NCBI GenBank assembly: GCA_027485645.1 | Contig: JAIXQR010000007.1 | Coordinates: 558,001 to 622,000, forward strand | Direction of reading: 5' to 3' | Source: a bacterium | Lineage (GTDB): Bacteria; Armatimonadota; Fimbriimonadia; Fimbriimonadales; Fimbriimonadaceae | Length of the DNA: 64,000 bases | Shown here: positions 1 through 64,000 of the stretch, piece after piece | Position numbering within the stretch: the first letter of the stretch is position 1 | Layout: the number at the start of each line of letters is the position of its first letter | Notes under the pieces: generated by a model | What the model was told of the DNA's origin: nothing | What the model saw: the letters and a program-made list of their open reading frames with translations, nothing else | Databases searched by the model: none | Translations under genes and position numbers: made by a program

Positions 1-885
1 CTTGGAGAAAGCTTCGCGGGTAAGGCAATTGCCGAAAATCAGCCGGTCATCGTTCGGGACGTTCAGATCGCCGACGAATACATCGGACACGACTTGGCGG
101 TCGAACAAGGACTACGGTCAATGATCTGTATCCCGTTGACGATGCAAGGACGCCCCATCGGAGTCCTCAGCTGCTACACGGCCGAGGTCCGAGATTTCGG
201 GGCAGATGAGATCAAGGCGCTTGAGACGCTGGCTAAGCAGGCGGCAGTCAGCATTGAGCACGCGAAAATGCAAGTTCGAAACACCCTGATGCAAGAGATG
301 CATCACCGGGTGAAGAACAACCTGCAACAGGTCGCGTCCCTGCTTCGCCTCCAGATGCGGCACAGCAGCTACAAAACTCTTGAGGACGCCCTCGGAGACT
401 GCCTGAATCGAATCCTCGCAATCAGCAGCGTGCATGATCTTCTAAGCCGAGACGACCTGGACCATGTGGGACTGCGTAGCATCGCCGAAACCTTGGTGCA
501 TCACCAGCAGAGCTCATTCTTGCTTCCTGACCGCAAAGTCCGGTTTGAAGTTCGCGGATCAGATGTTCGCTTGAACATGACTCAGGCAACCCAAGTTGCG
601 CTCGTGCTGAACGAACTGATCCAGAACGCAGTGGAGCACGGTTTTGAAGATTCACTCGAAGGTGAGATCCACGTTAATGTCGAAGACTCGGATGAGGAAG
701 TCAGCGTTTGGGTCAGCAACAGCGGCGACCCGTTGCCCGATGACTTTAACCCGACCGTCAGTAGCCACCTGGGCCTCAAGATTGTCGATAACCTCGCGAG
801 AGGCTTGAACGGCAAGTTCAAAATGTCAAATGTCCTTGGTTGGACGGTGGCAGAAGTCACCTTCCATCGGTCCACAAGCGAGTAA
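1..885 (+). CDS. GAF domain sensor histidine kinase, C-terminal part
   Basis: The frame is open from base 1, so the gene starts upstream of the window. The first ~85 residues look like the end of a GAF sensor domain. They are followed by a HisKA_2/HWE-type dimerisation box (EMHHRVKNNLQ, about residues 99-109) carrying the phospho-acceptor His. The rest is a HATPase region with an N-box (LNELIQNAVEHG) and a G-box (LGLKIVDNLARG). Known role of this class: autophosphorylation in response to a small-molecule or light signal, often with a response regulator encoded elsewhere. No receiver gene is adjacent here. The signal sensed cannot be told from the sequence. Confidence 0.85.
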   Translation, partial: LGESFAGKAIAENQPVIVRDVQIADEYIGHDLAVEQGLRSMICIPLTMQGRPIGVLSCYTAEVRDFGADEIKALETLAKQAAVSIEHAKMQVRNTLMQEMHHRVKNNLQQVASLLRLQMRHSSYKTLEDALGDCLNRILAISSVHDLLSRDDLDHVGLRSIAETLVHHQQSSFLLPDRKVRFEVRGSDVRLNMTQATQVALVLNELIQNAVEHGFEDSLEGEIHVNVEDSDEEVSVWVSNSGDPLPDDFNPTVSSHLGLKIVDNLARGLNGKFKMSNVLGWTVAEVTFHRSTSE

Positions 886-908
886 TCGCTTGTGGGTAAA
901 ACGCCGAA

Positions 909-1868
909 ATGCCTTTGGTGGACCTGCCTCTTGACGAACTGAGAACTTACGCCGGACGAAACCCGAAACCCGCTGACCACGCAGCTTTTTGGGACGCCGG
1001 GCTTGAAGAACTGTCCTCGTTTGACCACCAAGTGGAAATCGTTGACAGCTGGTTTCAGCCCGCCAACGTTCGGTGTGCTGACCTTTGGTTTACGGGCACG
1101 GGCAACTCACGCATTCATGCCAAGTTGCTGATTCCGCGACACCTCAGCGGTCCGGCGCCCGCGCTCTGCCATTTCCACGGCTACAGCATGCGGGCCGATG
1201 ATTGGATGGGATACATGGCCTATGCCGGGGCTGGTTTCGTGGTTGCGGCGCTTGACTGTCGCGGGCAGGCGGGACAGTCACAAGACGGTGTTTCGGTAAA
1301 GGGTCCAACACTCGACGGTCACATCATCCGAGGATTGGATGACGAACCGAGCAAGATGTACTACCGAAACGTCTTCCTCGACACCGCTCTCTTAGCTCGC
1401 CTGGTGATGAACTTGCCGGAAGTCGATCCAGCTCGCGTGGGGGCGTACGGAGGATCGCAAGGCGGCGCGCTTGCCTTGGCCTGCGCATCGTTGGAGCCCC
1501 GAATTGCACGAGTTGCGCCGGTTCACCCGTTCCTCTCCGACTATCAGCGAGTTTGGGAAATGGATCAGGACGTGGCGGCATACGCCGAGCTACGCCGCTT
1601 CTTCCGGCAGTTCGATCCGCAACACAAGCGAGAAGCGGAGATCTTCGAGCGACTAGGCTACATCGACGTGCAGCATCTCACGGACCGAATCCAAGGGGAG
1701 GTTCTCATGGGCATCGGATTGATGGACACGATCACTCCGCCATCAACTTGCTACGCTGCATACAACAAGATTCAGTCGCCAAAGCGAGAGGTTGTCTATC
1801 CCGATTTTGGACACGAAGGGCTGCCAGAGTTTGGCGACTACGCGTTCGAGTTCTTCAGCCAAATGTAA
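909..1868 (+). CDS. acetyl xylan esterase / cephalosporin-C deacetylase family (CE7)
   Basis: A 319-aa alpha/beta hydrolase of the length typical for CE7. It shows the CE7 signatures in order: CRGQAGQS (oxyanion RGQ motif), YGGSQGGALA with the nucleophile Ser near residue 184, and FGHEGLPE with the catalytic His near 302. No signal peptide is seen, so it is probably cytoplasmic. CE7 enzymes remove acetyl groups from short xylo-oligosaccharides and similar substrates. That would fit the other polysaccharide-degrading genes in the window, but substrate is inferred only from family. It begins 23 bp after the kinase and may be co-transcribed. Confidence 0.85.
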   Translation: MPLVDLPLDELRTYAGRNPKPADHAAFWDAGLEELSSFDHQVEIVDSWFQPANVRCADLWFTGTGNSRIHAKLLIPRHLSGPAPALCHFHGYSMRADDWMGYMAYAGAGFVVAALDCRGQAGQSQDGVSVKGPTLDGHIIRGLDDEPSKMYYRNVFLDTALLARLVMNLPEVDPARVGAYGGSQGGALALACASLEPRIARVAPVHPFLSDYQRVWEMDQDVAAYAELRRFFRQFDPQHKREAEIFERLGYIDVQHLTDRIQGEVLMGIGLMDTITPPSTCYAAYNKIQSPKREVVYPDFGHEGLPEFGDYAFEFFSQM

Positions 1869-1925
1869 TTTCAATTCGATAGGCCGAGAGACCCAAGGTC
1901 GGGAATCTTCGCGGTAAATTGAGTG

Positions 1926-1953
1926 TTAGAGACTCATACGGTTGAGTCTCTAA
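1926..1953. promoter_or_regulatory. 11-bp perfect inverted repeat before dnaJ-like/hspR, probable HspR operator
   Basis: TTAGAGACTCA (1926-1936) and TGAGTCTCTAA (1943-1953) are exact reverse complements separated by 6 bp. A possible -10 (TAAATT, 1915-1920) lies just before. The site ends 5 bp before the preferred ATG of the J-domain gene, whose operon also encodes an HspR-like repressor. The half-sites share ACTCA/TGAGT with the HAIR element of actinobacterial HspR, but in the opposite orientation. HspR binding is therefore inferred. Confidence 0.6.
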
Positions 1954-1958
1954 CTGCT

Positions 1959-2882
1959 ATGGCGAAGAACTACTACGACGTGCTCGGCATTGACAAACGG
2001 GCGGACGAGAAGGAGATCAAGTCTGCTTATCGTCGGTTGGCGCGGAAGTATCACCCCGACGTCAATCCGAATGATGCTTCGGCAGAGGCCAAGTTTAAGG
2101 AGGTCTCAGAGGCGAACGAGGTTCTCAGCGATCCGGAAAAGCGGAAGCTGTATGACCAGTACGGCAGCAACTGGGAGCACGCCCAAAACTTTGGCGGAGC
2201 AGCGACCGACTTCACTTCGCAAGGCGGCGGGTTCAACTTTGGCGGTGGGGTGGGGTCAATCTTTGACCACCTCTTCGGGTCTGGCACACGAGTGCGGTCC
2301 AACGTCCAGTTCGACACGGATGTCTACGAGCCTCAGGATGTTGAGAAGGTGGTCGAAGTCAGCTTGGAAGAAATTGACCGTGGTACCAAGCGAACCCTGA
2401 CCTACCAGACGATTGATCAGCAAGCACTTCGTGACCGCGTGACGACGATTCCGACCACGAAGAAGGTCGAAATCACGATCCCGGCAGGAATTGCCGACGG
2501 AAAAAAGCTTCGCGTTCCGGGCAAGGGCCAAGCCTCTGCGACTGGGCAGGCCGGCGACCTGTTTGTAACGGTCAAATATGCTGCTCACGAACGGTTTGCG
2601 CCGGTTGGCGACCATTTGGAAGTCGAAGTGGCGGTTCCGTACACGGTGGCTGCATTAGGCGGAGAGATCAAAGTTCCGACCTTGCGCTCGACAATGAGCA
2701 TGCGGATTCCGGAAGGTACGCAGAGCGGACAGAAGTTCCGTCTGGCCGGTCAAGGAATCACTCGATTTGGTGGTGGACGGAATGATCTGTTCGCCCGGAT
2801 CAAGATCACCGTTCCCAAGACGCTTTCCGACCAAGAGCGAGCTCTTCTTCTCCAACTTCAAGAGGTCGGTGGGAACCCATGA
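1959..2882 (+). CDS. J-domain co-chaperone, type II (DnaJ/CbpA-like)
   Basis: The N-terminal J domain ([11 protein letters not shown]...) carries the HPD motif at residues 32-34, which stimulates DnaK ATPase. It is followed by a Gly/Phe-rich linker (about 70-105) and a C-terminal client-binding domain. The CXXCXGXG zinc fingers of classical DnaJ are absent, which makes it CbpA-like. A GTG at 1923 would also open the frame but would place the 1926-1953 palindrome inside the gene, so ATG 1959 is preferred. The stop overlaps the hspR start (ATGA), indicating one operon. Likely repressed by HspR and induced by heat. Confidence 0.9.
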
Positions 2883-3283
2883 GAACCGATAACCAGCCGG
2901 TGTACATGATTGGCGTAGCAGCGCAGCTTTGCGGAATTCATCCGCAGACCTTACGGCAGTACGAGCGGCTTGGGCTCGTGAGCCCTCAGCGAGCCGGGGC
3001 AAAGAACCGCCTTTACAGCGAGAACGACATTCGCCGAGTGAAGCGAATCCAGCGGCTCACCCAAGAAATGGGGGTCAACCTTGCCGGGGTGGAGCTTATC
3101 CTCCGACTTCTAGAAGACATGGAAGAGGCCCGGCGAGAGATGGATGAGCAGCTGGAGGCTTATCAGCGGGAAGTTGAAATTCGAATTCAGCAACTGCTCG
3201 AGCGACCCAATATTCCGGTTCGGAAGGATGAGTCGCTCTTGCCGGTGCCGAACTTCATCACGCGTCCGCCAATTGACTTGTAG
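2879..3283 (+). CDS. hspR: HspR-like MerR family heat-shock repressor
   Basis: A 134-aa protein. Residues 8-75 form a MerR-type winged helix with the HspR hallmark [16 protein letters not shown] and a [11 protein letters not shown] segment, followed by a helical coiled-coil tail. HspR represses dnaK/dnaJ operons in actinobacteria and some other phyla and uses DnaK as co-repressor. Placement directly after a J-domain gene, with a 4-bp start/stop overlap, is the classic arrangement. The 11-bp palindrome upstream of the operon is the likely target. No dnaK is seen nearby. Confidence 0.85.
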
Positions 3284-4460
3284 CCCGCCAAGGTAACCGC
3301 TTCTTCGCAACGGCGCTCCTCCACAGCCACTCGACGGGGCCGATATCGAACTTGCGAAGCCAGAGTTCGGAGAAGATGAAGTTGATGGCCCAGACTCCCA
3401 GGACGACCATGTACTCTTGCGCACGACTCAGCTTGCCGAAGTAGCCAAAGCCCCACGAATAGAAGAACGTTGTGCACAGGAGCGATTGGAGGATGTAGTT
3501 GCTGAGAGCAATCTTTCCTACTTTGCCGAACATCCGGCCAAGGAAGCCTGACTTTCCAGCTTCGACCAAGGAGGCAATTGCGGTCACCAATCCAACTGCG
3601 AGCAACGGGCCGCAGACCATTTCCCAAGCGATCGATGCCGTGCTCAGTGCCTTATGCGGGAGTACGAAGGCTATGAGGTTCAGCGGAACACCCAAACCCA
3701 ACCCTGCCCAGAGAAGTCCGTTTCGGAGCTTCGGATGTGCCGACGGTGCGGCGAGGAAGTTTCGTCGCGCCATTAGAATTCCGATGCTAAACAGTGCTAG
3801 TAGGCTTGGCAGGATGGTGAGAACGATGAACAGCGTCATGGCCACCCACATAATTCCTCTGTACTTGAGCTGGTCCAGGTATGTGCCCTTTGCAAATGCC
3901 GCGACCTCATCGGACACTCGGAACGGATAAAACTCTATGCCGCTACTTCCAGCACTACCGGAGCTAAAACCTGCTGCGAGGCCAATAATCCCTGCGAAGA
4001 GCAAATTCAGCCCGAACACGCCAGCGATGATCCAAAGCAGCCCTTTCTCATCGCTCTTCACCATGAACGCGGCGATGAACGAGACGACAGCGTACGAAAA
4101 CAGAATGTCCCCGATCCAGATGAAGAAGCCGTGGATGAAGCCGAGCACGCCTAGAAGCAACGCCCTCCGGAAGTAGGTCTCGGGCCAGGCTTTCCCAGCC
4201 ACCTCAGCTTTTTGGAACTGCAAATATAGCCCGTAGCCAAAAAGGATGGCCAGCGAAGACCGGAATTTTCCGGCCGCAAGAGCAATTTCGCCCTGGTTGA
4301 ACAAGTGTGTCAGGGAGTCGACGGAGTATGCCCCGCCGAAATTTCTTGAGAGGTCCGGCCCGGCAAAGGTGGCAATGTTTGCGAGAAGGATTCCTAAAAT
4401 GGCAAAGCCCCGAATGACATCGAGGCTTTGAATTCTCGCTCCGGCAGTCGCTGCAGACAT
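3258..4460 (-). CDS. DUF418 (YeiB-like) multi-pass membrane protein
   Basis: A 400-aa integral membrane protein. It begins with the family signature LDVIRGFAILGILLAN, has about ten hydrophobic helices, and ends in a DUF418 region (FYSWGFGYFGKLS... WLRKFDIGPVEWLWR). The biochemical role of YeiB/DUF418 proteins is poorly known; transport or acyl transfer has been suggested. The 3' end overlaps hspR tail-to-tail by 26 bp. A TATATT hexamer 7 nt upstream of the ATG and no Shine-Dalgarno suggest a leaderless transcript. Confidence 0.88.
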   Translation of the reverse strand: MSAATAGARIQSLDVIRGFAILGILLANIATFAGPDLSRNFGGAYSVDSLTHLFNQGEIALAAGKFRSSLAILFGYGLYLQFQKAEVAGKAWPETYFRRALLLGVLGFIHGFFIWIGDILFSYAVVSFIAAFMVKSDEKGLLWIIAGVFGLNLLFAGIIGLAAGFSSGSAGSSGIEFYPFRVSDEVAAFAKGTYLDQLKYRGIMWVAMTLFIVLTILPSLLALFSIGILMARRNFLAAPSAHPKLRNGLLWAGLGLGVPLNLIAFVLPHKALSTASIAWEMVCGPLLAVGLVTAIASLVEAGKSGFLGRMFGKVGKIALSNYILQSLLCTTFFYSWGFGYFGKLSRAQEYMVVLGVWAINFIFSELWLRKFDIGPVEWLWRSAVAKKRLPWRATSQLADA

Positions 4461-4478
4461 GCCGGTGAATATAGCAAC

Positions 4479-5126
4479 TTATCCCTTAATTGGTAGGCCA
4501 GTTCGCGGAGAACAGGACTTCTTACCCGTCTTCTCATCGTACTGCTGGTGGTACTCCTCGGCCATCCAGAACCGCGGAGCCGGGAGGATCGTGGTCACGA
4601 TCGGCTTATCCCAGTTCTTCTGTTCTTTCTGCTTGCTGGCGAGAGCGAGCTTGCGCTGAGTTTCGGAGAACGTCCAAATCGCAGTGCGGTATTGATCTCC
4701 AATGTCTGGACCTTGGCGATCAATCAGAGTTGGGTCGTGCCAGTCCCAGAAGTTTTTCAGAAGCTTCTCGTAGCTGTTCTTCTTCGGATCGAATTCGACC
4801 AGGAGCGATTCAGCGTGCCCCGTGCTGGTGTAGCAAACCTGCTCATAAGTCGGATTTTGGGTTCGTCCACCGGCGTAACCGACCGCCGTCTGCACAACGC
4901 CGGGTTGCATTCGGAACCAATCTTCGATTCCCCAGAAGCAACCGCCGCTGAGCATGATCAGCTCGTTGCCAGGCTTCGGCTTGGGTGGCCACATTGTTCT
5001 GACCTGGCCTGGGTTTCCGCCGATCGGACGTTTCACAACCTTTTGTGAGGTCGAGGTTCCTTGCGCCATGAGGGTGACGACACCGCCAAGGCTAAGCGCA
5101 ACTACAGCTAACGCGATCCATTTCAT
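4479..5126 (-). CDS. msrA: peptide-methionine (S)-S-oxide reductase MsrA, secreted
   Basis: Repairs oxidised methionine (the S-epimer). The catalytic motif GCFWG has its Cys at residue 63. Downstream signatures include VGYAGG, YEQVCYTSTGHAE, DPT and YRTAIW, as in MsrA. Residues 1-22 (MKWIALAVVALSLGGVV...) form a signal peptide or membrane anchor, so it likely works outside the cytoplasmic membrane, unlike E. coli MsrA. Lies 18 bp upstream of the DUF418 gene on the same strand. No msrB is seen in the window. Confidence 0.93.
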   Translation of the reverse strand: MKWIALAVVALSLGGVVTLMAQGTSTSQKVVKRPIGGNPGQVRTMWPPKPKPGNELIMLSGGCFWGIEDWFRMQPGVVQTAVGYAGGRTQNPTYEQVCYTSTGHAESLLVEFDPKKNSYEKLLKNFWDWHDPTLIDRQGPDIGDQYRTAIWTFSETQRKLALASKQKEQKNWDKPIVTTILPAPRFWMAEEYHQQYDEKTGKKSCSPRTGLPIKG

Positions 5127-5213
5127 TTTCTATCCTTACTAACGCTGAGAGCCTGACCATTGTTTCTGGAATCAAGCTCCATTGCCATAAGCCACGGGGT
5201 GGCGCATGGGTTC

Positions 5214-5822
5214 CTACGGTTCTGTGGTCGCGATGAGATTTCTCATCCAAGACTGCATATCATCAAAGCTGTCGGGGCTAACCGCATGGCCCATCGGATA
5301 CTCCCGCAACACGACCGTGTCCCCGATGGCTCGGAGTTCATCGCGAATTCTCTGTCCTTCCGACACTGGGATCACCTCGTCGTACCGACCATGCTGGACC
5401 AACACTGGTGGGACGTAAGACGGAAGATGATCGGGCTCCGGCCATCGAGAGCTCAGGATCATCGCTCCGGCGTACTTCTGCGGTCGCGATAGGAGCTCTT
5501 GAAGCGCCATCATGCCGCCTTGACTGAATCCCATGAGGACGGTGTGCTCTACGGGCGGTAGGCCGTCGATTGATCGCTGTAGAAGCTCTGCGCTTTCTTT
5601 CACCTGGGCAGGATCGAACCGGATGCCGGCGTCCGTCCACTCGATATCGAACCAAGCAAACCCCTGGAGATACGGCCACGGCGCCTCAATGCTGACCCGT
5701 TCAATCTCGCCATCAAGTTCTGTGAGCAGGCCAAACAGATCGTAACGATCGCTACCGAGACCATGAAGTGCGATCACTCGCCAGTTTGCGGTTGTCTGGT
5801 CTGATTCGATTCTTAAGGGCAT
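5214..5822 (-). CDS. phospholipase/carboxylesterase family alpha/beta hydrolase
   Basis: A 202-aa hydrolase, the usual size for small carboxylesterases. The motif MGFSQGGMM places the nucleophile at Ser100, LVQHGRYDEVIP gives Asp148, and YPMGHAV gives His179. The oxyanion motif near the N-terminus is LHGLGSDR. No signal peptide. It would hydrolyse small carboxylic esters or lysophospholipids; the substrate cannot be inferred. It is divergent from the beta-lactamase-like gene, leaving only 40 bp for both promoters. Confidence 0.85.
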   Translation of the reverse strand: MPLRIESDQTTANWRVIALHGLGSDRYDLFGLLTELDGEIERVSIEAPWPYLQGFAWFDIEWTDAGIRFDPAQVKESAELLQRSIDGLPPVEHTVLMGFSQGGMMALQELLSRPQKYAGAMILSSRWPEPDHLPSYVPPVLVQHGRYDEVIPVSEGQRIRDELRAIGDTVVLREYPMGHAVSPDSFDDMQSWMRNLIATTEP

Positions 5823-5862
5823 GGAGACTTTTTACTTCGAAACGGGCAGGTAGCATCGAAAA

Positions 5863-6816
5863 ATGGCCGGGAATCCGCTTGCCTTGCTCGCAATTCTTGC
5901 TCTTTCGCCAAATCGAATGACTTCCGACACTCTTGATCAAGTTTGTAGCGATGTCGCAAAGCGGGCCGTCACCAAGTTCGCGGACGCTAAGGTGCTTACC
6001 GAAGAGATCGGAATCTCGATCGCCGTTCTCAATCGAGACTCGCTCAGCTACGAAACGGGTGGACATCGAGAGCGCGAACCGATGTACCCGGCAAGCGTTG
6101 TGAAGTTCTTCTACTTGGTTCACTTGATGGAGCAACTCGAGAAGGGAGAGGTGAAAATGTCCGACGAGCTGAAGCGGGGCACGACCGACATGATCAAGGA
6201 CTCAAGCAACGACGCGACGGGCTACATCCTTGATGTGCTCACGAAAACCACCGGCGGGGCCGAATTGGAAGGTCCAGAGCTCAAGGCGTGGATGGATAAG
6301 CGTAATGCCGTGAACCGATGGTATTCCTCGCTCGGCTTTAGCGGAATCAACGTGAACCAAAAAACTTGGAACGAGGGTCCTTACGGTCGGGAGCGACAAG
6401 GTTATGGGCCGAAATTTGAGTTCCGCAATTCGCTCCATCCGGCGGCCTGCACTCGGCTGTTCGCGGAGGTCGCGCTTGGCAAGATTGTCACACCCGCGCG
6501 CTGCGAGGAGATGCTCACTTACCTTTCGAGGCCGATCATCGCGGACGATCCGAAGGCCGATTTTCAGAGCCGCGCATTTATTGGCAAGGCGCTCCCATCT
6601 GGCTACAAGCTTTGGTCAAAGGCAGGCTACGTAACCGCCGAGCGGCACGACACGGCCTATGTGAAAAGTCCGGACGGACGCGAGATGGTGATCTCCATCT
6701 TCACGAAGAATCACACCCAAACCCCTGACCTGATTCCCTTCATTGCTTCCGAAATATTGAAAGACTTGAAGATGCCAGCCGTAGAAACCATTTCGGGAAC
6801 CGAAATTGAAGGCTAA
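5863..6816 (+). CDS. class A beta-lactamase-like serine hydrolase
   Basis: A 317-aa member of the beta-lactamase 2 (PF13354) fold. The Ser-X-X-Lys motif is PASVVK (Ser78/Lys81), an S-x-N motif is in DSSNDATG (114-116), and a K-x-G motif is in LWSKAGYV (~253), matching the catalytic triplet order. A hydrophobic N-terminus ([10 protein letters not shown]) may be a signal peptide. A clear class A Glu166-type omega loop was not identified, so it may be a peptidase/transpeptidase-like hydrolase rather than a resistance enzyme. TAGCAT sits 6 nt before the ATG, hinting at leaderless expression. Confidence 0.8.
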
Positions 6817-7474
6817 GACTGGTGCGTTTACTCTGATCGAATTGCTGGTGGTCATCGCGATCATCGCGATTTTGGCGGCGATTCTGTTTCCCGTCTTCAG
6901 CCAAGCCAAGGAAGCAGCCAAGCGAACGGATTGTCTGAGCAGCCTCAAGGACCTTGGCACGGTTATCGCGCTCTATGGCTCGGACTATGACGACCGGCTA
7001 CCCGACCGTCGCGACCTGAAGGCGTTAGATTATCGACCTTGGACCTCTTGGCCGCCATCAGACCCCCGCGCAGGTTGGATTGAAGAAATCGTCAACACCT
7101 ATGGCTCTAATGAGGGACTGCTTTGTCCCAGCGTTCAGGGTTCACGAATGGGCCAAATCGTGCAGGTCAAGCAGGGCAATTCGAACTACTGGATGTGGCG
7201 CTTTGACCGGGCAGATACGACCGTCGCGCTTGACAACTGGTGGGGCAAGACGCCGGATCAAGCGGTCTCCGACTTGATTTCGGCAAACAACCCGACCGTA
7301 GGCGAAATCACAGGCACGGCAGAAGCGGAGCTCGGGGTCGATCCTTATTTTCCTCGGACTATTCCAAGCGTTGCGCCGGAGCTTCGCGGCCTGGCCGTCC
7401 ATTTCGGCGGCCGGAACCGGGTGTTCCTAGACGGCCACGCCAAGTGGTTGAAAGACCGGCGATTGAACCCTTAA
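6806..7474 (+). CDS. prepilin-type N-terminal methylation domain protein (DUF1559-like, H-X9-DG)
   Basis: The N-terminus [20 protein letters not shown] is a type IV prepilin/pseudopilin leader cleaved before the Phe, followed by a helix ending [14 protein letters not shown]. The C-terminus has the H-X9-DG motif ([18 protein letters not shown]). Such proteins are abundant and often multiplied in Armatimonadota and Planctomycetota, where they are thought to be surface or secretion pseudopilins. It starts at TTG within the end of the upstream gene (11-bp overlap), so translational coupling is possible. Confidence 0.88.
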
Positions 7475-8196
7475 ACCTTTCGAATTTCTAGGGTGTAGCC
7501 TGAAGCCGGACCTTCTGACCGTAAGGCTGCTGCAATCAGAACTCCACGGTCATTGAACATCGCTTGGTAACTGACCGGGATTTTTTCCGAGCGGATGTTT
7601 TCCGGGGGGCGACTCCAGGACCCATCCACGATGATCTCCTTTCGCTCGTTTCGGTACATGTTTGTCACCAGGGTGCCGACCACCTCGGTACCGTTTTCTG
7701 ACATATCAGAGGCGACTTGGGTGAGTTGGCTAGGAAGCGTAAAGCAGATCAGTCCAGCGTAGGGATCTTCGAAGGGACGCCAAGGAAGGCCCTGCGGAAA
7801 AGGGCCGTTCAACTCGTATTCAGATTCTAAACTGCCGAAATTCTGGGGTCGGCTAGCACGGTTCTTTCCCGATTCCATCATTAGGTTTGAAAAATAAACC
7901 CGGATGTGGCGTGCTTTCTTCTCCTCCGGTGGGAGCACTTCTAGGCGCATTTTGTACCGAACGACGACTTTGTCAAACCCGATCGAAGTCTTTACCGTGA
8001 TGGCGTAATTGAACTTCTCTTTCGGCTTCCACGCCCGAGTGACAACCGGGGCAGGAACCGGATCCTGCTTAGAAACGTCGGTTACGGGCGGGATTTGCAA
8101 ACTAAAAGTTTGCAGAATTCCTGCACACACTGGGACCAAGGGCCACTTTTTGGCGTAGCCTAGCTGTATCCTGTCCCCGGTAAGGAATCTATTCAT
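7471..8196 (-). CDS. hypothetical protein
   Basis: No family recognised. The conserved-looking part (residues ~45-241) is beta-strand rich with evenly spaced charged residues ([30 protein letters not shown]) and has codon use like its neighbours. The start is uncertain. ATG at 8196 would share bases with the start of the divergent gene at 8195, and a TTG at 8139 giving a short hydrophobic leader ([13 protein letters not shown]) is an alternative. Convergent with the prepilin gene, overlapping 4 bp. Confidence 0.6.
8096..8114. promoter_or_regulatory. 8-bp perfect inverted repeat upstream of the 8195 gene
   Basis: TGCAAACT (8096-8103) and AGTTTGCA (8107-8114) are separated by AAA. The site lies about 80 bp upstream of the small secreted protein start and inside or before the 5' end of the divergent hypothetical gene. 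It is operator-like in shape. No regulator can be assigned. Confidence 0.35.
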
Positions 8197-8596
8197 GAAC
8201 AATCGATTTGTACTCATCGTTCTCGCCCTCTTCGCACTCTTTGGTTCTGCGTTCGCGCAGGGTCCTATGGGAAAGATGACGCCTGAGCAGAAGGCACAGC
8301 TCTCCAAAATGCGAGAAGCGCGATACAAGCAAGCTGCGAAGGACCTCAAACTCACTCCAGATCAGATCAAGAAGATGCGCGCGGCAGACGATAAGATTCA
8401 GGCCAAGGCCATGAAGATTATGGAAGGCCCAGGAGACCAGCAGTCGAAAATGCCAAAGCTCATGGGCATGCGGGCCGAACTTCTCGCTGAATACAAGAAG
8501 TTTTTGAAGCCTGATCAGTATAAGAAGGTTGAAGAAATGATGAACCAGCAGATGGGCGGCATGGGCCGCGGCGGCGCTCCTAAAGGAAAGGGCTAA
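8195..8596 (+). CDS. small secreted helical protein (Spy/CpxP-like)
   Basis: A 133-aa protein with a clear signal peptide (NNRFVLIVLALFALFGSAFAQ) and a mature part made of Met/Lys-rich helices containing LTPDQIKKM and LTxxQ-like spacing, as in periplasmic Spy/CpxP/zinc-resistance proteins. The C-terminus is Gly/Met-rich (GGMGRGGAPKGKG). A good Shine-Dalgarno (AAGGA, 8182-8186) lies 8 nt before the ATG, confirming the start. Likely an extracytoplasmic chaperone or metal-interacting stress protein; function inferred only from size and helix pattern. Confidence 0.65.
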   Translation: MNNRFVLIVLALFALFGSAFAQGPMGKMTPEQKAQLSKMREARYKQAAKDLKLTPDQIKKMRAADDKIQAKAMKIMEGPGDQQSKMPKLMGMRAELLAEYKKFLKPDQYKKVEEMMNQQMGGMGRGGAPKGKG

Positions 8597-11322
8597 CCTC
8601 CCGAACCCGGACCGCCGGGAACCACGGGCGGCGTGTATGGCACCCCGTCCGTGATCCAACTCTCAGGCTTCGCCCCTTTTAGATACACATCTAAGTAGTG
8701 GCGGAGCCTTTTTGCGTAGTCAAGTCGGTTAGTCGGCTTTGCGAGATTGTGATTCTCGCCGGGATACACCAGCAACACCGCCGGTTTCCCAAGTCGCCGA
8801 AGGGTGTTGTAGAACTGAACTCCTTGGCGGAAGTCCACCGCGCCGTCTGCGTCGCCGTGCGCCATCAGCAGAGGTACCTGACGCTTCTGGGCTTGCCAGA
8901 CTGGACTGTTGGCGATGTACTTTTCGGGAATCTCCCAGAACGGTTGCCCCATTCTTCCCTGGCTGGTTTCAAAGATCTCTCCGTTTGGAGTTCCAGAATT
9001 CCAATAAACGACGCTGTACATGCTCACGAGCTCGGTGAGCGGAGCGCCGGCGACACCGACCGCAAAACTCTTGGTAACCGTGGTTGCGAAGGCCGTTTGG
9101 TAGGCGCCCCAAGAGTGGCCAATGAGCCCGACTCGATCGGGATCCACGCCGACCTTCTTCGCGTAGACCGCGGCCAAAGCTGGCTGAAGACAGTCCACCG
9201 CGTCTTGGCCGGGGGTTCCGGCTCGGTAGGCGATGTCGGGTTTGAAGACGAAGTAGCCGTTTTGGCTGAGCCACTGCTCGTTGTATGCGCTCGCCTCGAG
9301 CGGTCGAACGAAGCTGTGAAGGCTATCGCTGAGTCGCTCGTAGATGTAGGTCACCATCGGATAGCGCCGCTTTGGGTCGTAGTTCGCCGGGTAGATCAGC
9401 ACGCCGTTAAGGGCTTTGCCCCAGCGGCTCTTGAACGGAACCAGCTCCGACTTGCCCCAGGCGTAATCCTTGAGCCAGGTATTCGATCGGCCCACCGGCT
9501 TTGCGGCGGAGAATGCGGTGTTCGTAATGTAGATGGCGGGCGAGTCGTCGAATCCGCCCATCACGAACATCATCCGGTCCGTCCCAGGAGCTTGCGAAAG
9601 CGCCTGCATCGCCTTGTCCTGGAATAGGAGCGGCTTCAGCTCGCCGGTTGCCGTGCCTTTGGCAAACCCAGACGCTTTGGTGTTTTCATCGAAGATTGCA
9701 TAGAAGATTGGGTCAGAAAGCTTCGGCCCCTCAGGATCATCTAAGACGTCGATTGGTGAGTACTTCACGCGATCCTTGGCCCCCTCGGTTAATCGAGTCA
9801 AGGTCTTGGCGGACGGACGGTAGAGATAGGCATCGTGATTTGTCGAGAAGATCGCCGCTTCGTCGCCGGCAAACCAATAAGGGTTTTCCGCTGGTCCTTT
9901 CTCCGGCACAACAAGGTCAATCTCCGAGTCCTCAAACTGAACGCCAGATTTCCCCGTTACCGATGCGGTGACTCCGGTTCGAACATCGGTCAGGAACCAC
10001 TGCTTGTTGGCAAAGTGGGCGAAGTACTTACCATCGGGGGATGGCTGAACGCCGAAGCCTGCCTTCGTGACCGCCTTCTTAGATTCCCGGGTTGCGACAT
10101 CAACGATGTAGACATCCTGCGAAGTTCGACCGTTGGTAATGGGACTCTCGTAGGGCCCGGAATCTAGCAATACCGCCTTTCGGAAATCATCCATCAAGAC
10201 GGCGATTTGGTCTTTTCCGTTGCTCAGGCGCGTTGCGGAGGTAGTGCTTCGGTCCCAGACGACTAGGTCTGTTCGGTTCTGGAGGGCACGGTATCGAACC
10301 TTTTGCTGGGGCACGATGTCAATGTCCCTCGTGTTCCAAACTTCAACATCACTGACTTCGCCCTGCTTTGCTGGCTTCGGCTTTTCGGCCCAGGATTGGA
10401 TTCCGAATGCAACCTTCGTTCCATCGTCGCTGACGCGTAGCGGCCTTGCTTCGCTAATTCGATAGCCCGCCGGGAATTTATCGTCCTTGCCAATCTCGTA
10501 CGTGCCGCGATCCTTTAGTTCCGTTCCGTCGAGGGCAAGGGCATGAACCCGGTAGTTGATTCCCACCTTGTTGGGTACTTCCGATCCGGCGAGCCAGGCA
10601 AGAACGTTCGACTTCTCCGACCAGGTCAAGCCGGCGATCTTGTCTCTTCCCCACATTAGGGTCTTGACCCGTCCGGTGCCGGGCTCTAGAATCTGGACTC
10701 CGCCTTCGTCGTTGTCGGACGCAATTTGCATCGCGATGAGGTTTTCGGCCTTGTTCACGCTCGCAGAAACGACATTGCCAATCGTGAGGGTTTGCCCGGT
10801 GCTGCTTTCGATAACGGTGAGGTCGCTTCGCGGCTCGGTAGAACCCACAGGCCGCGATCTTCGTGTGAGAATGAACTTGCCGTCTTCGAGGAGCTCGAAC
10901 TGCTCGACATTGTCGACGTACCGCTCTTCGCCACCGGGCAACAACCGAAGGCCCAGGCGTGGATTTGCGGGCTTCTTTTCGGCGCGAAGTTTTTCAGCGA
11001 CGGCTCGTGGTGGAGAAACCAAGAACGCAACGAACTGGTTGTTCTTCGCAAACCTGGCCCCGCGTCCGCCGAGGACAGCCCAGGCGATCGGCTCATCGGC
11101 GCTCTTGATGTTGAGCAGGGGCTCCCCCTCGACCGGTGAAAGGACGTAGCTGATCCACTTGCCGTTAGGGGAAAGTTGGGCCGCTGAGAGGGCTTCCACA
11201 CGCTTCCAGTCGCCATCTAAAACGGACTTCTTGGCTTGTTGTCCGGCGCCGCTCGAAAGGAGCGCGAAGGAAAGGAAGGACAAAAGGCCTAGCCGGGCCG
11301 GTAGCAATCGTGCGGAGAGCAT
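8593..11322 (-). CDS. secreted prolyl oligopeptidase family (S9) serine peptidase
   Basis: A 909-aa protein with a signal peptide (ARLGLLSFLSFALLSSGAGQ). It has an N-terminal beta-propeller-like region (~40-620) with WD40-like repeats, followed by an alpha/beta hydrolase peptidase domain (~640-890). The catalytic Ser is in GLIGHSWGAY (~737), Asp in HGDADGAVDF (~820) and His in YPGENHN (~855). S9 peptidases trim short, often proline-containing peptides; secretion suggests peptide scavenging. Preceded by TGCTAT only 4 nt before the ATG. Divergent from another secreted peptidase gene at 11450. Confidence 0.9.
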   Translation of the reverse strand: MLSARLLPARLGLLSFLSFALLSSGAGQQAKKSVLDGDWKRVEALSAAQLSPNGKWISYVLSPVEGEPLLNIKSADEPIAWAVLGGRGARFAKNNQFVAFLVSPPRAVAEKLRAEKKPANPRLGLRLLPGGEERYVDNVEQFELLEDGKFILTRRSRPVGSTEPRSDLTVIESSTGQTLTIGNVVSASVNKAENLIAMQIASDNDEGGVQILEPGTGRVKTLMWGRDKIAGLTWSEKSNVLAWLAGSEVPNKVGINYRVHALALDGTELKDRGTYEIGKDDKFPAGYRISEARPLRVSDDGTKVAFGIQSWAEKPKPAKQGEVSDVEVWNTRDIDIVPQQKVRYRALQNRTDLVVWDRSTTSATRLSNGKDQIAVLMDDFRKAVLLDSGPYESPITNGRTSQDVYIVDVATRESKKAVTKAGFGVQPSPDGKYFAHFANKQWFLTDVRTGVTASVTGKSGVQFEDSEIDLVVPEKGPAENPYWFAGDEAAIFSTNHDAYLYRPSAKTLTRLTEGAKDRVKYSPIDVLDDPEGPKLSDPIFYAIFDENTKASGFAKGTATGELKPLLFQDKAMQALSQAPGTDRMMFVMGGFDDSPAIYITNTAFSAAKPVGRSNTWLKDYAWGKSELVPFKSRWGKALNGVLIYPANYDPKRRYPMVTYIYERLSDSLHSFVRPLEASAYNEQWLSQNGYFVFKPDIAYRAGTPGQDAVDCLQPALAAVYAKKVGVDPDRVGLIGHSWGAYQTAFATTVTKSFAVGVAGAPLTELVSMYSVVYWNSGTPNGEIFETSQGRMGQPFWEIPEKYIANSPVWQAQKRQVPLLMAHGDADGAVDFRQGVQFYNTLRRLGKPAVLLVYPGENHNLAKPTNRLDYAKRLRHYLDVYLKGAKPESWITDGVPYTPPVVPGGPGSGG

Positions 11323-11449
11323 CGCAATAGCAACCTACCAGAAGAATTCCGCCTAGAGTTCCGACGATCTTGTCCTCGGGCGGTTTCGAATTCTCTCCGC
11401 TTAGGTTATGATGCTGTTTGCGGAATCTTGTCGAATCCGGTGCTAGAGC

Positions 11450-14059
11450 ATGAGAACCCCATTCAAGTACGTTGCCTTTTTGGCGTTAGTCCCTTTCAAC
11501 CAACTTGCCTTCGCGCAAACTCCGCCACCGGCCAGCGAAGCGACAGCCGCCGCCGCTGCGGAGCAAAAGCCAGAAACTCCGGCGCCAAAGCCTGGTGAGC
11601 CAAAGCCTTACAAAGACGTTGTCACGAAGGATGCGGTCACCCAGACCGGCATGTTCAAGGTTCACCGAATTGACGACAAGATCCTTTGGGAAATTCCGGT
11701 AAGCAAGCTGAACAAGGAATTGCTTTGGCAGACCGAAGTCGCCGAGCTTCCGCCGCTTGGACCTTTCAGCTACCCCGGGACTGCAACTGGAGCCCGCGTG
11801 GTGCGGTTCACCCGACGCGGAAACAAGATTTATCTTCGCAACGTTGAGAAGGGCCTTCGCGCCTTCAACGACGCTGGACTCGAAAAGGGCGTTGCCTGGA
11901 ACACCCTTGAGCCGATCATCTTTGACTTCGCAGTTGAAGCAGAAGGCGGCGAAAAGGATGCGAAGACGGCCGTGATTGACGTCACCCAGCTGTTCACCTC
12001 TGACCCTGCAGACTTCAGCGTTCGAAGCGCAGTTTCGGCCGGTGGAGCGAATCCAAATCGATCTTTCGTTGATAGCGTCAAGGCATTCCCGAAGAACATT
12101 GAGACCCGCTCGGTTTTGACCTTTATGGGTGCCGGTGGTGGAGGATTCTTCTTCGGCGGCGGACCACGGTCTGACGCCAGCACCGTGACGGCAAAGGTGC
12201 ACTACAGCCTCGTTGAGCTTCCAGAAAAGCCAATGCAGCCACGACTGAAGGACAGCCGAATCGGCTTCTTCACCGTTGGTTTCACCGAGTTTGGTCGGCC
12301 AGATGGAATCTCTAAGGCAACCGAGTACATTTCCCGGTTCCGACTAGAAAAGAAGGACCCTAATGCCGCGCTCAGCGAGCCAAAGGAACCGATCGTGTAC
12401 TACCTGTCGCGCGAAGTTCCGGACCGATGGCGAAAGTGGCTGAAGAAGGGCGTTGAGGACTGGCAGGTGGCTTTTGAGCAGGCCGGATTCAAGAACGCGA
12501 TCATCTGCAAAGATGCTCCAACCGAAGCCGAGGATCCAAACTGGCACCCCGAGGATGTCCGCTACAGCGTCATCCGCTGGGCACCAAGCCAGATTGCAAA
12601 TGCAATGGGACCAAGCATCCAGGACCCACGATCTGGCGAGACGATTTCGGCTCACATCATTTTCTGGAACGACATCGTGAAGCTGCTCGAAGAGTGGTAC
12701 TTCGCCCAGTGCGCTGCTACCGATCCAAAGGCGGCGAAGCTGCCGTTCCCAGAAGAGCTGATGGGCGAATTGGTTCGCTACGTGTCCGCTCACGAAGTCG
12801 GTCACACGCTCGGCCTTGAGCACAACTTTAAGGGCAGCGCCTGGTACACCCCGGCTCAGCTACGAGATCCGAAGTTCACGAACCTTAAGGGCCTTTCGGC
12901 TTCGATCATGGACTACTCGCGGTTCAACTACGTTGCTCAGCCTGGCGACAACGTGACCCGAACGATTGGAATGATCGGCGACTACGACAAGTTTGCGATC
13001 GAGTACGGATACAAGCCAATCCCTGGGGCGGGCAGCGCCGAAGCCGAGAAGCCATTCTTGGATCGACACCTTGCCCAGCAGGTGAACAACCCTTCCCTAC
13101 GATTCGGAAACTACAAGTACTTCCAAGATCCAACGGTTCAGACCGAAGACATCAGCTCCGACGCGGTTGAGGCGACTCGGTTGGGCTTGCTCAACTTGGA
13201 CAACATCGCGACGACGAAGCTGCTGACCGCCACCACGAAGTTTGGTGAGGACTACACCAAGCTTTCCGAGATGGTGAGCAACTTGCTGGGCCAGCGATTT
13301 ACTGAGCTGTATCACGTTGTGGAGAACATCGGCGGCGTCATCGAATCGGATAACCACGCCGGTCGCGGCGGAGTCGTGTTCCGACAGAACCCGGTCGAGA
13401 AGCAGCGACGCGCGGTGAAGTTCCTTGCGACGACCGGAATGCAGACGCCGAAGGGCCTCTTCACGCCGGAGATTCGCGACCGAATTGCTCCGGATGGATT
13501 GGTCGGCGACGTCGTTGGCCAGCAGCGATTCCTCTTCAGCGCCCTCTTCAACGAGGACCGCGTGAGCCGCATGTTCGACCTGGAAACCGCAAACCCGAAG
13601 AACCACTTGAGCGTGGAAGAAATGCTTAAGACGATCCAGGGTGGCGTGTTCACCGAGTTGGCTTCACCAGCACCAAAGATCGACATCTTCCGACGCAACC
13701 TTCAGCGCTCGTACCTTACGGCGATGGACGGACGAATCAACGGATATTCGGCCACCAAGACCGACCTGAAGCTTCTGGTGAAGGCCGAGCTGAAGGCGCT
13801 GGCTAAGCAGATCGACGCGGCGATGCCAAAGACAAAGGACAAGCTGACTTCCCTGCACCTCGCGCAGACCCGAGAGGACATCGGCAAGATCCTTGCTGAC
13901 AAGTTCTCGAAGGACTCTGGTGGTGGCGGATTCGAAATGTTGTCGATGTTCGGAATCGAGAAAGCCACGTGGTCGAAGCTGAGCTGCTTCAGCCCTTGGG
14001 CTAAGCTGCCGCGATCGGTGCAGAAGCACATCGAAGCGCAACTCGCCGAGAAGCACTAG
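11450..14059 (+). CDS. secreted zinc-dependent metalloprotease (DUF5117/DUF4953)
   Basis: An 869-aa protein with a signal peptide ending near AFAQ, then a Pro/Ala/Glu-rich linker. A DUF5117-like region spans about 75-300, and a metzincin-type zinc site HEVGHTLGLEH lies at about residues 447-457, with a Met-turn candidate ASIMDYSRFN. The C-terminal third is helical. Family members are large exported peptidases of unknown substrate, common in Bacteroidota and Armatimonadota. Codon bias is strong (CGA/GGA, AAG), suggesting high expression. Followed directly by a strong terminator. Confidence 0.88.
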   Translation: MRTPFKYVAFLALVPFNQLAFAQTPPPASEATAAAAAEQKPETPAPKPGEPKPYKDVVTKDAVTQTGMFKVHRIDDKILWEIPVSKLNKELLWQTEVAELPPLGPFSYPGTATGARVVRFTRRGNKIYLRNVEKGLRAFNDAGLEKGVAWNTLEPIIFDFAVEAEGGEKDAKTAVIDVTQLFTSDPADFSVRSAVSAGGANPNRSFVDSVKAFPKNIETRSVLTFMGAGGGGFFFGGGPRSDASTVTAKVHYSLVELPEKPMQPRLKDSRIGFFTVGFTEFGRPDGISKATEYISRFRLEKKDPNAALSEPKEPIVYYLSREVPDRWRKWLKKGVEDWQVAFEQAGFKNAIICKDAPTEAEDPNWHPEDVRYSVIRWAPSQIANAMGPSIQDPRSGETISAHIIFWNDIVKLLEEWYFAQCAATDPKAAKLPFPEELMGELVRYVSAHEVGHTLGLEHNFKGSAWYTPAQLRDPKFTNLKGLSASIMDYSRFNYVAQPGDNVTRTIGMIGDYDKFAIEYGYKPIPGAGSAEAEKPFLDRHLAQQVNNPSLRFGNYKYFQDPTVQTEDISSDAVEATRLGLLNLDNIATTKLLTATTKFGEDYTKLSEMVSNLLGQRFTELYHVVENIGGVIESDNHAGRGGVVFRQNPVEKQRRAVKFLATTGMQTPKGLFTPEIRDRIAPDGLVGDVVGQQRFLFSALFNEDRVSRMFDLETANPKNHLSVEEMLKTIQGGVFTELASPAPKIDIFRRNLQRSYLTAMDGRINGYSATKTDLKLLVKAELKALAKQIDAAMPKTKDKLTSLHLAQTREDIGKILADKFSKDSGGGGFEMLSMFGIEKATWSKLSCFSPWAKLPRSVQKHIEAQLAEKH

Positions 14060-14073
14060 GCTTCTTCAGGAAC

Positions 14074-14104
14074 GGCCCCGAGAGGATGTCTCGGGGCCTT
14101 TTTT
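14074..14104 (+). terminator. intrinsic terminator after the metalloprotease
   Basis: Perfect 10-bp stem GGCCCCGAGA/TCTCGGGGCC (14074-14083 and 14089-14098) with a 5-nt loop, followed by six T (14099-14104). It lies between the convergent metalloprotease and nadE genes and serves the + strand. Confidence 0.93.
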
Positions 14105-14106
14105 GT

Positions 14107-14970
14107 TTAGTAATCGACCGGGCGGAGGTAGTACTCGCCGATGGCGGTGCTGCTGAGCATCGCGACGGTCGGCAGGCGGCGCTTCCAGTGTGTGCCGTCC
14201 ACCCGCTTGAAAACGAGGGCGACTTCTTCGGGCGCAAAGCCCATCTCGATCAACTTTTCTTGGTTGTATCCCTGCGTCATGAAGTGCAGGAGACGGTCGG
14301 CTTTTCGGTAAGTGATGCCGAAATCCTTCTCGTCGGTTTGGCCCTTGATGAGGTCGGCCGTAGCGGGCTTGTTGATGATCTCTCCCGGTACGCCCAGCTC
14401 TTCGGCCAACTGCCACACCTGGGTCTTGAACAAGTCGCCGAGTGGATTGATGGGCGGGCTGTCATCTGCGTGCCACGTGAAGTAGCCAAACAGCCGTTCG
14501 CTCTTGTTCCCCGTGCCGATCGGGAGTCCGCCAACCTTTGCGCTTTGGTCAAAGATGGTGATCATTCGGCAGCGTGCGCACACGTTGCCGAGTCGGCTCG
14601 CGCTTATTTCCGGCTCGAAGTTTGAAATGTAGCCGTCGACCATCGCGGTGATTTCGATGGTTCGGACGTTGATACCAAGATCGTCAACGACGAGGTTCGC
14701 GTGGTCAATACTCTCCTGCGACGAGATTTTGTACGGCATTCGGAAGGCGTACACGTGCTCGGGACCGAAGGCACGCGCGCACAGGTAAGCCACGACCGCC
14801 GAGTCGACTCCGCCAGAGAGTCCAAGGACGACGTTCTTGATTCCGCGGCGTTCTAGGACTTCTTCGCGAAGAAACCGAACCAGCCAGTCCGCCAAGATGG
14901 GCGCATTGATCTGCAAATAGTCGTCCTGCTCCGAGTCGAATCGGGCGGTTTTTTGCACAGGAAGCGTCAT
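14107..14970 (-). CDS. nadE: NH3-dependent NAD+ synthetase
   Basis: Last step of NAD biosynthesis: ATP-dependent amidation of deamido-NAD+. The P-loop SGGVDS is at residues 52-57, and the family stretches GTGNKSER, FTWHADDSPPINPLGDLFKTQVW and TADLIKGQTDEKDFG are all present. At 287 aa it is a stand-alone ammonia-dependent enzyme without a glutaminase domain. It ends 2 bp from the terminator of the convergent metalloprotease. No other NAD genes adjoin. Confidence 0.94.
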   Translation of the reverse strand: MTLPVQKTARFDSEQDDYLQINAPILADWLVRFLREEVLERRGIKNVVLGLSGGVDSAVVAYLCARAFGPEHVYAFRMPYKISSQESIDHANLVVDDLGINVRTIEITAMVDGYISNFEPEISASRLGNVCARCRMITIFDQSAKVGGLPIGTGNKSERLFGYFTWHADDSPPINPLGDLFKTQVWQLAEELGVPGEIINKPATADLIKGQTDEKDFGITYRKADRLLHFMTQGYNQEKLIEMGFAPEEVALVFKRVDGTHWKRRLPTVAMLSSTAIGEYYLRPVDY

Positions 14971-15094
14971 ATCAACACTCTACACCGGATTTCGGCCCTG
15001 GGTTGCTGGTGCTAAACGTCCCAACCCCGGTCCCGTTTCGGAGAATCTGGTGTAGATTACGTTAGGTCAACGATGGCGTTGATCTCCCTCCGAA

Positions 15095-15316
15095 ATGGCA
15101 AGGAACATGGAAAAGAAGTCAAATAGCTGGAGATTGTTGGGATGGATTTTGGCCGCGGTCGTGATCGTTTGGCTAACCACACAGATCCTCTTCCCTCTCA
15201 TCATCGGCGCGCTGAAGGTTGCTTTGGTGGTGGTCGTGATTGGTGCGATCGCTTACGGAGCCTACAGTCTCTCGGGAAAAAAGTCACTCGGCGGCGGTAG
15301 AAGGACCCTTCCTTAA
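15095..15316 (+). CDS. small membrane protein, hypothetical
   Basis: A 73-aa protein with two hydrophobic stretches (residues ~14-36 and ~39-58), a basic start and a basic Gly-rich tail. Two in-frame ATGs (15095, 15107) are possible; neither has a well-placed Shine-Dalgarno. It lies just before tRNA-Glu. No family recognised; size and topology resemble small PspC/superinfection-immunity-like membrane proteins, but that is only shape. Confidence 0.55.
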   Translation: MARNMEKKSNSWRLLGWILAAVVIVWLTTQILFPLIIGALKVALVVVVIGAIAYGAYSLSGKKSLGGGRRTLP

Positions 15317-15347
15317 GTCCCGCCGGGTATTCTCCGATGTCCTGATT

Positions 15348-15423
15348 GCTCCGGTCGTCTAGCGGTTAGGACATCGCCCTCTCACGGCGAAGGTCGCGGG
15401 TTCGAATCCCGTCCGGAGTACCA
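15348..15423 (+). tRNA. tRNA-Glu (CUC)
   Basis: A 76-nt cloverleaf with encoded CCA. The acceptor stem GCTCCGG pairs with CCGGAGT (G1:U72 wobble), the D arm is GTCTAGCGGTTAGGAC, the anticodon stem TCGCC/GGCGA encloses loop CTCTCAC with anticodon CUC, and the T arm is GCGGGTTCGAATCCCGT. It decodes GAG. The last 18 bases of the gene plus one flanking base are repeated at 16161-16179. Confidence 0.96.
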
Positions 15424-15424
15424 A
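15406..15424 (+). repeat. direct repeat copy 1 (tRNA-Glu 3' end), attL-like
   Basis: The 19-bp sequence ATCCCGTCCGGAGTACCAA covers the end of the T arm, acceptor 3' strand and CCA of tRNA-Glu. An identical copy lies at 16161-16179. tRNA 3' ends are classic tyrosine-integrase attachment sites. Confidence 0.75.
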
Positions 15425-15511
15425 CCTCTTGAATAAAGATTCCTATATCTCCGGAAATCTCGGAAAATCTGGATCGGTGGCTTCCGTACGTTAGTGCTTA
15501 AGGAGAGTCTG

Positions 15512-16126
15512 ATGATGGTGCTTGCGATGTGGGGTGGAACGATTATCCTTGGCGGTGATGAGGCCAAAGAAATCTTCTTCAGGTTCGAGCGGAATCTGTC
15601 CAGACATCGAACTTTAAGCGGTGACCTTGTTGGCAAAGGGCCAGGCGGCGTGACCTACAAGTCAAAGTTCCTGCTTCAGAAACCGAGGTCTTTCCGTATC
15701 ATAGACGGCCAGATCAATATTTATTGCGATGGCAGAGTCCAATTCAACCACCTGGTTTCCGAAAGGGAATATATCAAGAGTAAGATCTCAAAGGGATTGG
15801 GTTCAGGCTTTCCAGCCGCTTTGGACTCATTCTTTGGCTTTCCGACCGGTGCAACTGCACCCTACTTCGTAAAGAAAACGGAGTTCCGAATGCAGAAAGT
15901 TGACGGGCACATGTGTGCAGCCAAGGCCATTCACTTTGAGAGCTTTGGTCGCGACGACCGGATGGTCTTCTATGTCGATCGTACAACAAAACAAATTCTG
16001 GGATGGGATCAGGTTTTCGGCAATACGAAGATGCCTTTCAGGTTCAAGAATCTGCGCTTTGACGTCGACGTTCCAGGAAATGCGTTCGAGTGGAGACCAT
16101 CTACCGGGCTTAAGGAACGGATTTGA
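15512..16126 (+). CDS. secreted LolA-like protein inside the tRNA-Glu repeat interval
   Basis: A 204-aa protein with a hydrophobic signal (MMVLAMWGGTIILGG). The body resembles LolA/LppX-type or DUF2092 beta-barrel half-shell proteins: an initial helix (FFRFERNLSRHRTLSG), repeated beta strands (VTYKSKFLLQKPRSFRIIDG, INIYCDGRVQFN) and a late FYVDRTTKQILGWDQVF strand pair. LolA-like proteins bind lipid or hydrophobic ligands between membranes; no ligand can be inferred here. Start chosen at ATG 15512, 6 nt after AGGAG. It is the only gene between the two tRNA-end repeats and may be mobile cargo. Confidence 0.6.
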   Translation: MMVLAMWGGTIILGGDEAKEIFFRFERNLSRHRTLSGDLVGKGPGGVTYKSKFLLQKPRSFRIIDGQINIYCDGRVQFNHLVSEREYIKSKISKGLGSGFPAALDSFFGFPTGATAPYFVKKTEFRMQKVDGHMCAAKAIHFESFGRDDRMVFYVDRTTKQILGWDQVFGNTKMPFRFKNLRFDVDVPGNAFEWRPSTGLKERI

Positions 16127-16160
16127 AGGCACGGAGCAGGCAAGTACTAGTTCGAAACCT

Positions 16161-16179
16161 ATCCCGTCCGGAGTACCAA
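16161..16179 (+). repeat. direct repeat copy 2 (tRNA-Glu 3' end), attR-like
   Basis: Exact copy of the 19 bp at 15406-15424. TTCGAA also precedes it as in the tRNA T loop, but with four extra bases between, so it is a remnant of a tRNA 3' half rather than a full gene. It marks the right end of a ~755-bp interval. Confidence 0.75.
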
Positions 16180-16201
16180 GCCGCTTCCTTGATTTAATGC
16201 C

Positions 16202-16441
16202 ATGGATCCGAACTTTGCTAGGATGGTCCGAGAGCAAGTCGCTGGTTACCGTGCGGCCAATGAACTCCAACTTGAGGAAAAGCGGCAAAGGTCTCCGCAA
16301 GAACGCCTTAGGCTAGCGCAGGTTTTCCTCAATCGTCTAGCCGATATGGATCGATTGCCGGTCAATCACGATAAGGAAATCTATCACTCCAAGTGGCAGC
16401 TTTTGAGGGAGAAGTGGCTTGAAAGATACGCCGAATCTTGA
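16202..16441 (+). CDS. small helical protein upstream of a nucleotidyltransferase, possible antitoxin
   Basis: A 79-aa, highly charged, all-helical protein (MVREQVAGYRAANELQLEEKRQRS...). It has no membrane segment and no recognised family. Its last 23 bp overlap the TTG start of the nucleotidyltransferase, so the two are translationally coupled. The order small partner then AbiEii/MenT-like nucleotidyltransferase resembles toxin-antitoxin or abortive-infection pairs; that role is an inference from arrangement only. It starts 23 bp after the duplicated tRNA end. Confidence 0.6.
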   Translation: MDPNFARMVREQVAGYRAANELQLEEKRQRSPQERLRLAQVFLNRLADMDRLPVNHDKEIYHSKWQLLREKWLERYAES

Positions 16442-16982
16442 GGGCGCTCTTGAACGATTGGCTGCAGCGGCTAGATCCGTCGGTTTGCCGTTTGCCATCA
16501 TCGGTGGGCTCGCTGTAATTCTTCGGGGATACGATCGAGCCACTCAAGATGTGGATGCGCTCGTGATGCAGCTCGATGAGCACTTGGAAGCATTTGTTCA
16601 AGCAGCTGAGGCACACGGCCTTCATTTCCGAATCTCTAATGGCGTGGAATTTGCCAAACAAAATCGCGTGATCTTGCTCGAAGCACCGGACGGCACAACC
16701 GTTGACGTCTCGATGGGCCTTCTTCCCATAGAATGGGATGTCGTTTGGGCCGCGGAATTTCTGACGGTCGCAGCGGAGCTAACGGTGCCGGTCGTCACGC
16801 CAGAAGACCTTATTATCCTTAAACTCACGGCTGGTCGAAAAAGAGACTACGAAGACGTAACGAACCTCCTCGAGCTCTATCCAGAAATCAACCGCCCCCG
16901 TGTAGCTGCGATAGTCGAGGAGTATGCGGGCTTACTTGAAAGTCCGGAACTCGTGACTAGAATGAAACAACTTCTGGGTTAG
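16419..16982 (+). CDS. nucleotidyltransferase family protein (AbiEii/DUF6036-like)
   Basis: A 187-aa protein with the minimal nucleotidyltransferase signature: FAIIGGLAVILRGYDRATQDVD supplies the GG motif (29-30) and acidic pair D44/D46, and a third acidic position may be in TTVDVSMG (~88-92). The segment PVVTPEDLIILKLTAGRKRDYEDV is typical of DUF6036/AbiEii-type enzymes. Start is TTG at 16419 with AGGGAG about 8 nt upstream. Relatives transfer nucleotides to tRNA or proteins and often act as toxins, but some are housekeeping or orphan proteins. Partner is the overlapping 79-aa protein. Confidence 0.75.
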   Translation: MKDTPNLEGALERLAAAARSVGLPFAIIGGLAVILRGYDRATQDVDALVMQLDEHLEAFVQAAEAHGLHFRISNGVEFAKQNRVILLEAPDGTTVDVSMGLLPIEWDVVWAAEFLTVAAELTVPVVTPEDLIILKLTAGRKRDYEDVTNLLELYPEINRPRVAAIVEEYAGLLESPELVTRMKQLLG

Positions 16983-17056
16983 AGTGCAAACGAGGACTGG
17001 AATCTGAAAAGGACCATCGCAGAAAAATCCTAAAAACGCGCTCAATAAAGGCACCG

Positions 17057-17905
17057 ATGCAAATCCCCCGTAGCTTCCCTTTCAAAGCCGCGATCCTAGG
17101 CACATCGATTCTCCTCACGGCAGGAGCTTCGGCTTGCACCATCATCTTTGCCTTTCGTGGCGGGAGCGTTTTTGCGGCGGGCAATGAGGACGAGGTTATC
17201 CGGCCGCAGCTTGCTAGCCACTACGTCCGGTTTGAGCCCGCGAACAAAGAGAAAGGCACGCTCGGCTACAAAAACAACCCATTCTCCGACGAATCCGCGA
17301 TGAACGAGGCGGGGCTGTTTTATGACTTCAATGCCCTAGAGCCGCTCCAAACTCCGCGCGAGGGAAAGCCGAAGGGGAGTTTCTCCACGATCAACCAGAT
17401 GCTCGTGAAATGTAAAACGGTGGCCGAAGCGGTCAGCTTCCTCGAGTCCGTCGACCTGCCTCAAATAAGCGGAGCGCAATTGCTTATAGGAGACGCAACC
17501 GGGGCTTCCGCCATCGTCGAGCGACATGCCACCACCTGGCGAGCCAAAAACCAGGACTTCCAGATCGGGACGAATTTCCGAACCAGCACGACTCCCGAAT
17601 CCAAGATCACCTGCGAGCGATTCAAACTCTGCAACGCGACCCTGTCGGCAAAGCAATCGGTTTCCTTGATCGATATGGCGGCGATGCTCCGAAAAACCGC
17701 GGCCGCTGCACACGGCATTAGAACATGGTACTCCCTTGTTTGCGATCTCAAAAAGGGGGACGTTTATCTCAGCGTCAAAGGCGACTTCAGCAAGACCATC
17801 AAGCTAAACCTGCAAACCGAACTCAAAATGGGTTCTCGGCGCCTTGATATGGAAGAATTGGTCGCCACCGCCAAGACCCATCTCGATTGGGGAGGGCCAA
17901 AATAG
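17057..17905 (+). CDS. secreted linear amide C-N hydrolase (Ntn/choloylglycine hydrolase-like)
   Basis: A 282-aa protein with a signal peptide ending TAGASA, directly before Cys27 (CTIIFAFRGG). Processing would expose Cys as the N-terminal nucleophile, as in Ntn hydrolases of the choloylglycine/penicillin V acylase superfamily. The conserved GNEDE and a later MNEAGLFYDFNAL segment support the family. Substrate unknown: amide bonds of acylated amino compounds, lactones or peptides are possible. Stands alone. Confidence 0.75.
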   Translation: MQIPRSFPFKAAILGTSILLTAGASACTIIFAFRGGSVFAAGNEDEVIRPQLASHYVRFEPANKEKGTLGYKNNPFSDESAMNEAGLFYDFNALEPLQTPREGKPKGSFSTINQMLVKCKTVAEAVSFLESVDLPQISGAQLLIGDATGASAIVERHATTWRAKNQDFQIGTNFRTSTTPESKITCERFKLCNATLSAKQSVSLIDMAAMLRKTAAAAHGIRTWYSLVCDLKKGDVYLSVKGDFSKTIKLNLQTELKMGSRRLDMEELVATAKTHLDWGGPK

Positions 17906-18209
17906 TTGAAACGCCCCTTTTTATAATAACTCTTGAGGGATCCTCAAACGATGAGAAAAATGTGCTCTGGCCACGAAGGGCGCGGCAAGTCTGGCAGTTC
18001 CGATTCGAATGAGTAGTCTGGTTCGCCCCAGATGGGCAACTCGTTGGTGCACCTATGCCTAGCACTCTAAACACATGCCTTGCCTCACGCTCATTCGCCA
18101 ACACTGAGCAGGAGCATCTTGCTCAAACATTTGCGCTGGCTATACTGGGAAAATCTGGAGCCGAAACTCTCTTTTGTAGTGCCCCAATAGTTCGACCCCA
18201 ACGACGATC
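17906..18209. other. intergenic region without recognised gene (304 bp)
   Basis: No convincing coding frame or strong hairpin was found between the Ntn hydrolase and the GH95 gene. The last ~60 bp presumably hold the GH95 promoter, but no clear -35/-10 pair or Shine-Dalgarno was identified. Confidence 0.5.
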
Positions 18210-20429
18210 ATGATGCTGCTTCCGCCCACACTCGACCCAGCGCACACGCTGCTGTTCTCTGCCCCTGCAACGCATTTCACCGAGAGCTGTGCGCTCGGCA
18301 ATGGACGATTAGGGGCGATGGTTTTCGGAGGAGTCCAGCGGGAAAGAATCGTTCTCAACGAATCAACCATGTGGTCTGGTTCCGAGCAGCCTGCTGATCG
18401 TCCCGACGCCTACAAAGCGCTCCCCGAAATTCGCAGGTTGCTTCTAGCGGGCGATAACGCAAAGGCTCAGGCGCTGTTGCAGAAGGAGTTCGTTTGCCAG
18501 GGGCCAGGCTCAGGGTTCGCCAATGGAAAGGAGATTCCGTTCGGTTGCTACCAGGTTTTCGGCGACCTGTCGCTCGATTTCGGCTCGGCCAGCTTTCAAA
18601 AGTATCAACGCACTTTAGATCTGGATAAGGCAATGGCGGTCACCGAGTACGAACAAGCCGGCGTCCGATTCCGGCGCGAGAGCTTTGTGTCTGCTCCGGC
18701 CCAAGCCATCGTTTACCGCCTGACTGCAAACCGCCGAGGCGCGATTAGCTTCGCGGCCTCACTCAGCCGTCCTGAGCGCTCTGCAGTCTCAAATGAAGGT
18801 ACTGACTTAGTCATTCGTGGAGCCCTGAGTAGCGGCGTTTCCAATCAGCTTGGTGTGCAGTACGAGGGTCGGGTTCGCGCGATCGCTTCTGGAGGCACAA
18901 CGAGATTCAAAGATGGTCAACTTTTGGTAGCAGGAGCGGACTCGGTCACCCTCATTTTCTCTGCTGGCACATCCATGTTTGACCCAGGTTTCGCATCGCG
19001 GGCGAAGCTTAACGTGGAGTCGGCGGCCAAACTGCCATACCCTTCTTTGCGGAGTGCCCATTTTCGGGATCACCAAAGCTTCTATCGCAGGAGCGCCCTC
19101 ACACTGCCCTTCGGCCCTTCTTCCCGCAAGCCGACATTTGAGCGATTGATGGCGCAGGCCGCAGGAGAGTCCGATCCTTCACTTTCGGCACTGGCTTTCC
19201 ATTTCGGCCGCTACCTCCTAATCAGCAGTTCTCGACCGAATAGCCCTCTCCCGGCCAATCTGCAAGGACTGTGGGCGGAAGAGTTGCACACCCCATGGAA
19301 TGGCGATTTCCATGTTGACATTAACCTTCAAATGAACTATTGGCCCGCCGAAACGACCGGGCTAGGCGACTGCACGAAACCGCTATTGAATTTTCTAAAG
19401 CGGCTTTCCGTGAACGGCCGAAAGACGGCGAAGGCGTACTACAACTCGACCGGTTGGGTGTCGCATGTCATCACAAACCCGTGGTTGTTCACATCGCCTG
19501 GTGAAAGTGCCGAGTGGGGATCAACTTGTACTAGCGCCGCCTGGCTTTGCCAGCACATCTGGGAGAGATTTTTATTCAGTGGCGACGTTCAAGAGCTTCG
19601 AGACATGTACCCTGTTTTCAAGGGTGCAGCTCAATTCTTGTTCGATATCCTCATTGAGGAGCCGAGGAAGGGGTGGCTCGTAACGGCACCTTCCAACTCA
19701 CCAGAAAATCTATATCGCATATCAGGCTCAAGTCCGTTAGCTACGGCAATGGGTCCCACGCACGACATGCAGATTGCACGAGAAATTTTCGGTAATACGA
19801 TCTCAGCGTCAAAAATTCTTGGCGTAGACGAAGAATTTCGGGAACGGCTCAGTGCGGCCCGCACACGCTTGGCACCGCACCAAATTGGACTGGATGGACG
19901 CCTCCAGGAGTGGCTCGAACCTTATGAAGAAGTCGAACCTCAGCACCGTCACGTTTCTCACCTCTATGGGCTATTCCCTTCGAATCAGATCACTCCCAAG
20001 GACACTCCCGATCTGGCCGTTGCCGCAAAGAAGACTCTAGAGCGCCGTGGAGATGGAGGAACTGGATGGTCGTTGGCTTGGAAAGTGAGTTTCTGGGCGA
20101 GGCTGCTTGAGGGAGATCGCGCCCATAAACTCCTCCTTAATTTCATGAATCCAACCGCAGTTAATGACTCAAAAATTCAACACGGACCCGGCGTTTATTC
20201 AAACCTCTTCTGTGCATGCCCGCCTTTTCAAATTGATGGCAACTTTGGCGTGACGGCCGGAATCGCCGAGATGCTGGTGCAGAGCCATACAGGTGAAATC
20301 CAACTCCTACCCGGCCTACCTCGAGCATGGGCAGCCAACGGCTCCGTCCGCGGACTGCGGGCCAGAGGCGGCAAGACGGTCGACATCGTTTGGAAGGACG
20401 GGAAGGTTGTTAGGAGCCGAATCCGATGA
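18210..20429 (+). CDS. glycoside hydrolase family 95 (alpha-L-fucosidase / alpha-L-galactosidase)
   Basis: A 739-aa inverting glycosidase. The N-terminal GH95 domain signature is [17 protein letters not shown] ... LNESTMWSG. The catalytic alpha/alpha barrel has [16 protein letters not shown] and [13 protein letters not shown], and the end has [14 protein letters not shown] and LLPGLP. GH95 enzymes remove alpha-1,2-linked L-fucose or L-galactose; the latter activity acts on rhamnogalacturonan II. No clear signal peptide. Its stop overlaps the ATG of the GH140-like gene (ATGA), so they form an operon. Confidence 0.92.
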
Positions 20430-21754
20430 AACTCATATCCACCATCTCTCTGGTTGCTCTCGCGTGCGTTTCTGGAGCAGAGCTCAAGCCCATTAGAGTC
20501 AGCTCGGACCGACGTAATTTTGTGACGTCCGATGGCAAGCCATTCTTTTGGCTTGCTGATACCGGCTGGACGATGACGACGCGTCTTACATTTGCTGAAA
20601 TCGACGAGTATCTGGCCGACCGCAAAGGTAAAGGGTTCAACGTAATTCAGCTCATCCTTGTGCCATGGGACGCACGCCGCAATGGAAACCTAAGTGGCGA
20701 AAGGCCGTACTTGAATGACGATATGGCTATGCCAAATCCGCGGTACTTTGACCATGTCGAGAAGGTCCTGGATCGGATTGTTAGTAAAGGGTTTTATCCC
20801 GCGGTTGTGCCCTTCTGGCTTTCTGGTCTTCCGGAACCTGGCCCCGATGAAGTTGCGAAGCACCAAGCTTATGCGCGCTACCTTGGGAAAAGGTTTGGTA
20901 AGCGCCAAATGTTCTGGTTGCTCGGTGCCGACCGTTGGCCGAACGGTTGGGCCGATGTAATTCGCGCCTTTGCCTTCGAACTCGAAAAAAGTTCCGGTCG
21001 GCCTGACCAGTTGATGACACATCATCCGGCCGGCGGCCAGACTTCCTCTCGCTTCTTCCATGAGGAGCGATGGCTCGATTTCAACATGATTCAGTCGGGG
21101 CACAATGCAGACCTTCCGGCATATCGCCTTACATTGGGAGACTACGAGAAAACCCCGATCAAACCGGTGCTGGACGGCGAGGCAGCGTACGAAAACATCA
21201 CCAATGCTCTGCTGCCATACGGACCAAATGTGCGAGTTATAAAGGACTTTGATGTTCGAAGACAGGCATATCAAAGCGTCTTTTCTGGCGCTGCTGGCCA
21301 CACTTATGGCGCTTGCGAAGTTTACGAATTCCACCACGATGGCGCTGGCAAGGCACATTGGACGATTGGCATCCATTGGCGGGAAGCGATGAAGTTGCCA
21401 GGGTCCCGGCAGATGGGGCACATGCGACGGCTCATCGAATCGCACTCTCCTTCGACTCGCACACCCGAACTCGGACTGATTGCCTCGCCTAATCCGGATT
21501 CTCCCAACGAACATCTTGCCGCGCTAAAGGACCGCGATGGAAACTGGGCAATGATCTACACGCCGACCGGTGATCGGCTTGAAATAGCCGTGAATCGCCT
21601 TCGGAAAAGACCCGTAACTGGTCGCTGGTTTGATCCAAGAAGCGGTGAATATGGGAAGCCATTCCCAGTATCTTCTGGCGATAAAGTTCCGTTTGACCCT
21701 CCGCGAACAAAGGAACAGTTGGACTGGGTGCTGGTCTTAGAAGTCAAGAAATAA
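20426..21754 (+). CDS. DUF4038 apiosidase-like glycoside hydrolase (GH140-like)
   Basis: A 442-aa protein with a signal peptide ([19 protein letters not shown]). The DUF4038 (beta/alpha)8 region starts [20 protein letters not shown] and carries FWLADTGW, a KGFNVIQ strand and [11 protein letters not shown] with a candidate catalytic Glu. A C-terminal beta-sandwich (~360-442) ends with [11 protein letters not shown], as in the putative collagen-binding tail of this family. Characterised GH140 enzymes cleave apiose from rhamnogalacturonan II. Coupled to the GH95 gene upstream, which supports a shared pectin target. Confidence 0.85.
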
Positions 21755-21795
21755 GAGACTTTTGGGCCCTCCTCACCGAAGCCCGCCTGAAAGAA

Positions 21796-22386
21796 CTAGC
21801 CGGAGGTCGAATGCCTCGACCTCACGGTCTTCCTGACCACCCACTGGCTTTTGCCAATTTGGCGGACTTGTTCGAAGCCCTCGTCCAAGAACATTCGAAC
21901 CGTGCCGCCGTGAAGAAATGAACTTGAGGTCTTCACCGCCTCCACATCATACGGGTAAGCCTCGACCGTGCCGCCGCCCAAACGGGCAATTTCTTCTAGC
22001 GCTGCCTTGAGTGCGAGCTTGGCGACTCCGCGTTTGCGATAGCCTTTGCCTACGAAGAAGCACGGCAGTCGCCAGTCTGGAACTTCGTCCAATCCAGCTT
22101 CATAGTTCTTTCGATTCTTGATGTTTGGGAGGTCTTCGGTTCTCCCAAATTGACACCAGCCAAGGGCGATTTCTCCTTCGAACACTAGCGCTGCCTGGGC
22201 GCGGCCTTCCCGAACCAGCCTCTCTTTCGTTTCACGGTATGGCTTGCATTGTCCCTTTGGCCCGGAAGGGTCTAGATGAAAAGCGATGCACCAGCAACCG
22301 CCAAAAATCCCTCCGTTGTCTTCGACCAGCTTTGCAAATGCTGGCCACGTACTTTCGTCAAGCAATCTGGTGCTGAACACGTACAC
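21796..22386 (-). CDS. GNAT family N-acetyltransferase
   Basis: A 196-aa acyltransferase. The acetyl-CoA-binding segment is CFFVGKGYRKRGVAKLALKAAL (R/Q-x-x-G-x-G/A type), preceded by the LVFEGEIALGWCQFG strand and followed by VEAYPYDV and GTVRMFLDEGFEQV. The start is GTG at 22386 or 22380. Substrate is not predictable. Opposite strand to the glycosidase operon and convergent with it. Confidence 0.85.
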   Translation of the reverse strand: MYVFSTRLLDESTWPAFAKLVEDNGGIFGGCWCIAFHLDPSGPKGQCKPYRETKERLVREGRAQAALVFEGEIALGWCQFGRTEDLPNIKNRKNYEAGLDEVPDWRLPCFFVGKGYRKRGVAKLALKAALEEIARLGGGTVEAYPYDVEAVKTSSSFLHGGTVRMFLDEGFEQVRQIGKSQWVVRKTVRSRHSTSG

Positions 22387-22510
22387 AAGGTTACTTTAGA
22401 CAAGCTTTAGGTCCCGAAATCCGGGAACCGGAGTGCGAGATTGACACTGGCGCTTCCACCGATGTTCTATGCAGCGGTACGGGTGCGATTCTAGAGGCGG
22501 CACACTCCAG

Positions 22511-23279
22511 TCACTGCTGCTCTGACGCGCTGTCAATCGCCTGCTGAACGGCGGTCATGGCGGCGTCGCCGGCTGGCATGCGAATGAAGCCAAGCCGAGG
22601 GTGATCGAGATCGATCAGGATGGTTAGGGTTAGCGCAAAAGTGCCGGCCAAGATCCACTGATGGAAGTCTGGATGTTTCGATTTGGAGCCAAATGACCTG
22701 CCAGCCAAGAGGGCGGCCAGGGCGCTCATTACAACTAAGGCGGCGAGAATGAGCCACGGAACGTGGACCTCGGCGCTTCTCGATCGTCGAGTGGCCGCAT
22801 CCAGCATCTCGTTAGTTGCCCCAACCACTAGTATTCGCTCTGAACCACCAGCCTTCGTGCCTTTTACGCTGAGCTTCCAAATTTCGCTGCCCACCAACTC
22901 GGCTTCTCTCCACGGCTGTTGTGCCGCATTTGTATCGGGAAGGAGCCGAGTTCCATCGATCCGCAAGACGACGTACTTCGCATAGAGCGACCGAAGTCTA
23001 GGTTGATCGTCGGGATTGCAGAGGTCAAGGCGCAGGTATGCCGTGCTCAAGCTGTTGGCTTCCTCGATCAGAAGCTGCGTTCGCCCTTCTAACCTCGTCT
23101 GAGCCGAGGAAAAGCTGAACGCGATGAAGAACGCGACCAATGCGAACACGGCGCTCTCAATTGTCGTGGAACCGCGCGTCTCGGGTTGCGGTCCCTTTCG
23201 CTCAACCCCACATTGCCCCAAAACGAAGGACCAGCAAGAATCCAACCAAGAGTCCAGCAAAGAGTAGAAATGTAACCAT
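22511..23279 (-). CDS. DUF4239-like membrane protein with apparent frameshift
   Basis: The main frame encodes TTIESAVFALVAFFIAFSFSS (first conserved helix), a helical extracytoplasmic segment with LLIEEANSLSTAYLRLDL, and two C-terminal helices, as in bestrophin-like DUF4239 proteins. Its natural N-terminal helix (MVTFLLFAGLLVGFLLVLRF) lies in another frame from ATG 23279 and stops at 23202. One base fewer in the C4 run at 23216-23219 would join the two. It may be a pseudogene, a sequencing error or a slippage site. A DUF4239-like paralogue is intact at 48399-49154. Function of the family is unknown. Confidence 0.6.
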
Positions 23280-23389
23280 AGCCGAAAAGTCTGGGAGCAG
23301 GGCTTGGCTCCATTATGTCTGCTCAGATTCGTTCTTTCGCTCGAAAGATCACTGCTCCTCGCACTGCCAACCAAGGGTAAGTTCCGACT

Positions 23390-24301
23390 ATGTCGGCGTG
23401 TCTTGTGCTTTCTCTCTTGGCGGTAACTGCCCACCAGGAAACTCGCCCCATCAAGGTGTTCATCCTCTCCGGCCAATCGAACATGGTTGGGCACGGATTC
23501 TTTGAGTCAAACCCAGAGCGAAATGGAGGCAAGGGCAGCCTGCGCGAAGCGATTTCGAAAGGAAAGTTCAAGCACCTGACAGACAAGAACGGCAAGTGGC
23601 GCGAACGAGACGACGTCTGGATCCAGTACTTCGAACAAAATGGCAAGCTCACGACCGGGTACGCGGCCGGTCCAGATTGCATTGGACCGGAACTTGGCTT
23701 TGGTCATGTGGTCGGTGACGCACTGCGCGAACCCGTTCTCCTGATCAAGATTGCTTGGGGCGGGCGGAGCCTGGCGGTTGACTTTCGCCCTCCCAGCTCG
23801 AAGGGCACGGTTGGCCCAACTTACACCGAGCTGATTCAATTAGGCCGCGAAGCGATCGCACAGATCGGAACCCGTTTTCCAGCGTGGAAGGGGCGATCGG
23901 TCGAGCTCGTCGGATTTGGCTGGCACCAAGGCTGGAATGACCGCGTGGACGAGAAGTTCGTTGCGGAGTACGAGCGCAATATGGGCAACTTCATTCGAGA
24001 TATCCGAAAGGATTTGAAAGCGCCAAATCTGCCGTTCGTCATTGCCGAGACTGGCATGGGTGGCTTTCAGGAAAAGGACGAAACGGCGCTGGCGCTCATG
24101 CGCGCTCAAGCTGCGGTCGCGAGTTATCCTGAGTTCAAAGACAACGTCGCATTCGTGGGAACGCGAGCATTCTGGCGGCCCGTTGAAGAGTCGCCAAGTG
24201 ACCAAATCTACCATTGGAACAACAACGGCGAGACTTACTATCTGATTGGAGATGGAATGGGCAAAGCAATGGTCAATCTGCTGAAGAGGAAAATGCGATG
24301 A
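23390..24301 (+). CDS. sialate O-acetylesterase-like (SASA/DUF303) esterase
   Basis: A 303-aa SGNH-type esterase. Block I is FILSGQSNMVGHG with nucleophile Ser30, and the late block GFGWHQGWND supplies the catalytic His near 183. A short hydrophobic N-terminus (ACLVLSLLAVTAHQ) suggests export. Family members deacetylate sialic acid or, in pectin systems, acetylated side chains. TAAGTT lies 6 nt before the ATG without Shine-Dalgarno. The stop overlaps the next ATG (ATGA), tying it to the unknown 537-aa protein. Confidence 0.88.
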   Translation: MSACLVLSLLAVTAHQETRPIKVFILSGQSNMVGHGFFESNPERNGGKGSLREAISKGKFKHLTDKNGKWRERDDVWIQYFEQNGKLTTGYAAGPDCIGPELGFGHVVGDALREPVLLIKIAWGGRSLAVDFRPPSSKGTVGPTYTELIQLGREAIAQIGTRFPAWKGRSVELVGFGWHQGWNDRVDEKFVAEYERNMGNFIRDIRKDLKAPNLPFVIAETGMGGFQEKDETALALMRAQAAVASYPEFKDNVAFVGTRAFWRPVEESPSDQIYHWNNNGETYYLIGDGMGKAMVNLLKRKMR

Positions 24302-25911
24302 TCGGCCTTCTGAGCTTGGCCATCGGGCTTTCTACGACTCGACAGAACTCGCCGCAATTGACGGAAATGGCCGGGTATCTGATCGTGCCTCACGAACAGG
24401 TTGATCGATCATTCAATGCCGGGTTCTCAATGTACGTTTCAGCGTGGCCGCTGCTTGAAACCTATCCTGGTTCAGATTTCCAGAGCGGGCTGTTTGGCAC
24501 TTGGATGTTTCCGCAGTTTGATGGTGAAGGCCCGAAGGACCACTACACCGACATCGAAGGCGGCTTGGGGTGGTGGCGAGATACGAGATTCGCGACCAAA
24601 ACGCCAAAGTTCATCATGGGTGGAGTCACCCTCAATTTTGCGGAATGGGCAAACGGCCCGGGTGCCGGCAAAGGACGCGACTGGAAAAATCCAACCGGGC
24701 TTTACGGCGTTGCCCAACTCAGCCCTTGGGTGATCTGGCCGCCAGATGGGCTCAATCTGAAACAAGGAACCCGAGGAGAATTGTTCGGTTACGGCTATCT
24801 TCCCTTGCCTCTCACCGAACCTAAGGCTCGCACCGCGGGCAAAGCGGTCCCAACCGGCAACAACTGCTGGACGCTCTTCCTGAACACGGCGAACTTCAAG
24901 GGACCGGTTGCCTTCTTCACCCCTTACTTCTGGTCGAAGGCCTCGGCTGAGAATGAGAAACTCGCGGGTCTCTTTCTTGATAGCCGTCCCTCGGAACCGA
25001 ACAAAGCGGTCCAAATGGAGACCCAGCATATTCCTGCAATGGTCGCAAAGGACCGGAGTGGGGTGACTTACGCGCGAGTTGCGCCGACCCATTTTCCAGA
25101 CGCTTCGAGCAAAAACGCTCCGTTAATCCATCAGATCACCGCGTACTCGAAATCCGCGCTTTGGAGCCAGGTGGATCGCTGGTTTGGGGGCGACAAAGTT
25201 GTCCCAGGTGCGATTCCGGCTTCGGCGTCCAGTATCCACACTTTCAAAGGCGGTGGATATTCGACCTGGCAAATTTACCTACCTGGCGGAGACCGACAAA
25301 ACGCACCCGAAGTTGATTGGGCATCCTACGCGACACCCATCGCGATTGACCGGCATACCTATGGGATTCAATGGAAACGTGAACTCCTGAGTCAGTCTGC
25401 CGACTCCGCGGTGCTCACCCTGCCTGAGTACTACCAGCTGACCAAAATGGCAGATTCAAAGCAGCGCTGGGTGGCCGTGAAACCGAGCGAAGTGCCTACC
25501 GAGACCGGACTACTAGAAGCCAAATTCCCTGCCCCTAAACGGACCAAAGAGCCATACGTAACACCAGTCGAAGCAAGTTCGCCTTGGAAAAAACCGGGAC
25601 CTGCCGCTGGGCCGTTCAAGCGTAATCTTGGCGACGGCAGCGAGATCACCTACTATTGGTACCGTTTTGCGGATCAACCGGCATTGTTAAACGCCGACCT
25701 CTCGGCAGAGGAACGCGAAGCTTTACAGAAGCGAGTGGAGAAGATCCATCGAGGTTGGAAAAAGGACCGTAACTACTTGCCACCGAATACCACCGGAAAG
25801 CTTGCAAGCATCGATCCGGCGCTGATTGTGAAGCCGCCGAAAGCTTTCGAATACGGCTACGTGCCAATCGTAACTCGACAAGCATGGCAGGCATCGCCGA
25901 GTCGAAAATGA
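24298..25911 (+). CDS. secreted protein of unknown function coupled to SASA esterase
   Basis: A 537-aa protein with a short signal-like start (MIGLLSLAIGLSTTRQ). It is rich in Trp, Gly and Pro (GLGWWRDTRF, LSPWVIWPPDGLN, GGGYSTWQIYLPGGD, YYWYRFADQP), a composition typical of carbohydrate-binding beta structures. No enzyme family recognised. Residues ~455-500 form a charged helix pair (LSAEEREALQKRVEKIHRGWKKD). ATG 24298 overlaps the SASA stop by 4 bp, so the two are likely produced together on the same polysaccharide. Could be a new hydrolase, lyase or binding protein. Confidence 0.75.
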   Translation: MIGLLSLAIGLSTTRQNSPQLTEMAGYLIVPHEQVDRSFNAGFSMYVSAWPLLETYPGSDFQSGLFGTWMFPQFDGEGPKDHYTDIEGGLGWWRDTRFATKTPKFIMGGVTLNFAEWANGPGAGKGRDWKNPTGLYGVAQLSPWVIWPPDGLNLKQGTRGELFGYGYLPLPLTEPKARTAGKAVPTGNNCWTLFLNTANFKGPVAFFTPYFWSKASAENEKLAGLFLDSRPSEPNKAVQMETQHIPAMVAKDRSGVTYARVAPTHFPDASSKNAPLIHQITAYSKSALWSQVDRWFGGDKVVPGAIPASASSIHTFKGGGYSTWQIYLPGGDRQNAPEVDWASYATPIAIDRHTYGIQWKRELLSQSADSAVLTLPEYYQLTKMADSKQRWVAVKPSEVPTETGLLEAKFPAPKRTKEPYVTPVEASSPWKKPGPAAGPFKRNLGDGSEITYYWYRFADQPALLNADLSAEEREALQKRVEKIHRGWKKDRNYLPPNTTGKLASIDPALIVKPPKAFEYGYVPIVTRQAWQASPSRK

Positions 25912-25929
25912 GGAGCAACTCCAGAGACT

Positions 25930-26286
25930 TTAATCAGCAAGCGATCCGATTGGATCAATCGTGAGCTTGCTGATCTTGTCGTCCTGAACTTCAAAGCGAT
26001 ACTCAAACTTGTATGGGCTTCCCGGAAACTCGCCCGATACGACTACGCCAACCAGATACGTCACGCCTTGTTCCTGCACGGAGACGACTTCCGAGCTGAG
26101 TTTGTATTCGGACATTGTTCGAGTCATCCAGTCGCGAATGGACCCGATTCCTTCGAGAGTGAGGTCTTCCCCGTTGTCCAGAACGATCGCACCTTCCGAA
26201 AAACACGTGAGCGCGGCTTCGATGTCAGCGCCTTCCTTGGCGGCGAAATATGAGTCAATCGGCAGTGGAAGAAGGTGGTTTGACAT
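25930..26286 (-). CDS. SnoaL/NTF2-like protein
   Basis: A 118-aa single-domain cone fold: helix IDSYFAAKEGADIEAALTCFSEGAIVLDNG, then GIGSIRDWMTRTM, followed by four beta strands (YLVGVVVSGEFPGSPYKFEYRFEV). The ATG at 26286 gives the usual SnoaL length; upstream codons do not fit the family. NTF2-like proteins are either small enzymes (isomerases, dehydratases) or ligand binders; role unknown. Divergent from the phosphotransferase gene. Confidence 0.8.
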   Translation of the reverse strand: MSNHLLPLPIDSYFAAKEGADIEAALTCFSEGAIVLDNGEDLTLEGIGSIRDWMTRTMSEYKLSSEVVSVQEQGVTYLVGVVVSGEFPGSPYKFEYRFEVQDDKISKLTIDPIGSLAD

Positions 26287-26367
26287 ATGTCTTGAGTCCG
26301 GAGTGCTTGAAAGTAAGTATTGCAGATTCGATCTGACCTCACCGGCCCTAGAAAGAGGACAGGTAGT

Positions 26368-27339
26368 ATGCGAGCGCGGACGGCGGCAGGAATGATCAAG
26401 AGCTTCGATCAAGTGACTTCAAACTGGCTCGCAGAGGTCACCGGAAAAGATGTTGTGGAGTTCTCGATGCAAACCGAGGAGAGCAATTGGGCACGGCACG
26501 CACGCATCTTGACCACCTTTTCTGACGGAACCCGTCGCAAACTCTGGCTAAAGATCTGTTCTCACCCGCAAAGTGGCAAGTCTGAAGTGGACTACTACTT
26601 ACAGGATTACGTCAACTTGCCCGCTGCCCCGCTTGTAAATTGCTACGCTGCGGATTACGAACCGGGATGGGGCTACTGCATCCTGCTCGATGACCTTTCC
26701 GATGATTTTCAGGATCGCAAGGTCATACCACCGACGTTAGAACATGGCCTAGCCCTTGCCGAGTCTTTTGCGATAATGCACGGGCACTATTGGGAAAGCC
26801 GACCAGCAAAGGATCCAGCATCGTGGGAACCCGAATTCGCCAGGCTACAAAAAGGTGCAGCCCATATGGAAGCCGCAACCGGAAGGGCTTACGCTGAGCG
26901 GTTTGCCAAACTTCAGGTCGCCCTAACCGAGCGTTGGAGTAACCCGGCGGGCATGTCCGTGTTGCACGGCGATGTCAATCCGACCAATGTTCTGACCCCA
27001 AAGGGTCAAGACAAACCGGTCTACTTTTTGGACCGGCAACCGCTGGACGGAGTGACGCCGTACGGCGTTGCCGTGTATGACCTTGCCTATTCGATCGCAC
27101 CTTGGTGGAATCAATGCTTCCGGAAAGAGCACGAAGAGGCGATCCTGAGACACTGGCTCGAAACGCTCAATCAATCGACTTACTCTTGGGAACAGGCCCA
27201 AGCCGATTGGGCTTTGTCCGTTGAGCACTGCCTCTTGGTCCCGATTGACTGGTGCGTCGATCCCACGGAATGTGAATCAATGCGCGGACTCTGGGGATGG
27301 CAGCTTGAAAATCTTGATGGCTCCGCATCCTCCGACTGA
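26368..27339 (+). CDS. aminoglycoside/choline-type phosphotransferase family protein
   Basis: A 323-aa kinase fold. The Brenner-type catalytic loop is VLHGDVNPTNVL, followed by a DFG-like metal site in YFLDRQPLDGVTPYGVAVYDLAYSIAP. The ATP lysine is probably in RKLWLKIC, and an YCILLDDLS hinge is present. Start ATG 26368 has GAGG 9 nt upstream. Relatives phosphorylate small hydroxyl compounds, including antibiotics, choline, homoserine and steroids; substrate unknown. Some family members give aminoglycoside resistance, but nothing here supports that specifically. Confidence 0.8.
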   Translation: MRARTAAGMIKSFDQVTSNWLAEVTGKDVVEFSMQTEESNWARHARILTTFSDGTRRKLWLKICSHPQSGKSEVDYYLQDYVNLPAAPLVNCYAADYEPGWGYCILLDDLSDDFQDRKVIPPTLEHGLALAESFAIMHGHYWESRPAKDPASWEPEFARLQKGAAHMEAATGRAYAERFAKLQVALTERWSNPAGMSVLHGDVNPTNVLTPKGQDKPVYFLDRQPLDGVTPYGVAVYDLAYSIAPWWNQCFRKEHEEAILRHWLETLNQSTYSWEQAQADWALSVEHCLLVPIDWCVDPTECESMRGLWGWQLENLDGSASSD

Positions 27340-27441
27340 CTGCGCGGACAGATGATTCAGTGTCGCCATTGCACGCAGGAGCCAGTCCGTAGCCCATTCC
27401 CTTACAGCCGAAACCCGACTTTAGGCATGGTAAGATTCCGC

Positions 27442-27461
27442 TTGTCGAATCGGTTCGACAA
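27442..27461. promoter_or_regulatory. 8-bp perfect inverted repeat before the GH28 fusion gene
   Basis: TTGTCGAA (27442-27449) and TTCGACAA (27454-27461) flank TCGG. A TAAGAT -10-like hexamer is at 27431-27436, so the palindrome would cover about +1 to +20 of a transcript and sits 15 bp before the ATG. This is a typical repressor position. No regulator gene adjoins. Confidence 0.5.
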
Positions 27462-27476
27462 AGAAGCCAAACCGCT

Positions 27477-30400
27477 ATGCTCGTGCTCACCGCCACCCTT
27501 TTGATCCTGACCAACCCTGCCCTGCCGTTGCCGCAGCGGTCAACCGTCTTCTCCGTCACCAGCTTTGGGGCAGACGCGTCTGGCAAGCGGATAGCGACGC
27601 GAGCGATTCAGGGCGCGATCGATGCAGCAGAAAGAGCGGGGGGCGGTACCGTAGATTTTTCAGCTGGCACTTTTCGATCTGGAACGGTGCAGCTCAAGAG
27701 TGGTGTTACGCTCCATCTGCAGCAAGGAGCTACCCTCAAAGGGTCCTCCGACTTAAGTCATTACCAACGCGGGAACTGGCCGGCTCTCATCATTGGCACT
27801 AACTGCAAGAATATCAAGATCACGGGACTCGGAAAGATCGATGGCAACTCAGTTGAGCTCGAGAAAAGGTTCGCCGAAATCAAGACCAATCGCCGCTTCC
27901 TGGAGTACTTTCCCACGATCAGGAAGGGCGAAAAGCTTTCCTACATTGGCCCAACCGGAAACCCGACCGAACTCGATCCATACGCCATGAACGAGGCCGG
28001 CAAACTGGAGCAGCACCTCTACGGCCCCTACACTCGACCGAGCGAAATCGTGCGGCCGCAGGTCATCGAACTGCGAAAGTGTGTTGGCGTAACCATCCAA
28101 GACATCACGCTTGCCGATAGCGCGAACTGGGTGCAGACCTATCGCGACTGCGAGGAGATGAAGTTCCACCGCGTTAAGGTGCGGAGCACGAAGTATTGGA
28201 ACAACGATGGGCTAGACCTCGTGGACTGTCGGCGTGTCGAGATTTACGACTGCGACTTTGACTCGGCAGATGACGCCCTTTGCCTAAAGTCCGAACCGTT
28301 TGGGGCTGGCTGCTCCGACATCGTCGCATCCCGACTGAAGCTGGCCTCCCGAGCGAGCGCCATCAAATTTGGCACCGCCTCACATATCGGATTCAAGCGA
28401 ATCTACATTTCCGATGTCGTAGTGCGAGACACGTACCGATCTGCCGTAGCAATTCAGAGCGTGGATGGCGCCGAAATTGAGGACGTTACCGTCGAACGCT
28501 TGAAGGCGACGAATACGGGCAACGCCATCTTTGTCCGCCTGGGGCACCGTAACAAGAAGCGATCTCCAGGCTACATCCGGCGCATTCGACTGCGCGATTT
28601 TGACGTTCAGGTTCCGCCCCTCCCGAAGGACTACCATCGCGAGATTGGCGAGCCACACAATCTAATTCCGGCCTCCATTGCTGGCATTCCGGGATATCCA
28701 GTGCAAGATGTCGTTGCCGAGAACATCAAGATCTCCTATGGCGGCGGAGGGAACGCCGGTCACGCAAACGTTCCGCTAGATCGCATCAGTGAGATTCCCG
28801 AGAAGGACGGAAGCTATCCAGAGTTCTCAATGTGGGGTGAGCTACCCGCTTGGGCGCTTTACGTCCGGCATGCAGATGGCATCACCTTCAGAAACTCCAC
28901 TTTCGGTTTGCAACAGCCCGACTTTCGACCTGCATTTGTAACCGACGATGCGAGCAGGCTGACGCTGGACAAAGTATTGGTCTCGGGAAATGCCGGAGAG
29001 CTACACGGATTCTTTAAAGATTCGCCGCAAAAGACGATCAAGGACATCACGTGCACTTCCGCCACAGCTTTCAACTATAAGTCAGAAGGCGGCGACACCT
29101 CAAAGATTCAGGATTCCCGAACTCCGGCGTGGGTTGACCCGACGCAAGCCGAGGTCTATCGGGCCATCGCCCAACTTCAATCTACGCTTCGGCCGTGGGT
29201 CGTTCCAGATCAGGTGTTTTCGGTCACTCAATTTGGTGCGATTCCAGACGGGAAAACGATCTCGACCGCGGCCATCCAGCGCGCCATTGATAAGTGCCAT
29301 GAGAGTGGCGGTGGAGTTGTCCTGCTACAAGGAGGGGATTTTGTTTCCGGCACGATCGATCTCCGATCGAACGTGATGCTTGAGGTCTCGAAGGGGAGTC
29401 GATTACTGGGCAGTCTCAATCAAGCTGACTACCCTGATCGCGTACCAAAGACGTTCACCGTGATGGACTCCAACATGAATCTGCGGCAGTCGCTGATTTA
29501 TGCGGAGCGATGTAAGAACATAGGGATTCGTGGTGAAGGGCAAATCGACGGTCGAGGATCGCAAAAGAACTTTCCCGGTCCGACAACGATCACTGCCGTA
29601 ACCGGACGCCCCTTTTTGATGCGCATCATTGAATGTGAAAACGTCACCGTCACCGGGATCACGCTTAAGGACGCCGCCTCCTGGATGCAGAACTACCTTG
29701 CGTGCAGCAATGTGATCTTGGACAGCGTTACGGTTGACAGCCACGTGAATGGCAACAACGACGGAATTGATATTGATGGCTGCCGAAACGTTATTATCCG
29801 AAACTGCAAGGTCCGTTCTGGCGATGATGCTATGTGCTTCAAGGCGGCAAGCATGCGGCCAACCGAGAATGTGCTGGTTGAAAACTCAGACTTCTTTACT
29901 TACTGCAATGCCTTAAAGTTTGGTACGGATACCCAGGCCGACTTTCGTAATGTGCTCGTTCGAAATTGCCGCCTAGGCGGAATTGAGAACGGACAGGCGA
30001 CGTCTGGAATCACTTGGGCAACCGTTGATGGCGGGAACGTTCAAAACATCATCTGCGAAGACATCGACATCAGCCGCGCTGGATCACCTATCTTTATCAG
30101 ACGCGGGAGTCGGGGGCGAACCATCCCTGGAAACCCACGGCCCGTCACCGGACAGCTTGAGCGAGTGATTCTCCGCAACATCACCGGCAAAGACAACGGA
30201 GCTCGAGGCTCCATGATCTCGGGCGTCCCCGGCTTCCCGGTACGCGACTTGTTGTTATCTAACATCACGCTTGACGCCGCCGGAGATGCTCCAGAATCGG
30301 CAAGGACCATTCAGGTTCCCGAAGGCGAAACCGGCTACCCGGACGCCGGCTGGTTCGGAGTCAAGCACTTTCCCGCTTTCGGGTTCTTTTTCCGGCACGC

Positions 30401-30527
30401 CGAAGGCATCCACTTTGACCGAGTAACGGTAACGCCGCGAAAGAAGGATCCGCGGGAGTTCATGCATTTCGGCAATCAGGTGACTTCGACGCAAGCGAAC
30501 GGTCTTGGCTCGCCACCCACCAAATGA
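27477..30527 (+). CDS. tandem two-domain glycoside hydrolase family 28 (polygalacturonase-like)
   Basis: A 1016-aa secreted protein (signal: LVLTATLLILTNPALPLP) containing two complete GH28 right-handed beta-helix domains, residues ~23-575 and ~579-1016. Each opens alike (VFSVTSFGADASG / VFSVTQFGAIPDG). Each keeps catalytic Asp motifs: NNDGLDL (~242) and SADDALC (~263) in the first, NNDGIDI (~760) and SGDDAMC (~781) in the second. The GHG motif of classic polygalacturonases is not evident, so exo- or rhamnogalacturonan-type activity is possible. GH28 is normally a single domain, so this is a duplication/fusion. Confidence 0.9.
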   Translation: MLVLTATLLILTNPALPLPQRSTVFSVTSFGADASGKRIATRAIQGAIDAAERAGGGTVDFSAGTFRSGTVQLKSGVTLHLQQGATLKGSSDLSHYQRGNWPALIIGTNCKNIKITGLGKIDGNSVELEKRFAEIKTNRRFLEYFPTIRKGEKLSYIGPTGNPTELDPYAMNEAGKLEQHLYGPYTRPSEIVRPQVIELRKCVGVTIQDITLADSANWVQTYRDCEEMKFHRVKVRSTKYWNNDGLDLVDCRRVEIYDCDFDSADDALCLKSEPFGAGCSDIVASRLKLASRASAIKFGTASHIGFKRIYISDVVVRDTYRSAVAIQSVDGAEIEDVTVERLKATNTGNAIFVRLGHRNKKRSPGYIRRIRLRDFDVQVPPLPKDYHREIGEPHNLIPASIAGIPGYPVQDVVAENIKISYGGGGNAGHANVPLDRISEIPEKDGSYPEFSMWGELPAWALYVRHADGITFRNSTFGLQQPDFRPAFVTDDASRLTLDKVLVSGNAGELHGFFKDSPQKTIKDITCTSATAFNYKSEGGDTSKIQDSRTPAWVDPTQAEVYRAIAQLQSTLRPWVVPDQVFSVTQFGAIPDGKTISTAAIQRAIDKCHESGGGVVLLQGGDFVSGTIDLRSNVMLEVSKGSRLLGSLNQADYPDRVPKTFTVMDSNMNLRQSLIYAERCKNIGIRGEGQIDGRGSQKNFPGPTTITAVTGRPFLMRIIECENVTVTGITLKDAASWMQNYLACSNVILDSVTVDSHVNGNNDGIDIDGCRNVIIRNCKVRSGDDAMCFKAASMRPTENVLVENSDFFTYCNALKFGTDTQADFRNVLVRNCRLGGIENGQATSGITWATVDGGNVQNIICEDIDISRAGSPIFIRRGSRGRTIPGNPRPVTGQLERVILRNITGKDNGARGSMISGVPGFPVRDLLLSNITLDAAGDAPESARTIQVPEGETGYPDAGWFGVKHFPAFGFFFRHAEGIHFDRVTVTPRKKDPREFMHFGNQVTSTQANGLGSPPTK

Positions 30528-30728
30528 CACCTTTGTCGTAGTTGCGTCTGAACATCCTCATAACGTGGCAAAGCTCGCTGATTCACTCGGATTCACGATC
30601 CAGCTCTTGGGCTTCCGGTTTTCGATCCTAACGGACAAACCACCTCCCGGTCAACCGAAAAAGATCCCAAGGTCAGGGACCATGAAAATAGAACCAGCTT
30701 GAATACAACTTTGGATATTCAGTCGTTT

Positions 30729-31361
30729 TCACACTTTGCATGGTTTGGCCGTCCAAACAAGACCCGGCAATTCTCCAGCCGCAGCCGAGACTGTTTCTTC
30801 CCTCTCGATCTCGAACCCGGCCACCTGTAACCGCTCGCGCCAATCACTTTCTGTTCTCAGGTTGAACTCGGTCCGCGTAAACGGCATAGAGGCCAGAGTT
30901 TCGTACGGCCGAAACCCGATGACAAACCGACCACCGGGCTTGAGGACGCGGCGAATTTCGGCAAGATTTTCATGGGGATCCTGCCAGAAGTAGATCACAT
31001 TGACGGCGAGCGCGACATCGAAGGAACCCGACGGCAGGTCACCATCTGCGGATAAGATCTCAATTCGACCCTTGTCAATTTCTTTTCGAAAGGCTCGCTC
31101 GGCTAGCCGGAGCATTTCCGCAGAAGATTCAATTCCAGTGAGGTGTAGTGTTGGATCGAGGTCCAGGATTTGGCGAAAGTGACTGCCGTTGCCGAACCCA
31201 ACTTCAAGAACTTTCGCATTCGGTCCCACTTGCAAGCTGCGAATCGCATGAGAGTAAAGCGTGCGGTTGCCGCGATTCATCACCCGCCCCATCAATGGAG
31301 CGAGCCATCCGTGCGGACGCCGCAGCTGCGCCGCAATCTGAGCTGCGAGCCAAGATTTCAT
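30729..31361 (-). CDS. class I SAM-dependent methyltransferase
   Basis: A 210-aa Rossmann methyltransferase. SAM motif I is VLEVGFGNGSHF, motif II contains LTGIESSAEML, motif IV is FDVALAVNVIYFW and a post-IV motif is LKPGGRFVIGF. No targeting sequence. Substrate unknown; a small-molecule (Methyltransf_11) type. Two TAGAG-N6-CTCTA palindromes lie upstream and overlap a plausible promoter (TTACTC-N16-TAAAAG on the minus strand), so it is probably under a dedicated repressor. Confidence 0.88.
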   Translation of the reverse strand: MKSWLAAQIAAQLRRPHGWLAPLMGRVMNRGNRTLYSHAIRSLQVGPNAKVLEVGFGNGSHFRQILDLDPTLHLTGIESSAEMLRLAERAFRKEIDKGRIEILSADGDLPSGSFDVALAVNVIYFWQDPHENLAEIRRVLKPGGRFVIGFRPYETLASMPFTRTEFNLRTESDWRERLQVAGFEIEREETVSAAAGELPGLVWTAKPCKV

Positions 31362-31809
31362 GGCTTCCCCGTTGAGAAGTGAACGTGAATCAGCATTAGA
31401 GCTTTTACTCTACCAGATTTTTAGAGTAATTGCTCTATTTTGTCCAGCGTTCCTGGAGATGGCGGAAGCCGAGAAATGGTCACGACTTTGCCAAAGAATT
31501 CTCCCCTTGCCAACCCCGTGTTCACATCGAGAACGACAACCCTCACAGCAAGTTTATTGCCCTGCGCATCCGACGAACTGAGTCATGATTCGCATGATAT
31601 TTTCTGAGGGATTCCAAGCCCTGCTAGGACGTCTTTCGGAGCTCGAGCACGCAGAGCACAGACGGCTTCCGTAGCCCGACACATGTGAAAGCAAAATCGG
31701 GATTGAACTCATCAGCAGAAGCGAGATTGCCGCCGAGGCTTTCTCACTTCTGCCGCGCAACGGTCACCCAGCGAGGCGATGTTCCATCGAATCGATCACG
31801 CCAGGAACT
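31362..31809. other. intergenic region (448 bp) with operator sites at its left end
   Basis: Between the SDR stop and the methyltransferase start, both on the minus strand. Apart from the paired palindromes at 31397-31437, no convincing gene was found. Two short open frames (31360-31581 +, 31554-31760 -) lack family features and ribosome binding sites. Confidence 0.5.
31397..31437. promoter_or_regulatory. two tandem TAGAG-N6-CTCTA palindromes upstream of the methyltransferase
   Basis: TAGAG-CTTTTA-CTCTA at 31397-31412 and TAGAG-TAATTG-CTCTA at 31422-31437, centre-to-centre 25 bp. On the minus strand they cover a -35-like TTACTC (31429-31424) and a -10-like TAAAAG (31407-31402). Two equal sites spaced across a promoter suggest cooperative binding by a dimeric repressor. 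The regulator is not adjacent. Confidence 0.6.
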
Positions 31810-32520
31810 TTAGAGTTCAGTACCGGCGTAGTCCTGCGCTCGGAACAGCTTTCCGGCCGTTCCGTCGTTGATGAGGGCAGGCACGAGCGCGCCGGGAAGA
31901 ACCGATTCCACCGAATTCGGCGCATTGGGACCGCCCAAATCGGTTCGCAGCCAGCCTGGATCGAGCAGGTTCATGAGGACGCCCGTACCTTCCAGCTTGC
32001 CCACCGTATCGTACACGAACTTATCAACGGCGGCCTTCGATACTGCATAGGCGATGAGTTCCGGCTGGTCGGCAATTCCGGATGTCACGTTGATGATTCG
32101 ACCCCAGCCTCGACCAACCATGCCTGGAATTAGTGCGTGGCAGATATGGATCAGAGCAGTCACGTTCACTTCAAAGCTTAGTCTTAAGTCGTCGGCTGGA
32201 ACAGTGAGCCAATCACTGTAGTAGCTAGTCATAATCGCCGCGTTGTTGTAAACGATGTCAATGCGAGGGCCGTTGAGTAGCAGCTCTTTCAGCATCGCAG
32301 ATACGTCGGCTGAGCTGGCCAACTCGGCTTCAACTTGCCTCACTTCCACGCCCTTACTGGTCAGTTCCGCCGCCAGAGCGTTGGTGTTTGAAACGTTACG
32401 GCTGTGCAACACCACGTTGCACCCATGATCAGCTAGCCCTAAGCTCACCTGTCTTCCAATACCGCGGCTTGCGCCGGTCACTAGTGCCCACTTTCCTCGA
32501 ATGTCCGCCTTTGTTGTCAT
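31810..32520 (-). CDS. SDR family NAD(P)-dependent oxidoreductase
   Basis: A 236-aa short-chain dehydrogenase. The cofactor motif TGASRGIG (TGxxxGIG) is at residues ~16-23, NNAA is in VYNNAAIM, the catalytic Ser is in NVTSG, and YAVSK gives Tyr/Lys. Cofactor preference and substrate are unclear. A degenerate copy of its C-terminal half exists at 55449-55800. Lies just downstream of the GH5 gene on the same strand (46 bp), so it could belong to that operon. Confidence 0.9.
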   Translation of the reverse strand: MTTKADIRGKWALVTGASRGIGRQVSLGLADHGCNVVLHSRNVSNTNALAAELTSKGVEVRQVEAELASSADVSAMLKELLLNGPRIDIVYNNAAIMTSYYSDWLTVPADDLRLSFEVNVTALIHICHALIPGMVGRGWGRIINVTSGIADQPELIAYAVSKAAVDKFVYDTVGKLEGTGVLMNLLDPGWLRTDLGGPNAPNSVESVLPGALVPALINDGTAGKLFRAQDYAGTEL

Positions 32521-32565
32521 TTGTTTTTCTTTTCCTGATGCAGTTCGAATCTAACGATTCCTGGA

Positions 32566-35346
32566 TTATCTAGAGTTGATCTTGATTTCGATATCGTCGT
32601 TAAATAATGTCGCCCGCGTCATAAGGCGGTTCGTGTAGAGTCCCATGTGAGCGCCGGCGAGGCCTGGCTTTCCCATGTAGGGACCAGCCGAAGCAAGCTT
32701 GCCATCCAGATAGATGCGGACTTCGTTTTTGTTTACGTCCGTCTCCACGCGGACTTGGGTCCACTTCCCGAGAACGAACTCCGGGCCATCGTCAGGCACG
32801 GGATAAAACGTGCTCCTTGAATAGCCTTGGACCTGGTACTTTCCGGGTGATCCAACCAAGTTCACCATCACGGAGGGACGCCACCCTGTTCCTCCGGCCG
32901 GAACGGTCTCGTCGAACAGGGTGACCAGGTTCAGCCAAGGTTTGGTGCGGTAAGGGCCGAGCTCCACAGGATCCAGATCGCTCACCTTGACGTCGAATGT
33001 GACCTTGGAACTGCCGGGTCGGAATCGGTCAAAGGTGATCTCCGGGTGGAGATGAACGCTTTCCGGATCTTCCACCTTGAGATCTGGTGTTAGCCGCCCC
33101 GCGAAAACGAGTCCCCTTTTCGGAACCGCAGGATCTGGCTCGTAACCGTAATGCCCAGAGATCAGACGTTGGTTCGAGTTTATAAAGCTCGATTCGCTTG
33201 AACAGTCGCTCCGCCAGACGAAACTTTCCTCCCCCTTCCTCGCGGTTAGGGCCTTCTTTACATAGGCTCCCCAATACGAAGTAGGAGAGTAATCCCAGCC
33301 GGTGATGAGGCAAGGATTAGCGGATGGGTGGAAACTCCAAGCAGTCCAATTCAGTTGGTGCTTCTCGATATACGCCATAACCGCCGGCGCCCATTCTTCG
33401 GTGTAAACGTTCTCATGGGGAGGGTCGCCTTGCTTCCATGGCTTCGTACCCACCTCACCTACGAGTACCGGATGCTTCGCGATAACGGGAGTGACATTTG
33501 CGTCCCAGTCTTTTTTCCAAGGGTAAATGTGCGTGGCATAGACAATGCCGTTACCGGCTTTGTCACTAAGTCCGTGACCATCAAGAACCCCTCGAAGGTC
33601 GTAGGCCCAGTCTAGTCCACCAACAACAACCACATTCTTGGCGCCAGTTGATCTGACGGTGTCGACTAAGGCTTGCATTCCCGGGGAACGGTATGAAACA
33701 CCTTTGCTCGCATCTTCAACTTGCCCACCTTTCTGCCAGATGTCCCAAGAAACGCTATGCGGTTCGTTATAGAGATCGAACAAAACAGCAGGGTTGTTTG
33801 CGTACCGCTTGGCGAAGTCCTTCCAGAACACGATGCTGTTCATGTCCGGCATCTTGTGCTGCCCTACGTTTTGCCCCCACTTGCCCGCGTCAGACCAGTG
33901 CAGGTCAAGAAGGACGTAGCAATTCTTTGCCGAAACTTTCTTTACGATGTTGTCGACGATCTTTCGATACGCCTCACCTTGATCCGCCGCTCGCTTTCCC
34001 TTCTCGTACCCAAACCAGAGGTCTTGGGTAAGCGGGATTCGGATAACGTTCGCTTTCCAATCATCGATCGCGACGTCGATCGACTGCATGACGTTTTCAC
34101 CGGTTGGACTCCAGTCCAAGCTCGGCACATTCACGCCTTGCAAGCGCACAACATTGCCGCTTGAATCTCTCAACTGGTTGCCCACCACGCGTAGCCCTTG
34201 CGCTGCACTTCCGCGATTTTCAACGGCAATGTCGTCGATCAGGAAGCTCCCGCTGACTTTGCCGCTGGGATTTATCCCGAGATCAAGCTGGCTGACGATC
34301 TTGGGATCAAAGCCTTCCGGCTGGACGAGGTCTGCGAGTGGAATGGCGACTTCGTGCCACTGCCCATCCCGGTAGTTCGGAGAGTACAGGGCTATTCGAG
34401 CCTTTGACGTGTGGTGTTCGGGTGTATCGAGCACGTCTCCGTTGCAAAGCAATTGTGCATCGAGATCGCCCGTAGTTCCTTGGGCTTTGATCCAAAAGGT
34501 CAAGTGGGTCATCGAGCGAATGTCTGTGCCGACGTTCGTCCCGGTCTTCCATCCGAACCAGTGGAAGCCGCAGCCGATCCACACGTTCTCATCATCAAAT
34601 TTGAATTCGAGCGCCGTATCGCCGCTGTGCGCCTCACCTGTTTTGGCTGCATAAGTTGACGTTGGTGGGTTTGCCCAGCCGCCGAAACTCTTCGCCGATT
34701 CCCCGTCCCACACCACGACTCTGGAAGCTTGCGGCGGCACTTTTACCGCTGGCTTCGGAGCGGCCACTGTCTTGAATGGTGCGGCCGTCAGCGAAACCTT
34801 GGAAAACCAATATTTCGCGCCCGGAGCGGTGGCCAAGTTCGTGAACGTGATTCGAGCGTTCTTGTCGTCCCAAGGTCCGCTGAAAGCGAACGTTCGCTTC
34901 TCCCACTTAGTGGAGAGGTTGACTTCTGTCGCGGCCCCGTGGTGCTCCCACGGCTCATGATTCTGCATGCAGTTGACGGTGATGACCGTAGGTCGCGCTG
35001 CCTTTGCCCAATAGGTCAGGGTGTACTTCCGACCCTTTTCGATCTTCAGCCCACCTTGGTGTAGTTGAACTTGCCAGGACTGCTCACCTTTGCTTTGGAT
35101 GTTTACTTTGAGGGCGGTCGCACCTCCTGGTCCCTCTTTCGCGACGGTCATAGCGCCCTTGGCGTTGCCAGCTTGCTCGAGCGTCCAGCCCTGCGTTCCT
35201 TTGCTGTAGTCACCATTAACGAGCAACTCAGAAGCGCCTCGCGTCGCGGTATTTGGCTTGACCGTTCTAATCTGCGGAACCGCCGTGCAAGTTACGGCAA
35301 GAGCAATTCCCAGGATGACGAGCGAACGTGCGTGAATATTTGACAT
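32566..35346 (-). CDS. secreted multidomain GH5 cellulase-like enzyme with carbohydrate-binding modules
   Basis: About 926 aa. Domain order: signal peptide (SLVILGIALAVTCTA), CBM4/9-like jelly roll (~45-190), a second galactose-binding/CBM11-like domain (~210-375), a GH5 barrel (~385-700) with the acid/base Glu in DLYNEPH (~525) and nucleophile in LVGEVGTK (~630), and a C-terminal LamG-like sandwich (~740-926). Likely cleaves beta-glucan, mannan or related plant glycans outside the cell. An upstream GTG (35358) overlapping the lacI stop is an alternative start. Sits directly after a LacI regulator, which probably controls it. Confidence 0.9.
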   Translation of the reverse strand: MSNIHARSLVILGIALAVTCTAVPQIRTVKPNTATRGASELLVNGDYSKGTQGWTLEQAGNAKGAMTVAKEGPGGATALKVNIQSKGEQSWQVQLHQGGLKIEKGRKYTLTYWAKAARPTVITVNCMQNHEPWEHHGAATEVNLSTKWEKRTFAFSGPWDDKNARITFTNLATAPGAKYWFSKVSLTAAPFKTVAAPKPAVKVPPQASRVVVWDGESAKSFGGWANPPTSTYAAKTGEAHSGDTALEFKFDDENVWIGCGFHWFGWKTGTNVGTDIRSMTHLTFWIKAQGTTGDLDAQLLCNGDVLDTPEHHTSKARIALYSPNYRDGQWHEVAIPLADLVQPEGFDPKIVSQLDLGINPSGKVSGSFLIDDIAVENRGSAAQGLRVVGNQLRDSSGNVVRLQGVNVPSLDWSPTGENVMQSIDVAIDDWKANVIRIPLTQDLWFGYEKGKRAADQGEAYRKIVDNIVKKVSAKNCYVLLDLHWSDAGKWGQNVGQHKMPDMNSIVFWKDFAKRYANNPAVLFDLYNEPHSVSWDIWQKGGQVEDASKGVSYRSPGMQALVDTVRSTGAKNVVVVGGLDWAYDLRGVLDGHGLSDKAGNGIVYATHIYPWKKDWDANVTPVIAKHPVLVGEVGTKPWKQGDPPHENVYTEEWAPAVMAYIEKHQLNWTAWSFHPSANPCLITGWDYSPTSYWGAYVKKALTARKGEESFVWRSDCSSESSFINSNQRLISGHYGYEPDPAVPKRGLVFAGRLTPDLKVEDPESVHLHPEITFDRFRPGSSKVTFDVKVSDLDPVELGPYRTKPWLNLVTLFDETVPAGGTGWRPSVMVNLVGSPGKYQVQGYSRSTFYPVPDDGPEFVLGKWTQVRVETDVNKNEVRIYLDGKLASAGPYMGKPGLAGAHMGLYTNRLMTRATLFNDDIEIKINSR

Positions 35347-35357
35347 GGGTTGACTCA

Positions 35358-36395
35358 CTAGATGCCGGCCGAAGCGAAACCTCGGGTTCTTGGCGGAGCG
35401 CTCGATGCGCGGACGATAAGCTTTGGGGTGACGATGATGGACTGCGGAGCGGGTTCGGGATGCGTTCCCTGAATTCGAGCCACTAGAAGGCTGACAAAGG
35501 CCGAAGCCAGCGGGGAAATGTGCGCACCTACGGTTGTCAACCGCGGGGAAAGGTACGTGGCGAGGTCAAGATCATCGAATCCGACCACGGTCATTTCGCT
35601 CGGAATCGACACGCCCGCTTCCTCCAACTGCCGGTAGACGACCGCAGCAAGGGAGTCTTGATACGCAAAGATCGCGGTCGGAGGATCGGGCAGAGCTAGT
35701 AGTCGCGTCACTCCAAGTCTCACATCCTCTTCGTTCTTCACTTCGATGGACATGGCTGGAGGCAGCGGAATGCCCCTTTCGCGGAGAACGTCTCCGAAAC
35801 CGACCAATCGATCAAAGGCGCCTCGGTGCGGAGCTTTTCCGAGTACGGCAATCCGGGTGTGTCCAAGATCGGCAAGATGACTGGCCAATTCACGACCTCC
35901 CGCAGAGTCGTCTCCCGCCACTAAATCGAGGTGGTCAGAATCCTCCACCCAGCCCATTATCACCACGGGCGTTCCAGAGGCCGTCAAGGCGTTGACCTGA
36001 CTTCTTGCAACGAGGCCACGCTCGCCAGTCACCAGGAGAACACCATCTGCCCGGTTCGCCGAAAGCGAGGCGATGCAGTCACTCTCCGACTCTTGGTCCG
36101 CGGCGCTCAAGTGAAGCTGCAAGCTGTATCCAGCGAGCTTTGCGTGGTCGGCCACCCGTTGGATAAGTTCGGGATAGAACGGATTCGAAACCTCTGGAAC
36201 AACCAGGCCAATCGTCTTCGTGGAGCGGGTCTTGAGGTTCCGAGCAACCTGATTGACCTGGTAACCAGCTTCCCGCGCCAGGTTTTGGATTCGTTCTTTG
36301 GTCGAAGGATTTACAAGGGGGCTGTCTGCAAGCGCCCGAGACACCGTCGAGTGGGAAACGCCAGCCTTTAGCGCAATGTCTTCAAGAGTAACCAA
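35358..36395 (-). CDS. LacI family transcriptional regulator
   Basis: A 345-aa protein. The N-terminal HTH is VTLEDIALKAGVSHSTVSRALA with a hinge helix at VNQVARNLKTRSTKTIG, followed by a periplasmic-binding-protein-like sugar sensor (IGLVVPEVSNPFYPELI ... VGFDDLDLATYLSPRLTTV). TTG start. It is followed immediately by the GH5 gene, so it is presumably a sugar-responsive repressor of its own operon. The upstream region has two 14-bp LacI-type operators in inverted orientation. Confidence 0.92.
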   Translation of the reverse strand: MVTLEDIALKAGVSHSTVSRALADSPLVNPSTKERIQNLAREAGYQVNQVARNLKTRSTKTIGLVVPEVSNPFYPELIQRVADHAKLAGYSLQLHLSAADQESESDCIASLSANRADGVLLVTGERGLVARSQVNALTASGTPVVIMGWVEDSDHLDLVAGDDSAGGRELASHLADLGHTRIAVLGKAPHRGAFDRLVGFGDVLRERGIPLPPAMSIEVKNEEDVRLGVTRLLALPDPPTAIFAYQDSLAAVVYRQLEEAGVSIPSEMTVVGFDDLDLATYLSPRLTTVGAHISPLASAFVSLLVARIQGTHPEPAPQSIIVTPKLIVRASSAPPRTRGFASAGI

Positions 36396-36423
36396 CCCTC
36401 ATTCCCCCTTCTCGGACCTGCTT

Positions 36424-36471
36424 TGCACACGATTGCAGAGATACTACCATCACTCTTTGCAATCGTGTGCA
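36424..36471. promoter_or_regulatory. paired LacI-type operators upstream of the lacI-GH5 operon
   Basis: TGCACACGATTGCA (36424-36437) and its exact reverse complement TGCAATCGTGTGCA (36458-36471), centres 34 bp apart. Each has TGCA arms around a central CG, the typical LacI-family operator form. A TAGTAT -10-like hexamer on the minus strand (36446-36441) lies between them. Binding at both sites would enclose the promoter. Confidence 0.75.
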
Positions 36472-36516
36472 GTCGGGTTCTCTCCAGAAGTTCGCTCGGC
36501 TCTGTTCGTTTGTTGC

Positions 36517-37212
36517 TTACTCTCTGTGCGATTCGGCGATGATTTCGTAGGTCGAGCCTGCTGGCCCAAGGTGACTTTCGAACAGAGCCACCCGTGTTAG
36601 TTGGATCGCGAGCGCGCTCATTGGTAGGAGTGGGATCGACTCCGAGGCTTTTTCCTTGTACCGCGCAAAAGTCACGTGGAACGGCATCGGTCCATGACGT
36701 TGATCACGATACAGACGCACCAGCTCCGGCTCTCCTTGCGCGAGCATAAGCTGGCCCAGAGGTTCGCTCCGAAGGCGGTCGTACAATGACGAAACTCCTT
36801 CCCTCTGGTTTTCATAGTCGGCATAAAAGAAGCTGCCGCGCAAGAGGCGGCGGTTGAGGTGCAGCTCGACGTTTTCAGACAACTCAAAGCCCAACGCGAG
36901 CGCTCCCCTGCCTAATTTGTACGTTTCGCAGGTTAGAGCTTCAAGAGGGTCCCATTGGATACTTCGGACCATCTCTGCCATCCACTGCCGCTTCTCGGCC
37001 GTCACCGATGGGAAGAACGCGATCGTCGAGTGCATTTGACTCGCTTCAACCAGACGCACCGGCTGCCCAGCGTAAGCGCTTTCGGCCCACTGTCTAATCG
37101 ACGCTGTGGACTTCAAATCAATGCAAAAGCCGACGAACAAACGATGGCCAGAAATTGAACCAGTCGGACGGTCGGAAGAATCCACATCAAATTGTAACCG
37201 GGGCCTACTCAT
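36517..37212 (-). CDS. 2H phosphoesterase / 2'-5' RNA ligase-like protein
   Basis: A 231-aa protein with the paired HxT motifs of the 2H superfamily: H61-S-T in QMHSTIAFFP and H179-V-T in PFHVTFARYK. The core begins GHRLFVGFCIDL, as in ThpR/LigT proteins that open 2',3'-cyclic phosphates or join RNA 2'-5'. The start at ATG 37212 is preferred because upstream codons (to 37302) do not match the fold and AGGA lies before 37212. Exact substrate unknown. Confidence 0.75.
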   Translation of the reverse strand: MSRPRLQFDVDSSDRPTGSISGHRLFVGFCIDLKSTASIRQWAESAYAGQPVRLVEASQMHSTIAFFPSVTAEKRQWMAEMVRSIQWDPLEALTCETYKLGRGALALGFELSENVELHLNRRLLRGSFFYADYENQREGVSSLYDRLRSEPLGQLMLAQGEPELVRLYRDQRHGPMPFHVTFARYKEKASESIPLLPMSALAIQLTRVALFESHLGPAGSTYEIIAESHRE

Positions 37213-37568
37213 GCATTCCTGTCTAACATGGTCAAAAGCAGTGGAGTATTCCTCCCAACTAGAGAGCCTTCGAATCGCGACGTTGACCGGCACTACGCTC
37301 ATCCCAAACGATTGGCCAAGCCAACCTACCGATGTCTTTCACCTCCAGCTAATACTTTTATCGAGCAAGAATCGCGTCTTCGGTTTGCAGTCAGTGGAAT
37401 CGTGTCTGAGCCACGGTCGGCAAAATGTTTGGGGCCGTTGTCTAGAGGATCAGCCTGTCAATGCCGGTCTGATCTTCATGTTAAGAAGGCGGTATCGCTT
37501 CTGTTGAAACTTGGGAAGATCTGGCCGGGATTGCGGTTCCCGGCCGGAAAAAAGACGCCGACCCCGGA
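37213..37568. other. intergenic region (356 bp) with a stem-loop
   Basis: Lies between the 2H phosphoesterase start and the DUF4397 stop, both on the minus strand. The only structure seen is an 8-bp perfect stem GGCCGGGA/TCCCGGCC (37523-37530 and 37538-37545), just past the DUF4397 stop. It has no T-run after it on the minus strand, so terminator function is uncertain. Confidence 0.4.
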
Positions 37569-38291
37569 CTAGTCAGCCGTGATGAACGTGCTCAGGCTGC
37601 CCTGGCCTTGTCCGGTTGCTCGAAGGAACACCGTGAACCGGCGGCCAGGGATGGCCGTTGAGGTCGGGTACGGAATGGTAACCAGTGGCTGCCGGGTTCC
37701 GGCGGGACAGATGGCGATCGAGTTGCCCGGCGTGTCGCCGAGGCGATAGGTGGTGCCAGCGTATTGTCCGACGCTGGCAAACGCGCGGCCAGCGGTCTGA
37801 ATCGTTTCCGTGCCCCGAATCACGTAGACGTCAACTGCGCCCGTGTAGCCGATGGCCATGTGCCCGAACGCGATGTTCCATTGGCCAGCGGGTACGGCAA
37901 TCTGGCTGATTGGAAAATTCTGGATCCGCGGTGCGGTCTGTCCCTGGCTCGCAACCGCGACGGTATTTTTCGATCCTGCGGTTAACGTGAAGCTCCGGGT
38001 TTCGAGGACCTGGTTGTTGGACTTCACCCGTAAAGAAACGGCTTCCGCGTAGTTCTGAATTTCGCCCACGGACACGAAGTCGCTCGGGGTCGAGCTGTCG
38101 GTAATGCTCACAAGCTCGATCTCCGTAGTTCCATCCACACGGTAGAGCGCAGCGGCACCGGTTAGCGAGCCAAGAAACGCGAGCCGCACTCGTGGGCTGA
38201 CCTGAAACTCGCTTGAGTCTGTGCCGCCAAGGCATGCGATGCTGGTGAGCAGACCGAGGCCAAGCAAAAAGTGAACCGGACGAAATTTCAT
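37569..38291 (-). CDS. DUF4397 domain-containing cell-surface protein
   Basis: A 240-aa exported protein. The N-terminus KFRPVHFLLGLGLLTSIACLGG could be a lipoprotein signal with Cys20, though the lipobox is weak. Two similar beta-rich halves are typical of DUF4397: RVRLAFLGSLTGAAALYRVDG... and QWNIAFGHMAIGYTGAVDVYVIRG... Such proteins are surface or envelope beta-sandwich proteins of unknown role. Stands alone. Confidence 0.8.
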   Translation of the reverse strand: MKFRPVHFLLGLGLLTSIACLGGTDSSEFQVSPRVRLAFLGSLTGAAALYRVDGTTEIELVSITDSSTPSDFVSVGEIQNYAEAVSLRVKSNNQVLETRSFTLTAGSKNTVAVASQGQTAPRIQNFPISQIAVPAGQWNIAFGHMAIGYTGAVDVYVIRGTETIQTAGRAFASVGQYAGTTYRLGDTPGNSIAICPAGTRQPLVTIPYPTSTAIPGRRFTVFLRATGQGQGSLSTFITAD

Positions 38292-38524
38292 CTGGCGTAA
38301 TTTATCACTTTTTCAAACTCTGCAGTACCAGCATCTACTTCAGGTTTGCTTTTCGGCCTCTCGAGAGTGCTGTCTTTTGCGTGAACTGAGGATGCCAAGG
38401 TGAGTGGCCGATCGGGACTAACCAGTGGTCGTAACCGAATCTGCCGTTTTTAGTTGCTGAGACTCGGTCACATTCGGCCGCTCGGAGACAGATTTCACCG
38501 CCAGGAAACGATGCCACCTGATCG

Positions 38525-39211
38525 CTATTTCAGCTTCGAGAAGCGGTCAAACCGGTTGATAGTTTTAAGTATGCGGTAAGCCTTAATGCTCGCAGCATCA
38601 TCCTTCGAGTCCTGCAGCAAAAGTAGGTAAGAGCGAAGTTGATCGGTGATCTCCCAGCGACGATACCGGCCCGCGAATGGATCCCTCACTTTGTTTTCGC
38701 GATTTTCGATGAGTAACTGATCTGGCCCGACAAATTTGGTGGAGTACTCCGAAGTAGTGGTGCCTGGATATGCATTGCCACACAATGAGTAGGTGTCAAT
38801 GAAAAGACGGCTATTCTCGCAGTGCCATAGCCGCTGCCTGAGGCCGTCCAAGTCCGCTAGTATCCGGTCTGGCATCACATAGAACGCTTGTGCCACGTTC
38901 GGACTAGTCGCTGCCCCATCGCGAACCCAGAGGCCGACAAATTTCGTGGGTTGAGTTCCGTGCCTCCACTTCGGATGTCCCCGCAAAGTGTCCCACATTA
39001 GGAGTCCCAAGCCCATCCCGAAAGGAACTGGCAAAAAGGCAAAGAGGAAGACCCCAACTCCGGCAATACCGTAGCACCGAGTTCTGCGTGGACTCAAGTT
39101 AGCTAGAAAGTTTGCCAATGCTGCTCCCAAGTAAAGTATCCCAACTTCTGCTTCGCAAGCATCTGCCGAGGGTGCTTTTCTTGGGAAAGAGATGTGCAGC
39201 GCGGTCGACAC
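38525..39211 (-). CDS. hypothetical membrane-anchored protein
   Basis: A 228-aa protein with one or two hydrophobic helices (residues ~25-40 and CYGIAGVGVFLFAFLPVPFG ~46-65) and a soluble C-terminal part containing several aromatics (LFIDTYSLCGNAYPGTTTSEY) and a basic tail. No family recognised. The first ~20 residues may not be translated. Codon use is less biased than neighbours and AT content slightly higher. Isolated between intergenic stretches. Confidence 0.5.
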   Translation of the reverse strand: MSTALHISFPRKAPSADACEAEVGILYLGAALANFLANLSPRRTRCYGIAGVGVFLFAFLPVPFGMGLGLLMWDTLRGHPKWRHGTQPTKFVGLWVRDGAATSPNVAQAFYVMPDRILADLDGLRQRLWHCENSRLFIDTYSLCGNAYPGTTTSEYSTKFVGPDQLLIENRENKVRDPFAGRYRRWEITDQLRSYLLLLQDSKDDAASIKAYRILKTINRFDRFSKLK

Positions 39212-39378
39212 TACCGGTGCCTACGGGGTTTTCAAACTGCAAAAAGAGCATTGAACCGGACTCCCGTAGCTGTTTGGCACAACACAACTATCGCGTTGAG
39301 CACGTCGTCAGTTCGAGCACTTCCTCAACGAAGCTGGCCGTGCCGGACAAGGGCTTGGCGCGGGTAGTTTGACGAGCG

Positions 39379-39951
39379 ATGGAAAAGAGAAAGGTGATTC
39401 TCGTCGGCGGCCCATCCGGGGTCGGGAAGACGACATTGGCATGCAAGCTTGCTTCGCATTTCGGCGGGGTCGTGAGCCAGGTCGATGATCTCGTCATCGC
39501 CCTTCAGGCTCTTTGCACGCCCGAGCAAGTTCCGGAACTTTTTTGGTGGGAACTCATCGGGCAATACGGCGCCAGCAAAGTGGAGATTGTCCAGCGGACA
39601 ATTGCGGCGGCAGGACGGCTCACTCCTGGCCTTAGGCGCATTATTGTCGAGCGGCTCAAGGATCCCGTACCGGTCATTTTGGAAGGTGACTATATGCTTC
39701 CCGAAGTGTTGGAAGGCTTTCCGACCGATGCTGTTTCCGCCATCTATCTTTTCGACACGGTTGAAAACATCGCTCAGAACTATGCCAACCGGGAAGGCGA
39801 AACAAATGTGTTCAGAGCCGAAATCAGTGTGCTTTTCAGTGACTATCTTCGAGCCCATTTGCCGTCATACGGAGGCATCTCATTAGATGCTCAGCCACAC
39901 GACACCGTATTCGCTCGGGCGGTAGAGCACCTGGAAAGCCTGGGTTTTTAG
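39379..39951 (+). CDS. P-loop kinase-like AAA family ATPase
   Basis: A 190-aa protein beginning with a strong Walker A motif (VILVGGPSGVGKTTLACKLA, residues ~6-25). A candidate Walker B is VPVILEGDYMLP, and AIYLFDTVENIAQNYANREGE is typical of 2-phosphoglycerate kinase-like or uridine-kinase-like P-loop enzymes. Probably phosphorylates a small molecule; substrate unknown. TAGTTT lies 8 nt before the ATG with no Shine-Dalgarno. Confidence 0.7.
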   Translation: MEKRKVILVGGPSGVGKTTLACKLASHFGGVVSQVDDLVIALQALCTPEQVPELFWWELIGQYGASKVEIVQRTIAAAGRLTPGLRRIIVERLKDPVPVILEGDYMLPEVLEGFPTDAVSAIYLFDTVENIAQNYANREGETNVFRAEISVLFSDYLRAHLPSYGGISLDAQPHDTVFARAVEHLESLGF

Positions 39952-40054
39952 TCGGCTGACGCACACAGATTCAGCGAAATGGGAGTCAGATTCTGCCAAG
40001 TGAACAGAAATCCGTTCAATTCACAATTTTCGCCCAGGATCAATCGCACGCGGA

Positions 40055-40747
40055 CTACGCGCTCTCTTCGCTACCAATGAACGTGTAGACCAGCGCTCCA
40101 AGCACTGCCCCGACGATCGGTGCAACCCAGAAAAGCCACAGTTGCGAAACGGCCCAGTCTCCAACGAAAACCGCAACTGCCGTGCTTCTCGCTGGATTCA
40201 CTGAAGTGTTCGTCACCGGAATGCTGATAAGGTGGATCAGCGTGAGGCAGAGCCCAATGGCGATGGGCGCGAAGCCTTGGGGGGCCCGCTTATCGGTCGA
40301 ACCGAGAATGACGAACAAAAACATCATCGTCATCACCACTTCGGCGACAAGGGCCGCGACCATTCCGTAGCCACCCGGTGAGTGCTCGCCGAAGCCGTTA
40401 GAAGCAAAGCCGCCGGACAAGCTAAATCCATCTTTGCCGCTAGCGATTAAGTACAGCACGCCTGCCGCAGCGATGCCACCTAAAACCTGGGCGACGATGT
40501 ATTGGAACAGTTCCTTGGATGAGAATCGCCCTGCGACGCAAAGCCCAATCGAAACCGCGGGGTTGAGGTGACAGCCAGAGATGTGCCCGATCGCGTACGC
40601 CATCGTTAACACGGTCAAACCAAAGGCGAACGAGACCCCCAGCAGGCCAATTCCGACTTCCGGAAATGCCGCCGCAAGGACCGCACTGCCGCAGCCACCG
40701 AGCACGAGCCAAAACGTTCCAATAAACTCCGCAAGATACTTTTTCAT
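40055..40747 (-). CDS. aqpZ: aquaporin Z
   Basis: A 230-aa MIP channel with six transmembrane helices and two NPA half-helices: HLNPAVS (62-64) and SVNPARS (~185). A small His/Cys filter is suggested by [10 protein letters not shown] and the Arg after the second NPA, matching water-selective AqpZ rather than a glycerol facilitator. It conducts water across the inner membrane in osmotic shifts. Monocistronic. Confidence 0.93.
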
Positions 40748-40867
40748 TAGGACCGTACCAGCGCCACTCTAGCAACCGTAACTCGGTCCTGTCAAGCCAA
40801 TGCAGCTCGACGACTTGGATTAGGAGTCTCGCTTTTTCTTAGCGTCGACAGTGCAGATCTGGTGGTT

Positions 40868-41272
40868 CTATTTGCTTCGCAACGGCGAAACATGGTTGGA
40901 GAGAATCAACCACTGGGCACCCTTTCGCTGCAATGCTGTGGTGATTCGGAAGTTCATCTTTCGGTCTTTGATCACTAAGCTCTGGCGGTAGATGGCGATG
41001 GCAACGGAATCCCCGGCTTGCCGCACCGTCCATTCAGAGAACTCGACCTTGTCGGGAGCAAACCCGCGCTGCTCCGCCGGAACGCGATAGTAAGAAAGAA
41101 ACTTCTCTCGTGGGTCCACGTCCCCCAGCGGAGACACCTCTACGAACTGAGCATCCGTTAGCCGCTCCAAAGTTGCGACATCATAGCGGATGGTCGCGTT
41201 GGCAAAGGCTTCGATGGTCGACTTAATGTCGGCGGCTTGAAACGAGATGATTGCGGAGAGAACGGGTAGCAC
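40868..41272 (-). CDS. NTF2-like protein (DUF4440)
   Basis: A 134-aa protein with a signal-like start (LPVLSAIISFQA) and a single NTF2/DUF4440 cone fold: IKSTIEAFANATIRYDVATLERLTDAQFVEVSP..., ending in the strand pair MNFRITTALQRKGAQWLILSNHVSPL. Family function is mostly unknown (ligand binding or small enzymes). The next gene upstream on the same strand is the AraC regulator, 44 bp away, so they may be co-transcribed. Confidence 0.8.
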   Translation of the reverse strand: MLPVLSAIISFQAADIKSTIEAFANATIRYDVATLERLTDAQFVEVSPLGDVDPREKFLSYYRVPAEQRGFAPDKVEFSEWTVRQAGDSVAIAIYRQSLVIKDRKMNFRITTALQRKGAQWLILSNHVSPLRSK

Positions 41273-41316
41273 GCTTGGAGTATTTCATCGAGCGCAATTC
41301 ACAGTCTTGTAAGAAA

Positions 41317-42024
41317 TTACGATTTCAGCCGCCGGATCTGACGCGGCGTCAATCCCAAATCTTGCTGGCAAGCCCGCCAGAAATGACTGACGTCGTAGAA
41401 TCCGGCATCAAGCCAAGCGTCAGGCACAGAGTCCATGCGCCGCAGGGCGTCCTCTAAGCGAAGACGACGAAGCATTTTTGATAGCGGCAATCCATTCACC
41501 GCCTTAAAGGAAGCGGAAAGATGGTTCGGGCTGATGCCTACCCTTGCCGCAATGCCGCCAAGCGTCAACAGCTCGCGGAATTCGGCGTAAACGATATCGG
41601 TAGCCTCGCGGAGCCAGGCGTTCTCATGATCCAAGAGCGCGGGCGTTTCGGAAAAGCAACCCAACTGTTCCTCCAAGTGGAAGTCATCTACCCTGCCCGA
41701 CAATATTTGATCCGCAATTTGCCAAGTGGTTCGCAATTGGGTTGGGGACAAAACCGGAGATCCATTAAGCTGAAACAGTTCGATCCCAACCGCAACCGAT
41801 TCCTCATCAACCACTCGGCGGCACGGCTGACGCGGGGCGTACCGACGTACGTCATAACGCTGAACTCTTTCCCGTCGGCCATCGCCGCGCTCGTTCCATT
41901 CGCCTGACAGTAAGAGCCAAATCTGGGTGCTCGGGCACGTTTCGCGAATGCTCTGCTCGCCACGTTCCGCGCGATGGAGCACGACCCGCGCGGCGGCATT
42001 TTGCCAAGATTGCAGAATCGCCAT
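41317..42024 (-). CDS. AraC family transcriptional regulator
   Basis: A 235-aa protein with an N-terminal cupin-like sensor region and a C-terminal double HTH (~150-235): LGGIAARVGISPNHLSASFKAV and DAWLDAGFYDVSHFWRACQQDLGLTPRQIRRL, the standard AraC signature. Effector unknown. Upstream of the DUF4440 gene on the same strand, a possible target. Confidence 0.9.
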   Translation of the reverse strand: MAILQSWQNAAARVVLHRAERGEQSIRETCPSTQIWLLLSGEWNERGDGRRERVQRYDVRRYAPRQPCRRVVDEESVAVGIELFQLNGSPVLSPTQLRTTWQIADQILSGRVDDFHLEEQLGCFSETPALLDHENAWLREATDIVYAEFRELLTLGGIAARVGISPNHLSASFKAVNGLPLSKMLRRLRLEDALRRMDSVPDAWLDAGFYDVSHFWRACQQDLGLTPRQIRRLKS

Positions 42025-42107
42025 GAAGAACCCGAATCACTCTATCTGGGTTCTCAAAGAACAAGTCGGCTGAGCAGACTTTGTGCCCAGCCGACGGATG
42101 ACGTGAC

Positions 42108-43952
42108 TTACTTCTTGATTTTCAGCCCGTCGAACTGCCGGCCTTCAATGTCGAAGGCGCTCATTTCGAAGGTGTTGCCGTTGATGCTGACAACACAATA
42201 GTGGTGTCCATGTCGAATGCGGTTGCTAAATTCGGGTCGGGTTGGACCATGCGTTTCGAGCCCGCCACCACCACCTCCGCAAACGATGTACACGGGTCCT
42301 TTCTCAGAAGCGCGATTCTTTAGAATTGGCCAGGTTCGTTCGTACGAGTGGATGTGTCCGGTCCAAACGACGTCGACTTTGTACTTCTCGTAAAGTTGAA
42401 CCATGTCTCGGAGTCGAACGTCCCCTCGAGTCGATTGACCTTCCCAGAGATTGCCGAAATCGTCTTCGTCGCTGCTGTACGGTGGATGGTGGTGGGCCAC
42501 AAACTTCCACTTTGCTTTGCTACCCGCCAGCGCTTTCTCAAGCCACTTGTATTGCTCACTGCCAGCTTCCACGCTGCGATTTGAGTCAACAACGAAGAAC
42601 TCGGCAGGACCGTACTTGAACTGGTACCAGTACTCCGGCGCAGGTACATGCATGTAGTCGTAGTAAAGCCTTGCATCCCCTTCGTGGTTGCCAAGTACGG
42701 GAATCAGCGGCACTCGATCGAAGAGCGGTCGCATTGAACCGAAGAAGTGGTCGGTCCAGTGCATTTTGTTTGCGCCCGTTCCGACTAAGTCACCAACGAT
42801 CATAAAGAAGTCGGGCCGCTCGTTCCACATGTGCTCCGCGATCCGGTTGTTCACCTTCGGCTGATCCTGAGTGTCACCCAAGATCGTAAAGCGAATCGCG
42901 CGGTCGCTCTCTGGGGCGGTCTTGAAGGTCAACAGACCTGATTCCAGCTTCTTGCCAGAGGCATCCGTGCTTTCGACCTTGTACACGTAGTGACTGTCCG
43001 GTTGAAGCCCAGTGAGGTGCACCTTGTGGATGAGCGTTTGGGGGTTCGTTTCGATGCTTCCCGTCGCAGGCTTGAGACTGTTCTTGTTTGGGCCGTAGTG
43101 AACAACCGAGGTTCCTGGGCGGGAGGTTTCCCAAAGGATCGAAATTCCGGTTGGAAGCGGCAACTGCTGGTACGGCTTCACCACCCAATCGAATTCGGCC
43201 GCTACTGGCACCTCGGGCTGGGCATCCGCCAGTTCTTTCTTGTGGGAGAAGAGATGCTTAACTCCCTCCTCGGTCGCGACGAGATCATACATCGCCACCT
43301 GGACGAGACGGCCGTTGAGCGGAAAGTTCTCGTCGTCATCTTTGTAGACGCCAATGGTCCAAGGGGCCTTTTCCGGATACAAGACATCGCCGGACTGCTC
43401 TGAGGATTCGCCGTCCAGAACCCCGTTCACGTAGATCCGCATTTTTCCGCCATCGAACGTGCCGACGATGTGATAGAGCTTTCCGATCGTAAATGGAGTC
43501 TTGCCCTTAAGGTATGTCATCTTGCCGTCGCCGTCGTCGGCACCGGTCGTACTGAGGGCAAAAGTGAAGTTCTTGTCGTCGTGACCAAGAACCCATCCCT
43601 TCTCAAAGTTGCCGTTGTCCTGAATCACGCTCATGAAGGAGCCGTAAGACTGCCCCATGCTGATACTTGCCCAAGCTTCAACCGTGAACTTCTGCTTGGG
43701 CATCATCGCGGCATGATTGCGGAAGTTTTCCGCGATGATGAATCCGTCATCCTTGCCGTTAAGCTTTAGGCACTGGCCGAGCGGGGTCTTCGCCTCAACC
43801 GGATTTCCCGCCACTTTCGCGTCTGGCCCGAGCCTTGCCTTAAGCGACCCATTTTGCAGGTAACGAGGCTGCAAATCGTAGGCAACACGCGGATCCGGGC
43901 CATCGTGGAACGAAACCGAGGAGGCAATAGCGAGAACGGCGACGGCGAACAT
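42108..43952 (-). CDS. secreted metallophosphoesterase with LamG and fibronectin III-like domains
   Basis: A 614-aa protein. A signal peptide (FAVAVLAIASSVSF) is followed by a LamG/concanavalin-like domain (~20-245), an FN3-like purple acid phosphatase N-domain (~255-345) and a calcineurin-type phosphoesterase (~350-600). Metal motifs in order: GDTQD, GDLVG, GNHEG, HHHPPYSS, GHIHSYER. It likely releases phosphate outside the cell while the LamG domain binds a polymer. TAGCAT 8 nt before the ATG and no Shine-Dalgarno. Confidence 0.9.
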   Translation of the reverse strand: MFAVAVLAIASSVSFHDGPDPRVAYDLQPRYLQNGSLKARLGPDAKVAGNPVEAKTPLGQCLKLNGKDDGFIIAENFRNHAAMMPKQKFTVEAWASISMGQSYGSFMSVIQDNGNFEKGWVLGHDDKNFTFALSTTGADDGDGKMTYLKGKTPFTIGKLYHIVGTFDGGKMRIYVNGVLDGESSEQSGDVLYPEKAPWTIGVYKDDDENFPLNGRLVQVAMYDLVATEEGVKHLFSHKKELADAQPEVPVAAEFDWVVKPYQQLPLPTGISILWETSRPGTSVVHYGPNKNSLKPATGSIETNPQTLIHKVHLTGLQPDSHYVYKVESTDASGKKLESGLLTFKTAPESDRAIRFTILGDTQDQPKVNNRIAEHMWNERPDFFMIVGDLVGTGANKMHWTDHFFGSMRPLFDRVPLIPVLGNHEGDARLYYDYMHVPAPEYWYQFKYGPAEFFVVDSNRSVEAGSEQYKWLEKALAGSKAKWKFVAHHHPPYSSDEDDFGNLWEGQSTRGDVRLRDMVQLYEKYKVDVVWTGHIHSYERTWPILKNRASEKGPVYIVCGGGGGGLETHGPTRPEFSNRIRHGHHYCVVSINGNTFEMSAFDIEGRQFDGLKIKK

Positions 43953-44116
43953 TGCGCAGCATGCTACCGAAACTGCGTTAGGACATCGTTAAGACAAAAC
44001 GGTCACGACGCCCCGTCGGAACATATCACGCACTCGCCAATTCTGCACTGGCAAGACGGTACGCTAACTTCGCGTTTGTAAACCTTGCGCAAAACCTGCA
44101 ACCGGAAGTCCCGATC

Positions 44117-44593
44117 ATGCAACCGAAAAACACTATTTGTCTCTGGTTTGAAAAGGACGCAAAAGAAGCGGCCGAGTTCTATGCCGCTACCTTTCCTGAC
44201 AGTCACGTCACTTCGATCAACACCGCCCCCGGCGACTACCCAAGCGGTAAGAGTGGCGACGTGATCACGGTCCATTTCACCGTGATGGGTATTCCTTGCA
44301 TGGGCCTCAACGGCGGGCCAGCCTTTAAGCATTCCGAAGCTTTCTCGTTCCAGGTCTCTACCGAGGATCAAGAAGAAACGGACCGGTTTTGGGACGCGAT
44401 TGTTGGCAATGGCGGCAAAGAGAGCCAGTGCGGCTGGTGCAAGGACAAATGGGGAATTTCATGGCAAATCACCCCTCGCGCGCTCACCGAAGCGATGGAG
44501 GCAGGTGGCGAAGAAGCGGCTCGAGCTTTCCAAGCCATGATGACAATGTCAAAGATCGACGTCGCCGCCATCGAAGCAGCTCGAAAAGGCTAA
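44117..44593 (+). CDS. VOC family protein (PhnB/3-demethylubiquinone methyltransferase-like)
   Basis: A 158-aa glyoxalase-fold protein. It opens TICLWFEKDAKEAAEFYAATFPDS, continues FTVMGIPCMGLNGGP and CGWCKDKWGISWQITP, and ends in a short helix, matching the PhnB-like VOC subfamily. These are small metal-dependent or binding proteins of uncertain role. Convergent with the alpha/beta hydrolase (4-bp overlap). Confidence 0.88.
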   Translation: MQPKNTICLWFEKDAKEAAEFYAATFPDSHVTSINTAPGDYPSGKSGDVITVHFTVMGIPCMGLNGGPAFKHSEAFSFQVSTEDQEETDRFWDAIVGNGGKESQCGWCKDKWGISWQITPRALTEAMEAGGEEAARAFQAMMTMSKIDVAAIEAARKG

Positions 44594-45444
44594 CTCTTCG
44601 ACTTGTTCGCCAGCAGGAACTGCACGAGGGCAATGCCGAATGCCGGTTTCGCCAAAGTCGTAGTGTGGTCCGCGTTCTCCACAATCTTCAGCGTGGACCA
44701 CGGCAGTTCCTTCACGAGTTTCGCAACGCGCGATTTCGTGGATTCTTCCTCTTTGTCTCCGTGAATGAATAAGGTTGGAACTTTGGCCTTTTTCAGGTAG
44801 CTCAGGTTGACTTCCAGCCCGTGGAAGCTCTTTCCGGCGAGCGCCCACGCCTTCACATCCTTCCCGTCGTAGGCGATCTTGGCGTACGCCTCTGCCGTCT
44901 TCTGCGTCAGTTCGGGTCGGACGTACATCAGGTATGGCGCGAGCCCTGTCCCGTCCTCGACCGCTTGGGCAAAAACATCGATCTCCTTTGCTCCCGCTTC
45001 TCCGGTCAGCAGCGGCGCTTGGCCACCGTAAACGAGGCTGACTACACGTTTCGGCTGAGTCGCCGCGACCTTGCCAGCGATGAACGCACCCATGGAGTAG
45101 CCGACCAAGTGGGCTTTCTTGATCTTTAGATGGTCAAGCAGCCGAACAACATCGGCGGCCATTTCCGCGCCGTACTTGCCCGGATCGTGAGGCTTGTCGC
45201 TCTTTCCGTGCCCCCGACAATCGAGCGCAACCAACTTGAATCCCGCGAGCGGCGAGAGCTTCGGCCCCCACATTGAAGCGTCGCTCATCCAGCCGTGAAT
45301 CAGCACCACCGCCTCCCCTTCTCCCTCGGTGACGTACCGAATCTTGACCCCATTGGAGTCGAAAGTCGCCTCGTCGGCATGGGCGAGCGCGGAGATCGCG
45401 CTCCATGCTAGGAGAGTCAGCAGGAAGGGCTGGTGATTCACCAC
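44590..45444 (-). CDS. secreted alpha/beta hydrolase
   Basis: About 284 aa with a signal peptide (FLLTLLAWSAISALAHA). The oxyanion motif is VLIHGWMSD, the nucleophile elbow HLVGYSMGAF, the acid is in LFIHGDKEEES and the His in ENADHTTTLA. Belongs to the broad haloperoxidase/lactonase/esterase group; substrate not predictable. GTG 45444 or 45441 is preferred because it gives a clean signal peptide; an ATG at 45495 would add 17 polar residues. Confidence 0.83.
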   Translation of the reverse strand: MVNHQPFLLTLLAWSAISALAHADEATFDSNGVKIRYVTEGEGEAVVLIHGWMSDASMWGPKLSPLAGFKLVALDCRGHGKSDKPHDPGKYGAEMAADVVRLLDHLKIKKAHLVGYSMGAFIAGKVAATQPKRVVSLVYGGQAPLLTGEAGAKEIDVFAQAVEDGTGLAPYLMYVRPELTQKTAEAYAKIAYDGKDVKAWALAGKSFHGLEVNLSYLKKAKVPTLFIHGDKEEESTKSRVAKLVKELPWSTLKIVENADHTTTLAKPAFGIALVQFLLANKSKS

Positions 45445-45650
45445 CGGTATGTACCCGGCAAAGCGTGAGCGCGTTGCAGGGCAAAAGTACTCCATTCACA
45501 GACATGCGACTCAAGCCGAGATTCCGGCCACGCTTGCCGGGTCTGGGTTATTTACCGTAATATAAACCAACGAACGAGGGGCGAAAGCTGCTCTTTCCAT
45601 AGCGTCATGCCCATAGCAAGGCAATGCTAGAAGTCAAAACAGGAACACCC

Positions 45651-46595
45651 ATGACCTTTAATCGCATCGTGAAGCAACGAAGACCATCACGCAACCCTCT
45701 AGCATTAGCTAACGCCGCCGTGGCATTTTGCCTCCTCGCAATCCCGATGTCGGCGTTAGCTCAAAACGACAAAATGACCCCGATCGCGATTCCGAAGCAG
45801 CCGACGGCGATCGTGCTCGGAACAGGTCCGTTGCCAGGTGCGACCGTTGAAGAGTCTTGGCACTCACAGTACGGCAGCGTCTTTGCGAGAAACGTCACCG
45901 TAGCCACGCTCACGCCATTCCTTCCCCCAAAAGGCAAAGCCACTGGAGCGGCCGTGATTGTTGCCCCTGGCGGCGGATTCCGGACCCTATCGATGCAAAA
46001 CGAAGGTTGGGATGTCGCGAAGGCGCTTAACAAAAAGGGCGTTGCCGCGTTTGTTCTGAAGTATCGACTCAACCAAACTCCGGCGAGTTTGGAGGAGTTT
46101 GCAAACCCGACCCAACCACGACCGGCCCGACGCCCGGGAACGGATGAAGCCGCCGTTGCCTACGCACCGCAAATTGCCGATGCATCCGCCGCATTTGCGC
46201 TGGTCCGATCTCGGGCGAAGGAGTGGAACATTGATCCGACCAAGGTCGGAATGATCGGCTTCTCCGCCGGAGCGATGCTCACGATGTCCACAACCCTGTA
46301 CGGCAAGGACGCCAACCCAGCATTCATTGGCGACATCTACGGACCTCTCAATGCGATGAAGGTGCCCGACAACGCGCCGCCGCTCTTCATTGCCCTCGCG
46401 GTGGATGATCCACTCTTTGCCAACGCTGGGTTCGGACTGATTGAAAGCTGGAAAGCAGCCAAGAAGCCCGTCGAATTCCACTACTACGAGCAAGGCGGCC
46501 ACGGCTTTGGAATGTATCCAAAGGAAACCACCAGCACCGGCTGGTTCGAAAACTTCGCCTCGTGGCTCCGCATGCGCGGATACATCAAGAAGTAA
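45651..46595 (+). CDS. secreted alpha/beta hydrolase (BD-FAE/acetyl xylan esterase-like)
   Basis: 314 aa. Start ATG 45651 has AGGA 6 nt upstream. The signal peptide is NPLALANAAVAFCLLAIPMSALAQ. The hydrolase domain has the oxyanion motif VIVAPGGGFRTLS, a KYRLNQ strand, the nucleophile elbow MIGFSAGAML, the acid near LAVDDPLFANAG and the His in QGGHGFGMYP. This pattern matches exported esterases that deacetylate or deferuloylate plant glycans; substrate is an inference. A hairpin after the stop may be the terminator. Confidence 0.85.
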   Translation: MTFNRIVKQRRPSRNPLALANAAVAFCLLAIPMSALAQNDKMTPIAIPKQPTAIVLGTGPLPGATVEESWHSQYGSVFARNVTVATLTPFLPPKGKATGAAVIVAPGGGFRTLSMQNEGWDVAKALNKKGVAAFVLKYRLNQTPASLEEFANPTQPRPARRPGTDEAAVAYAPQIADASAAFALVRSRAKEWNIDPTKVGMIGFSAGAMLTMSTTLYGKDANPAFIGDIYGPLNAMKVPDNAPPLFIALAVDDPLFANAGFGLIESWKAAKKPVEFHYYEQGGHGFGMYPKETTSTGWFENFASWLRMRGYIKK

Positions 46596-46601
46596 ATTCA
46601 A

Positions 46602-46630
46602 TGGGTCTGCGAAAGCACCTCGCAGACCCA
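46602..46630. terminator. hairpin between convergent genes, possible bidirectional terminator
   Basis: TGGGTCTGCGA (46602-46612) and TCGCAGACCCA (46620-46630) form a perfect 11-bp stem with a 7-nt loop, between the esterase stop and the end of the minus-strand gene at 46640. No T-run follows on either strand, so efficiency is uncertain. Confidence 0.5.
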
Positions 46631-46639
46631 ATCCGCTAT

Positions 46640-47389
46640 TCAGCGGACGCCTAAGTGCTGGTCCAATTCTTCCGCGGCCTTTGCGCCGGTTTCCAACTCT
46701 GCCCGGGCACCTCGCAGGTTCGCTAAAGGATCTGCGAATGCTTCACGATCAACTGCACTGGCGTGCTCTAACAGCGATTGATCGAGCAGCCTTAGTTCTT
46801 CGAGCATCGGCTGCCCCCATGCCAAAGCCCGATTGTGGGCGGCATGCTCGGTTTGCACCGCGACTTCCATCAGCTTTATCATCGCTTCTTCAATCGCTCT
46901 CATCGCTTTGGTTGAAGGCTCCGATGCGTTGCTATCTTTCACCGAACAGTGTCGCAAGTAGATTCCGGCCGCCTCGTCCAGAAGGTTGGCGAACGGTTCG
47001 GCGAGACACATATCTCCGGAGACAACGTTCCCGAAGCTCGTGTACCTCTGCCCAAACTTGAGAATCAGGTCGCGCAGATGTCGCTGGGCAGGCGGGATGG
47101 CACGGTAAAGCCGATAGAAAATGAACCAAGCTGCGGCGGAAAGAACCACCGTTGCGGCGCTTCCCAGAATCAAAGGCAGTCCCTTGTTGCCCATCACCCA
47201 AGCCGCGAAGACGCTTAGCCCGCCGAAAGTCGCTATTCCGGCCGGGATAGCGCAGGAAAGAATGAAGAGGTTTCGGGCTGGCTCTCGATTTTCTTCTGCA
47301 TCGATCAACGCCTCCAGATTCGCAAGCTCGCGCTGGCGCACAACACCCGGCAGCCGTCGCGACAGCCGCACCCAATACATCGCACCCAT
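46640..47389 (-). CDS. hypothetical protein with two transmembrane helices and a long helical domain
   Basis: A 249-aa protein. A charged N-terminus (GVVRQRELANLEALIDAEENREPARN) is followed by a hairpin of two membrane helices (~46-65 and ~73-95) and a ~150-residue mostly helical soluble domain with Glu/Ala/Leu heptad-like repeats (MRAIEEAMIKLMEVAVQTEH). No family recognised. Stands alone. Confidence 0.6.
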   Translation of the reverse strand: MGAMYWVRLSRRLPGVVRQRELANLEALIDAEENREPARNLFILSCAIPAGIATFGGLSVFAAWVMGNKGLPLILGSAATVVLSAAAWFIFYRLYRAIPPAQRHLRDLILKFGQRYTSFGNVVSGDMCLAEPFANLLDEAAGIYLRHCSVKDSNASEPSTKAMRAIEEAMIKLMEVAVQTEHAAHNRALAWGQPMLEELRLLDQSLLEHASAVDREAFADPLANLRGARAELETGAKAAEELDQHLGVR

Positions 47390-47501
47390 CGCGTAGTCTT
47401 ACCAGTTGAGGCTCAACGGGGTTGCACGGAAAGGGACCATCTCTAGGTCTCCGAGCTTCCGGGCCGCCGACACTTAAAGCTCAGTAGGTAGCATCCGGTC
47501 C

Positions 47502-48365
47502 ATGCTTGCGCTGGCGTTGAGTTTGGCCATTTTCCAACAGCTGCCAGAAGAAGCCCTGATTCGCGGGAAAACAGCAGATTCGGAAATCGTAATCCGGGCG
47601 AATTCTCGATTTGCGGGAGCCATTTACTCTCTCACTTGGCGCGGGAAGGAGTTTCTCGATTCTGCTGACCACGGTCGCGAATTGCAGTCGGCGAGCAACT
47701 TCGACTCCGGAACGCCAATCACAAACGAGACTTTCAATCCAACCGAGGCGGGCTCAATGAACGATGGCGCGGGACAAACGAGCTCGAGCCGACTGCTTCG
47801 AATCGTTGCGCGCGGAAACCGATTGGAGACCAGCACCCAAATGGCGTTCTGGCTTGATCCAACGCAACGATCCGGCGATCAACCCGCAAAGAACCGCACC
47901 GTTCTTTCCAATCACATCCTGAGCAAGCGGGTAACGATCGGGCACGATAACAATCCACGCCGCATTCGGTACGAAGTCACATTCAAGCTTCCACCGGATG
48001 AGCCGCATACCAGGGCCGTTTTTGAATCTCTCACCGGATACATGCCGCCCGAATTCAGCGAGTTCTGGAGATTCGATCCTAAGTCCAAAACCTTAGTGGC
48101 CCTTTCGGACGGGCCAGGAGAGCAATCCGATCCGGTCGTCTTTTCTACCAAAGACGGCGCTTTCGCTATGGGAATTTACTCGCCGGACGTGCGCACTAAA
48201 GGTTACGGCAGATGGAGGTTTGCTGCAGAGCGCGTGGTGAAATGGAACTGCGTGTTCCGGGCAACGGCTCCGATCGCCGGCAAGCAGTTCTCATTTGTTC
48301 ACGATCTTTCCGTGGGAAGTCTTGCCGAGGTCGAATCCGACCTTCGAGCATGGTCAGATCAGTGA
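47502..48365 (+). CDS. secreted beta-sandwich protein of unknown function
   Basis: A 287-aa protein with a short signal (LALALSLAIFQQL). The body is beta-rich: SRFAGAIYSLTWRGKEFLDSADHGRELQSA followed by NPTEAGSMNDGAGQTSSS resembles the start of aldose-1-epimerase-like or glycosidase-type sandwich domains, where such Gly/Trp/His patterns bind sugar. No catalytic residues assigned. TAGCAT 7 nt before the ATG. The context gives no partner. Confidence 0.6.
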   Translation: MLALALSLAIFQQLPEEALIRGKTADSEIVIRANSRFAGAIYSLTWRGKEFLDSADHGRELQSASNFDSGTPITNETFNPTEAGSMNDGAGQTSSSRLLRIVARGNRLETSTQMAFWLDPTQRSGDQPAKNRTVLSNHILSKRVTIGHDNNPRRIRYEVTFKLPPDEPHTRAVFESLTGYMPPEFSEFWRFDPKSKTLVALSDGPGEQSDPVVFSTKDGAFAMGIYSPDVRTKGYGRWRFAAERVVKWNCVFRATAPIAGKQFSFVHDLSVGSLAEVESDLRAWSDQ

Positions 48366-48398
48366 AGTAGCGCTCCGGAATGTATAGGAATATGCGTC

Positions 48399-49154
48399 CT
48401 AGTGCTGAATCGTTTCCATGGCCTGGTCAACCGCATCAATTCGAATGAGACCGGACCGTGGGATGGAGTAGTCCAGGATCATCGTGAGAATTGTTGCCGT
48501 CATGACGGCAAACACAAACCGCTCCCAGTGCTGGGCTTTCCGAGGTCCCTTGAGGGAACGACCGAGGACAACGCCGGCCAGAAGTGAAAAGCAAATGAGG
48601 AGAGTCATCGGCTCCTTTTGGTGGCGAGTCACGAGAGCAATCTGGCGCTCGACCGCTTTATCTTGAATTCGTTGAACTTCCGCTAACGCGTCCACTGTGG
48701 CGTCTTCATACTTGCCATTCCTCGCGTTAGCCCGCAAAGTTACGTTGAGCTTCCCGAGAATCTTTTGCCCTTCTTCAAAGAAGACTTTTGCTTGGGCCTC
48801 GTTGTTTGTTGTTCGGGCGTAATCTCGCCGTGTTTGAATGTATTGCGAAAGAAAGAAGGAGCTGTTGTTCCGAGTTTTCGAATCGAGCGATTCAAACGCA
48901 ATGTTTGCCAAACGAATAGCCTGAACCTCGGATAGCACAAGGGCAGTGCGAGCGTTGAAATCGTCCCGGGCCGAGTTGATTCCAAATGCAAGCAACAAAG
49001 TTAACAAAGTAATGATGTACCCATCAATACTTGAAACTCGCTCTACCGGCTGATCTTCGGATTTCGAACGGCGGTTTGCAACTCGGTAGCCAATCTCCAC
49101 CGCGAGAAGAAGGGCGAAAAACAGAACTAAAAAAATCGTAATCGCTTCGATCAT
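48399..49154 (-). CDS. DUF4239-like (bestrophin-like) membrane protein
   Basis: A 251-aa protein with four predicted helices: N-terminal FLVLFFALLLAVEIGYRVA, then IDGYIITLLTLLLAFGIN, a long extracytoplasmic helical segment (ALVLSEVQAIRLANIAFESL...), and a C-terminal pair (LLICFSLLAGVVLG, FVFAVMTATILTMILDYSIPRSG). This is the same plan as the frameshifted gene at 22511-23279, so the two are paralogues. Function unknown; distant likeness to bestrophin channels. Confidence 0.78.
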   Translation of the reverse strand: MIEAITIFLVLFFALLLAVEIGYRVANRRSKSEDQPVERVSSIDGYIITLLTLLLAFGINSARDDFNARTALVLSEVQAIRLANIAFESLDSKTRNNSSFFLSQYIQTRRDYARTTNNEAQAKVFFEEGQKILGKLNVTLRANARNGKYEDATVDALAEVQRIQDKAVERQIALVTRHQKEPMTLLICFSLLAGVVLGRSLKGPRKAQHWERFVFAVMTATILTMILDYSIPRSGLIRIDAVDQAMETIQH

Positions 49155-49269
49155 ATGGCCCTGGACACTGCCAGCAGGAGCGCCGGCTTCTAAGCGACCG
49201 CTTAAGCTGAAGTCATTCTAACCGATGCACCACCGGGTGTTTTATTGCCAAACCGGCGAGCTTGGCGAG

Positions 49270-50397
49270 CTATGCCCAGGAGATGACGTCGTCTACGGGT
49301 CGACGCATCGACAAGGGCATTGCCTCTGCGTAGCCGAAGCGCATTAGGAGCTGCGGGAGGGCATTGCCAAATCCCATGGCGGCCTGAAACTGTCCTCGAA
49401 GCTCGGGAACCTCACAAGGCTGATTGAGGAATGCGGATTTCACGTTGAGCGAAGTCATTCTGAGCGCCAACCGCTGATAAACCTGCCCGGTCCGGACCCA
49501 AGCCGACCGATCATCTGCGTCGGATGCAATCGCAATCGCCCCGGCAGAACTTCGCAACTTGGCGGCGTCAGAATCCGCCTGCTTCCCAGGAGTCGTGCCG
49601 TTAACGAAGGCTTGCCCAACCCAACGCGGCACCTGTGGACTGCCGGAGCAACGGGAATAGAGCCCATCTAGCGAGCCCAATGCTTCCCTTTTGTCAAACC
49701 GAATCCACTGCACCAACTCGGTCATGAATGCCTCATCCGCAAACTGAATCCTATTCCCTTGGTTCACAAACTCTTGCACCTTGGTGAGGTCGCTCGAACT
49801 ATCAAAGACGCGCAAACTGATCCCGTTCTCCAGCGGAATCGAGGCGATCTCGCCCAGCAGCGACGCTCCGAGCTTTCGACCATCATAGGCCGATCGGGTG
49901 TTTTGCCGAAGTGGAATAGCGTCAAAGTGCCGACCCGATTCGGACTTGGTCACGGAAAGCTGGACCCGGATGAAATTTTCAGCTCCGGGATATGTGACCT
50001 CAGGTTCAAACCCGAGATGGCGCGCCGCCAAGCTCAGGTTTTCGAGCGCGCAACCCAGGCTCATCCAGAGTTCACGATCTTCAGGATCAACTGCCGCCAA
50101 TCGGCGCGCCGAGTCTGGCTGAATCTGGATTTCACTTCCCGTAACCAGAAACTGCCATGGTTGCGCGTTATGCCCACTGGCGGCGAGGGTTGCGTAGCGT
50201 ATGAGCTCCCTCGATTGGTCGTTGCCCTTCGTGTCACCTCGCAGTGGAAGCCGAACTCGATTTGCCGGAGCCCGGTCATCCATCCATGGGGCCAACTGGA
50301 AAAGAGCATACGCTCCCGCCGCGCCCCCGGCTACGGCCGCCGAAAGCTTCACAAACTGGCCACGCGTAAGGTTTCGCGGAATCTTGGAAGGGTTCAT
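49270..50397 (-). CDS. nitroreductase-like FMN protein (Acg family), membrane-targeted
   Basis: A 375-aa protein. N-terminal NLTRGQFVKLSAAVAGGAAGAYALFQ is an export or anchor sequence that resembles a Tat signal but lacks a clear twin Arg. The core has ELIRYATLAASGHNAQPWQFLV (FMN-binding start), a second duplicated half from ~190, and an RTGQVYQRLALRMTSLNVKSAFLNQP segment, as in Acg/Rv2032-type truncated nitroreductases that bind FMN with unclear activity. Isolated gene. Confidence 0.78.
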   Translation of the reverse strand: MNPSKIPRNLTRGQFVKLSAAVAGGAAGAYALFQLAPWMDDRAPANRVRLPLRGDTKGNDQSRELIRYATLAASGHNAQPWQFLVTGSEIQIQPDSARRLAAVDPEDRELWMSLGCALENLSLAARHLGFEPEVTYPGAENFIRVQLSVTKSESGRHFDAIPLRQNTRSAYDGRKLGASLLGEIASIPLENGISLRVFDSSSDLTKVQEFVNQGNRIQFADEAFMTELVQWIRFDKREALGSLDGLYSRCSGSPQVPRWVGQAFVNGTTPGKQADSDAAKLRSSAGAIAIASDADDRSAWVRTGQVYQRLALRMTSLNVKSAFLNQPCEVPELRGQFQAAMGFGNALPQLLMRFGYAEAMPLSMRRPVDDVISWA

Positions 50398-50711
50398 GAT
50401 CCTTCCCTGCTACTCCCAGATTTGGGAGAAAGCCCGATAAAGAGTGACTAAACAAGCACTTCCAAAAACGCTTTGAAACGCGTCAGAAAAAACAGCACGC
50501 GTGCAGCATCGGCAACAGAACTGGATTTCCAAGTCTTCAATGAAAGAGGCAACGCCGAATAAGGACGGCATTGAGAGCAAAGGATCAATGCTTAAATCAA
50601 TTGCTCAGAATCAAAATAAGTCACCAGCTTTAGTGTCGCCCACCCAATTCGGCCGCCTTAGATCGAGCTGGTCCTAGGCCCGGATGGCAATTCCTAAAGT
50701 TAGAATGCAGA
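50398..50711. other. intergenic region without recognised gene (314 bp)
   Basis: Lies between divergent genes. Rich in short A runs (CTTCCAAAAACGC, GTCAGAAAAAACAG). A TAGAAT hexamer at 50701-50706 ends 5 nt before the ATG of the right-hand gene. No coding frame or strong hairpin seen. Confidence 0.5.
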
Positions 50712-51512
50712 ATGAACGCCATGCTTTTTACCGTCGCCCTTGTTCCGTTCGCCCAAGTTATGGTTCTTGGGACCTACCATTTCGCGAATCCCGGGCGTGA
50801 TGCAGTAAAGACTCGCCTCCGTGATACGATGTCTGCAACCCGTCAGGAAGAAATAGCCGAGCTTGTCAAGCGATTAAGCGCCTTTCGACCTACCAAGATT
50901 GCCGTAGAATCGCAACCTCAGAATGCCGCAAAACTCAACGGCAATCTGGCCGCATACAGCGCTAAAACTTATGAACTAGGGGCGAGTGAAATCGAGCAGG
51001 TAGGTTTTCGACTAGCCGAACGGGGCAAGATTAACACCCTTCTGCCGATCGATAATCAGCTCGACCTAGATTTCAATCGCCTGATGGGCTTTATGCAATC
51101 GAAAGAACCAGATCGAGCTCAAAAGTTCGGTATGCAAATCCAGCAAATCGGGGAAAAGTTTGAAAACTGGGATTCCAGGTTCTCGGTAAGCGCGCTGTTG
51201 GCTATCCACAACAATCCAACGTTCATCAAACAGTCCCACCAGTTTTACGTCTCTCTTTGCGACACCACGGACGGAACGGATTATCCTGGCGCGGACATTC
51301 TGGGCGACTGGTATAAGCGCAATGCTCGAATCTACGGCAACCTCCGCAAAGGCATCGCCAAAGGGGACCGCGTGCTGGTCATCTATGGCTCCGGTCACGC
51401 AAAGATCTTGCGTGAGTTGATTCAAGACTCGGGCGATCTCGAGTTAGTTGAAGCCAGTAAGTACTTACCTCCATGCCCAGTTCAAGGAAAGGAACTTAGC
51501 TTGAGTAATTGA
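50712..51512 (+). CDS. DUF5694 domain-containing protein
   Basis: A 266-aa protein matching the TraB/DUF5694 pattern: VMVLGTYHFANPGRD at the start, FRPTKIAVESQPQ, a helical middle and VLVIYGSGHAKILRELI near the end. The conserved His/Glu (GTYHF, VES, GSGH) suggest a metal- or ligand-binding erythromycin-esterase/TraB-like fold; activity unknown. A short hydrophobic start may be a signal peptide. Likely leaderless (TAGAAT 5 nt before ATG). Confidence 0.82.
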   Translation: MNAMLFTVALVPFAQVMVLGTYHFANPGRDAVKTRLRDTMSATRQEEIAELVKRLSAFRPTKIAVESQPQNAAKLNGNLAAYSAKTYELGASEIEQVGFRLAERGKINTLLPIDNQLDLDFNRLMGFMQSKEPDRAQKFGMQIQQIGEKFENWDSRFSVSALLAIHNNPTFIKQSHQFYVSLCDTTDGTDYPGADILGDWYKRNARIYGNLRKGIAKGDRVLVIYGSGHAKILRELIQDSGDLELVEASKYLPPCPVQGKELSLSN

Positions 51513-51680
51513 ACTTTTCGGGAGGTCCGTGGCCAACATTGAAACAAAAAGCATCTCTACCCTCGTTACAAATTTAGGGGGTCGGTTGACTCGTCCAAAC
51601 AAATCCCGTGCTTGAAGCGGATGTTCTATTGCATCGGTACATCTTGGGCAGCCTTACTGGCAAATAATTTGAGTCTTTGA

Positions 51681-52085
51681 CTAATCTCTTGGGTTCAAGC
51701 ATCTAGAGGTTGCCAACAGCTTATCGACCTGCGGGTACGGTCCTCCACAGTATTGAATGTAAGTATCCAGCGACAGTCCATGCGGTCGTACGTCGGCGTT
51801 TGCGCCTCGCTCAAGCAAGACGCTCACGCACTTTCTTTTGCCTTGGCTAGCGGCCATTGCCAGCGGAGTAAGTCCTTCCGTCCCGCCCTCCGCATCAATC
51901 TGTGCACCATGATCAAGCAACAGCGTCAGGATCGGCGTGATTCCAAAGTGTGCGGCGACCATCAGTAGCGTCCAACCGTTGCGCAAGTTTGGATCTCCTC
52001 CTTGCGCCAAGTACTCTTGAATCTTATCAATTCGCCCACGCTTGATGTGCTTGTAAAGGGCATCAAATTCGCTTTCGATCCTCAG
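51681..52085 (-). CDS. ankyrin repeat protein, likely CTG start coupled to the upstream gene
   Basis: The frame reads FDALYKHIKRGRIDKIQEYLAQGGDPN, then NGWTLLMVAAHFGITPILTLLLDHGAQID and GLTPLAMAASQGKRKCVSVLLERGANAD: about three ankyrin repeats. The sequence upstream of the TTG at 52010 is clearly ankyrin-like, so translation must begin earlier. The only candidate is CTG at 52085, which overlaps the stop of the upstream gene (CTGA). About 134 aa. Protein-protein interaction role inferred from family. Confidence 0.7.
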   Translation of the reverse strand: MRIESEFDALYKHIKRGRIDKIQEYLAQGGDPNLRNGWTLLMVAAHFGITPILTLLLDHGAQIDAEGGTEGLTPLAMAASQGKRKCVSVLLERGANADVRPHGLSLDTYIQYCGGPYPQVDKLLATSRCLNPRD

Positions 52086-52825
52086 TTCCCTTCACCCTTC
52101 TTGCGCGCACGGTTCTCTTTCCGGCGGGATTTCTTCACGCTGGGAGCATTCGTGCGGAAACTCTCCGGGCCAAACCCTTTCTGAGCCGCAATAATTTCGT
52201 CGCTACCAACGGTCCGCACGCTTTCATCCGTCTTCGCCAGGGCAGACCCAAAGAACATCGAGATTTCTTGAAAGGCAGTGAAGGCGTCGAAATGCTTTTG
52301 AAACTCGAAGTTTGCCAGTCTCACGTTGGTATAAATCCGAATCATCTTCGGCTCATTCCACTCGTACTCCCCCATCATCGCCAGCCAAATAGGAGCTTCT
52401 ACAAGCTGGAAGCTTTCTTGTCGTATTTCGATTCCTTGTTTGTCTAGCACGTCCCAGGTTTTATTCCCGTAACTGCGCTCATACCAGGCACGATCTGAGC
52501 CGTACAACTCCTTGTGATAAGCAGTCAGTTCCGTTCGGGTCATAGCCAAGTTTTTTGGGTGCTTTATCGAGAGCAATTCCGGGCTAGGGATAAAGGTTGG
52601 GAAGAGATAGACCGGGTAGACCCGACCACAAAATCCGATGATCGCCAACTTTGAGTCGAATCGGTAATGCCGACACGCTTCGGACAATAGCGTGGAAATT
52701 TTCGAATCCAAGTCTGACGCCCGAACATTTTTCACCGCAACTTCACGACGATAGATCAGCGACGGGTCGTACCCGAGCCCGAGCGCTGTGTCGTAATAGT
52801 CATGAAACGGCGAAATGATCCTCAA
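52082..52825 (-). CDS. conserved hypothetical protein
   Basis: A 247-aa protein with a TTG start. The opening RIISPFHDYYDTALGLGYDPSLIYRRE recalls a conserved hypothetical family found in bacteria and phages. Aromatic-rich middle (ELYGSDRAWYERSYGNKTWDVLD), an acidic/aromatic strand region and a highly basic C-terminus (KKSRRKENRARKKGEGN). No enzyme motif. The stop overlaps the presumed CTG start of the ankyrin gene, so the two may work as a pair. Confidence 0.7.
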   Translation of the reverse strand: MRIISPFHDYYDTALGLGYDPSLIYRREVAVKNVRASDLDSKISTLLSEACRHYRFDSKLAIIGFCGRVYPVYLFPTFIPSPELLSIKHPKNLAMTRTELTAYHKELYGSDRAWYERSYGNKTWDVLDKQGIEIRQESFQLVEAPIWLAMMGEYEWNEPKMIRIYTNVRLANFEFQKHFDAFTAFQEISMFFGSALAKTDESVRTVGSDEIIAAQKGFGPESFRTNAPSVKKSRRKENRARKKGEGN

Positions 52826-52962
52826 CGCGGATCATTATTGCCCAGCCACGGAACTTGGAGCCGATCCACTACAGCTCAATTGCTCCAGCGAACGACGCAG
52901 AAGCTAATGCTTGTCAATCCTGGGGGCGGGCATGGCCAAAGCTTTCTGAGTTTTCGACGCGA

Positions 52963-53616
52963 TCATTCCGCAGCGCTGGGCTTACCCGCCCAATCTAGAA
53001 AGCCTTGCCCTGCCAAGATTTTTGGAACGCACTTCTCGACCCGGCTTTCGCGCGTTTTGCTCTGCTTCGCCCCCGAAATGTGGATCACGTGGCTGCGCTG
53101 ACGCCCGGGCGTCAGGGCAAAGAATGCACTCGCCAACAAGGGGTCTGCATCCATCGCGACGACCAGTTCCTCTGGGAGATCCAAGTCCGCCGGATTCCGC
53201 TTCGGGACCACCGCACCCGACCGCTCAATCTCAACGGCCTGACGCAGAATCTCTCGGATCGCCTCCGCATTCACCTGCACCTGCTCTACGCTCCGAAATC
53301 GCCCGACCATCGCCTCCCGCGAGTTCGGTCCCGCAAATTCAAGGATCCCCGACGGATCGTTAATGAGAACCCCTTTGAACATATTGAGTCCGCAATACTC
53401 TTTGAATGCGGCGATGATCAACACGTTCTTCCCGTTCAGCGTGTAAGTAGGAACCTTCCATTTCACTTCCTCCGCCAGGCCACTCTCCAAAACAAGCTCA
53501 CGAAGCGCCTGGAAAACGTCGTACCAACCATGCACTTTGCACTCCGGAGTGTTGCCAAGCGGACACCGCATACAACCGATGGCAAGATATTGATCGACCT
53601 CAGAATTTCGGATCAT
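52963..53616 (-). CDS. DUF1801/YdeI-like (OmpD-associated) protein
   Basis: A 217-aa two-part protein: a DUF1801 domain (WYDVFQALRELVLESGLAEEVKWKVPTYTLNGKNVLIIAAFKEYCGLNMFKG) then a YdeI C-terminal part (DLDLPEELVVAMDADPLLASAFFALTPGRQRSHVIHI...RESRVEKCVPKILAGQG). Start taken at ATG 53616; codons above it to 53709 look random and overlap the ars promoter side. YdeI-family proteins are linked to cationic peptide tolerance in Salmonella; function here unproven. Confidence 0.83.
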   Translation of the reverse strand: MIRNSEVDQYLAIGCMRCPLGNTPECKVHGWYDVFQALRELVLESGLAEEVKWKVPTYTLNGKNVLIIAAFKEYCGLNMFKGVLINDPSGILEFAGPNSREAMVGRFRSVEQVQVNAEAIREILRQAVEIERSGAVVPKRNPADLDLPEELVVAMDADPLLASAFFALTPGRQRSHVIHISGAKQSKTRESRVEKCVPKILAGQGFLDWAGKPSAAE

Positions 53617-53726
53617 GGCTATGCACGCTCTTCGCACCGACAGTTTGCCACTTCCGGTGAAAGTTTCTAAGTCATCCCCAACCCTTTCGCCGAGTGACAA
53701 ACTATCCAAAAATTCTTAATCATTTC

Positions 53727-53744
53727 TACATTTCTAGAAATGTA
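53727..53744. promoter_or_regulatory. perfect 18-bp palindrome upstream of arsR, probable ArsR operator
   Basis: TACATTTCTAGAAATGTA reads the same on both strands and lies 15 bp before the arsR ATG. Position and symmetry match ArsR/SmtB-type operators overlapping the promoter of self-regulated ars operons. Arsenite binding to ArsR cysteines would release it. Confidence 0.8.
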
Positions 53745-53759
53745 TGGTAGAGTTGGTTC

Positions 53760-54134
53760 ATGGACAGGACAGTAACCGCAGAAATGTTCAAGGCGCTCGG
53801 AGACCCGACGCGGCTTCGCATTTTCGAATACCTACGGTCGTGCTGCGGGCCGATGGCGATTGCCGATGCCGGGGAGATCCGACAAGTCTCTGGCCCGACG
53901 GTTGGAGAAGTCTGTTGCTGTATCACCGGCGTCGACAAAGTCACGTCCACCATCAGTTTTCATCTCAAAGAACTCCGGAACGCCGGACTCATCGTCATGG
54001 AGCGACGCGGAAAGCATATGGTTTGCAAAGTGGACGAACAAGCCATCAGCGCGATCGAGAACTACTTTCGAACCCAATTGTCCACCGCCCAAGATTGTTG
54101 CCAGGAACCCACCCATGTCAAACGAAACCCTTAA
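53760..54134 (+). CDS. arsR: ArsR family arsenic-responsive repressor
   Basis: A 124-aa winged-helix repressor: FKALGDPTRLRIFEYLRS, recognition region VDKVTSTISFHLKELRNAGLIVMERRGKHMVCKV. Cys-rich, with CC (28-29), CCC (52-54), C89 and CC (113-114). The triple Cys just before the recognition helix is in the place of the As(III) site of the type that uses adjacent cysteines. Overlaps arsM by 20 bp, so the three ars genes form one coupled operon behind the palindrome. Confidence 0.92.
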   Translation: MDRTVTAEMFKALGDPTRLRIFEYLRSCCGPMAIADAGEIRQVSGPTVGEVCCCITGVDKVTSTISFHLKELRNAGLIVMERRGKHMVCKVDEQAISAIENYFRTQLSTAQDCCQEPTHVKRNP

Positions 54135-55008
54135 TCAAAGAGAAGACGTCCGCGAACTCGTTCGCCAGCGGTACGGCGCGGCCGCCCTCCGCGTCCTCAG
54201 CAACCAGGCCGCAACCTGCTGCGAAGCGAAGGAAGAATGTTGCCCACCCGATACCCAATCAGAAGCAAGCGACTGCTGCGAGAGCAAACGGGACGGCAAC
54301 TGCTGTTCCGCTGAATCTGCGAGTGACCCCATCAGCGGTGATCTTTACGCCGAGACCGAAGCCGCCCAGATTCCCGAAGCGGCCATTCTCGCGTCCCTCG
54401 GGTGCGGAAATCCAACTGCTCTTGCCGAACTGAAAGAAGGCGAAATCGTCCTCGATCTCGGCAGCGGAGGCGGAATCGACGTCCTCCTCTCCGCAAAGCG
54501 CGTTGGCCCCACCGGTTTTGCCTTCGGCCTAGACATGACCGACGAAATGCTGGAATTGGCCGAAAAGAACCGAGTGGAAGCCGAAGCCGAAAACGTCCGG
54601 TTTCTCAAAGGGCACATCGAAGAGATTCCGCTGGAAGACAACTCAGTCGATGTGGTTATCAGCAACTGCGTAATCAACCTGAGCGCAGATAAAGACCAAG
54701 TGCTTAAGGAGGCCTTCCGAGTACTCCGGCCAGGTGGCAGGTTCGCCGTTTCCGATGTCGTCGTAGATGGCGAGCTTCCTGCAGACGTTCGAAAAGACCT
54801 TGAACTTTATGTAGGCTGCGTCGCGGGAGCGCTTGAGCTTCGTGAATACATCGAAAAGCTCACGACCGCCGGATTCGACGAAGCAAGCGTGACGCCGACT
54901 CGATACTATAGTTTCTCGTCCATCCGCGGCAGCCAAAGTGTTGGCGATCACCCCGAGCTGGATGGCAAGGTCATGGGCGCCTTTATCCGCGCAACGAAAC
55001 CAAAATGA
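54115..55008 (+). CDS. arsM: arsenite methyltransferase
   Basis: A 297-aa SAM-dependent enzyme that converts As(III) to methylated, partly volatile arsenicals. Motif I is LDLGSGGGIDVLLSA. The three conserved As-binding Cys are C97 (SLGCGNP), C185 (SNCVINLS) and C235 (YVGCVAG). Before the core lies an unusual Cys-pair insert with CC at 35-36, 42-43, 54-55 and 63-64. Start ATG 54115, inside the end of arsR; a longer open frame from 53860 overlaps arsR and is not real. The end overlaps arsC by 4 bp. Confidence 0.93.
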   Translation: MSNETLNQREDVRELVRQRYGAAALRVLSNQAATCCEAKEECCPPDTQSEASDCCESKRDGNCCSAESASDPISGDLYAETEAAQIPEAAILASLGCGNPTALAELKEGEIVLDLGSGGGIDVLLSAKRVGPTGFAFGLDMTDEMLELAEKNRVEAEAENVRFLKGHIEEIPLEDNSVDVVISNCVINLSADKDQVLKEAFRVLRPGGRFAVSDVVVDGELPADVRKDLELYVGCVAGALELREYIEKLTTAGFDEASVTPTRYYSFSSIRGSQSVGDHPELDGKVMGAFIRATKPK

Positions 55009-55406
55009 GGATCCTTTTCGTTTGTGTTCATAACGCTGGCCGATCCCAGATGGCTGAGGCATTCGTCAACCACCTCGCCCGCGAGTCCGCGAGCGACTTT
55101 GTGGCGGAATCCGCGGGCACGGTCGGCGGAAAGGTTCTGAATCCGCTCGCAATCGCGGCCATGTCCGAACTCGGGATTTCGATGGAAGGGCAAGCGCCGA
55201 AACTGCTCACCCAAGAAATGGCGGACCGCGCCAATTCCGTGATCTCCATGGGCTGCGGAGTAGATGTAGAGGCGTGCCCGGCAAAATTCTTGCTTGCAGA
55301 AGATTGGGAGCTCGATGACCCCGCCGGAAAGGACATCGAATCCGTTCGAATCATCCGAGATCAGATTCGCGAAAGAGTTCAAGAACTCATGTCGAGAGTT
55401 CCCTGA
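55005..55406 (+). CDS. arsC: arsenate reductase, thioredoxin-coupled (LMW-PTP type)
   Basis: A 133-aa reductase turning As(V) to As(III). P-loop FVCVHNAGRSQMAE carries catalytic C7 and R13; the redox pair is C84 and C91 (MGCGVDVEACP), and the acid is in DDPAGKD (~105). This matches the S. aureus pI258-type enzyme that uses thioredoxin. Its product feeds ArsM encoded just upstream. No arsB/acr3 efflux gene follows; the operon ends at a hairpin. Confidence 0.93.
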   Translation: MRILFVCVHNAGRSQMAEAFVNHLARESASDFVAESAGTVGGKVLNPLAIAAMSELGISMEGQAPKLLTQEMADRANSVISMGCGVDVEACPAKFLLAEDWELDDPAGKDIESVRIIRDQIRERVQELMSRVP

Positions 55407-55410
55407 TGGC

Positions 55411-55440
55411 TTCGGGTTTGGAGCTTGCTCCAAACCCGAA
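55411..55440 (+). terminator. long hairpin after arsC
   Basis: TTCGGGTTTGGAGC (55411-55424) and GCTCCAAACCCGAA (55427-55440) form a perfect 14-bp inverted repeat 4 bp after the arsC stop. Only short T runs follow (CCCTTTAAATTTC), so it is a terminator without a strong U tract. Confidence 0.65.
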
Positions 55441-55448
55441 CGAACCCT

Positions 55449-55800
55449 TTAAATTTCTTGGCCGGCCCAGTCCTGCGCTCTAAACAACTGGCCGCAAGTA
55501 CCGTCGTCGAGCAGGGCTGGAACGAGGGCACCCGTCAAGACCGACTCAACCGCTCCTGGAGCGTTCGGTCCGCCCAAGTCTGTCCGCAGCCAACCTGGAT
55601 CGAGCAGGTTCATCAGCACGCCGTGCTCCTTTAGGTGCCCAGCGGTGTCGGTGACAAACTTGTCTACTGCACCCTTCGAAATGCTGTAGGCAATAAGCTC
55701 TGGCTGTTCCTTGATCCCCGACGTGACGTTAATGATTCGGCCCCATTATCGGGCGATCATTCCCGGAATCAAGCGGTAGCGCTTCGGCACGCCTAGATTC
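55449..55800 (-). pseudogene. degenerate SDR oxidoreductase fragment, relic of a paralogue of 31810-32520
   Basis: The minus strand reads a C-terminal SDR half: LIPGMIAR-stop-WGRIINVTSG, then ELIAYSISKGAVDKFV, LMNLLDPGWLRTDLGGPNAP and ALVPALLDDGTCGQLFRAQD, ending at TAA 55449. It aligns along its length with the intact SDR at 31810-32520. An in-frame TAA (55748-55750) replaces a Gly codon, and the N-terminal Rossmann half with its TGxxxGIG motif is missing; homology fades by ~55800. A dead duplicate. Confidence 0.85.
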
Positions 55801-55836
55801 CAAATAGCTTGGTCGTAGGTTCAATCTGCGCGAAAT

Positions 55837-56256
55837 CTACGCTGCCGGAGTCGCCGTCGCAAAGTCGCCTTCGCCTTCAATCTCGCCCAGATAGCCGCCC
55901 CAACCGTTTGGATTTTCTTGCTTCGGAAAAGTAAGGACGAGCAGTTTTGTCCGTACTCCCTCCGGAATGGCGTAGGTGTGCGGAAGGCCCTGCGGCAAGA
56001 ATACAAATCCGCCTTTTTTCGCCGGAAACTCTTCCCCGTCGCAGGTGAAGGTCACCTCACCTTCCAAAACGTAAAAGACTTCGTCCTCCGTGCGGTGAGT
56101 GTGCATTGGCGGCTCTTCACCATGAACGGTGTCCAGCGCAAAGGCCGCCAAACCCCGCCCAAGCCCACGCTCTCCGGCTTTGATCAGGTGAGGGATTCCC
56201 AATTCCACGACGGTGCCTTCATTGGCGGCGAGTGCGTACGGACGTACCATGCCCAT
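55837..56256 (-). CDS. cupin domain-containing protein
   Basis: A 139-aa single cupin. Motif 1 is EPPMHTHRTEDEVFYVLEGEVTF (metal ligands His, His, Glu) and motif 2 is GFVFLPQGLPHTYAIP (third His). Likely a small metal-dependent dioxygenase, isomerase or binding protein. ATG 56250 is an equally good start. Follows the DinB gene on the same strand (30 bp) and may be its operon partner. Confidence 0.87.
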   Translation of the reverse strand: MGMVRPYALAANEGTVVELGIPHLIKAGERGLGRGLAAFALDTVHGEEPPMHTHRTEDEVFYVLEGEVTFTCDGEEFPAKKGGFVFLPQGLPHTYAIPEGVRTKLLVLTFPKQENPNGWGGYLGEIEGEGDFATATPAA

Positions 56257-56286
56257 AGTCTGGCTCCAGCCGACTAATTGCCGTGC

Positions 56287-56796
56287 TCAGTTGTCGGGTG
56301 TCGTATCACCCAAAAGGTGCCGCACCGAGTACATCTGCCCGGTGTGGTACGAAACGTGAAAAATCATGTACTTCAGCAAGTCGCCAAAATTGGAATACCA
56401 ATACGGTGCCTTGTCCGTCATCGCCGGATTCCGTTCTTTAAGAAATGCCATTGCCTCGGCATGAACCCGTAGTAACTCCGCCTGAACTTGTGCCGCCGTC
56501 ATCGCTCGATGCGCCTCGGTGGGTAGCTGCGGAATGTTCGAAGTGTAGTAACCAAATTGCTCGGCGAGTAGCGGGCTTTGGATTCTGCAATTCGACAAGT
56601 CTCGGCTTGATCCGCCGTCGGGAGTGTCTCCGCCAAAACGTGCCGCTTCCCAATAAGCAATATGCCCGGCAAGCTCACCAATCGAGAGCAGGCCATCGGC
56701 CGGTCGAACCCAAACCAACTCATCCGGAAGGTTCTTGAAAGCCTCCGTGACTTCGAAATAGCCCAAATCCAAGCACGCTAAATACGTTTCTAACAT
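56287..56796 (-). CDS. DinB family protein
   Basis: A 169-aa four-helix bundle: DELVWVRPADGLLSIGELAGHIAYWE carries the first His ligand, and YMIFHVSYHTGQMYSVRHLLG the last two, as in DinB/YfiT metal-binding proteins. Start chosen at ATG 56796; an upstream ATG at 56835 adds unrelated residues. Some relatives are thiol S-transferases (bacillithiol or mycothiol); activity here unknown. Confidence 0.85.
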   Translation of the reverse strand: MLETYLACLDLGYFEVTEAFKNLPDELVWVRPADGLLSIGELAGHIAYWEAARFGGDTPDGGSSRDLSNCRIQSPLLAEQFGYYTSNIPQLPTEAHRAMTAAQVQAELLRVHAEAMAFLKERNPAMTDKAPYWYSNFGDLLKYMIFHVSYHTGQMYSVRHLLGDTTPDN

Positions 56797-56899
56797 CGCG
56801 AATCCCAACCCAAACTTTACAACGAAGGGCGCCAACAGAGTGATACCTTAGAAACATCACACTTGCGGGCATCTATATACTTCCCTAAACTGGAGGACG

Positions 56900-57301
56900 A
56901 TGAACGCAGGCACAAAGTCCGATCCGTGGAATCTCAAAACCCCGCCGGGAACCGCCGAGTACCAAATGTACCGAGACGAGAAAGACGGCAAAGCGGTCAT
57001 CGTCTGCGTCGTTGGCTCGACCACGTTGCTGTATGATGCTCGCTGCCTCGAAGACCTCCACGCAATGCTGAAAGCTCACGGCGACTGGATGGACCTTGGC
57101 GGCGCCGATGAGCAGAAAGAAGCCAAGCCCGGCACCGTCGAAGCTTGGGGCCGGTCGGAATCCAACCCGGTCGGAGGCTGGTACGGACTCAAGAAAGGAC
57201 TCCGGGGCCGCTTCGGAGTCTACGTTCCCCCGCTCATGGAGGCCCTCGGCCTCGCAGAACTCACCCACGAAGCAAAAAACAACAAAATGCGCGCGATTTA
57301 G
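56900..57301 (+). CDS. conserved hypothetical protein (DUF6855-like)
   Basis: A 133-aa soluble protein. The conserved pattern DPWNLKTPPGTAEYQMYRDE ... STTLLYDARCLEDLHAMLKAHGDW ... EAWGRSESNPVGGWYGLKKGLRGRFGVYVPPLMEALGLAELTH recalls a widespread DUF6855-like family of unknown role. GGAGG lies just before the ATG. It ends about 50 bp before the riboswitch leader of the next operon. Confidence 0.8.
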   Translation: MNAGTKSDPWNLKTPPGTAEYQMYRDEKDGKAVIVCVVGSTTLLYDARCLEDLHAMLKAHGDWMDLGGADEQKEAKPGTVEAWGRSESNPVGGWYGLKKGLRGRFGVYVPPLMEALGLAELTHEAKNNKMRAI

Positions 57302-57344
57302 AATTCTCAGGAACTTATTTACGCGAATTCTCGTTCACCTATTT

Positions 57345-57441
57345 GATTCCGAAGGGGAGTAGCACCTGCTACGGCAGGCACTGCGTTCGTCATCACGCTC
57401 GAAAGAGCCGGATGCAGTGGCAATTGCAAGACCTTCATCGC
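57345..57441 (+). ncRNA. yybP-ykoY (Mn2+) riboswitch aptamer
   Basis: P1 pairs GAAGG (57351-57355) with CCTTC (57432-57436). The invariant GGGGAGTAGC starts the aptamer at 57354. P2 is CCTGC/GCAGG with a TACG tetraloop (57365-57378). A second arm stacks from CACTGC/GCAGTG (57379-57384 and 57414-57419) and encloses the conserved CGTCATCACG segment and a GAAA-capped hairpin. GCAAGACC closes it. This is the manganese-sensing class usually found before TerC/Alx, MntP and P-type pumps. A TerC gene follows. Confidence 0.9.
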
Positions 57442-57461
57442 TCCGCGATGAAGGTCTTTTT
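57428..57461 (+). terminator. riboswitch expression-platform terminator
   Basis: AAGACCTTCATCGC (57428-57441) pairs with GCGATGAAGGTCTT (57445-57458), loop TCC, then T-run through 57461. The left arm reuses the P1 3' strand and the GACC of the aptamer. Ligand-stabilised P1 and the terminator therefore exclude each other: Mn2+ should turn expression on. Confidence 0.9.
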
Positions 57462-57493
57462 CATGGCGGACGTAAGGGATCGAGAGAACAATC

Positions 57494-57754
57494 ATGAGAT
57501 GCCCGAACTGCAATGAACCCCTCGTCATTTCCGAAAAGCACCGTGTCGAAATCGACTACTGCCCTCGGTGTCGTGGCGTTTGGCTAGACCGAGGCGAGCT
57601 CGACAAGATCATCGAGCGATGCCAACACGTGAGTTTCGACCGGGATGACGACGACCACGAATACTCGCGCCCCCGCGAAACGACGACCTACACCGAACGA
57701 GCCCATCACAAGAAAAAGCGTGGTGGCTTCCTTGAGGATCTGTTCGACTTCTGA
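57494..57754 (+). CDS. zinc-ribbon (zf-TFIIB) protein in Mn riboswitch operon
   Basis: An 86-aa protein. Residues 1-42 form a TFIIB-type zinc finger: CPNCNEPLVI ... YCPRCRGVWLDRGELDKI (four Cys). The rest is polar and acidic/His-rich (RDDDDHEYSR, ERAHHKKK), a possible metal-binding tail. Its stop overlaps the TerC start (TGATG), so both are translated together under the Mn riboswitch. Small zf-TFIIB proteins are widespread with unknown function; a metal-homeostasis role is suggested by this context only. Confidence 0.87.
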   Translation: MRCPNCNEPLVISEKHRVEIDYCPRCRGVWLDRGELDKIIERCQHVSFDRDDDDHEYSRPRETTTYTERAHHKKKRGGFLEDLFDF

Positions 57755-58752
57755 TGACCGAGATTGCCAACATCCCCGTTTGGATTTGGGGCACCTTTCT
57801 GGGCTTTGTCGCCCTCATGCTGGCCCTAGACCTTGGCGTGTTCCACCGGACCCCGCACAGAGTAGAGCCCAAAGAAGCGCTCATCTGGAGCGGGATCTGG
57901 ATTGCGCTCGCCTTGGTCTTCAATGCCGGCCTGTTCGCCTTTTGGAACCAAGTTCAACCGAATAGCTCCTATACGAACAGCGAAGCAGGCATTGCCTTCC
58001 TGAGTGGCTACCTCATTGAAAAGGCTCTGAGCGTCGACAACATCTTTGTCTTCCTCATGGTCTTTTCGTACTTCCAAGTTCGCGAGGAGTACCAACACCG
58101 GGTGCTGTTTTGGGGCATCATTGGCGCTCTCCTGTTTCGGGCGTTGTTCATCGCGCTTGGAGCCGTTGTTCTAGAAAAGTTCTTCTGGACGATGATCCTG
58201 TTTGGCACCTTCCTGATCGCCACCGGCATCAAGATGGCCTTGCCGAAGTCGAAGGAGATCGACCTCAACCGCAACATTGTCGTTCGGTTAGTTCGCAAAC
58301 TCCTTCCGGTAACCCCAGACTTCCACGGTGAAAAGTTCTTCGTCCGAATCGATGGAAAGCGTTGGGCAACGCCGCTGTTTGTGGTGCTCCTCGTGATTGA
58401 GTTCACGGACGTGATCTTCGCGGTGGATTCGATTCCCGCGATCTTCGCGATCACCGAGAATCCGTTCATCGTATTCACGTCCAACGTGTTTGCAATCCTG
58501 GGATTGCGCTCGCTCTTCTTCGCCGTTGCTGGACTCACCCAAATGTTTCGGTACCTCAGCTTTGGCCTCGCCGCCATTTTGGTATTTGTCGGCGGAAAAA
58601 TGCTGTACGGCTACGTGGAGAAAGTGGTCTTCGTGGATTGGCCGAAGTTTCCGCCGATGCTCTCGCTGGGCATCATCGCGGGCATCCTCATCATCGCAAT
58701 TCTTGCCTCGGTCCGCGATTCAAAGAAGAATCCGGACAAGGCAAGTCACTAA
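57754..58752 (+). CDS. TerC/Alx family membrane protein, probable Mn2+ exporter
   Basis: A 332-aa integral membrane protein with about nine helices. The TerC hallmarks are acidic residues within helices: ALDLGVFHR, LIEKALSVDNIFVFLMVFSYF, and LVIEFTDVIFAVDSIPAIFAIT, which line a metal path. E. coli Alx and related TerC proteins export Mn2+ and are controlled by the same yybP-ykoY element found here, which supports this substrate. Convergent with the CA-like gene (4-bp overlap). Confidence 0.93.
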   Translation: MTEIANIPVWIWGTFLGFVALMLALDLGVFHRTPHRVEPKEALIWSGIWIALALVFNAGLFAFWNQVQPNSSYTNSEAGIAFLSGYLIEKALSVDNIFVFLMVFSYFQVREEYQHRVLFWGIIGALLFRALFIALGAVVLEKFFWTMILFGTFLIATGIKMALPKSKEIDLNRNIVVRLVRKLLPVTPDFHGEKFFVRIDGKRWATPLFVVLLVIEFTDVIFAVDSIPAIFAITENPFIVFTSNVFAILGLRSLFFAVAGLTQMFRYLSFGLAAILVFVGGKMLYGYVEKVVFVDWPKFPPMLSLGIIAGILIIAILASVRDSKKNPDKASH

Positions 58753-59195
58753 ACCGTCACCGGCTCAAAGGTAACTAAGCCCGCTTCCACGCGGGCAAAG
58801 TACGCGTCGATCGCATCCAGACCGGTGACACGGTTCACAAAAGCCGCGGCTCGCACTAGGTCCGCTCGTTGGACCAACTCCAGCCGCGGCTCCGCCAGTT
58901 CCAGGCGAGAGGCATAGAAGGCGCAACTTTGGTGGGCAATGAGTACAACCCGCCGAAGCTCGTGGGCTTCGACCAAAAAGTGGAGTTCATCAACCACCCC
59001 TTGCTCTTCCAAGTGAGCCTGCGGGTGGCCCGCCAGACAAGCTGGGCCGCCCGGAAGGCACAGCCGGTCGTACCGCGGAAGGTTCAAACCGTTCACCAAA
59101 AACTCGTCAAACTGCGCCCCAATTCGTCCGTCCGAACAATAGATCGCCGCCGCGTGAATTCGAGAAGGGTCGTATTGGCTAGCGCTGGTGAACAT
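58749..59195 (-). CDS. beta-carbonic anhydrase-like protein
   Basis: A 148-aa protein with the zinc ligands of beta-carbonic anhydrases in order: C20-S-D22-G-R24 (CSDGR) and H88-Q-S-C91 (HQSC). It is shorter than classical enzymes, with the Gly-rich loop CLPGGPACLAG between. It may be a true small CA or one of the CA-like proteins of unknown activity. Start at ATG 59195 fits better than 59231. Confidence 0.72.
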   Translation of the reverse strand: MFTSASQYDPSRIHAAAIYCSDGRIGAQFDEFLVNGLNLPRYDRLCLPGGPACLAGHPQAHLEEQGVVDELHFLVEAHELRRVVLIAHQSCAFYASRLELAEPRLELVQRADLVRAAAFVNRVTGLDAIDAYFARVEAGLVTFEPVTV

Positions 59196-59323
59196 GAATT
59201 CGTTCAAGGGTTGCAGGGTACCTGCCCCCAACTTCGGACAAAATACGGCGAAATGCGCAAAAGGCTCGCAAAATGGACCTACAATTCGTGAGTTCCTGAC
59301 TTACCTGCTTCACGATACAAGGA

Positions 59324-60058
59324 GTGTCGTCTCAATTTGAGTTGCTTTGTCGTCCCCGAGAAACCGAAAGCGTCGCCTTCCACTTAGACGACTACTCAGG
59401 CCTTCCGCCAAACGCACAAAGATATCTAGGGCACGCCATTGCCGAAGGTACTCCGCTGGCGACTTGGGTTCAGTTTCAAATGAGAGGTGTCATAAAGCTC
59501 GGAAAGTGGCGACCGTTCACCGCGCGACAAGTCATTAGAATTGGGCATGGCTTCGTGTGGGAAGCTAACGTACCTCTTGGATTTACATTCATCAGCGGGT
59601 TTGACCAAATCGTGGATGGTCACGGCGAGATGAATTGGAAACTTCACGGCCTGCTCAAAGTCATGGGCTTCACGGGTGCCGACGTCTCTCGGGCCGCCGA
59701 GGGCCGTCTAGCATGCGAACTCACCCTGCTACCTTCTGCGCTATGCAATCCAAACTATCGCTGGACAGAGGACGGTGACCAGGTGACCGTGCGGATGCAA
59801 GGCTATAGCGTGGAATCGAAACTGGCGATGAACCTCGAAAAGTCTGGCGAAGTTGAGAGCGTCTGCCTCGACCGTTGGGGGAATGCGGACGGTGGCGACT
59901 TCAAGATGATGCCCTTCGGCGGAACCATGGAGTCCGAAAAAACATTCGGCGGCTATACCATTCCCACTCGAATCCGAGTCGGCTGGAACTTTGGCAATGA
60001 AAAGTTCGAAAAGGGCGAGTTCTTTCGAGCGGAAATCACAAACGCCGAGTTTCACTAG
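59324..60058 (+). CDS. DUF6544-like protein
   Basis: A 244-aa soluble protein with a GTG start. It opens with LPPNAQRYLGHAIAEGTPLATWVQFQMRGVIKLGKWRPFTARQVI and continues as a large beta-rich domain with FGGYTIPTRIRVGWNF near the end, the pattern of DUF6544/DUF6920-type proteins. LolA/START-like folds have been suggested for such families. No catalytic motif. Stands alone. Confidence 0.75.
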   Translation: MSSQFELLCRPRETESVAFHLDDYSGLPPNAQRYLGHAIAEGTPLATWVQFQMRGVIKLGKWRPFTARQVIRIGHGFVWEANVPLGFTFISGFDQIVDGHGEMNWKLHGLLKVMGFTGADVSRAAEGRLACELTLLPSALCNPNYRWTEDGDQVTVRMQGYSVESKLAMNLEKSGEVESVCLDRWGNADGGDFKMMPFGGTMESEKTFGGYTIPTRIRVGWNFGNEKFEKGEFFRAEITNAEFH

Positions 60059-60111
60059 TGCCCACCCGCCCGAATCGGATGCTGTACATTTGCACTCCTT
60101 CAATGACTCAA

Positions 60112-60507
60112 CTAACTTTCATCCCGTGTTACTGATACCAAAGTCGATCCACTAAACATAAAGTATTCGCTGTGTTCCTGTCCGCCCATAATGAAAATTC
60201 GATCACATTGTGGGTCTAAATCTAGTGGACCCCCATAACAGTCAAAACGAAGCCAACTGGGCTGGTTCAACTTTGGATACTGCTGAACCTCTCGACGATA
60301 GATGGTGACTGCTTCTTTACACTCACTTGATACTTCATTCGGCGATCGACTGGCTTCTCTTTCGATGCAACTTAGGACAAAACGAGCTTTGGAAAAGTTC
60401 TGATGTGACCAAACGCCCAAAACGAGGACAAACAGAATCATTCCCCATAACAATACGCAAATAATCAACAAGCTTTTCTTGTACTCCTCAGACCGCTCAA
60501 AGCTCAT
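60112..60507 (-). CDS. hypothetical single-pass membrane protein
   Basis: A 131-aa protein with a cytoplasmic start, one strong helix (LLIICVLLWGMILFVLVLGVW, ~14-34) and an extracytoplasmic part with four Cys (C47, C63, C90 and C100), which could form disulfides. The body is lower in GC than its neighbours, hinting at recent acquisition. No family recognised. Confidence 0.55.
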   Translation of the reverse strand: MSFERSEEYKKSLLIICVLLWGMILFVLVLGVWSHQNFSKARFVLSCIEREASRSPNEVSSECKEAVTIYRREVQQYPKLNQPSWLRFDCYGGPLDLDPQCDRIFIMGGQEHSEYFMFSGSTLVSVTRDES

Positions 60508-60709
60508 GAGTGGGTACTAACGCTCAGCCACCCAAAAAGTTCGCGACACGGCACCGAATCCAACTGCCGTTCCTGGCGGCCGAAGCGACTCATGAGTACC
60601 GCAACGTCACTGCCTTGCACTACGGTAACCAGTTTCACGATCAAGACTGGGTGAATCCGAAGGTGATGCGCCTTCTCTCCGAAAACCGCTGAGCTTTACC
60701 AAGGTCGAC

Positions 60710-61153
60710 GTGCGGCAGAAAAATCCGCACGTCGCTTCGGCCGCAATCGTTTACAATGCTCCCACCTTGACCGACGCCATCCTTGCCGCCGACCAAATCG
60801 CTCGCCCAAAGATCGTCGAGATCGTCTCTTCGTTTCCAGAAGGCGCGTGCCTTCCCGCAAACGAGCATCTCAGCTTGCAAGTCGCCGACAAACGGTTCGG
60901 TTGGTACATGCAAAGCCACCACGGCGATGGCCGAATCGACGTCAACTGCAAAGCCCCGCGTGGAGTTGCCGAAATCCTAGTCTCCTCTAACCCGCTGCTC
61001 TACCACGTGCCGCAGTACTTCGGGCACCTCGGTTGGATCGGCATCTATCTCGATATCGAAGAAATTCCTTGGGATGAGGTTCGAGACGTTCTGTTTGAAG
61101 CCTACAAACTCTCCGCCCCTAAGAAGCTGTTAAAGGCGCACAACTTCGTCTAA
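60710..61153 (+). CDS. MmcQ/YjbR family DNA-binding-like protein
   Basis: About 147 aa (GTG 60710) or 128 aa (TTG 60767, which fits the family start better). YjbR fold: RPKIVEIVSSFPEGACLPANEHLSLQVADKRFGWYMQSHHGDGRIDVNCKAPRG, then LGWIGIYLDIEEIPWDEVRDVLFEAYKLSAPKKL. The YjbR domain has a double-wing DNA-binding-like fold; biological role unclear. Followed 1 bp later by the DUF4240 gene on the same strand. Confidence 0.83.
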   Translation: MRQKNPHVASAAIVYNAPTLTDAILAADQIARPKIVEIVSSFPEGACLPANEHLSLQVADKRFGWYMQSHHGDGRIDVNCKAPRGVAEILVSSNPLLYHVPQYFGHLGWIGIYLDIEEIPWDEVRDVLFEAYKLSAPKKLLKAHNFV

Positions 61154-61154
61154 A

Positions 61155-61655
61155 ATGACCCACATCATGACGATCGACCAGTTCTGGCAAATCATCGAAG
61201 ATGCTCGCGGTAACGCGGCAAAAGTCACCGCCGCCTTGCTGCTCGTACCGGCAGAAGAGATCGAAGCCTTCGCAAACCTGTACGGCGAGCAAATGAACCG
61301 CCTCCACCACTGGGATATCTGGGGTGCCGCGTTCGTCCTCAACGATGGCTGTAGCGACGACTGCTTCCATTACTTCAAGGCATTCGTCATCGGAAAAGGC
61401 CGAAAGTTCTTCGAACAAGCTGTCCTTGCCCCAGATGACCTTGCTCCGCTGATCAGCAGTAAGGACCTGAAGAATGGCTGCGACAATGAAGCTCTGAACT
61501 ACGCCGCCGCAGAAGCCTACGAGCAGATCACCAACGCGGATCTAGTCACCGAAGTTGAATCGCTGGAAGGCACCGAACCGGCCGGCGAGACCTGGGAAGA
61601 GGACGAAGTCTACGACCGCTTCCCCAAGCTCGCCGCCCGTGCGGAAGCTGGCTAG
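61155..61655 (+). CDS. DUF4240 domain-containing protein
   Basis: A 166-aa acidic soluble protein. The DUF4240 core is MTIDQFWQIIEDARG at the start, then HHWDIWGAAFVLNDGCSDDCFHYFKAFVIGKGRKFFEQAV, a pattern close to WGR/SMI1-neighbouring families. Function unknown. ATG 61167 is an alternative start. Coupled to the YjbR gene (1-bp gap); convergent with the PDZ-hydrolase. Confidence 0.87.
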   Translation: MTHIMTIDQFWQIIEDARGNAAKVTAALLLVPAEEIEAFANLYGEQMNRLHHWDIWGAAFVLNDGCSDDCFHYFKAFVIGKGRKFFEQAVLAPDDLAPLISSKDLKNGCDNEALNYAAAEAYEQITNADLVTEVESLEGTEPAGETWEEDEVYDRFPKLAARAEAG

Positions 61656-63010
61656 TCCGCCTTCGCGATCACTTCGCGCATCCATTCCATCATCATCTTT
61701 CCGAACTTCGGGTTGAACTTCCCTCGCTGGAAGTTCCGCATGCTCGCCTGTTCGGTCGGAAAATCGTGGAACAAGTGGTCAGACCCCGGCGCAATGACGA
61801 ACTTGCCCGTGCCTGGCTTCTTGCGGTTCATGATGTCCGCAATCAGTTTGTGGTCGGCCTCGTAAACCACGAAGTCGGCTTCTCCTTTCGCCGCCAAAAC
61901 GTGCGAGTCTAGCTTTGCCCAATACGAGGCAAAGTTAGTCGCCGCAAGTTGACGCCAAAAGTCGAGCGACTTCCCGTTGAACAACCCGCCCGGGAAGTAA
62001 GCGTCTGCCGCTTTGGCGAGCGCAGGATGAGACTTCTTCACTTCTTCGGGACTCTTGTTTTCCAGGAACACCAGTGCCATCAGCCGCGCGCCTTCCCGAG
62101 CGGATTCATCCGCATTTTCAAACGAGTCGCCTCCAACGAGCCCCTGATAGCGAATTGTGTCGAGGATGTACTCAAACCAAGTTCGCGCCGCGACGCCGTA
62201 AACCGCCAGACCCTTCACCTGATTCTCCGCCGCAATCATCGGGCCGAACGCGCCGCCCATGCTGTGGCCAAAGATGAACACGTTCTTGGTATCAACTTCT
62301 GGAAGCGACTTGAGCTGCTTCAAAGTTTGTCGGTAGATATCCAGCTCCGTGGTGTAATCCATCGGCGCGAATGGTCCACCTTCGCTGTCTCCAACTCCCG
62401 GCTTTTCCACGCGAATCGTCACAAAGCCGCTGTTCGCGAAGTCGTACAGAATCGGTCCGTCCAGCGAACTGACGTCTCCGACCGAAGTCTCCAAGGTGTA
62501 GTCATAGGAGATCGGGGAGAAGCCTTGAATGAACATAAAGGCGGGGTACTTACCCGGCTTTCGGGGCTTCGAAATGATGGTCCGCATTCGCTGACCATTG
62601 CTGACGACATGGCTGTAGATGACTTCAAAGTTCGCATTGCCCGGATCGCGTGGCTTTTCCAGCAACATCGCGCTCAGCGAAACCGGCTTTGCATCGCGCA
62701 AGACTTCGAACTTAACCACCTTCCCCGTGGGAAGCGACCGAACGTACTCGCCAATCGTCGCTTGCTTCAGCGTTTGACCGTTGATGGCCATGACAATGTC
62801 CCCTTCCTGAATCCCTGCCTTCTCGGCGGTGAGGCCAGCAATCGGCTTGCGGGCCAGCATGCCTTCGCCAGCCTTGAGCTTAAGTTTAGTGACAACGTCG
62901 GCGGGAATCGGCGAGAAGGGCAATCCAAGCGCGCCGCGCCGGGGTAGGTCTGGCCCCGAAATGGGGGCTTGGGGAACGTGAAGGGCGAGTAACAATCCGA
63001 AGGCGATCAT
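61652..63010 (-). CDS. secreted PDZ domain-alpha/beta hydrolase fusion
   Basis: A 452-aa protein. Short signal (IAFGLLLALHVPQA), a PDZ domain at ~25-115 (GLTAEKAGIQEGDIVMAINGQTL), then an alpha/beta hydrolase (~125-450) with nucleophile S250 in IFGHSMGG, a helical lid insert (~285-345) and catalytic His in APGSDHLFHDF. PDZ plus peptidase S9-like/esterase fusion is uncommon; PDZ may direct it to protein C-termini or regulate it. Divergent from a PadR regulator with a shared palindrome at 63021-63037, which likely controls it. Confidence 0.85.
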   Translation of the reverse strand: MIAFGLLLALHVPQAPISGPDLPRRGALGLPFSPIPADVVTKLKLKAGEGMLARKPIAGLTAEKAGIQEGDIVMAINGQTLKQATIGEYVRSLPTGKVVKFEVLRDAKPVSLSAMLLEKPRDPGNANFEVIYSHVVSNGQRMRTIISKPRKPGKYPAFMFIQGFSPISYDYTLETSVGDVSSLDGPILYDFANSGFVTIRVEKPGVGDSEGGPFAPMDYTTELDIYRQTLKQLKSLPEVDTKNVFIFGHSMGGAFGPMIAAENQVKGLAVYGVAARTWFEYILDTIRYQGLVGGDSFENADESAREGARLMALVFLENKSPEEVKKSHPALAKAADAYFPGGLFNGKSLDFWRQLAATNFASYWAKLDSHVLAAKGEADFVVYEADHKLIADIMNRKKPGTGKFVIAPGSDHLFHDFPTEQASMRNFQRGKFNPKFGKMMMEWMREVIAKAD

Positions 63011-63020
63011 GGGTGAATCC

Positions 63021-63037
63021 TATTACAATTTGTAATA
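63021..63037. promoter_or_regulatory. palindrome in the divergent hydrolase/padR promoter
   Basis: TATTACA (63021-63027) and TGTAATA (63031-63037) flank ATT. The site lies 10 bp upstream of the hydrolase start and 56 bp upstream of padR. PadR family operators are typically AT-rich inverted repeats with TACA/TGTA halves, so this is the likely binding site for the neighbouring PadR protein. A TATCAT at 63051-63056 may be the padR -10. Confidence 0.75.
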
Positions 63038-63093
63038 CCAGGAATCCGCGTATCATAAGTTCCCATTTCCGGCAGAAATGCACGGGCGACATT

Positions 63094-63690
63094 ATGAAGA
63101 AGAAACCGGGCTCGAGATCAGAACGAAACCTTTCCACCATCGAGTTGAGCGTGCTCGGCTTGGCGTGGCTTCGTGGGCCCTGCACCACCTACGCGATCAT
63201 GAAGGAGCTCTCCACTTCTGGATCGAGCTACTACAAGTCCCGCGCTGGCACTGCCTACTCCGTATCAAAGCGACTCGTGAGCTTCGGTCTTCTGGAGGAA
63301 ACCGCCGAGAACAATATTCAAATCACCCCCGCCGGCGTCGCCGCGATTCAGGAATGGATGGCACCGCCAATTCCCTTGCCCGATATCGCGCACTCCGCCG
63401 ACTTGATCCGGCTCCGATTCTTCTTCATTGGCATCATTCCGCTCGCCGATCGGCTCGCCTTTATCGATAGCTCCATTGATGGCCTGCTGGAGTTCTTGGA
63501 AAAATGCAAGTCACTTTTGAAGGACAACGAGGATATCGGCGACTACTTCGGCGTCCTCGCGACTATGTCCACTGTTCTCGAAACTAATGCCCGCATCGCG
63601 TGGCTCCGAGTGGTCCGTGACTTAGTCGAAAACCCGCTGGGACCCGACGATCCTTGGGCAGAAATCGCCCTGCAAAAGTGCCAAATCTAG
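63094..63690 (+). CDS. PadR family transcriptional regulator
   Basis: A 198-aa protein. The winged-helix is IELSVLGLAWLRGPCTTYAIMKELSTS...SSYYKSRAGTAYSVSKRLVSFGLLEE, then ITPAGVAAIQEWM. A C-terminal helical dimerisation domain (~95-198) ends the protein. ATG 63094 gives the usual PadR start; the frame is open to 63013 but those codons cover the promoter. Likely represses the divergent PDZ-hydrolase and itself via 63021-63037. Confidence 0.87.
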   Translation: MKKKPGSRSERNLSTIELSVLGLAWLRGPCTTYAIMKELSTSGSSYYKSRAGTAYSVSKRLVSFGLLEETAENNIQITPAGVAAIQEWMAPPIPLPDIAHSADLIRLRFFFIGIIPLADRLAFIDSSIDGLLEFLEKCKSLLKDNEDIGDYFGVLATMSTVLETNARIAWLRVVRDLVENPLGPDDPWAEIALQKCQI

Positions 63691-63795
63691 CGGAACCACC
63701 CGAACCAACTAAAGCTACATGCTTACACCAAATTCAGAATTCATCGGCATAATGCCCACGCGGTGAGCAATAAGTGACACTTTTGCTTCCGATGG

Positions 63796-63815
63796 CGATA
63801 GTTTGACCACTATCG
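63796..63815. promoter_or_regulatory. inverted repeat with embedded -35 upstream of csbD
   Basis: CGATAGT (63796-63802) and ACTATCG (63809-63815) flank TTGACC, which is a good -35; GATAAC 18 bp further (63827-63832) could be the -10. The csbD ATG lies 28 bp downstream. The palindrome would place a repressor over the -35. Confidence 0.45.
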
Positions 63816-63860
63816 GAGTACCTTGAGATAACGCGGCCGGATTCGGCTGCAGGACATACC

Positions 63861-64000
63861 ATGAATTGGAACATCATCGAAGGCAAATGGAAGGAACTCT
63901 CAGGATCACTAAAGGAAAAGTGGAGTGATCTGACCGACGGCGAGATTGGTCAGCTGACCGGCAAGAAGGAGCAACTAGAAGGCCTTGTCCAGCAGAAGTA
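63861..64000 (+). CDS. CsbD family stress protein, 5' part
   Basis: The frame from ATG 63861 reads MNWNIIEGKWKELSGSLKEK, WSDLTDGEIGQLTGKKEQLEG and continues past the window edge. This is the CsbD signature (W-x-x-x-x-G-x-W-x-x-x-x-G). CsbD-like proteins are short, charged, abundant under general stress; sigma-B dependent in Bacillus. Truncated by the window after ~46 codons. Confidence 0.9.
   Translation, partial: MNWNIIEGKWKELSGSLKEKWSDLTDGEIGQLTGKKEQLEGLVQQK

Follow-up and report, generated by a model that had tools for sequence, protein, structure and literature searches.

A single-gene unit bounded by copies of the tRNA-Glu 3' end in a Fimbriimonadaceae genome

A tRNA-Glu gene in a freshwater, Fimbriimonas-type member of the Fimbriimonadaceae (genome G000, 3.19 Mb) is followed by one protein-coding gene and then by a second copy of the 3' end of the tRNA, which raises the question of whether the gene arrived as a small mobile unit, is what is left of a larger island, or has been inherited vertically beside the tRNA. 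The locus lies in a stretch of 64,000 nucleotides that was analysed as a whole and is referred to here as the window.

The intact tRNA-Glu(CTC), the putative integration target, was located at positions 15348 to 15423 of the forward strand using ARAGORN. A 19-bp sequence, ATCCCGTCCGGAGTACCAA, occupies positions 15406 to 15424 at the end of this gene (attL, the tRNA-side core) and recurs on the same strand at positions 16161 to 16179 (attR, the distal core, read as a displaced tRNA tail). The two copies are 100% identical and 755 bp apart, in agreement with the original prediction of an exactly repeated tRNA-Glu 3' end with CCA. The repeat starts in the T-loop and takes in the final 18 bases of the tRNA, encoded CCA included, and the A that follows; it recurs exactly at only one other place in the genome, C1:770193, where it forms the 3' end of tRNA-Glu(TTC). 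The TTCGAA said to precede both copies was found near both, with a qualification for each: in the tRNA, TTCGA runs directly into the ATCCC of the repeat, and the second copy reads TTCGAAACCT followed by ATCCC, so that TTCGAA is present and ends 4 bp ahead of the repeat. Approximately 43 tRNAs of G000 were scanned for copies of their tails up to 19 kb downstream. Only tRNA-Glu(CTC) had a copied 3' end, of 19 bp; the next best match was 14 bp, and matches reached at most 12 bp in reversed controls and at most 11 bp on the opposite strand, so the repeat is not a chance match. Such a pairing of an intact tRNA with a displaced, like-oriented 3' fragment characterises a tDNA island.

The unit measures approximately 755 bp, namely one 19-bp core and a 736-bp cargo segment (15425 to 16160, forward strand), which G003, the closest relative compared, shares through position 16179. 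As originally proposed, the segment contains one ORF of substance and no integrase; it therefore lacks the internal integrase gene that is part of a tDNA island in the Islander sense. The ORF can be read from a GTG at 15494, and the likelier start, judged from the sequence, is an ATG at 15512 behind AAGGAG, which gives a product of about 204 amino acids with the stop codon ending at 16126. The compositional deviation was strong for GC content (48.8% against 56.5%, lower than in 98% of equal-sized genome segments) and only mild for codon usage.

Description of the product as LolA-like was borne out weakly: the protein itself had no Pfam match, and sub-threshold matches to DUF2092 and LolA_like appeared when its homologs were aligned, with distant family homologs being 20-26% identical. 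A profile search against solved structures returned one match (E 0.26), and an AlphaFold2 model built from three sequences had a pLDDT of 31.8. A periplasmic role resembling that of a lipoprotein carrier would be a guess from these resemblances. Within the genus, homologs were found in G003 (89% identity) and G011 (64%). PADLOC returned no match for the cargo, for the small ORF to the right of the unit or for the nucleotidyltransferase of the window, and viral contigs lacked any relative of the cargo, any relative of the recombinases described below and any copy of the attR context. The motif AAACCT followed by the tail occurs in G000 and G003 only, among 113 genomes of the order.

The same gene is found at the same place in G003, an arrangement that could initially suggest vertical inheritance. 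Window ORFs were matched to the G003 contig and synonymous divergence was calculated, with the values for the cargo and the nearest left-flank genes obtained by the NG86 method. The cargo had the lowest dS in the window, 0.07 (9.3 differences at 139 synonymous sites), compared with a median of 1.11 for 42 ORF pairs and values of 0.61-0.69 for the nearest left-flank genes; the next-lowest value, 0.17, belongs to a 43-amino-acid partial match. By dS, the cargo copies of G000 and G003 are thus at least about tenfold younger than their neighbours. The gene is not intrinsically frozen at synonymous sites, because its dS to the G011 homolog is approximately 2.5 (dN 0.25). Its dN/dS was 0.75 between G000 and G003 and approximately 0.10 to G011, which shows that constraint has been weak since the G000 and G003 copies split. 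One observation counts against reading the unit as a mobile cassette: its non-coding parts differ from those of G003 by 13-15%, more than the gene does, over few sites. Elsewhere in the window, three adjacent genes (32566 to 37302) have dS values of 0.33-0.46 to G003, where the window median is 1.1; they may be a block that the two lineages exchanged.

The right boundary of the shared segment is exact. Similarity between G000 and G003 stops at base 16179, exactly where the second repeat ends, and the DNA beyond is unrelated: G003 continues with a trypsin-like protease and other genes, and G000 with a small ORF, a nucleotidyltransferase and carbohydrate genes. Together, the low dS and the exact right end are evidence that the segment moved horizontally, with its ends at the repeats. 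The genome-specific DNA of G000 extends from 16180 to 21795 (forward strand), carries nucleotidyltransferase, AAT-like, GH95 and apiosidase-like genes, and consists of ORFs unmatched in the G003 contig. Homology to G003 restarts near 21828, within a GNAT-like gene (21796 to 22386, reverse strand) that forms the conserved right flank. On the left, the conserved flank is an NAD synthase gene (14107 to 14970, reverse strand; Pfam NAD_synthase), which lies near tRNA-Glu in several relatives too. No third tail copy was found beyond the right end of the unit, and the segments adjoining it on that side therefore cannot be bounded.

A candidate for the empty tRNA-Glu site that the original prediction called for was found in G015. 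Directly behind attR, the window carries the small ORF and a DUF6036/AbiEii-like nucleotidyltransferase (16202 to 16982, forward strand; Pfam), and joining the window flanks without the unit yields an intact tRNA followed by this pair. In G015 such a pair lies directly behind tRNA-Glu, approximately 23 nt past the CCA. Its nucleotidyltransferase is only about 39% identical to that of the window, so G015 is an analogue of the empty site and not the same strain minus the unit.

Across the genus, the unit was present at the tRNA in two of 20 genomes; the outcome that would have spoken against an inserted element, all close relatives carrying the gene in the same vertical order, is therefore not what is seen. 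Each member was also searched with its own tRNA-Glu tail (18 nt, up to three mismatches, up to 6 kb). This gave 12 further copies on the same strand in 180 kb of downstream sequence, and none upstream or on the opposite strand; two of the 12 (in G016 and G001) carry three mismatches and could include chance matches. In G006, G012 and G013 the copies match variant bases of the tRNA of the host, which is what displacement of the old tail to the distal position would predict. Other cargo closed by the same tail, also foreseen, was found in G012 and G002. G012 (L198:1289-2864) has one gene of the beta-lactamase fold between tRNA-Glu and an exact 18-nt tail 1.5 kb on. In G002, tails lie at 119, 242, 4405, 5486 and 7404 of contig C5, the start of which shares a 149-bp overlap with the end of the contig that carries tRNA-Glu. 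The resulting array (L191:1-9450 and L258) has at least five tail copies and units of approximately 0.1, 4.1, 1.1 and 1.9 kb, some with a single gene such as a 125-amino-acid nucleotidyltransferase, and has the GNAT-like gene on its right. Variable cargo thus lies between repeats of the target RNA 3' end with no integrase of its own, and tRNA-Glu is an accretion hotspot in the genus.

As separate observations, the nucleotidyltransferase of one G002 unit matched PDC-S09 models in PADLOC, and modules of approximately 95 bp, with GGGTGAGAA and then GGTTCGTTAGCGAAGCGCC and many of them ending in the tRNA-Glu tail, were seen just behind tRNA-Glu (L052, L053, L061, L041, L042, L038, L045 and L048). 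At the loci tested Rfam matched nothing but tRNA, leaving the modules without a family; they may be an RNA, a terminator-like repeat or a tiny integrated unit. For the window, we abandoned the idea that all tail copies form a single conserved RNA module, as a covariance model scored the window copy at 13 bits (E 2.1), which is not significant.

The possible source of a recombinase was then considered. G000 has no PF07508 protein and two tyrosine recombinases (310 and 295 amino acids), which appear to be XerC and XerD, judging by their size and by the fact that all relatives have them; no candidate integrase was found in G000 beyond these two, and a search by position found no tyrosine recombinase close to tRNA-Glu. 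Because G000 thus lacks a dedicated integrase, we infer that the unit was mobilised in trans. The Fimbriimonadaceae contain a subfamily of serine recombinases of approximately 520 amino acids with Resolvase, Recombinase and zinc-ribbon domains, found at 24 loci (L202-L225; type L051:3540-5099). At 19 of these loci, the end of the recombinase gene falls within or shortly beyond a tRNA encoded on the other strand (Glu 8, Ala 7, Gln 2, Trp 1 and Cys 1), with overlaps of 12-42 bp except for one of 114 bp in G001, where the gene runs through tRNA-Trp. The overlap is exactly 42 bp in each of the eight tRNA-Glu cases, which encode a C-terminus of the type WYSGxDSNPRxxP. Since their genes overlap tRNA 3' ends, these enzymes are natural helper candidates, and the tRNA-Glu-targeting ones are plausible helpers for the unit.

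No displaced tRNA-Glu tail was found at the far end of the recombinase-bearing elements examined downstream, for which reason the serine recombinase remains a candidate helper. The one clear repeat for such a recombinase was that of an element of approximately 45.5 kb at tRNA-Trp in G001 (C1:130454 to about 176000; L128-L130), a 26-bp direct repeat with one mismatch that includes eight tRNA-Trp bases and 18 beyond. Separately, G013 (L111:1-9000) has a related serine recombinase at the end of a contig; the genes that come after it resemble, by eye, conjugation or relaxation genes, and this locus is possibly an integrative conjugative element. As a lead, the tRNA-targeting serine recombinases are more novel than the small unit.

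The best explanation, to which a probability of about 80% is assigned, is that the unit is a non-autonomous, single-gene integrative cassette, site-specifically inserted at tRNA-Glu and presumably moved in trans. The att-flanked cargo unit of the original prediction gains support from the low dS of the cargo, the break in homology at the repeat and the candidate empty site. Site-specific recombination in the T-loop or T-stem of tRNA-Glu would insert the cassette, the tail carried by the cassette would restore the tRNA, and the old tail would be displaced to the far end. An integrase acting in trans could have moved the cassette, or else a larger element that once occupied the same site and has since disappeared; the best candidate would be a tRNA-Glu-targeting serine recombinase such as those of the relatives. 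The unit would then be one of several units of differing content accreted at tRNA-Glu in the genus, and it may still be mobile today.

The alternative that survives best, though it is rather unlikely, is that the unit is the remnant of a larger autonomous island that has lost its integrase and most of its genes and is now fixed and immobile. Such a history would fit the tail copies of the genus, which vary widely in size and in how far they have decayed, and also the larger serine-recombinase elements at tRNA-Glu in relatives; against it, the same trimmed unit with the same ends occurs in two genomes with differing right-hand DNA, and its dS places the transfer after the species split, so that the small form itself probably moved. 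It is distinctly improbable that DNA was taken up and the gene exchanged by ordinary homologous recombination, with left homology supplied by the tRNA and the repeat unused as a site. The shared tRNA and left flank could recombine, and the lowered-dS block at 32566 to 37302 makes exchange by other means plausible, but the right flanks have no homology past the 19-bp core, the shared block stops on the last core base, and the left-flank genes beside the tRNA keep a dS of approximately 0.6. It is very improbable that a vertically inherited gene lies beside a second copy that is either a tRNA pseudogene or a tail-RNA module of the 95-bp type with a function of its own. Tail-ended modules do recur in G002, G005, G006, G009, G017 and G018, but nearly always the 3' tail alone is copied, always downstream and in direct orientation, the window copy falls short of significance under the covariance model, and neither the low dS of the cargo nor the break exactly at the tail would be explained.

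Under the preferred reading, that of a cassette inserted at tRNA-Glu, a one-gene, att-flanked unit can cross from one species to another and insert exactly at a tRNA. The unit would be a naturally occurring minimal substrate on which integration in trans could be tested, and the locus marks tRNA-Glu as an accretion hotspot within a little-studied phylum. A broader and speculative proposal, which we consider unlikely as it stands, is that the Fimbriimonadaceae possess a cassette system in which the tRNA-Glu 3' end acts like an integron attC, with single-gene units added serially by a tRNA-targeting serine recombinase that acts in trans and has its last codons inside the tRNA gene.

Among known systems, the nearest precedents are the ssrA islands of Dehalococcoides and the additive islands at tRNA-Lys of Ca. 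Methylopumilus. The Dehalococcoides islands stand in tandem behind one RNA gene and are separated by 20-bp repeats of its 3' end, with crossover in the T-loop; a 540-amino-acid serine recombinase, DsiB, is encoded on the reverse strand beside attL in some, 15 of 31 have no integration module, and those bearing vcrABC are approximately 12 kb (PMC3146451). The 19-bp core of the window likewise begins in the T-loop, relatives have comparable tail arrays, and these islands are a close published parallel for the serine recombinases of the family (PMC3146451). The present case differs in its target (tRNA-Glu instead of tmRNA), in the size of the unit (0.75 kb) and in having only a candidate recombinase for the unit. 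Islander tDNA islands have a restored tRNA at one end and a direct-orientation fragment at the other, commonly cross over in the T-stem region and peak in size at approximately 14 and 40 kb, and Islander demands an integrase gene inside the island, of the tyrosine type only (PMC4383910). The restored tRNA-Glu and displaced fragment are shared with these islands, whereas the unit has no integrase. Tycheposons, described for Methylophilaceae, are elements of 4-200 kb with the tyrosine recombinase xerD (PMC10872708); tRNA-sited cargo and modular content are held in common with them, while the unit is 0.75 kb and has no recombinase. Units in the additive flexible island fGI-2 at tRNA-Lys of Ca. 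Methylopumilus are as short as 330 bp (PMC10872708), so the size of the present unit alone is not new. The present case differs from fGI-2 in phylum and tRNA; in addition, the age of the unit was measured against its flanks, and recombinases of the family that sit at the same tRNA are reported. The unit belongs among the integrase-less members of RNA-gene accretion hotspots and is an exceptionally small example of the known tRNA-targeted mobile islands.

Follow-up and report, generated by a model that had tools for sequence, protein, structure and literature searches.

A recurrent fusion partner of SASA esterases in Fimbriimonadaceae and other bacteria: a probable new protein family with a predicted glutamic peptidase-like fold

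Glutamic peptidases are among the least studied catalytic classes. By predicted fold, the described system closest to the gene analyzed here is neprosin, a glutamic prolyl endopeptidase of pitcher plants with the Pfam model PF03080, which the accessible part of one article assigns to MEROPS U74 (PMC9147577). According to the available sections of a second article, the residues E188 and E297 of neprosin form the catalytic pair bridging a water, the variants E188Q and E297Q are inactive, and Q173 and W175 are also essential (PMC9343461). Another enzyme of this kind is the di-glutamate mucinase HC7 of Bacillus cereus (PDB 8pmu, 8pn3, 8pn5), which acts on glycoproteins and uses a CBM5, as stated in the accessible part of a further article (PMC13003899).

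In this work, we analyzed a stretch of 64,000 nucleotides from a member of the Fimbriimonadaceae (hereafter the window). A sequence-only reading had picked out a 537-aa protein, here termed P0001, as a secreted protein coupled to a SASA esterase and as a candidate for a new glycan-active family. The features of the gene pair are as follows:

23390–24301, + strand: SGNH esterase of the SASA type and partner of P0001 (Pfam PF03629, E 3.1e-22)
24298–24301, + strand: ATGA stop/start overlap of the SASA and P0001 genes (read in the sequence)
24298–25911, + strand: P0001, predicted beta-sandwich and candidate di-glutamate hydrolase, 537 aa plus stop (ORF, model, fold search)

The esterase ORF ends with the TGA within ATGA and the ATG of P0001 lies at 24298, with four bases in common, exactly as had been read before. 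This −4 overlap was also found in five relatives (L021, L024, L028, L029, L056) and is therefore not due to chance. The P0001 frame is open back to a TTG at 24214, but its near relatives share the ATG at 24298 as their start. The esterase resembles SGNH acetyl esterases, has 2apj and 1zmb as relatives in the PDB, and carries a serine region (G28-Q29-S30-N31) conserved in 93–95% of 57 rows. P0001 itself is basic (pI 9.2) and, in agreement with the earlier reading, rich in aromatic residues (W+Y+F 12.3%, W 3.7%), levels which are reached by 2.5% and 3.5%, respectively, of the 511 neighboring ORFs of at least 250 aa, a comparison set including some spurious ORFs. The proposed secretion holds in part: several homologues have normal Sec-like signals, as judged by eye without a predictor, and the fused forms described below point the same way, but the copy in the window has only a short hydrophobic start (MIGLLSLAIGLS...), by eye a weak export signal.

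No match to P0001 was obtained with Pfam at E ≤ 0.1 or with NCBIfam at E ≤ 1, and hence no known CAZyme family by these profiles, while 48 members of its family gave only stray single matches to curated profiles at E ≤ 1; the earlier statement that P0001 fits no familiar carbohydrate-active family was thereby supported. The Neprosin model PF03080 matched neither P0001 (E ≤ 0.1) nor any of the 48 members (E ≤ 1), and it had 0 matches in 121 Armatimonadota genomes and 0 in 145 genomes of the phylum of locus L100. No control sequence matched in these two genome scans, but the model does detect known members, as it matched in two plasmid records containing them. One Novosphingobium plasmid carries a neprosin-type gene (L154:1892-3145) whose catalytic region is 44% identical to that of the plant enzyme. 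Searches of PDB sequences with phmmer and profiles returned only noise (3nuf, E 1.9; 8pxw, E 0.076), and tblastn against plasmids gave no P0001 relative. In the literature searched, nothing was found linking neprosin with Planctomycetes or glutamic peptidases with Armatimonadetes, and the P0001 family did not appear among the articles listed for planctomycetes and SASA.

Relatives of P0001 are numerous. A scan of species genomes gave at least 435 loci of the family, which was present in 23/61 genomes of relatives, in 67/251 genomes of the phylum and in 13/199 genomes of the phylum of Zavarzinella. For comparison, the best 80 of the 435 loci were used; as labelled, these come from Fimbriimonadaceae and other Armatimonadota, many from Planctomycetota and a few from Verrucomicrobiota. 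Among these best 80, the nearest named relative has 93% identity and belongs to a MAG filed as Chthonomonas, followed by one with 85% filed as Fimbriimonas; named hosts of close copies include Zavarzinella formosa and Limnoglobus roseus. Some of these genomes also contain members of a second, distant subfamily with about 33–41% identity. The genome of L100, a MAG labelled Verrucomicrobia (G268), contains seven matches to the family, two of them adjacent on contig C723. P0001 is probably a member of a new family without a Pfam model.

To describe the coupling to SASA, 101 P0001 copies outside the window (81 core, 20 distant) were classed with a purpose-built SASA profile; this set is biased to close relatives. 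Among the 81 core copies, nine form a single polypeptide with SASA (L041 is an example of a natural fusion). In 21 others SASA lies directly upstream on the same strand, in two directly downstream and in eight elsewhere in the locus; in the sequence available, no SASA was detected for 31, nor for a further 10 with less than 1.5 kb of upstream sequence. The 20 distant copies comprise one fused, one with SASA directly downstream, three with SASA elsewhere, 14 with no SASA detected and one with none but little upstream sequence. As the genome of the window has only four SASA matches, located in three reading frames, adjacency by chance is unlikely. All ten fused ORFs (nine core, one distant) have the same layout, namely a signal-like N-terminus, SASA and then the P domain without a signal of its own, which argues against simple read-through between genes whose products are exported separately. 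On the family tree the fusions are scattered, and their SASA parts belong to two subtypes (type A with more than 400 bits, type B below). In a quick tree with 101 rows, the fused label takes 10 changes, and starred branches force at least three fusion changes for each subtype; in this tree fusions can be lost as well as gained, and long branches are flagged. SASA genes were present in 23/23 genomes carrying P0001 and in 14/38 genomes without it, a count that ignores kinship, and within the family in 23/23 and 9/14 genomes, respectively. The coupling of SASA and P0001 is real and evolutionarily recurrent, one-polypeptide fusions included. In the L014 locus, a frame of 598 aa with two tandem SASA matches (G019:C34:3075-4625) lies directly upstream of a P0001 relative at 4829-6361.

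For structure prediction, AlphaFold2 was run on 102 diverse members and yielded a confident model (pLDDT 93.6, pTM 0.92), while an earlier model from 19 near sequences (pLDDT 69.7) was too weak for a fold search. With the model from 102 members, Foldseek against the PDB placed neprosin on ranks 1–3 (E 7.1e-5 to 1.9e-4), followed by 4qhw (9.8e-4) and then eqolisins. VIA-align also gave neprosin as the best of 991 chains for the predicted model (Z 14.5/14.4/12.8/12.8; top match with rmsd 3.9 and 239/257 residues), about 4 Z units above every other family. The next matches were HC7 (Z 10.4, rmsd 4.2, 213 residues aligned), 4qhw (Z 9.8), which may be a DUF3472 protein, CPAVM1 protease and yncM (both Z 8.4), a Fibrobacter lichenase (Z 8.0), GH16 lichenases (7.5–8.0) and eqolisins (6.6–7.2), where matches under Z 8 may reflect a shared arrangement only. 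GH172, lyase and other families did not head this list, which is no evidence against them. In a library of viral models nothing scored under E 0.001; the top row, with E 7.6e-3 and prob 0.95, was an emaravirus protein. Rank 15 (E 0.11, prob 0.57) was the polyprotein of strawberry mottle virus, which has a G3 glutamic peptidase according to the accessible part of PMC9147577. The fold search proposed in the earlier reading thus put neprosin first, and the predicted fold of P0001 points to glutamic peptidases ahead of a glycan-active family.

Across 102 family sequences, E87 and E241 are the only invariant glutamates, and D150, D228 and D506 are the invariant aspartates. The codons of the two glutamates are located as follows:

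24556–24558, + strand: codon for E87, an invariant residue within I-E-G-G and a candidate for the catalytic Glu that corresponds to neprosin E188 (alignment)
25018–25020, + strand: codon for E241, likewise invariant and a candidate for the second catalytic position, putatively equivalent to neprosin E297 (alignment, topology)

Around the first glutamate, T-D-I-E87-G-G of P0001 resembles N-T-I-E188-A-G of neprosin. Further motif pairs (P0001/neprosin) were matched by eye: Y27/Y136, G-T-W69/Q-I-W175, P103-K-F/P-R-F, N-C-W191-T-L-F-L/N-W-W-L-Y-L, V-A-F-F-T-P209/V-V-G-Y-W-P and H-F-P267/H-F-P. No evident match was found for Q173 of neprosin, at whose place P0001 appears to have G67. In profile alignments with 10 gap settings, the ends of which were fixed from the structure match and favor the pairing of Y27 with Y136, E87 fell on E188 in 10/10 settings and W69 on W175 in 9/10. 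E241 fell on E297 in 2/10 settings, on E293 in 2/10 and on another or no residue in 6/10; by topology, it sits in the strand judged equivalent to that of E297, the structural aligner giving no residue table. Consequently, E87 is well placed and E241 plausible. The profile score did not stand out from that of shuffled sequences (Z 1.6 and 2.1, from 60 shuffles in each case), and hhalign gave no significant match of the family to neprosin (168 residues; E 0.41–0.49) or to three neprosin-type sequences. In one of these comparisons the best local path sets P0001 ~283–299 on the YWP-helix-WGGE stretch of neprosin, an alternative register in which E241 and E297 would not pair. At the level of sequence, homology of P0001 and neprosin is not statistically established.

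Based on these data, our preferred reading, advanced tentatively, is that P0001 represents a new family of exported di-glutamate hydrolases and acts together with the SASA deacetylase, probably on a decorated glycoprotein. Both proteins would be made from the same transcript or as the same polypeptide, SASA would remove O-acetyl groups from the glycan and thereby unmask the substrate, and P0001 would cut it using a water activated between E87 and E241, by analogy with neprosin and HC7. The likeliest substrate would be a glycoprotein bearing acetyl and in some cases sulfate groups, cut in its peptide backbone; we prefer this to a polysaccharide, since peptidases provide the nearest folds and HC7 acts on glycoproteins. 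In this picture the gene coupling, the fusions, the family and its conserved residues are observed and the fold is predicted, whereas catalysis, the Glu pair, the substrate and the sequence of steps are inferred. Against it speak the lack of a significant sequence relationship to neprosin, the loose pairing of E241, the missing match to Q173, the basic pI, the size of P0001, the GH16 lichenase matches and the copies in which no SASA was detected. The coupling to the esterase noted in the earlier reading is supported, the fusions included, but a pectin polymer is not, given L021, the 80 loci and 7/23 genomes (see below).

The main rival, which we regard as possible but rather unlikely, retains the earlier proposal of a new glycan-active family: P0001 would found a new family of glycoside hydrolases or polysaccharide lyases, whose beta-sandwich would use E87 and E241 for acid-base catalysis on an acetylated polysaccharide once SASA has deacetylated it. 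This rival fits with a carbohydrate esterase as partner, with the richness in aromatic residues, with GH16, xyloglucan-active and lyase folds matching at Z 5–8, and with the title of 4qhw, a putative sugar hydrolase; the lead of neprosin in the fold search and the lack of an ExDxE-type motif around the invariant glutamates argue against it. The gene neighborhoods bear on it in both directions. Thirteen loci contain members of a sulfatase-type cluster, seven of them at position +1 and two at −1, and the gene lies directly downstream of the P0001 relative in L047, L051, L053, L056, L057, L062 and L087, some of which are also SASA-adjacent. This adjacency fits the preferred reading as well; sulfatases are common in these bacteria, so it is suggestive only. 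Neighbors of copies without SASA, scanned with 99/134 and 73/75 neighbors after the others had been dropped for size or as likely spurious, revealed no single recurrent partner, and among the top 25 families of the 99 neighbors there was no recurrent glycoside hydrolase. Of the refuting condition named in the earlier reading, only one half applies: the contexts of the homologues vary, but they are not known to have a non-carbohydrate role.

It is improbable that P0001 is a non-catalytic module binding carbohydrate or protein and holding the esterase on its substrate: fusion or adjacency to an enzyme, the aromatic residues and lectin and laminin-G folds at Z 5.6–7.4 would fit, but 537 aa are large for such a module, many copies occur without SASA, and the invariant acids E87, D150, D228, E241 and D506 look catalytic.

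In the window, genes for GH95, GH140-type, GH28 and GH5 proteins surround the SASA-P0001 pair, the first three within about 6 kb. The nearest relative, the sister-species locus L021, has a SASA-P0001 block 86.8% identical to window positions 23375–26034, and the next aligned block resumes at 31799. At those places L021 lacks the window stretches 16180–21827 (about 5.6 kb; GH95 and GH140-type) and 26035–31798 (about 5.8 kb; kinase, GH28, methyltransferase), which suggests that CAZyme modules were gained or lost beside a SASA-P0001 pair that itself stays constant. A 572-base match at window position 21828 lies between the two stretches, and the kinase-like gene recurs elsewhere in L021. Using blast, no relative of the GH140 and GH28 proteins of the window was found among the ORFs that a simple script, which can miss some, had predicted in the other 80 loci, and relatives of the GH95 protein were found in two of them. 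From both comparisons, the SASA-P0001 pair appears as a unit of its own, and the homologue and neighbor searches proposed before thus recovered SASA beside or fused to P0001 but no conservation of pectin genes there. In the 61 genomes, GH28 was present in 11/23 with and 5/38 without P0001, and apiosidase in 15/23 and 9/38; 7/23 related genomes with P0001 have neither. The ORF at 27477–30527 (1016 aa) was matched by GH28 (PF00295) as two stretches and is therefore probably made of two tandem GH28-type beta-helix halves. A pectin-specific enzyme of a pectin utilisation locus, for which the window neighbors and the co-occurrence across the 61 genomes speak, is very unlikely, since the co-occurrence is weaker within the family (p 0.31 for GH28 and 0.045 for apiosidase) and the neighboring enzymes are not conserved.

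Judged by the model, P0001 is more likely a new kind of di-glutamate enzyme, perhaps a protease that cleaves glycoproteins, than an enzyme acting on pectin. More speculatively, the loci could belong to a large, so far overlooked family of glutamic glycopeptidases in bacteria, in which fusion to glycan deacetylases recurs and gives a secreted two-step unmask-then-cut machine for acetylated glycoproteins; this broader view is doubtful at present, and no description of such a deacetylase-protease machine was found in the literature searched. A family with at least 435 loci and no Pfam model, spread over Planctomycetota, Armatimonadota and Verrucomicrobiota, would widen the class of glutamic peptidases. 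Its recurrent SASA fusion offers a direct substrate lead. If the preferred reading is true, enzymes for cutting acetylated glycoproteins would be gained, and under the rival a new glycoside hydrolase or lyase family.

Compared with known systems, P0001 shares with neprosin the predicted fold (239 residues, Z 14.5), the I-E-x-G motif around the first catalytic Glu and, in the profile alignment, W69 and Y27 as possible counterparts of W175 and Y136. It differs in having no Pfam match, significant sequence similarity, evident Q173 equivalent or visible pro-domain, in being twice the size of the catalytic domain with long insertions, a C-terminal part and a SASA partner, and in its pI of 9.2 against 4.3 for the acidic mature neprosin (PMC9343461, available sections). 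With HC7, P0001 has in common the predicted fold (Z 10.4) and, as a working model, two-glutamate catalysis. We know of no esterase associated with HC7. The identity of both proteins is 5%, and HC7 has a CBM5 (PMC13003899, accessible part). Eqolisins (peptidase family G1) resemble the P0001 model in the beta-sandwich and a catalytic Glu (Z about 7); they are much smaller and have a Glu/Gln instead of a Glu/Glu dyad, whereas in the P0001 family Glu (E87), not Gln, is invariant at the corresponding place, provided that the structural order holds. The SASA/SGNH carbohydrate esterases (PF03629), finally, are the recurrent neighbors and fusion partners of P0001 and not P0001 itself.
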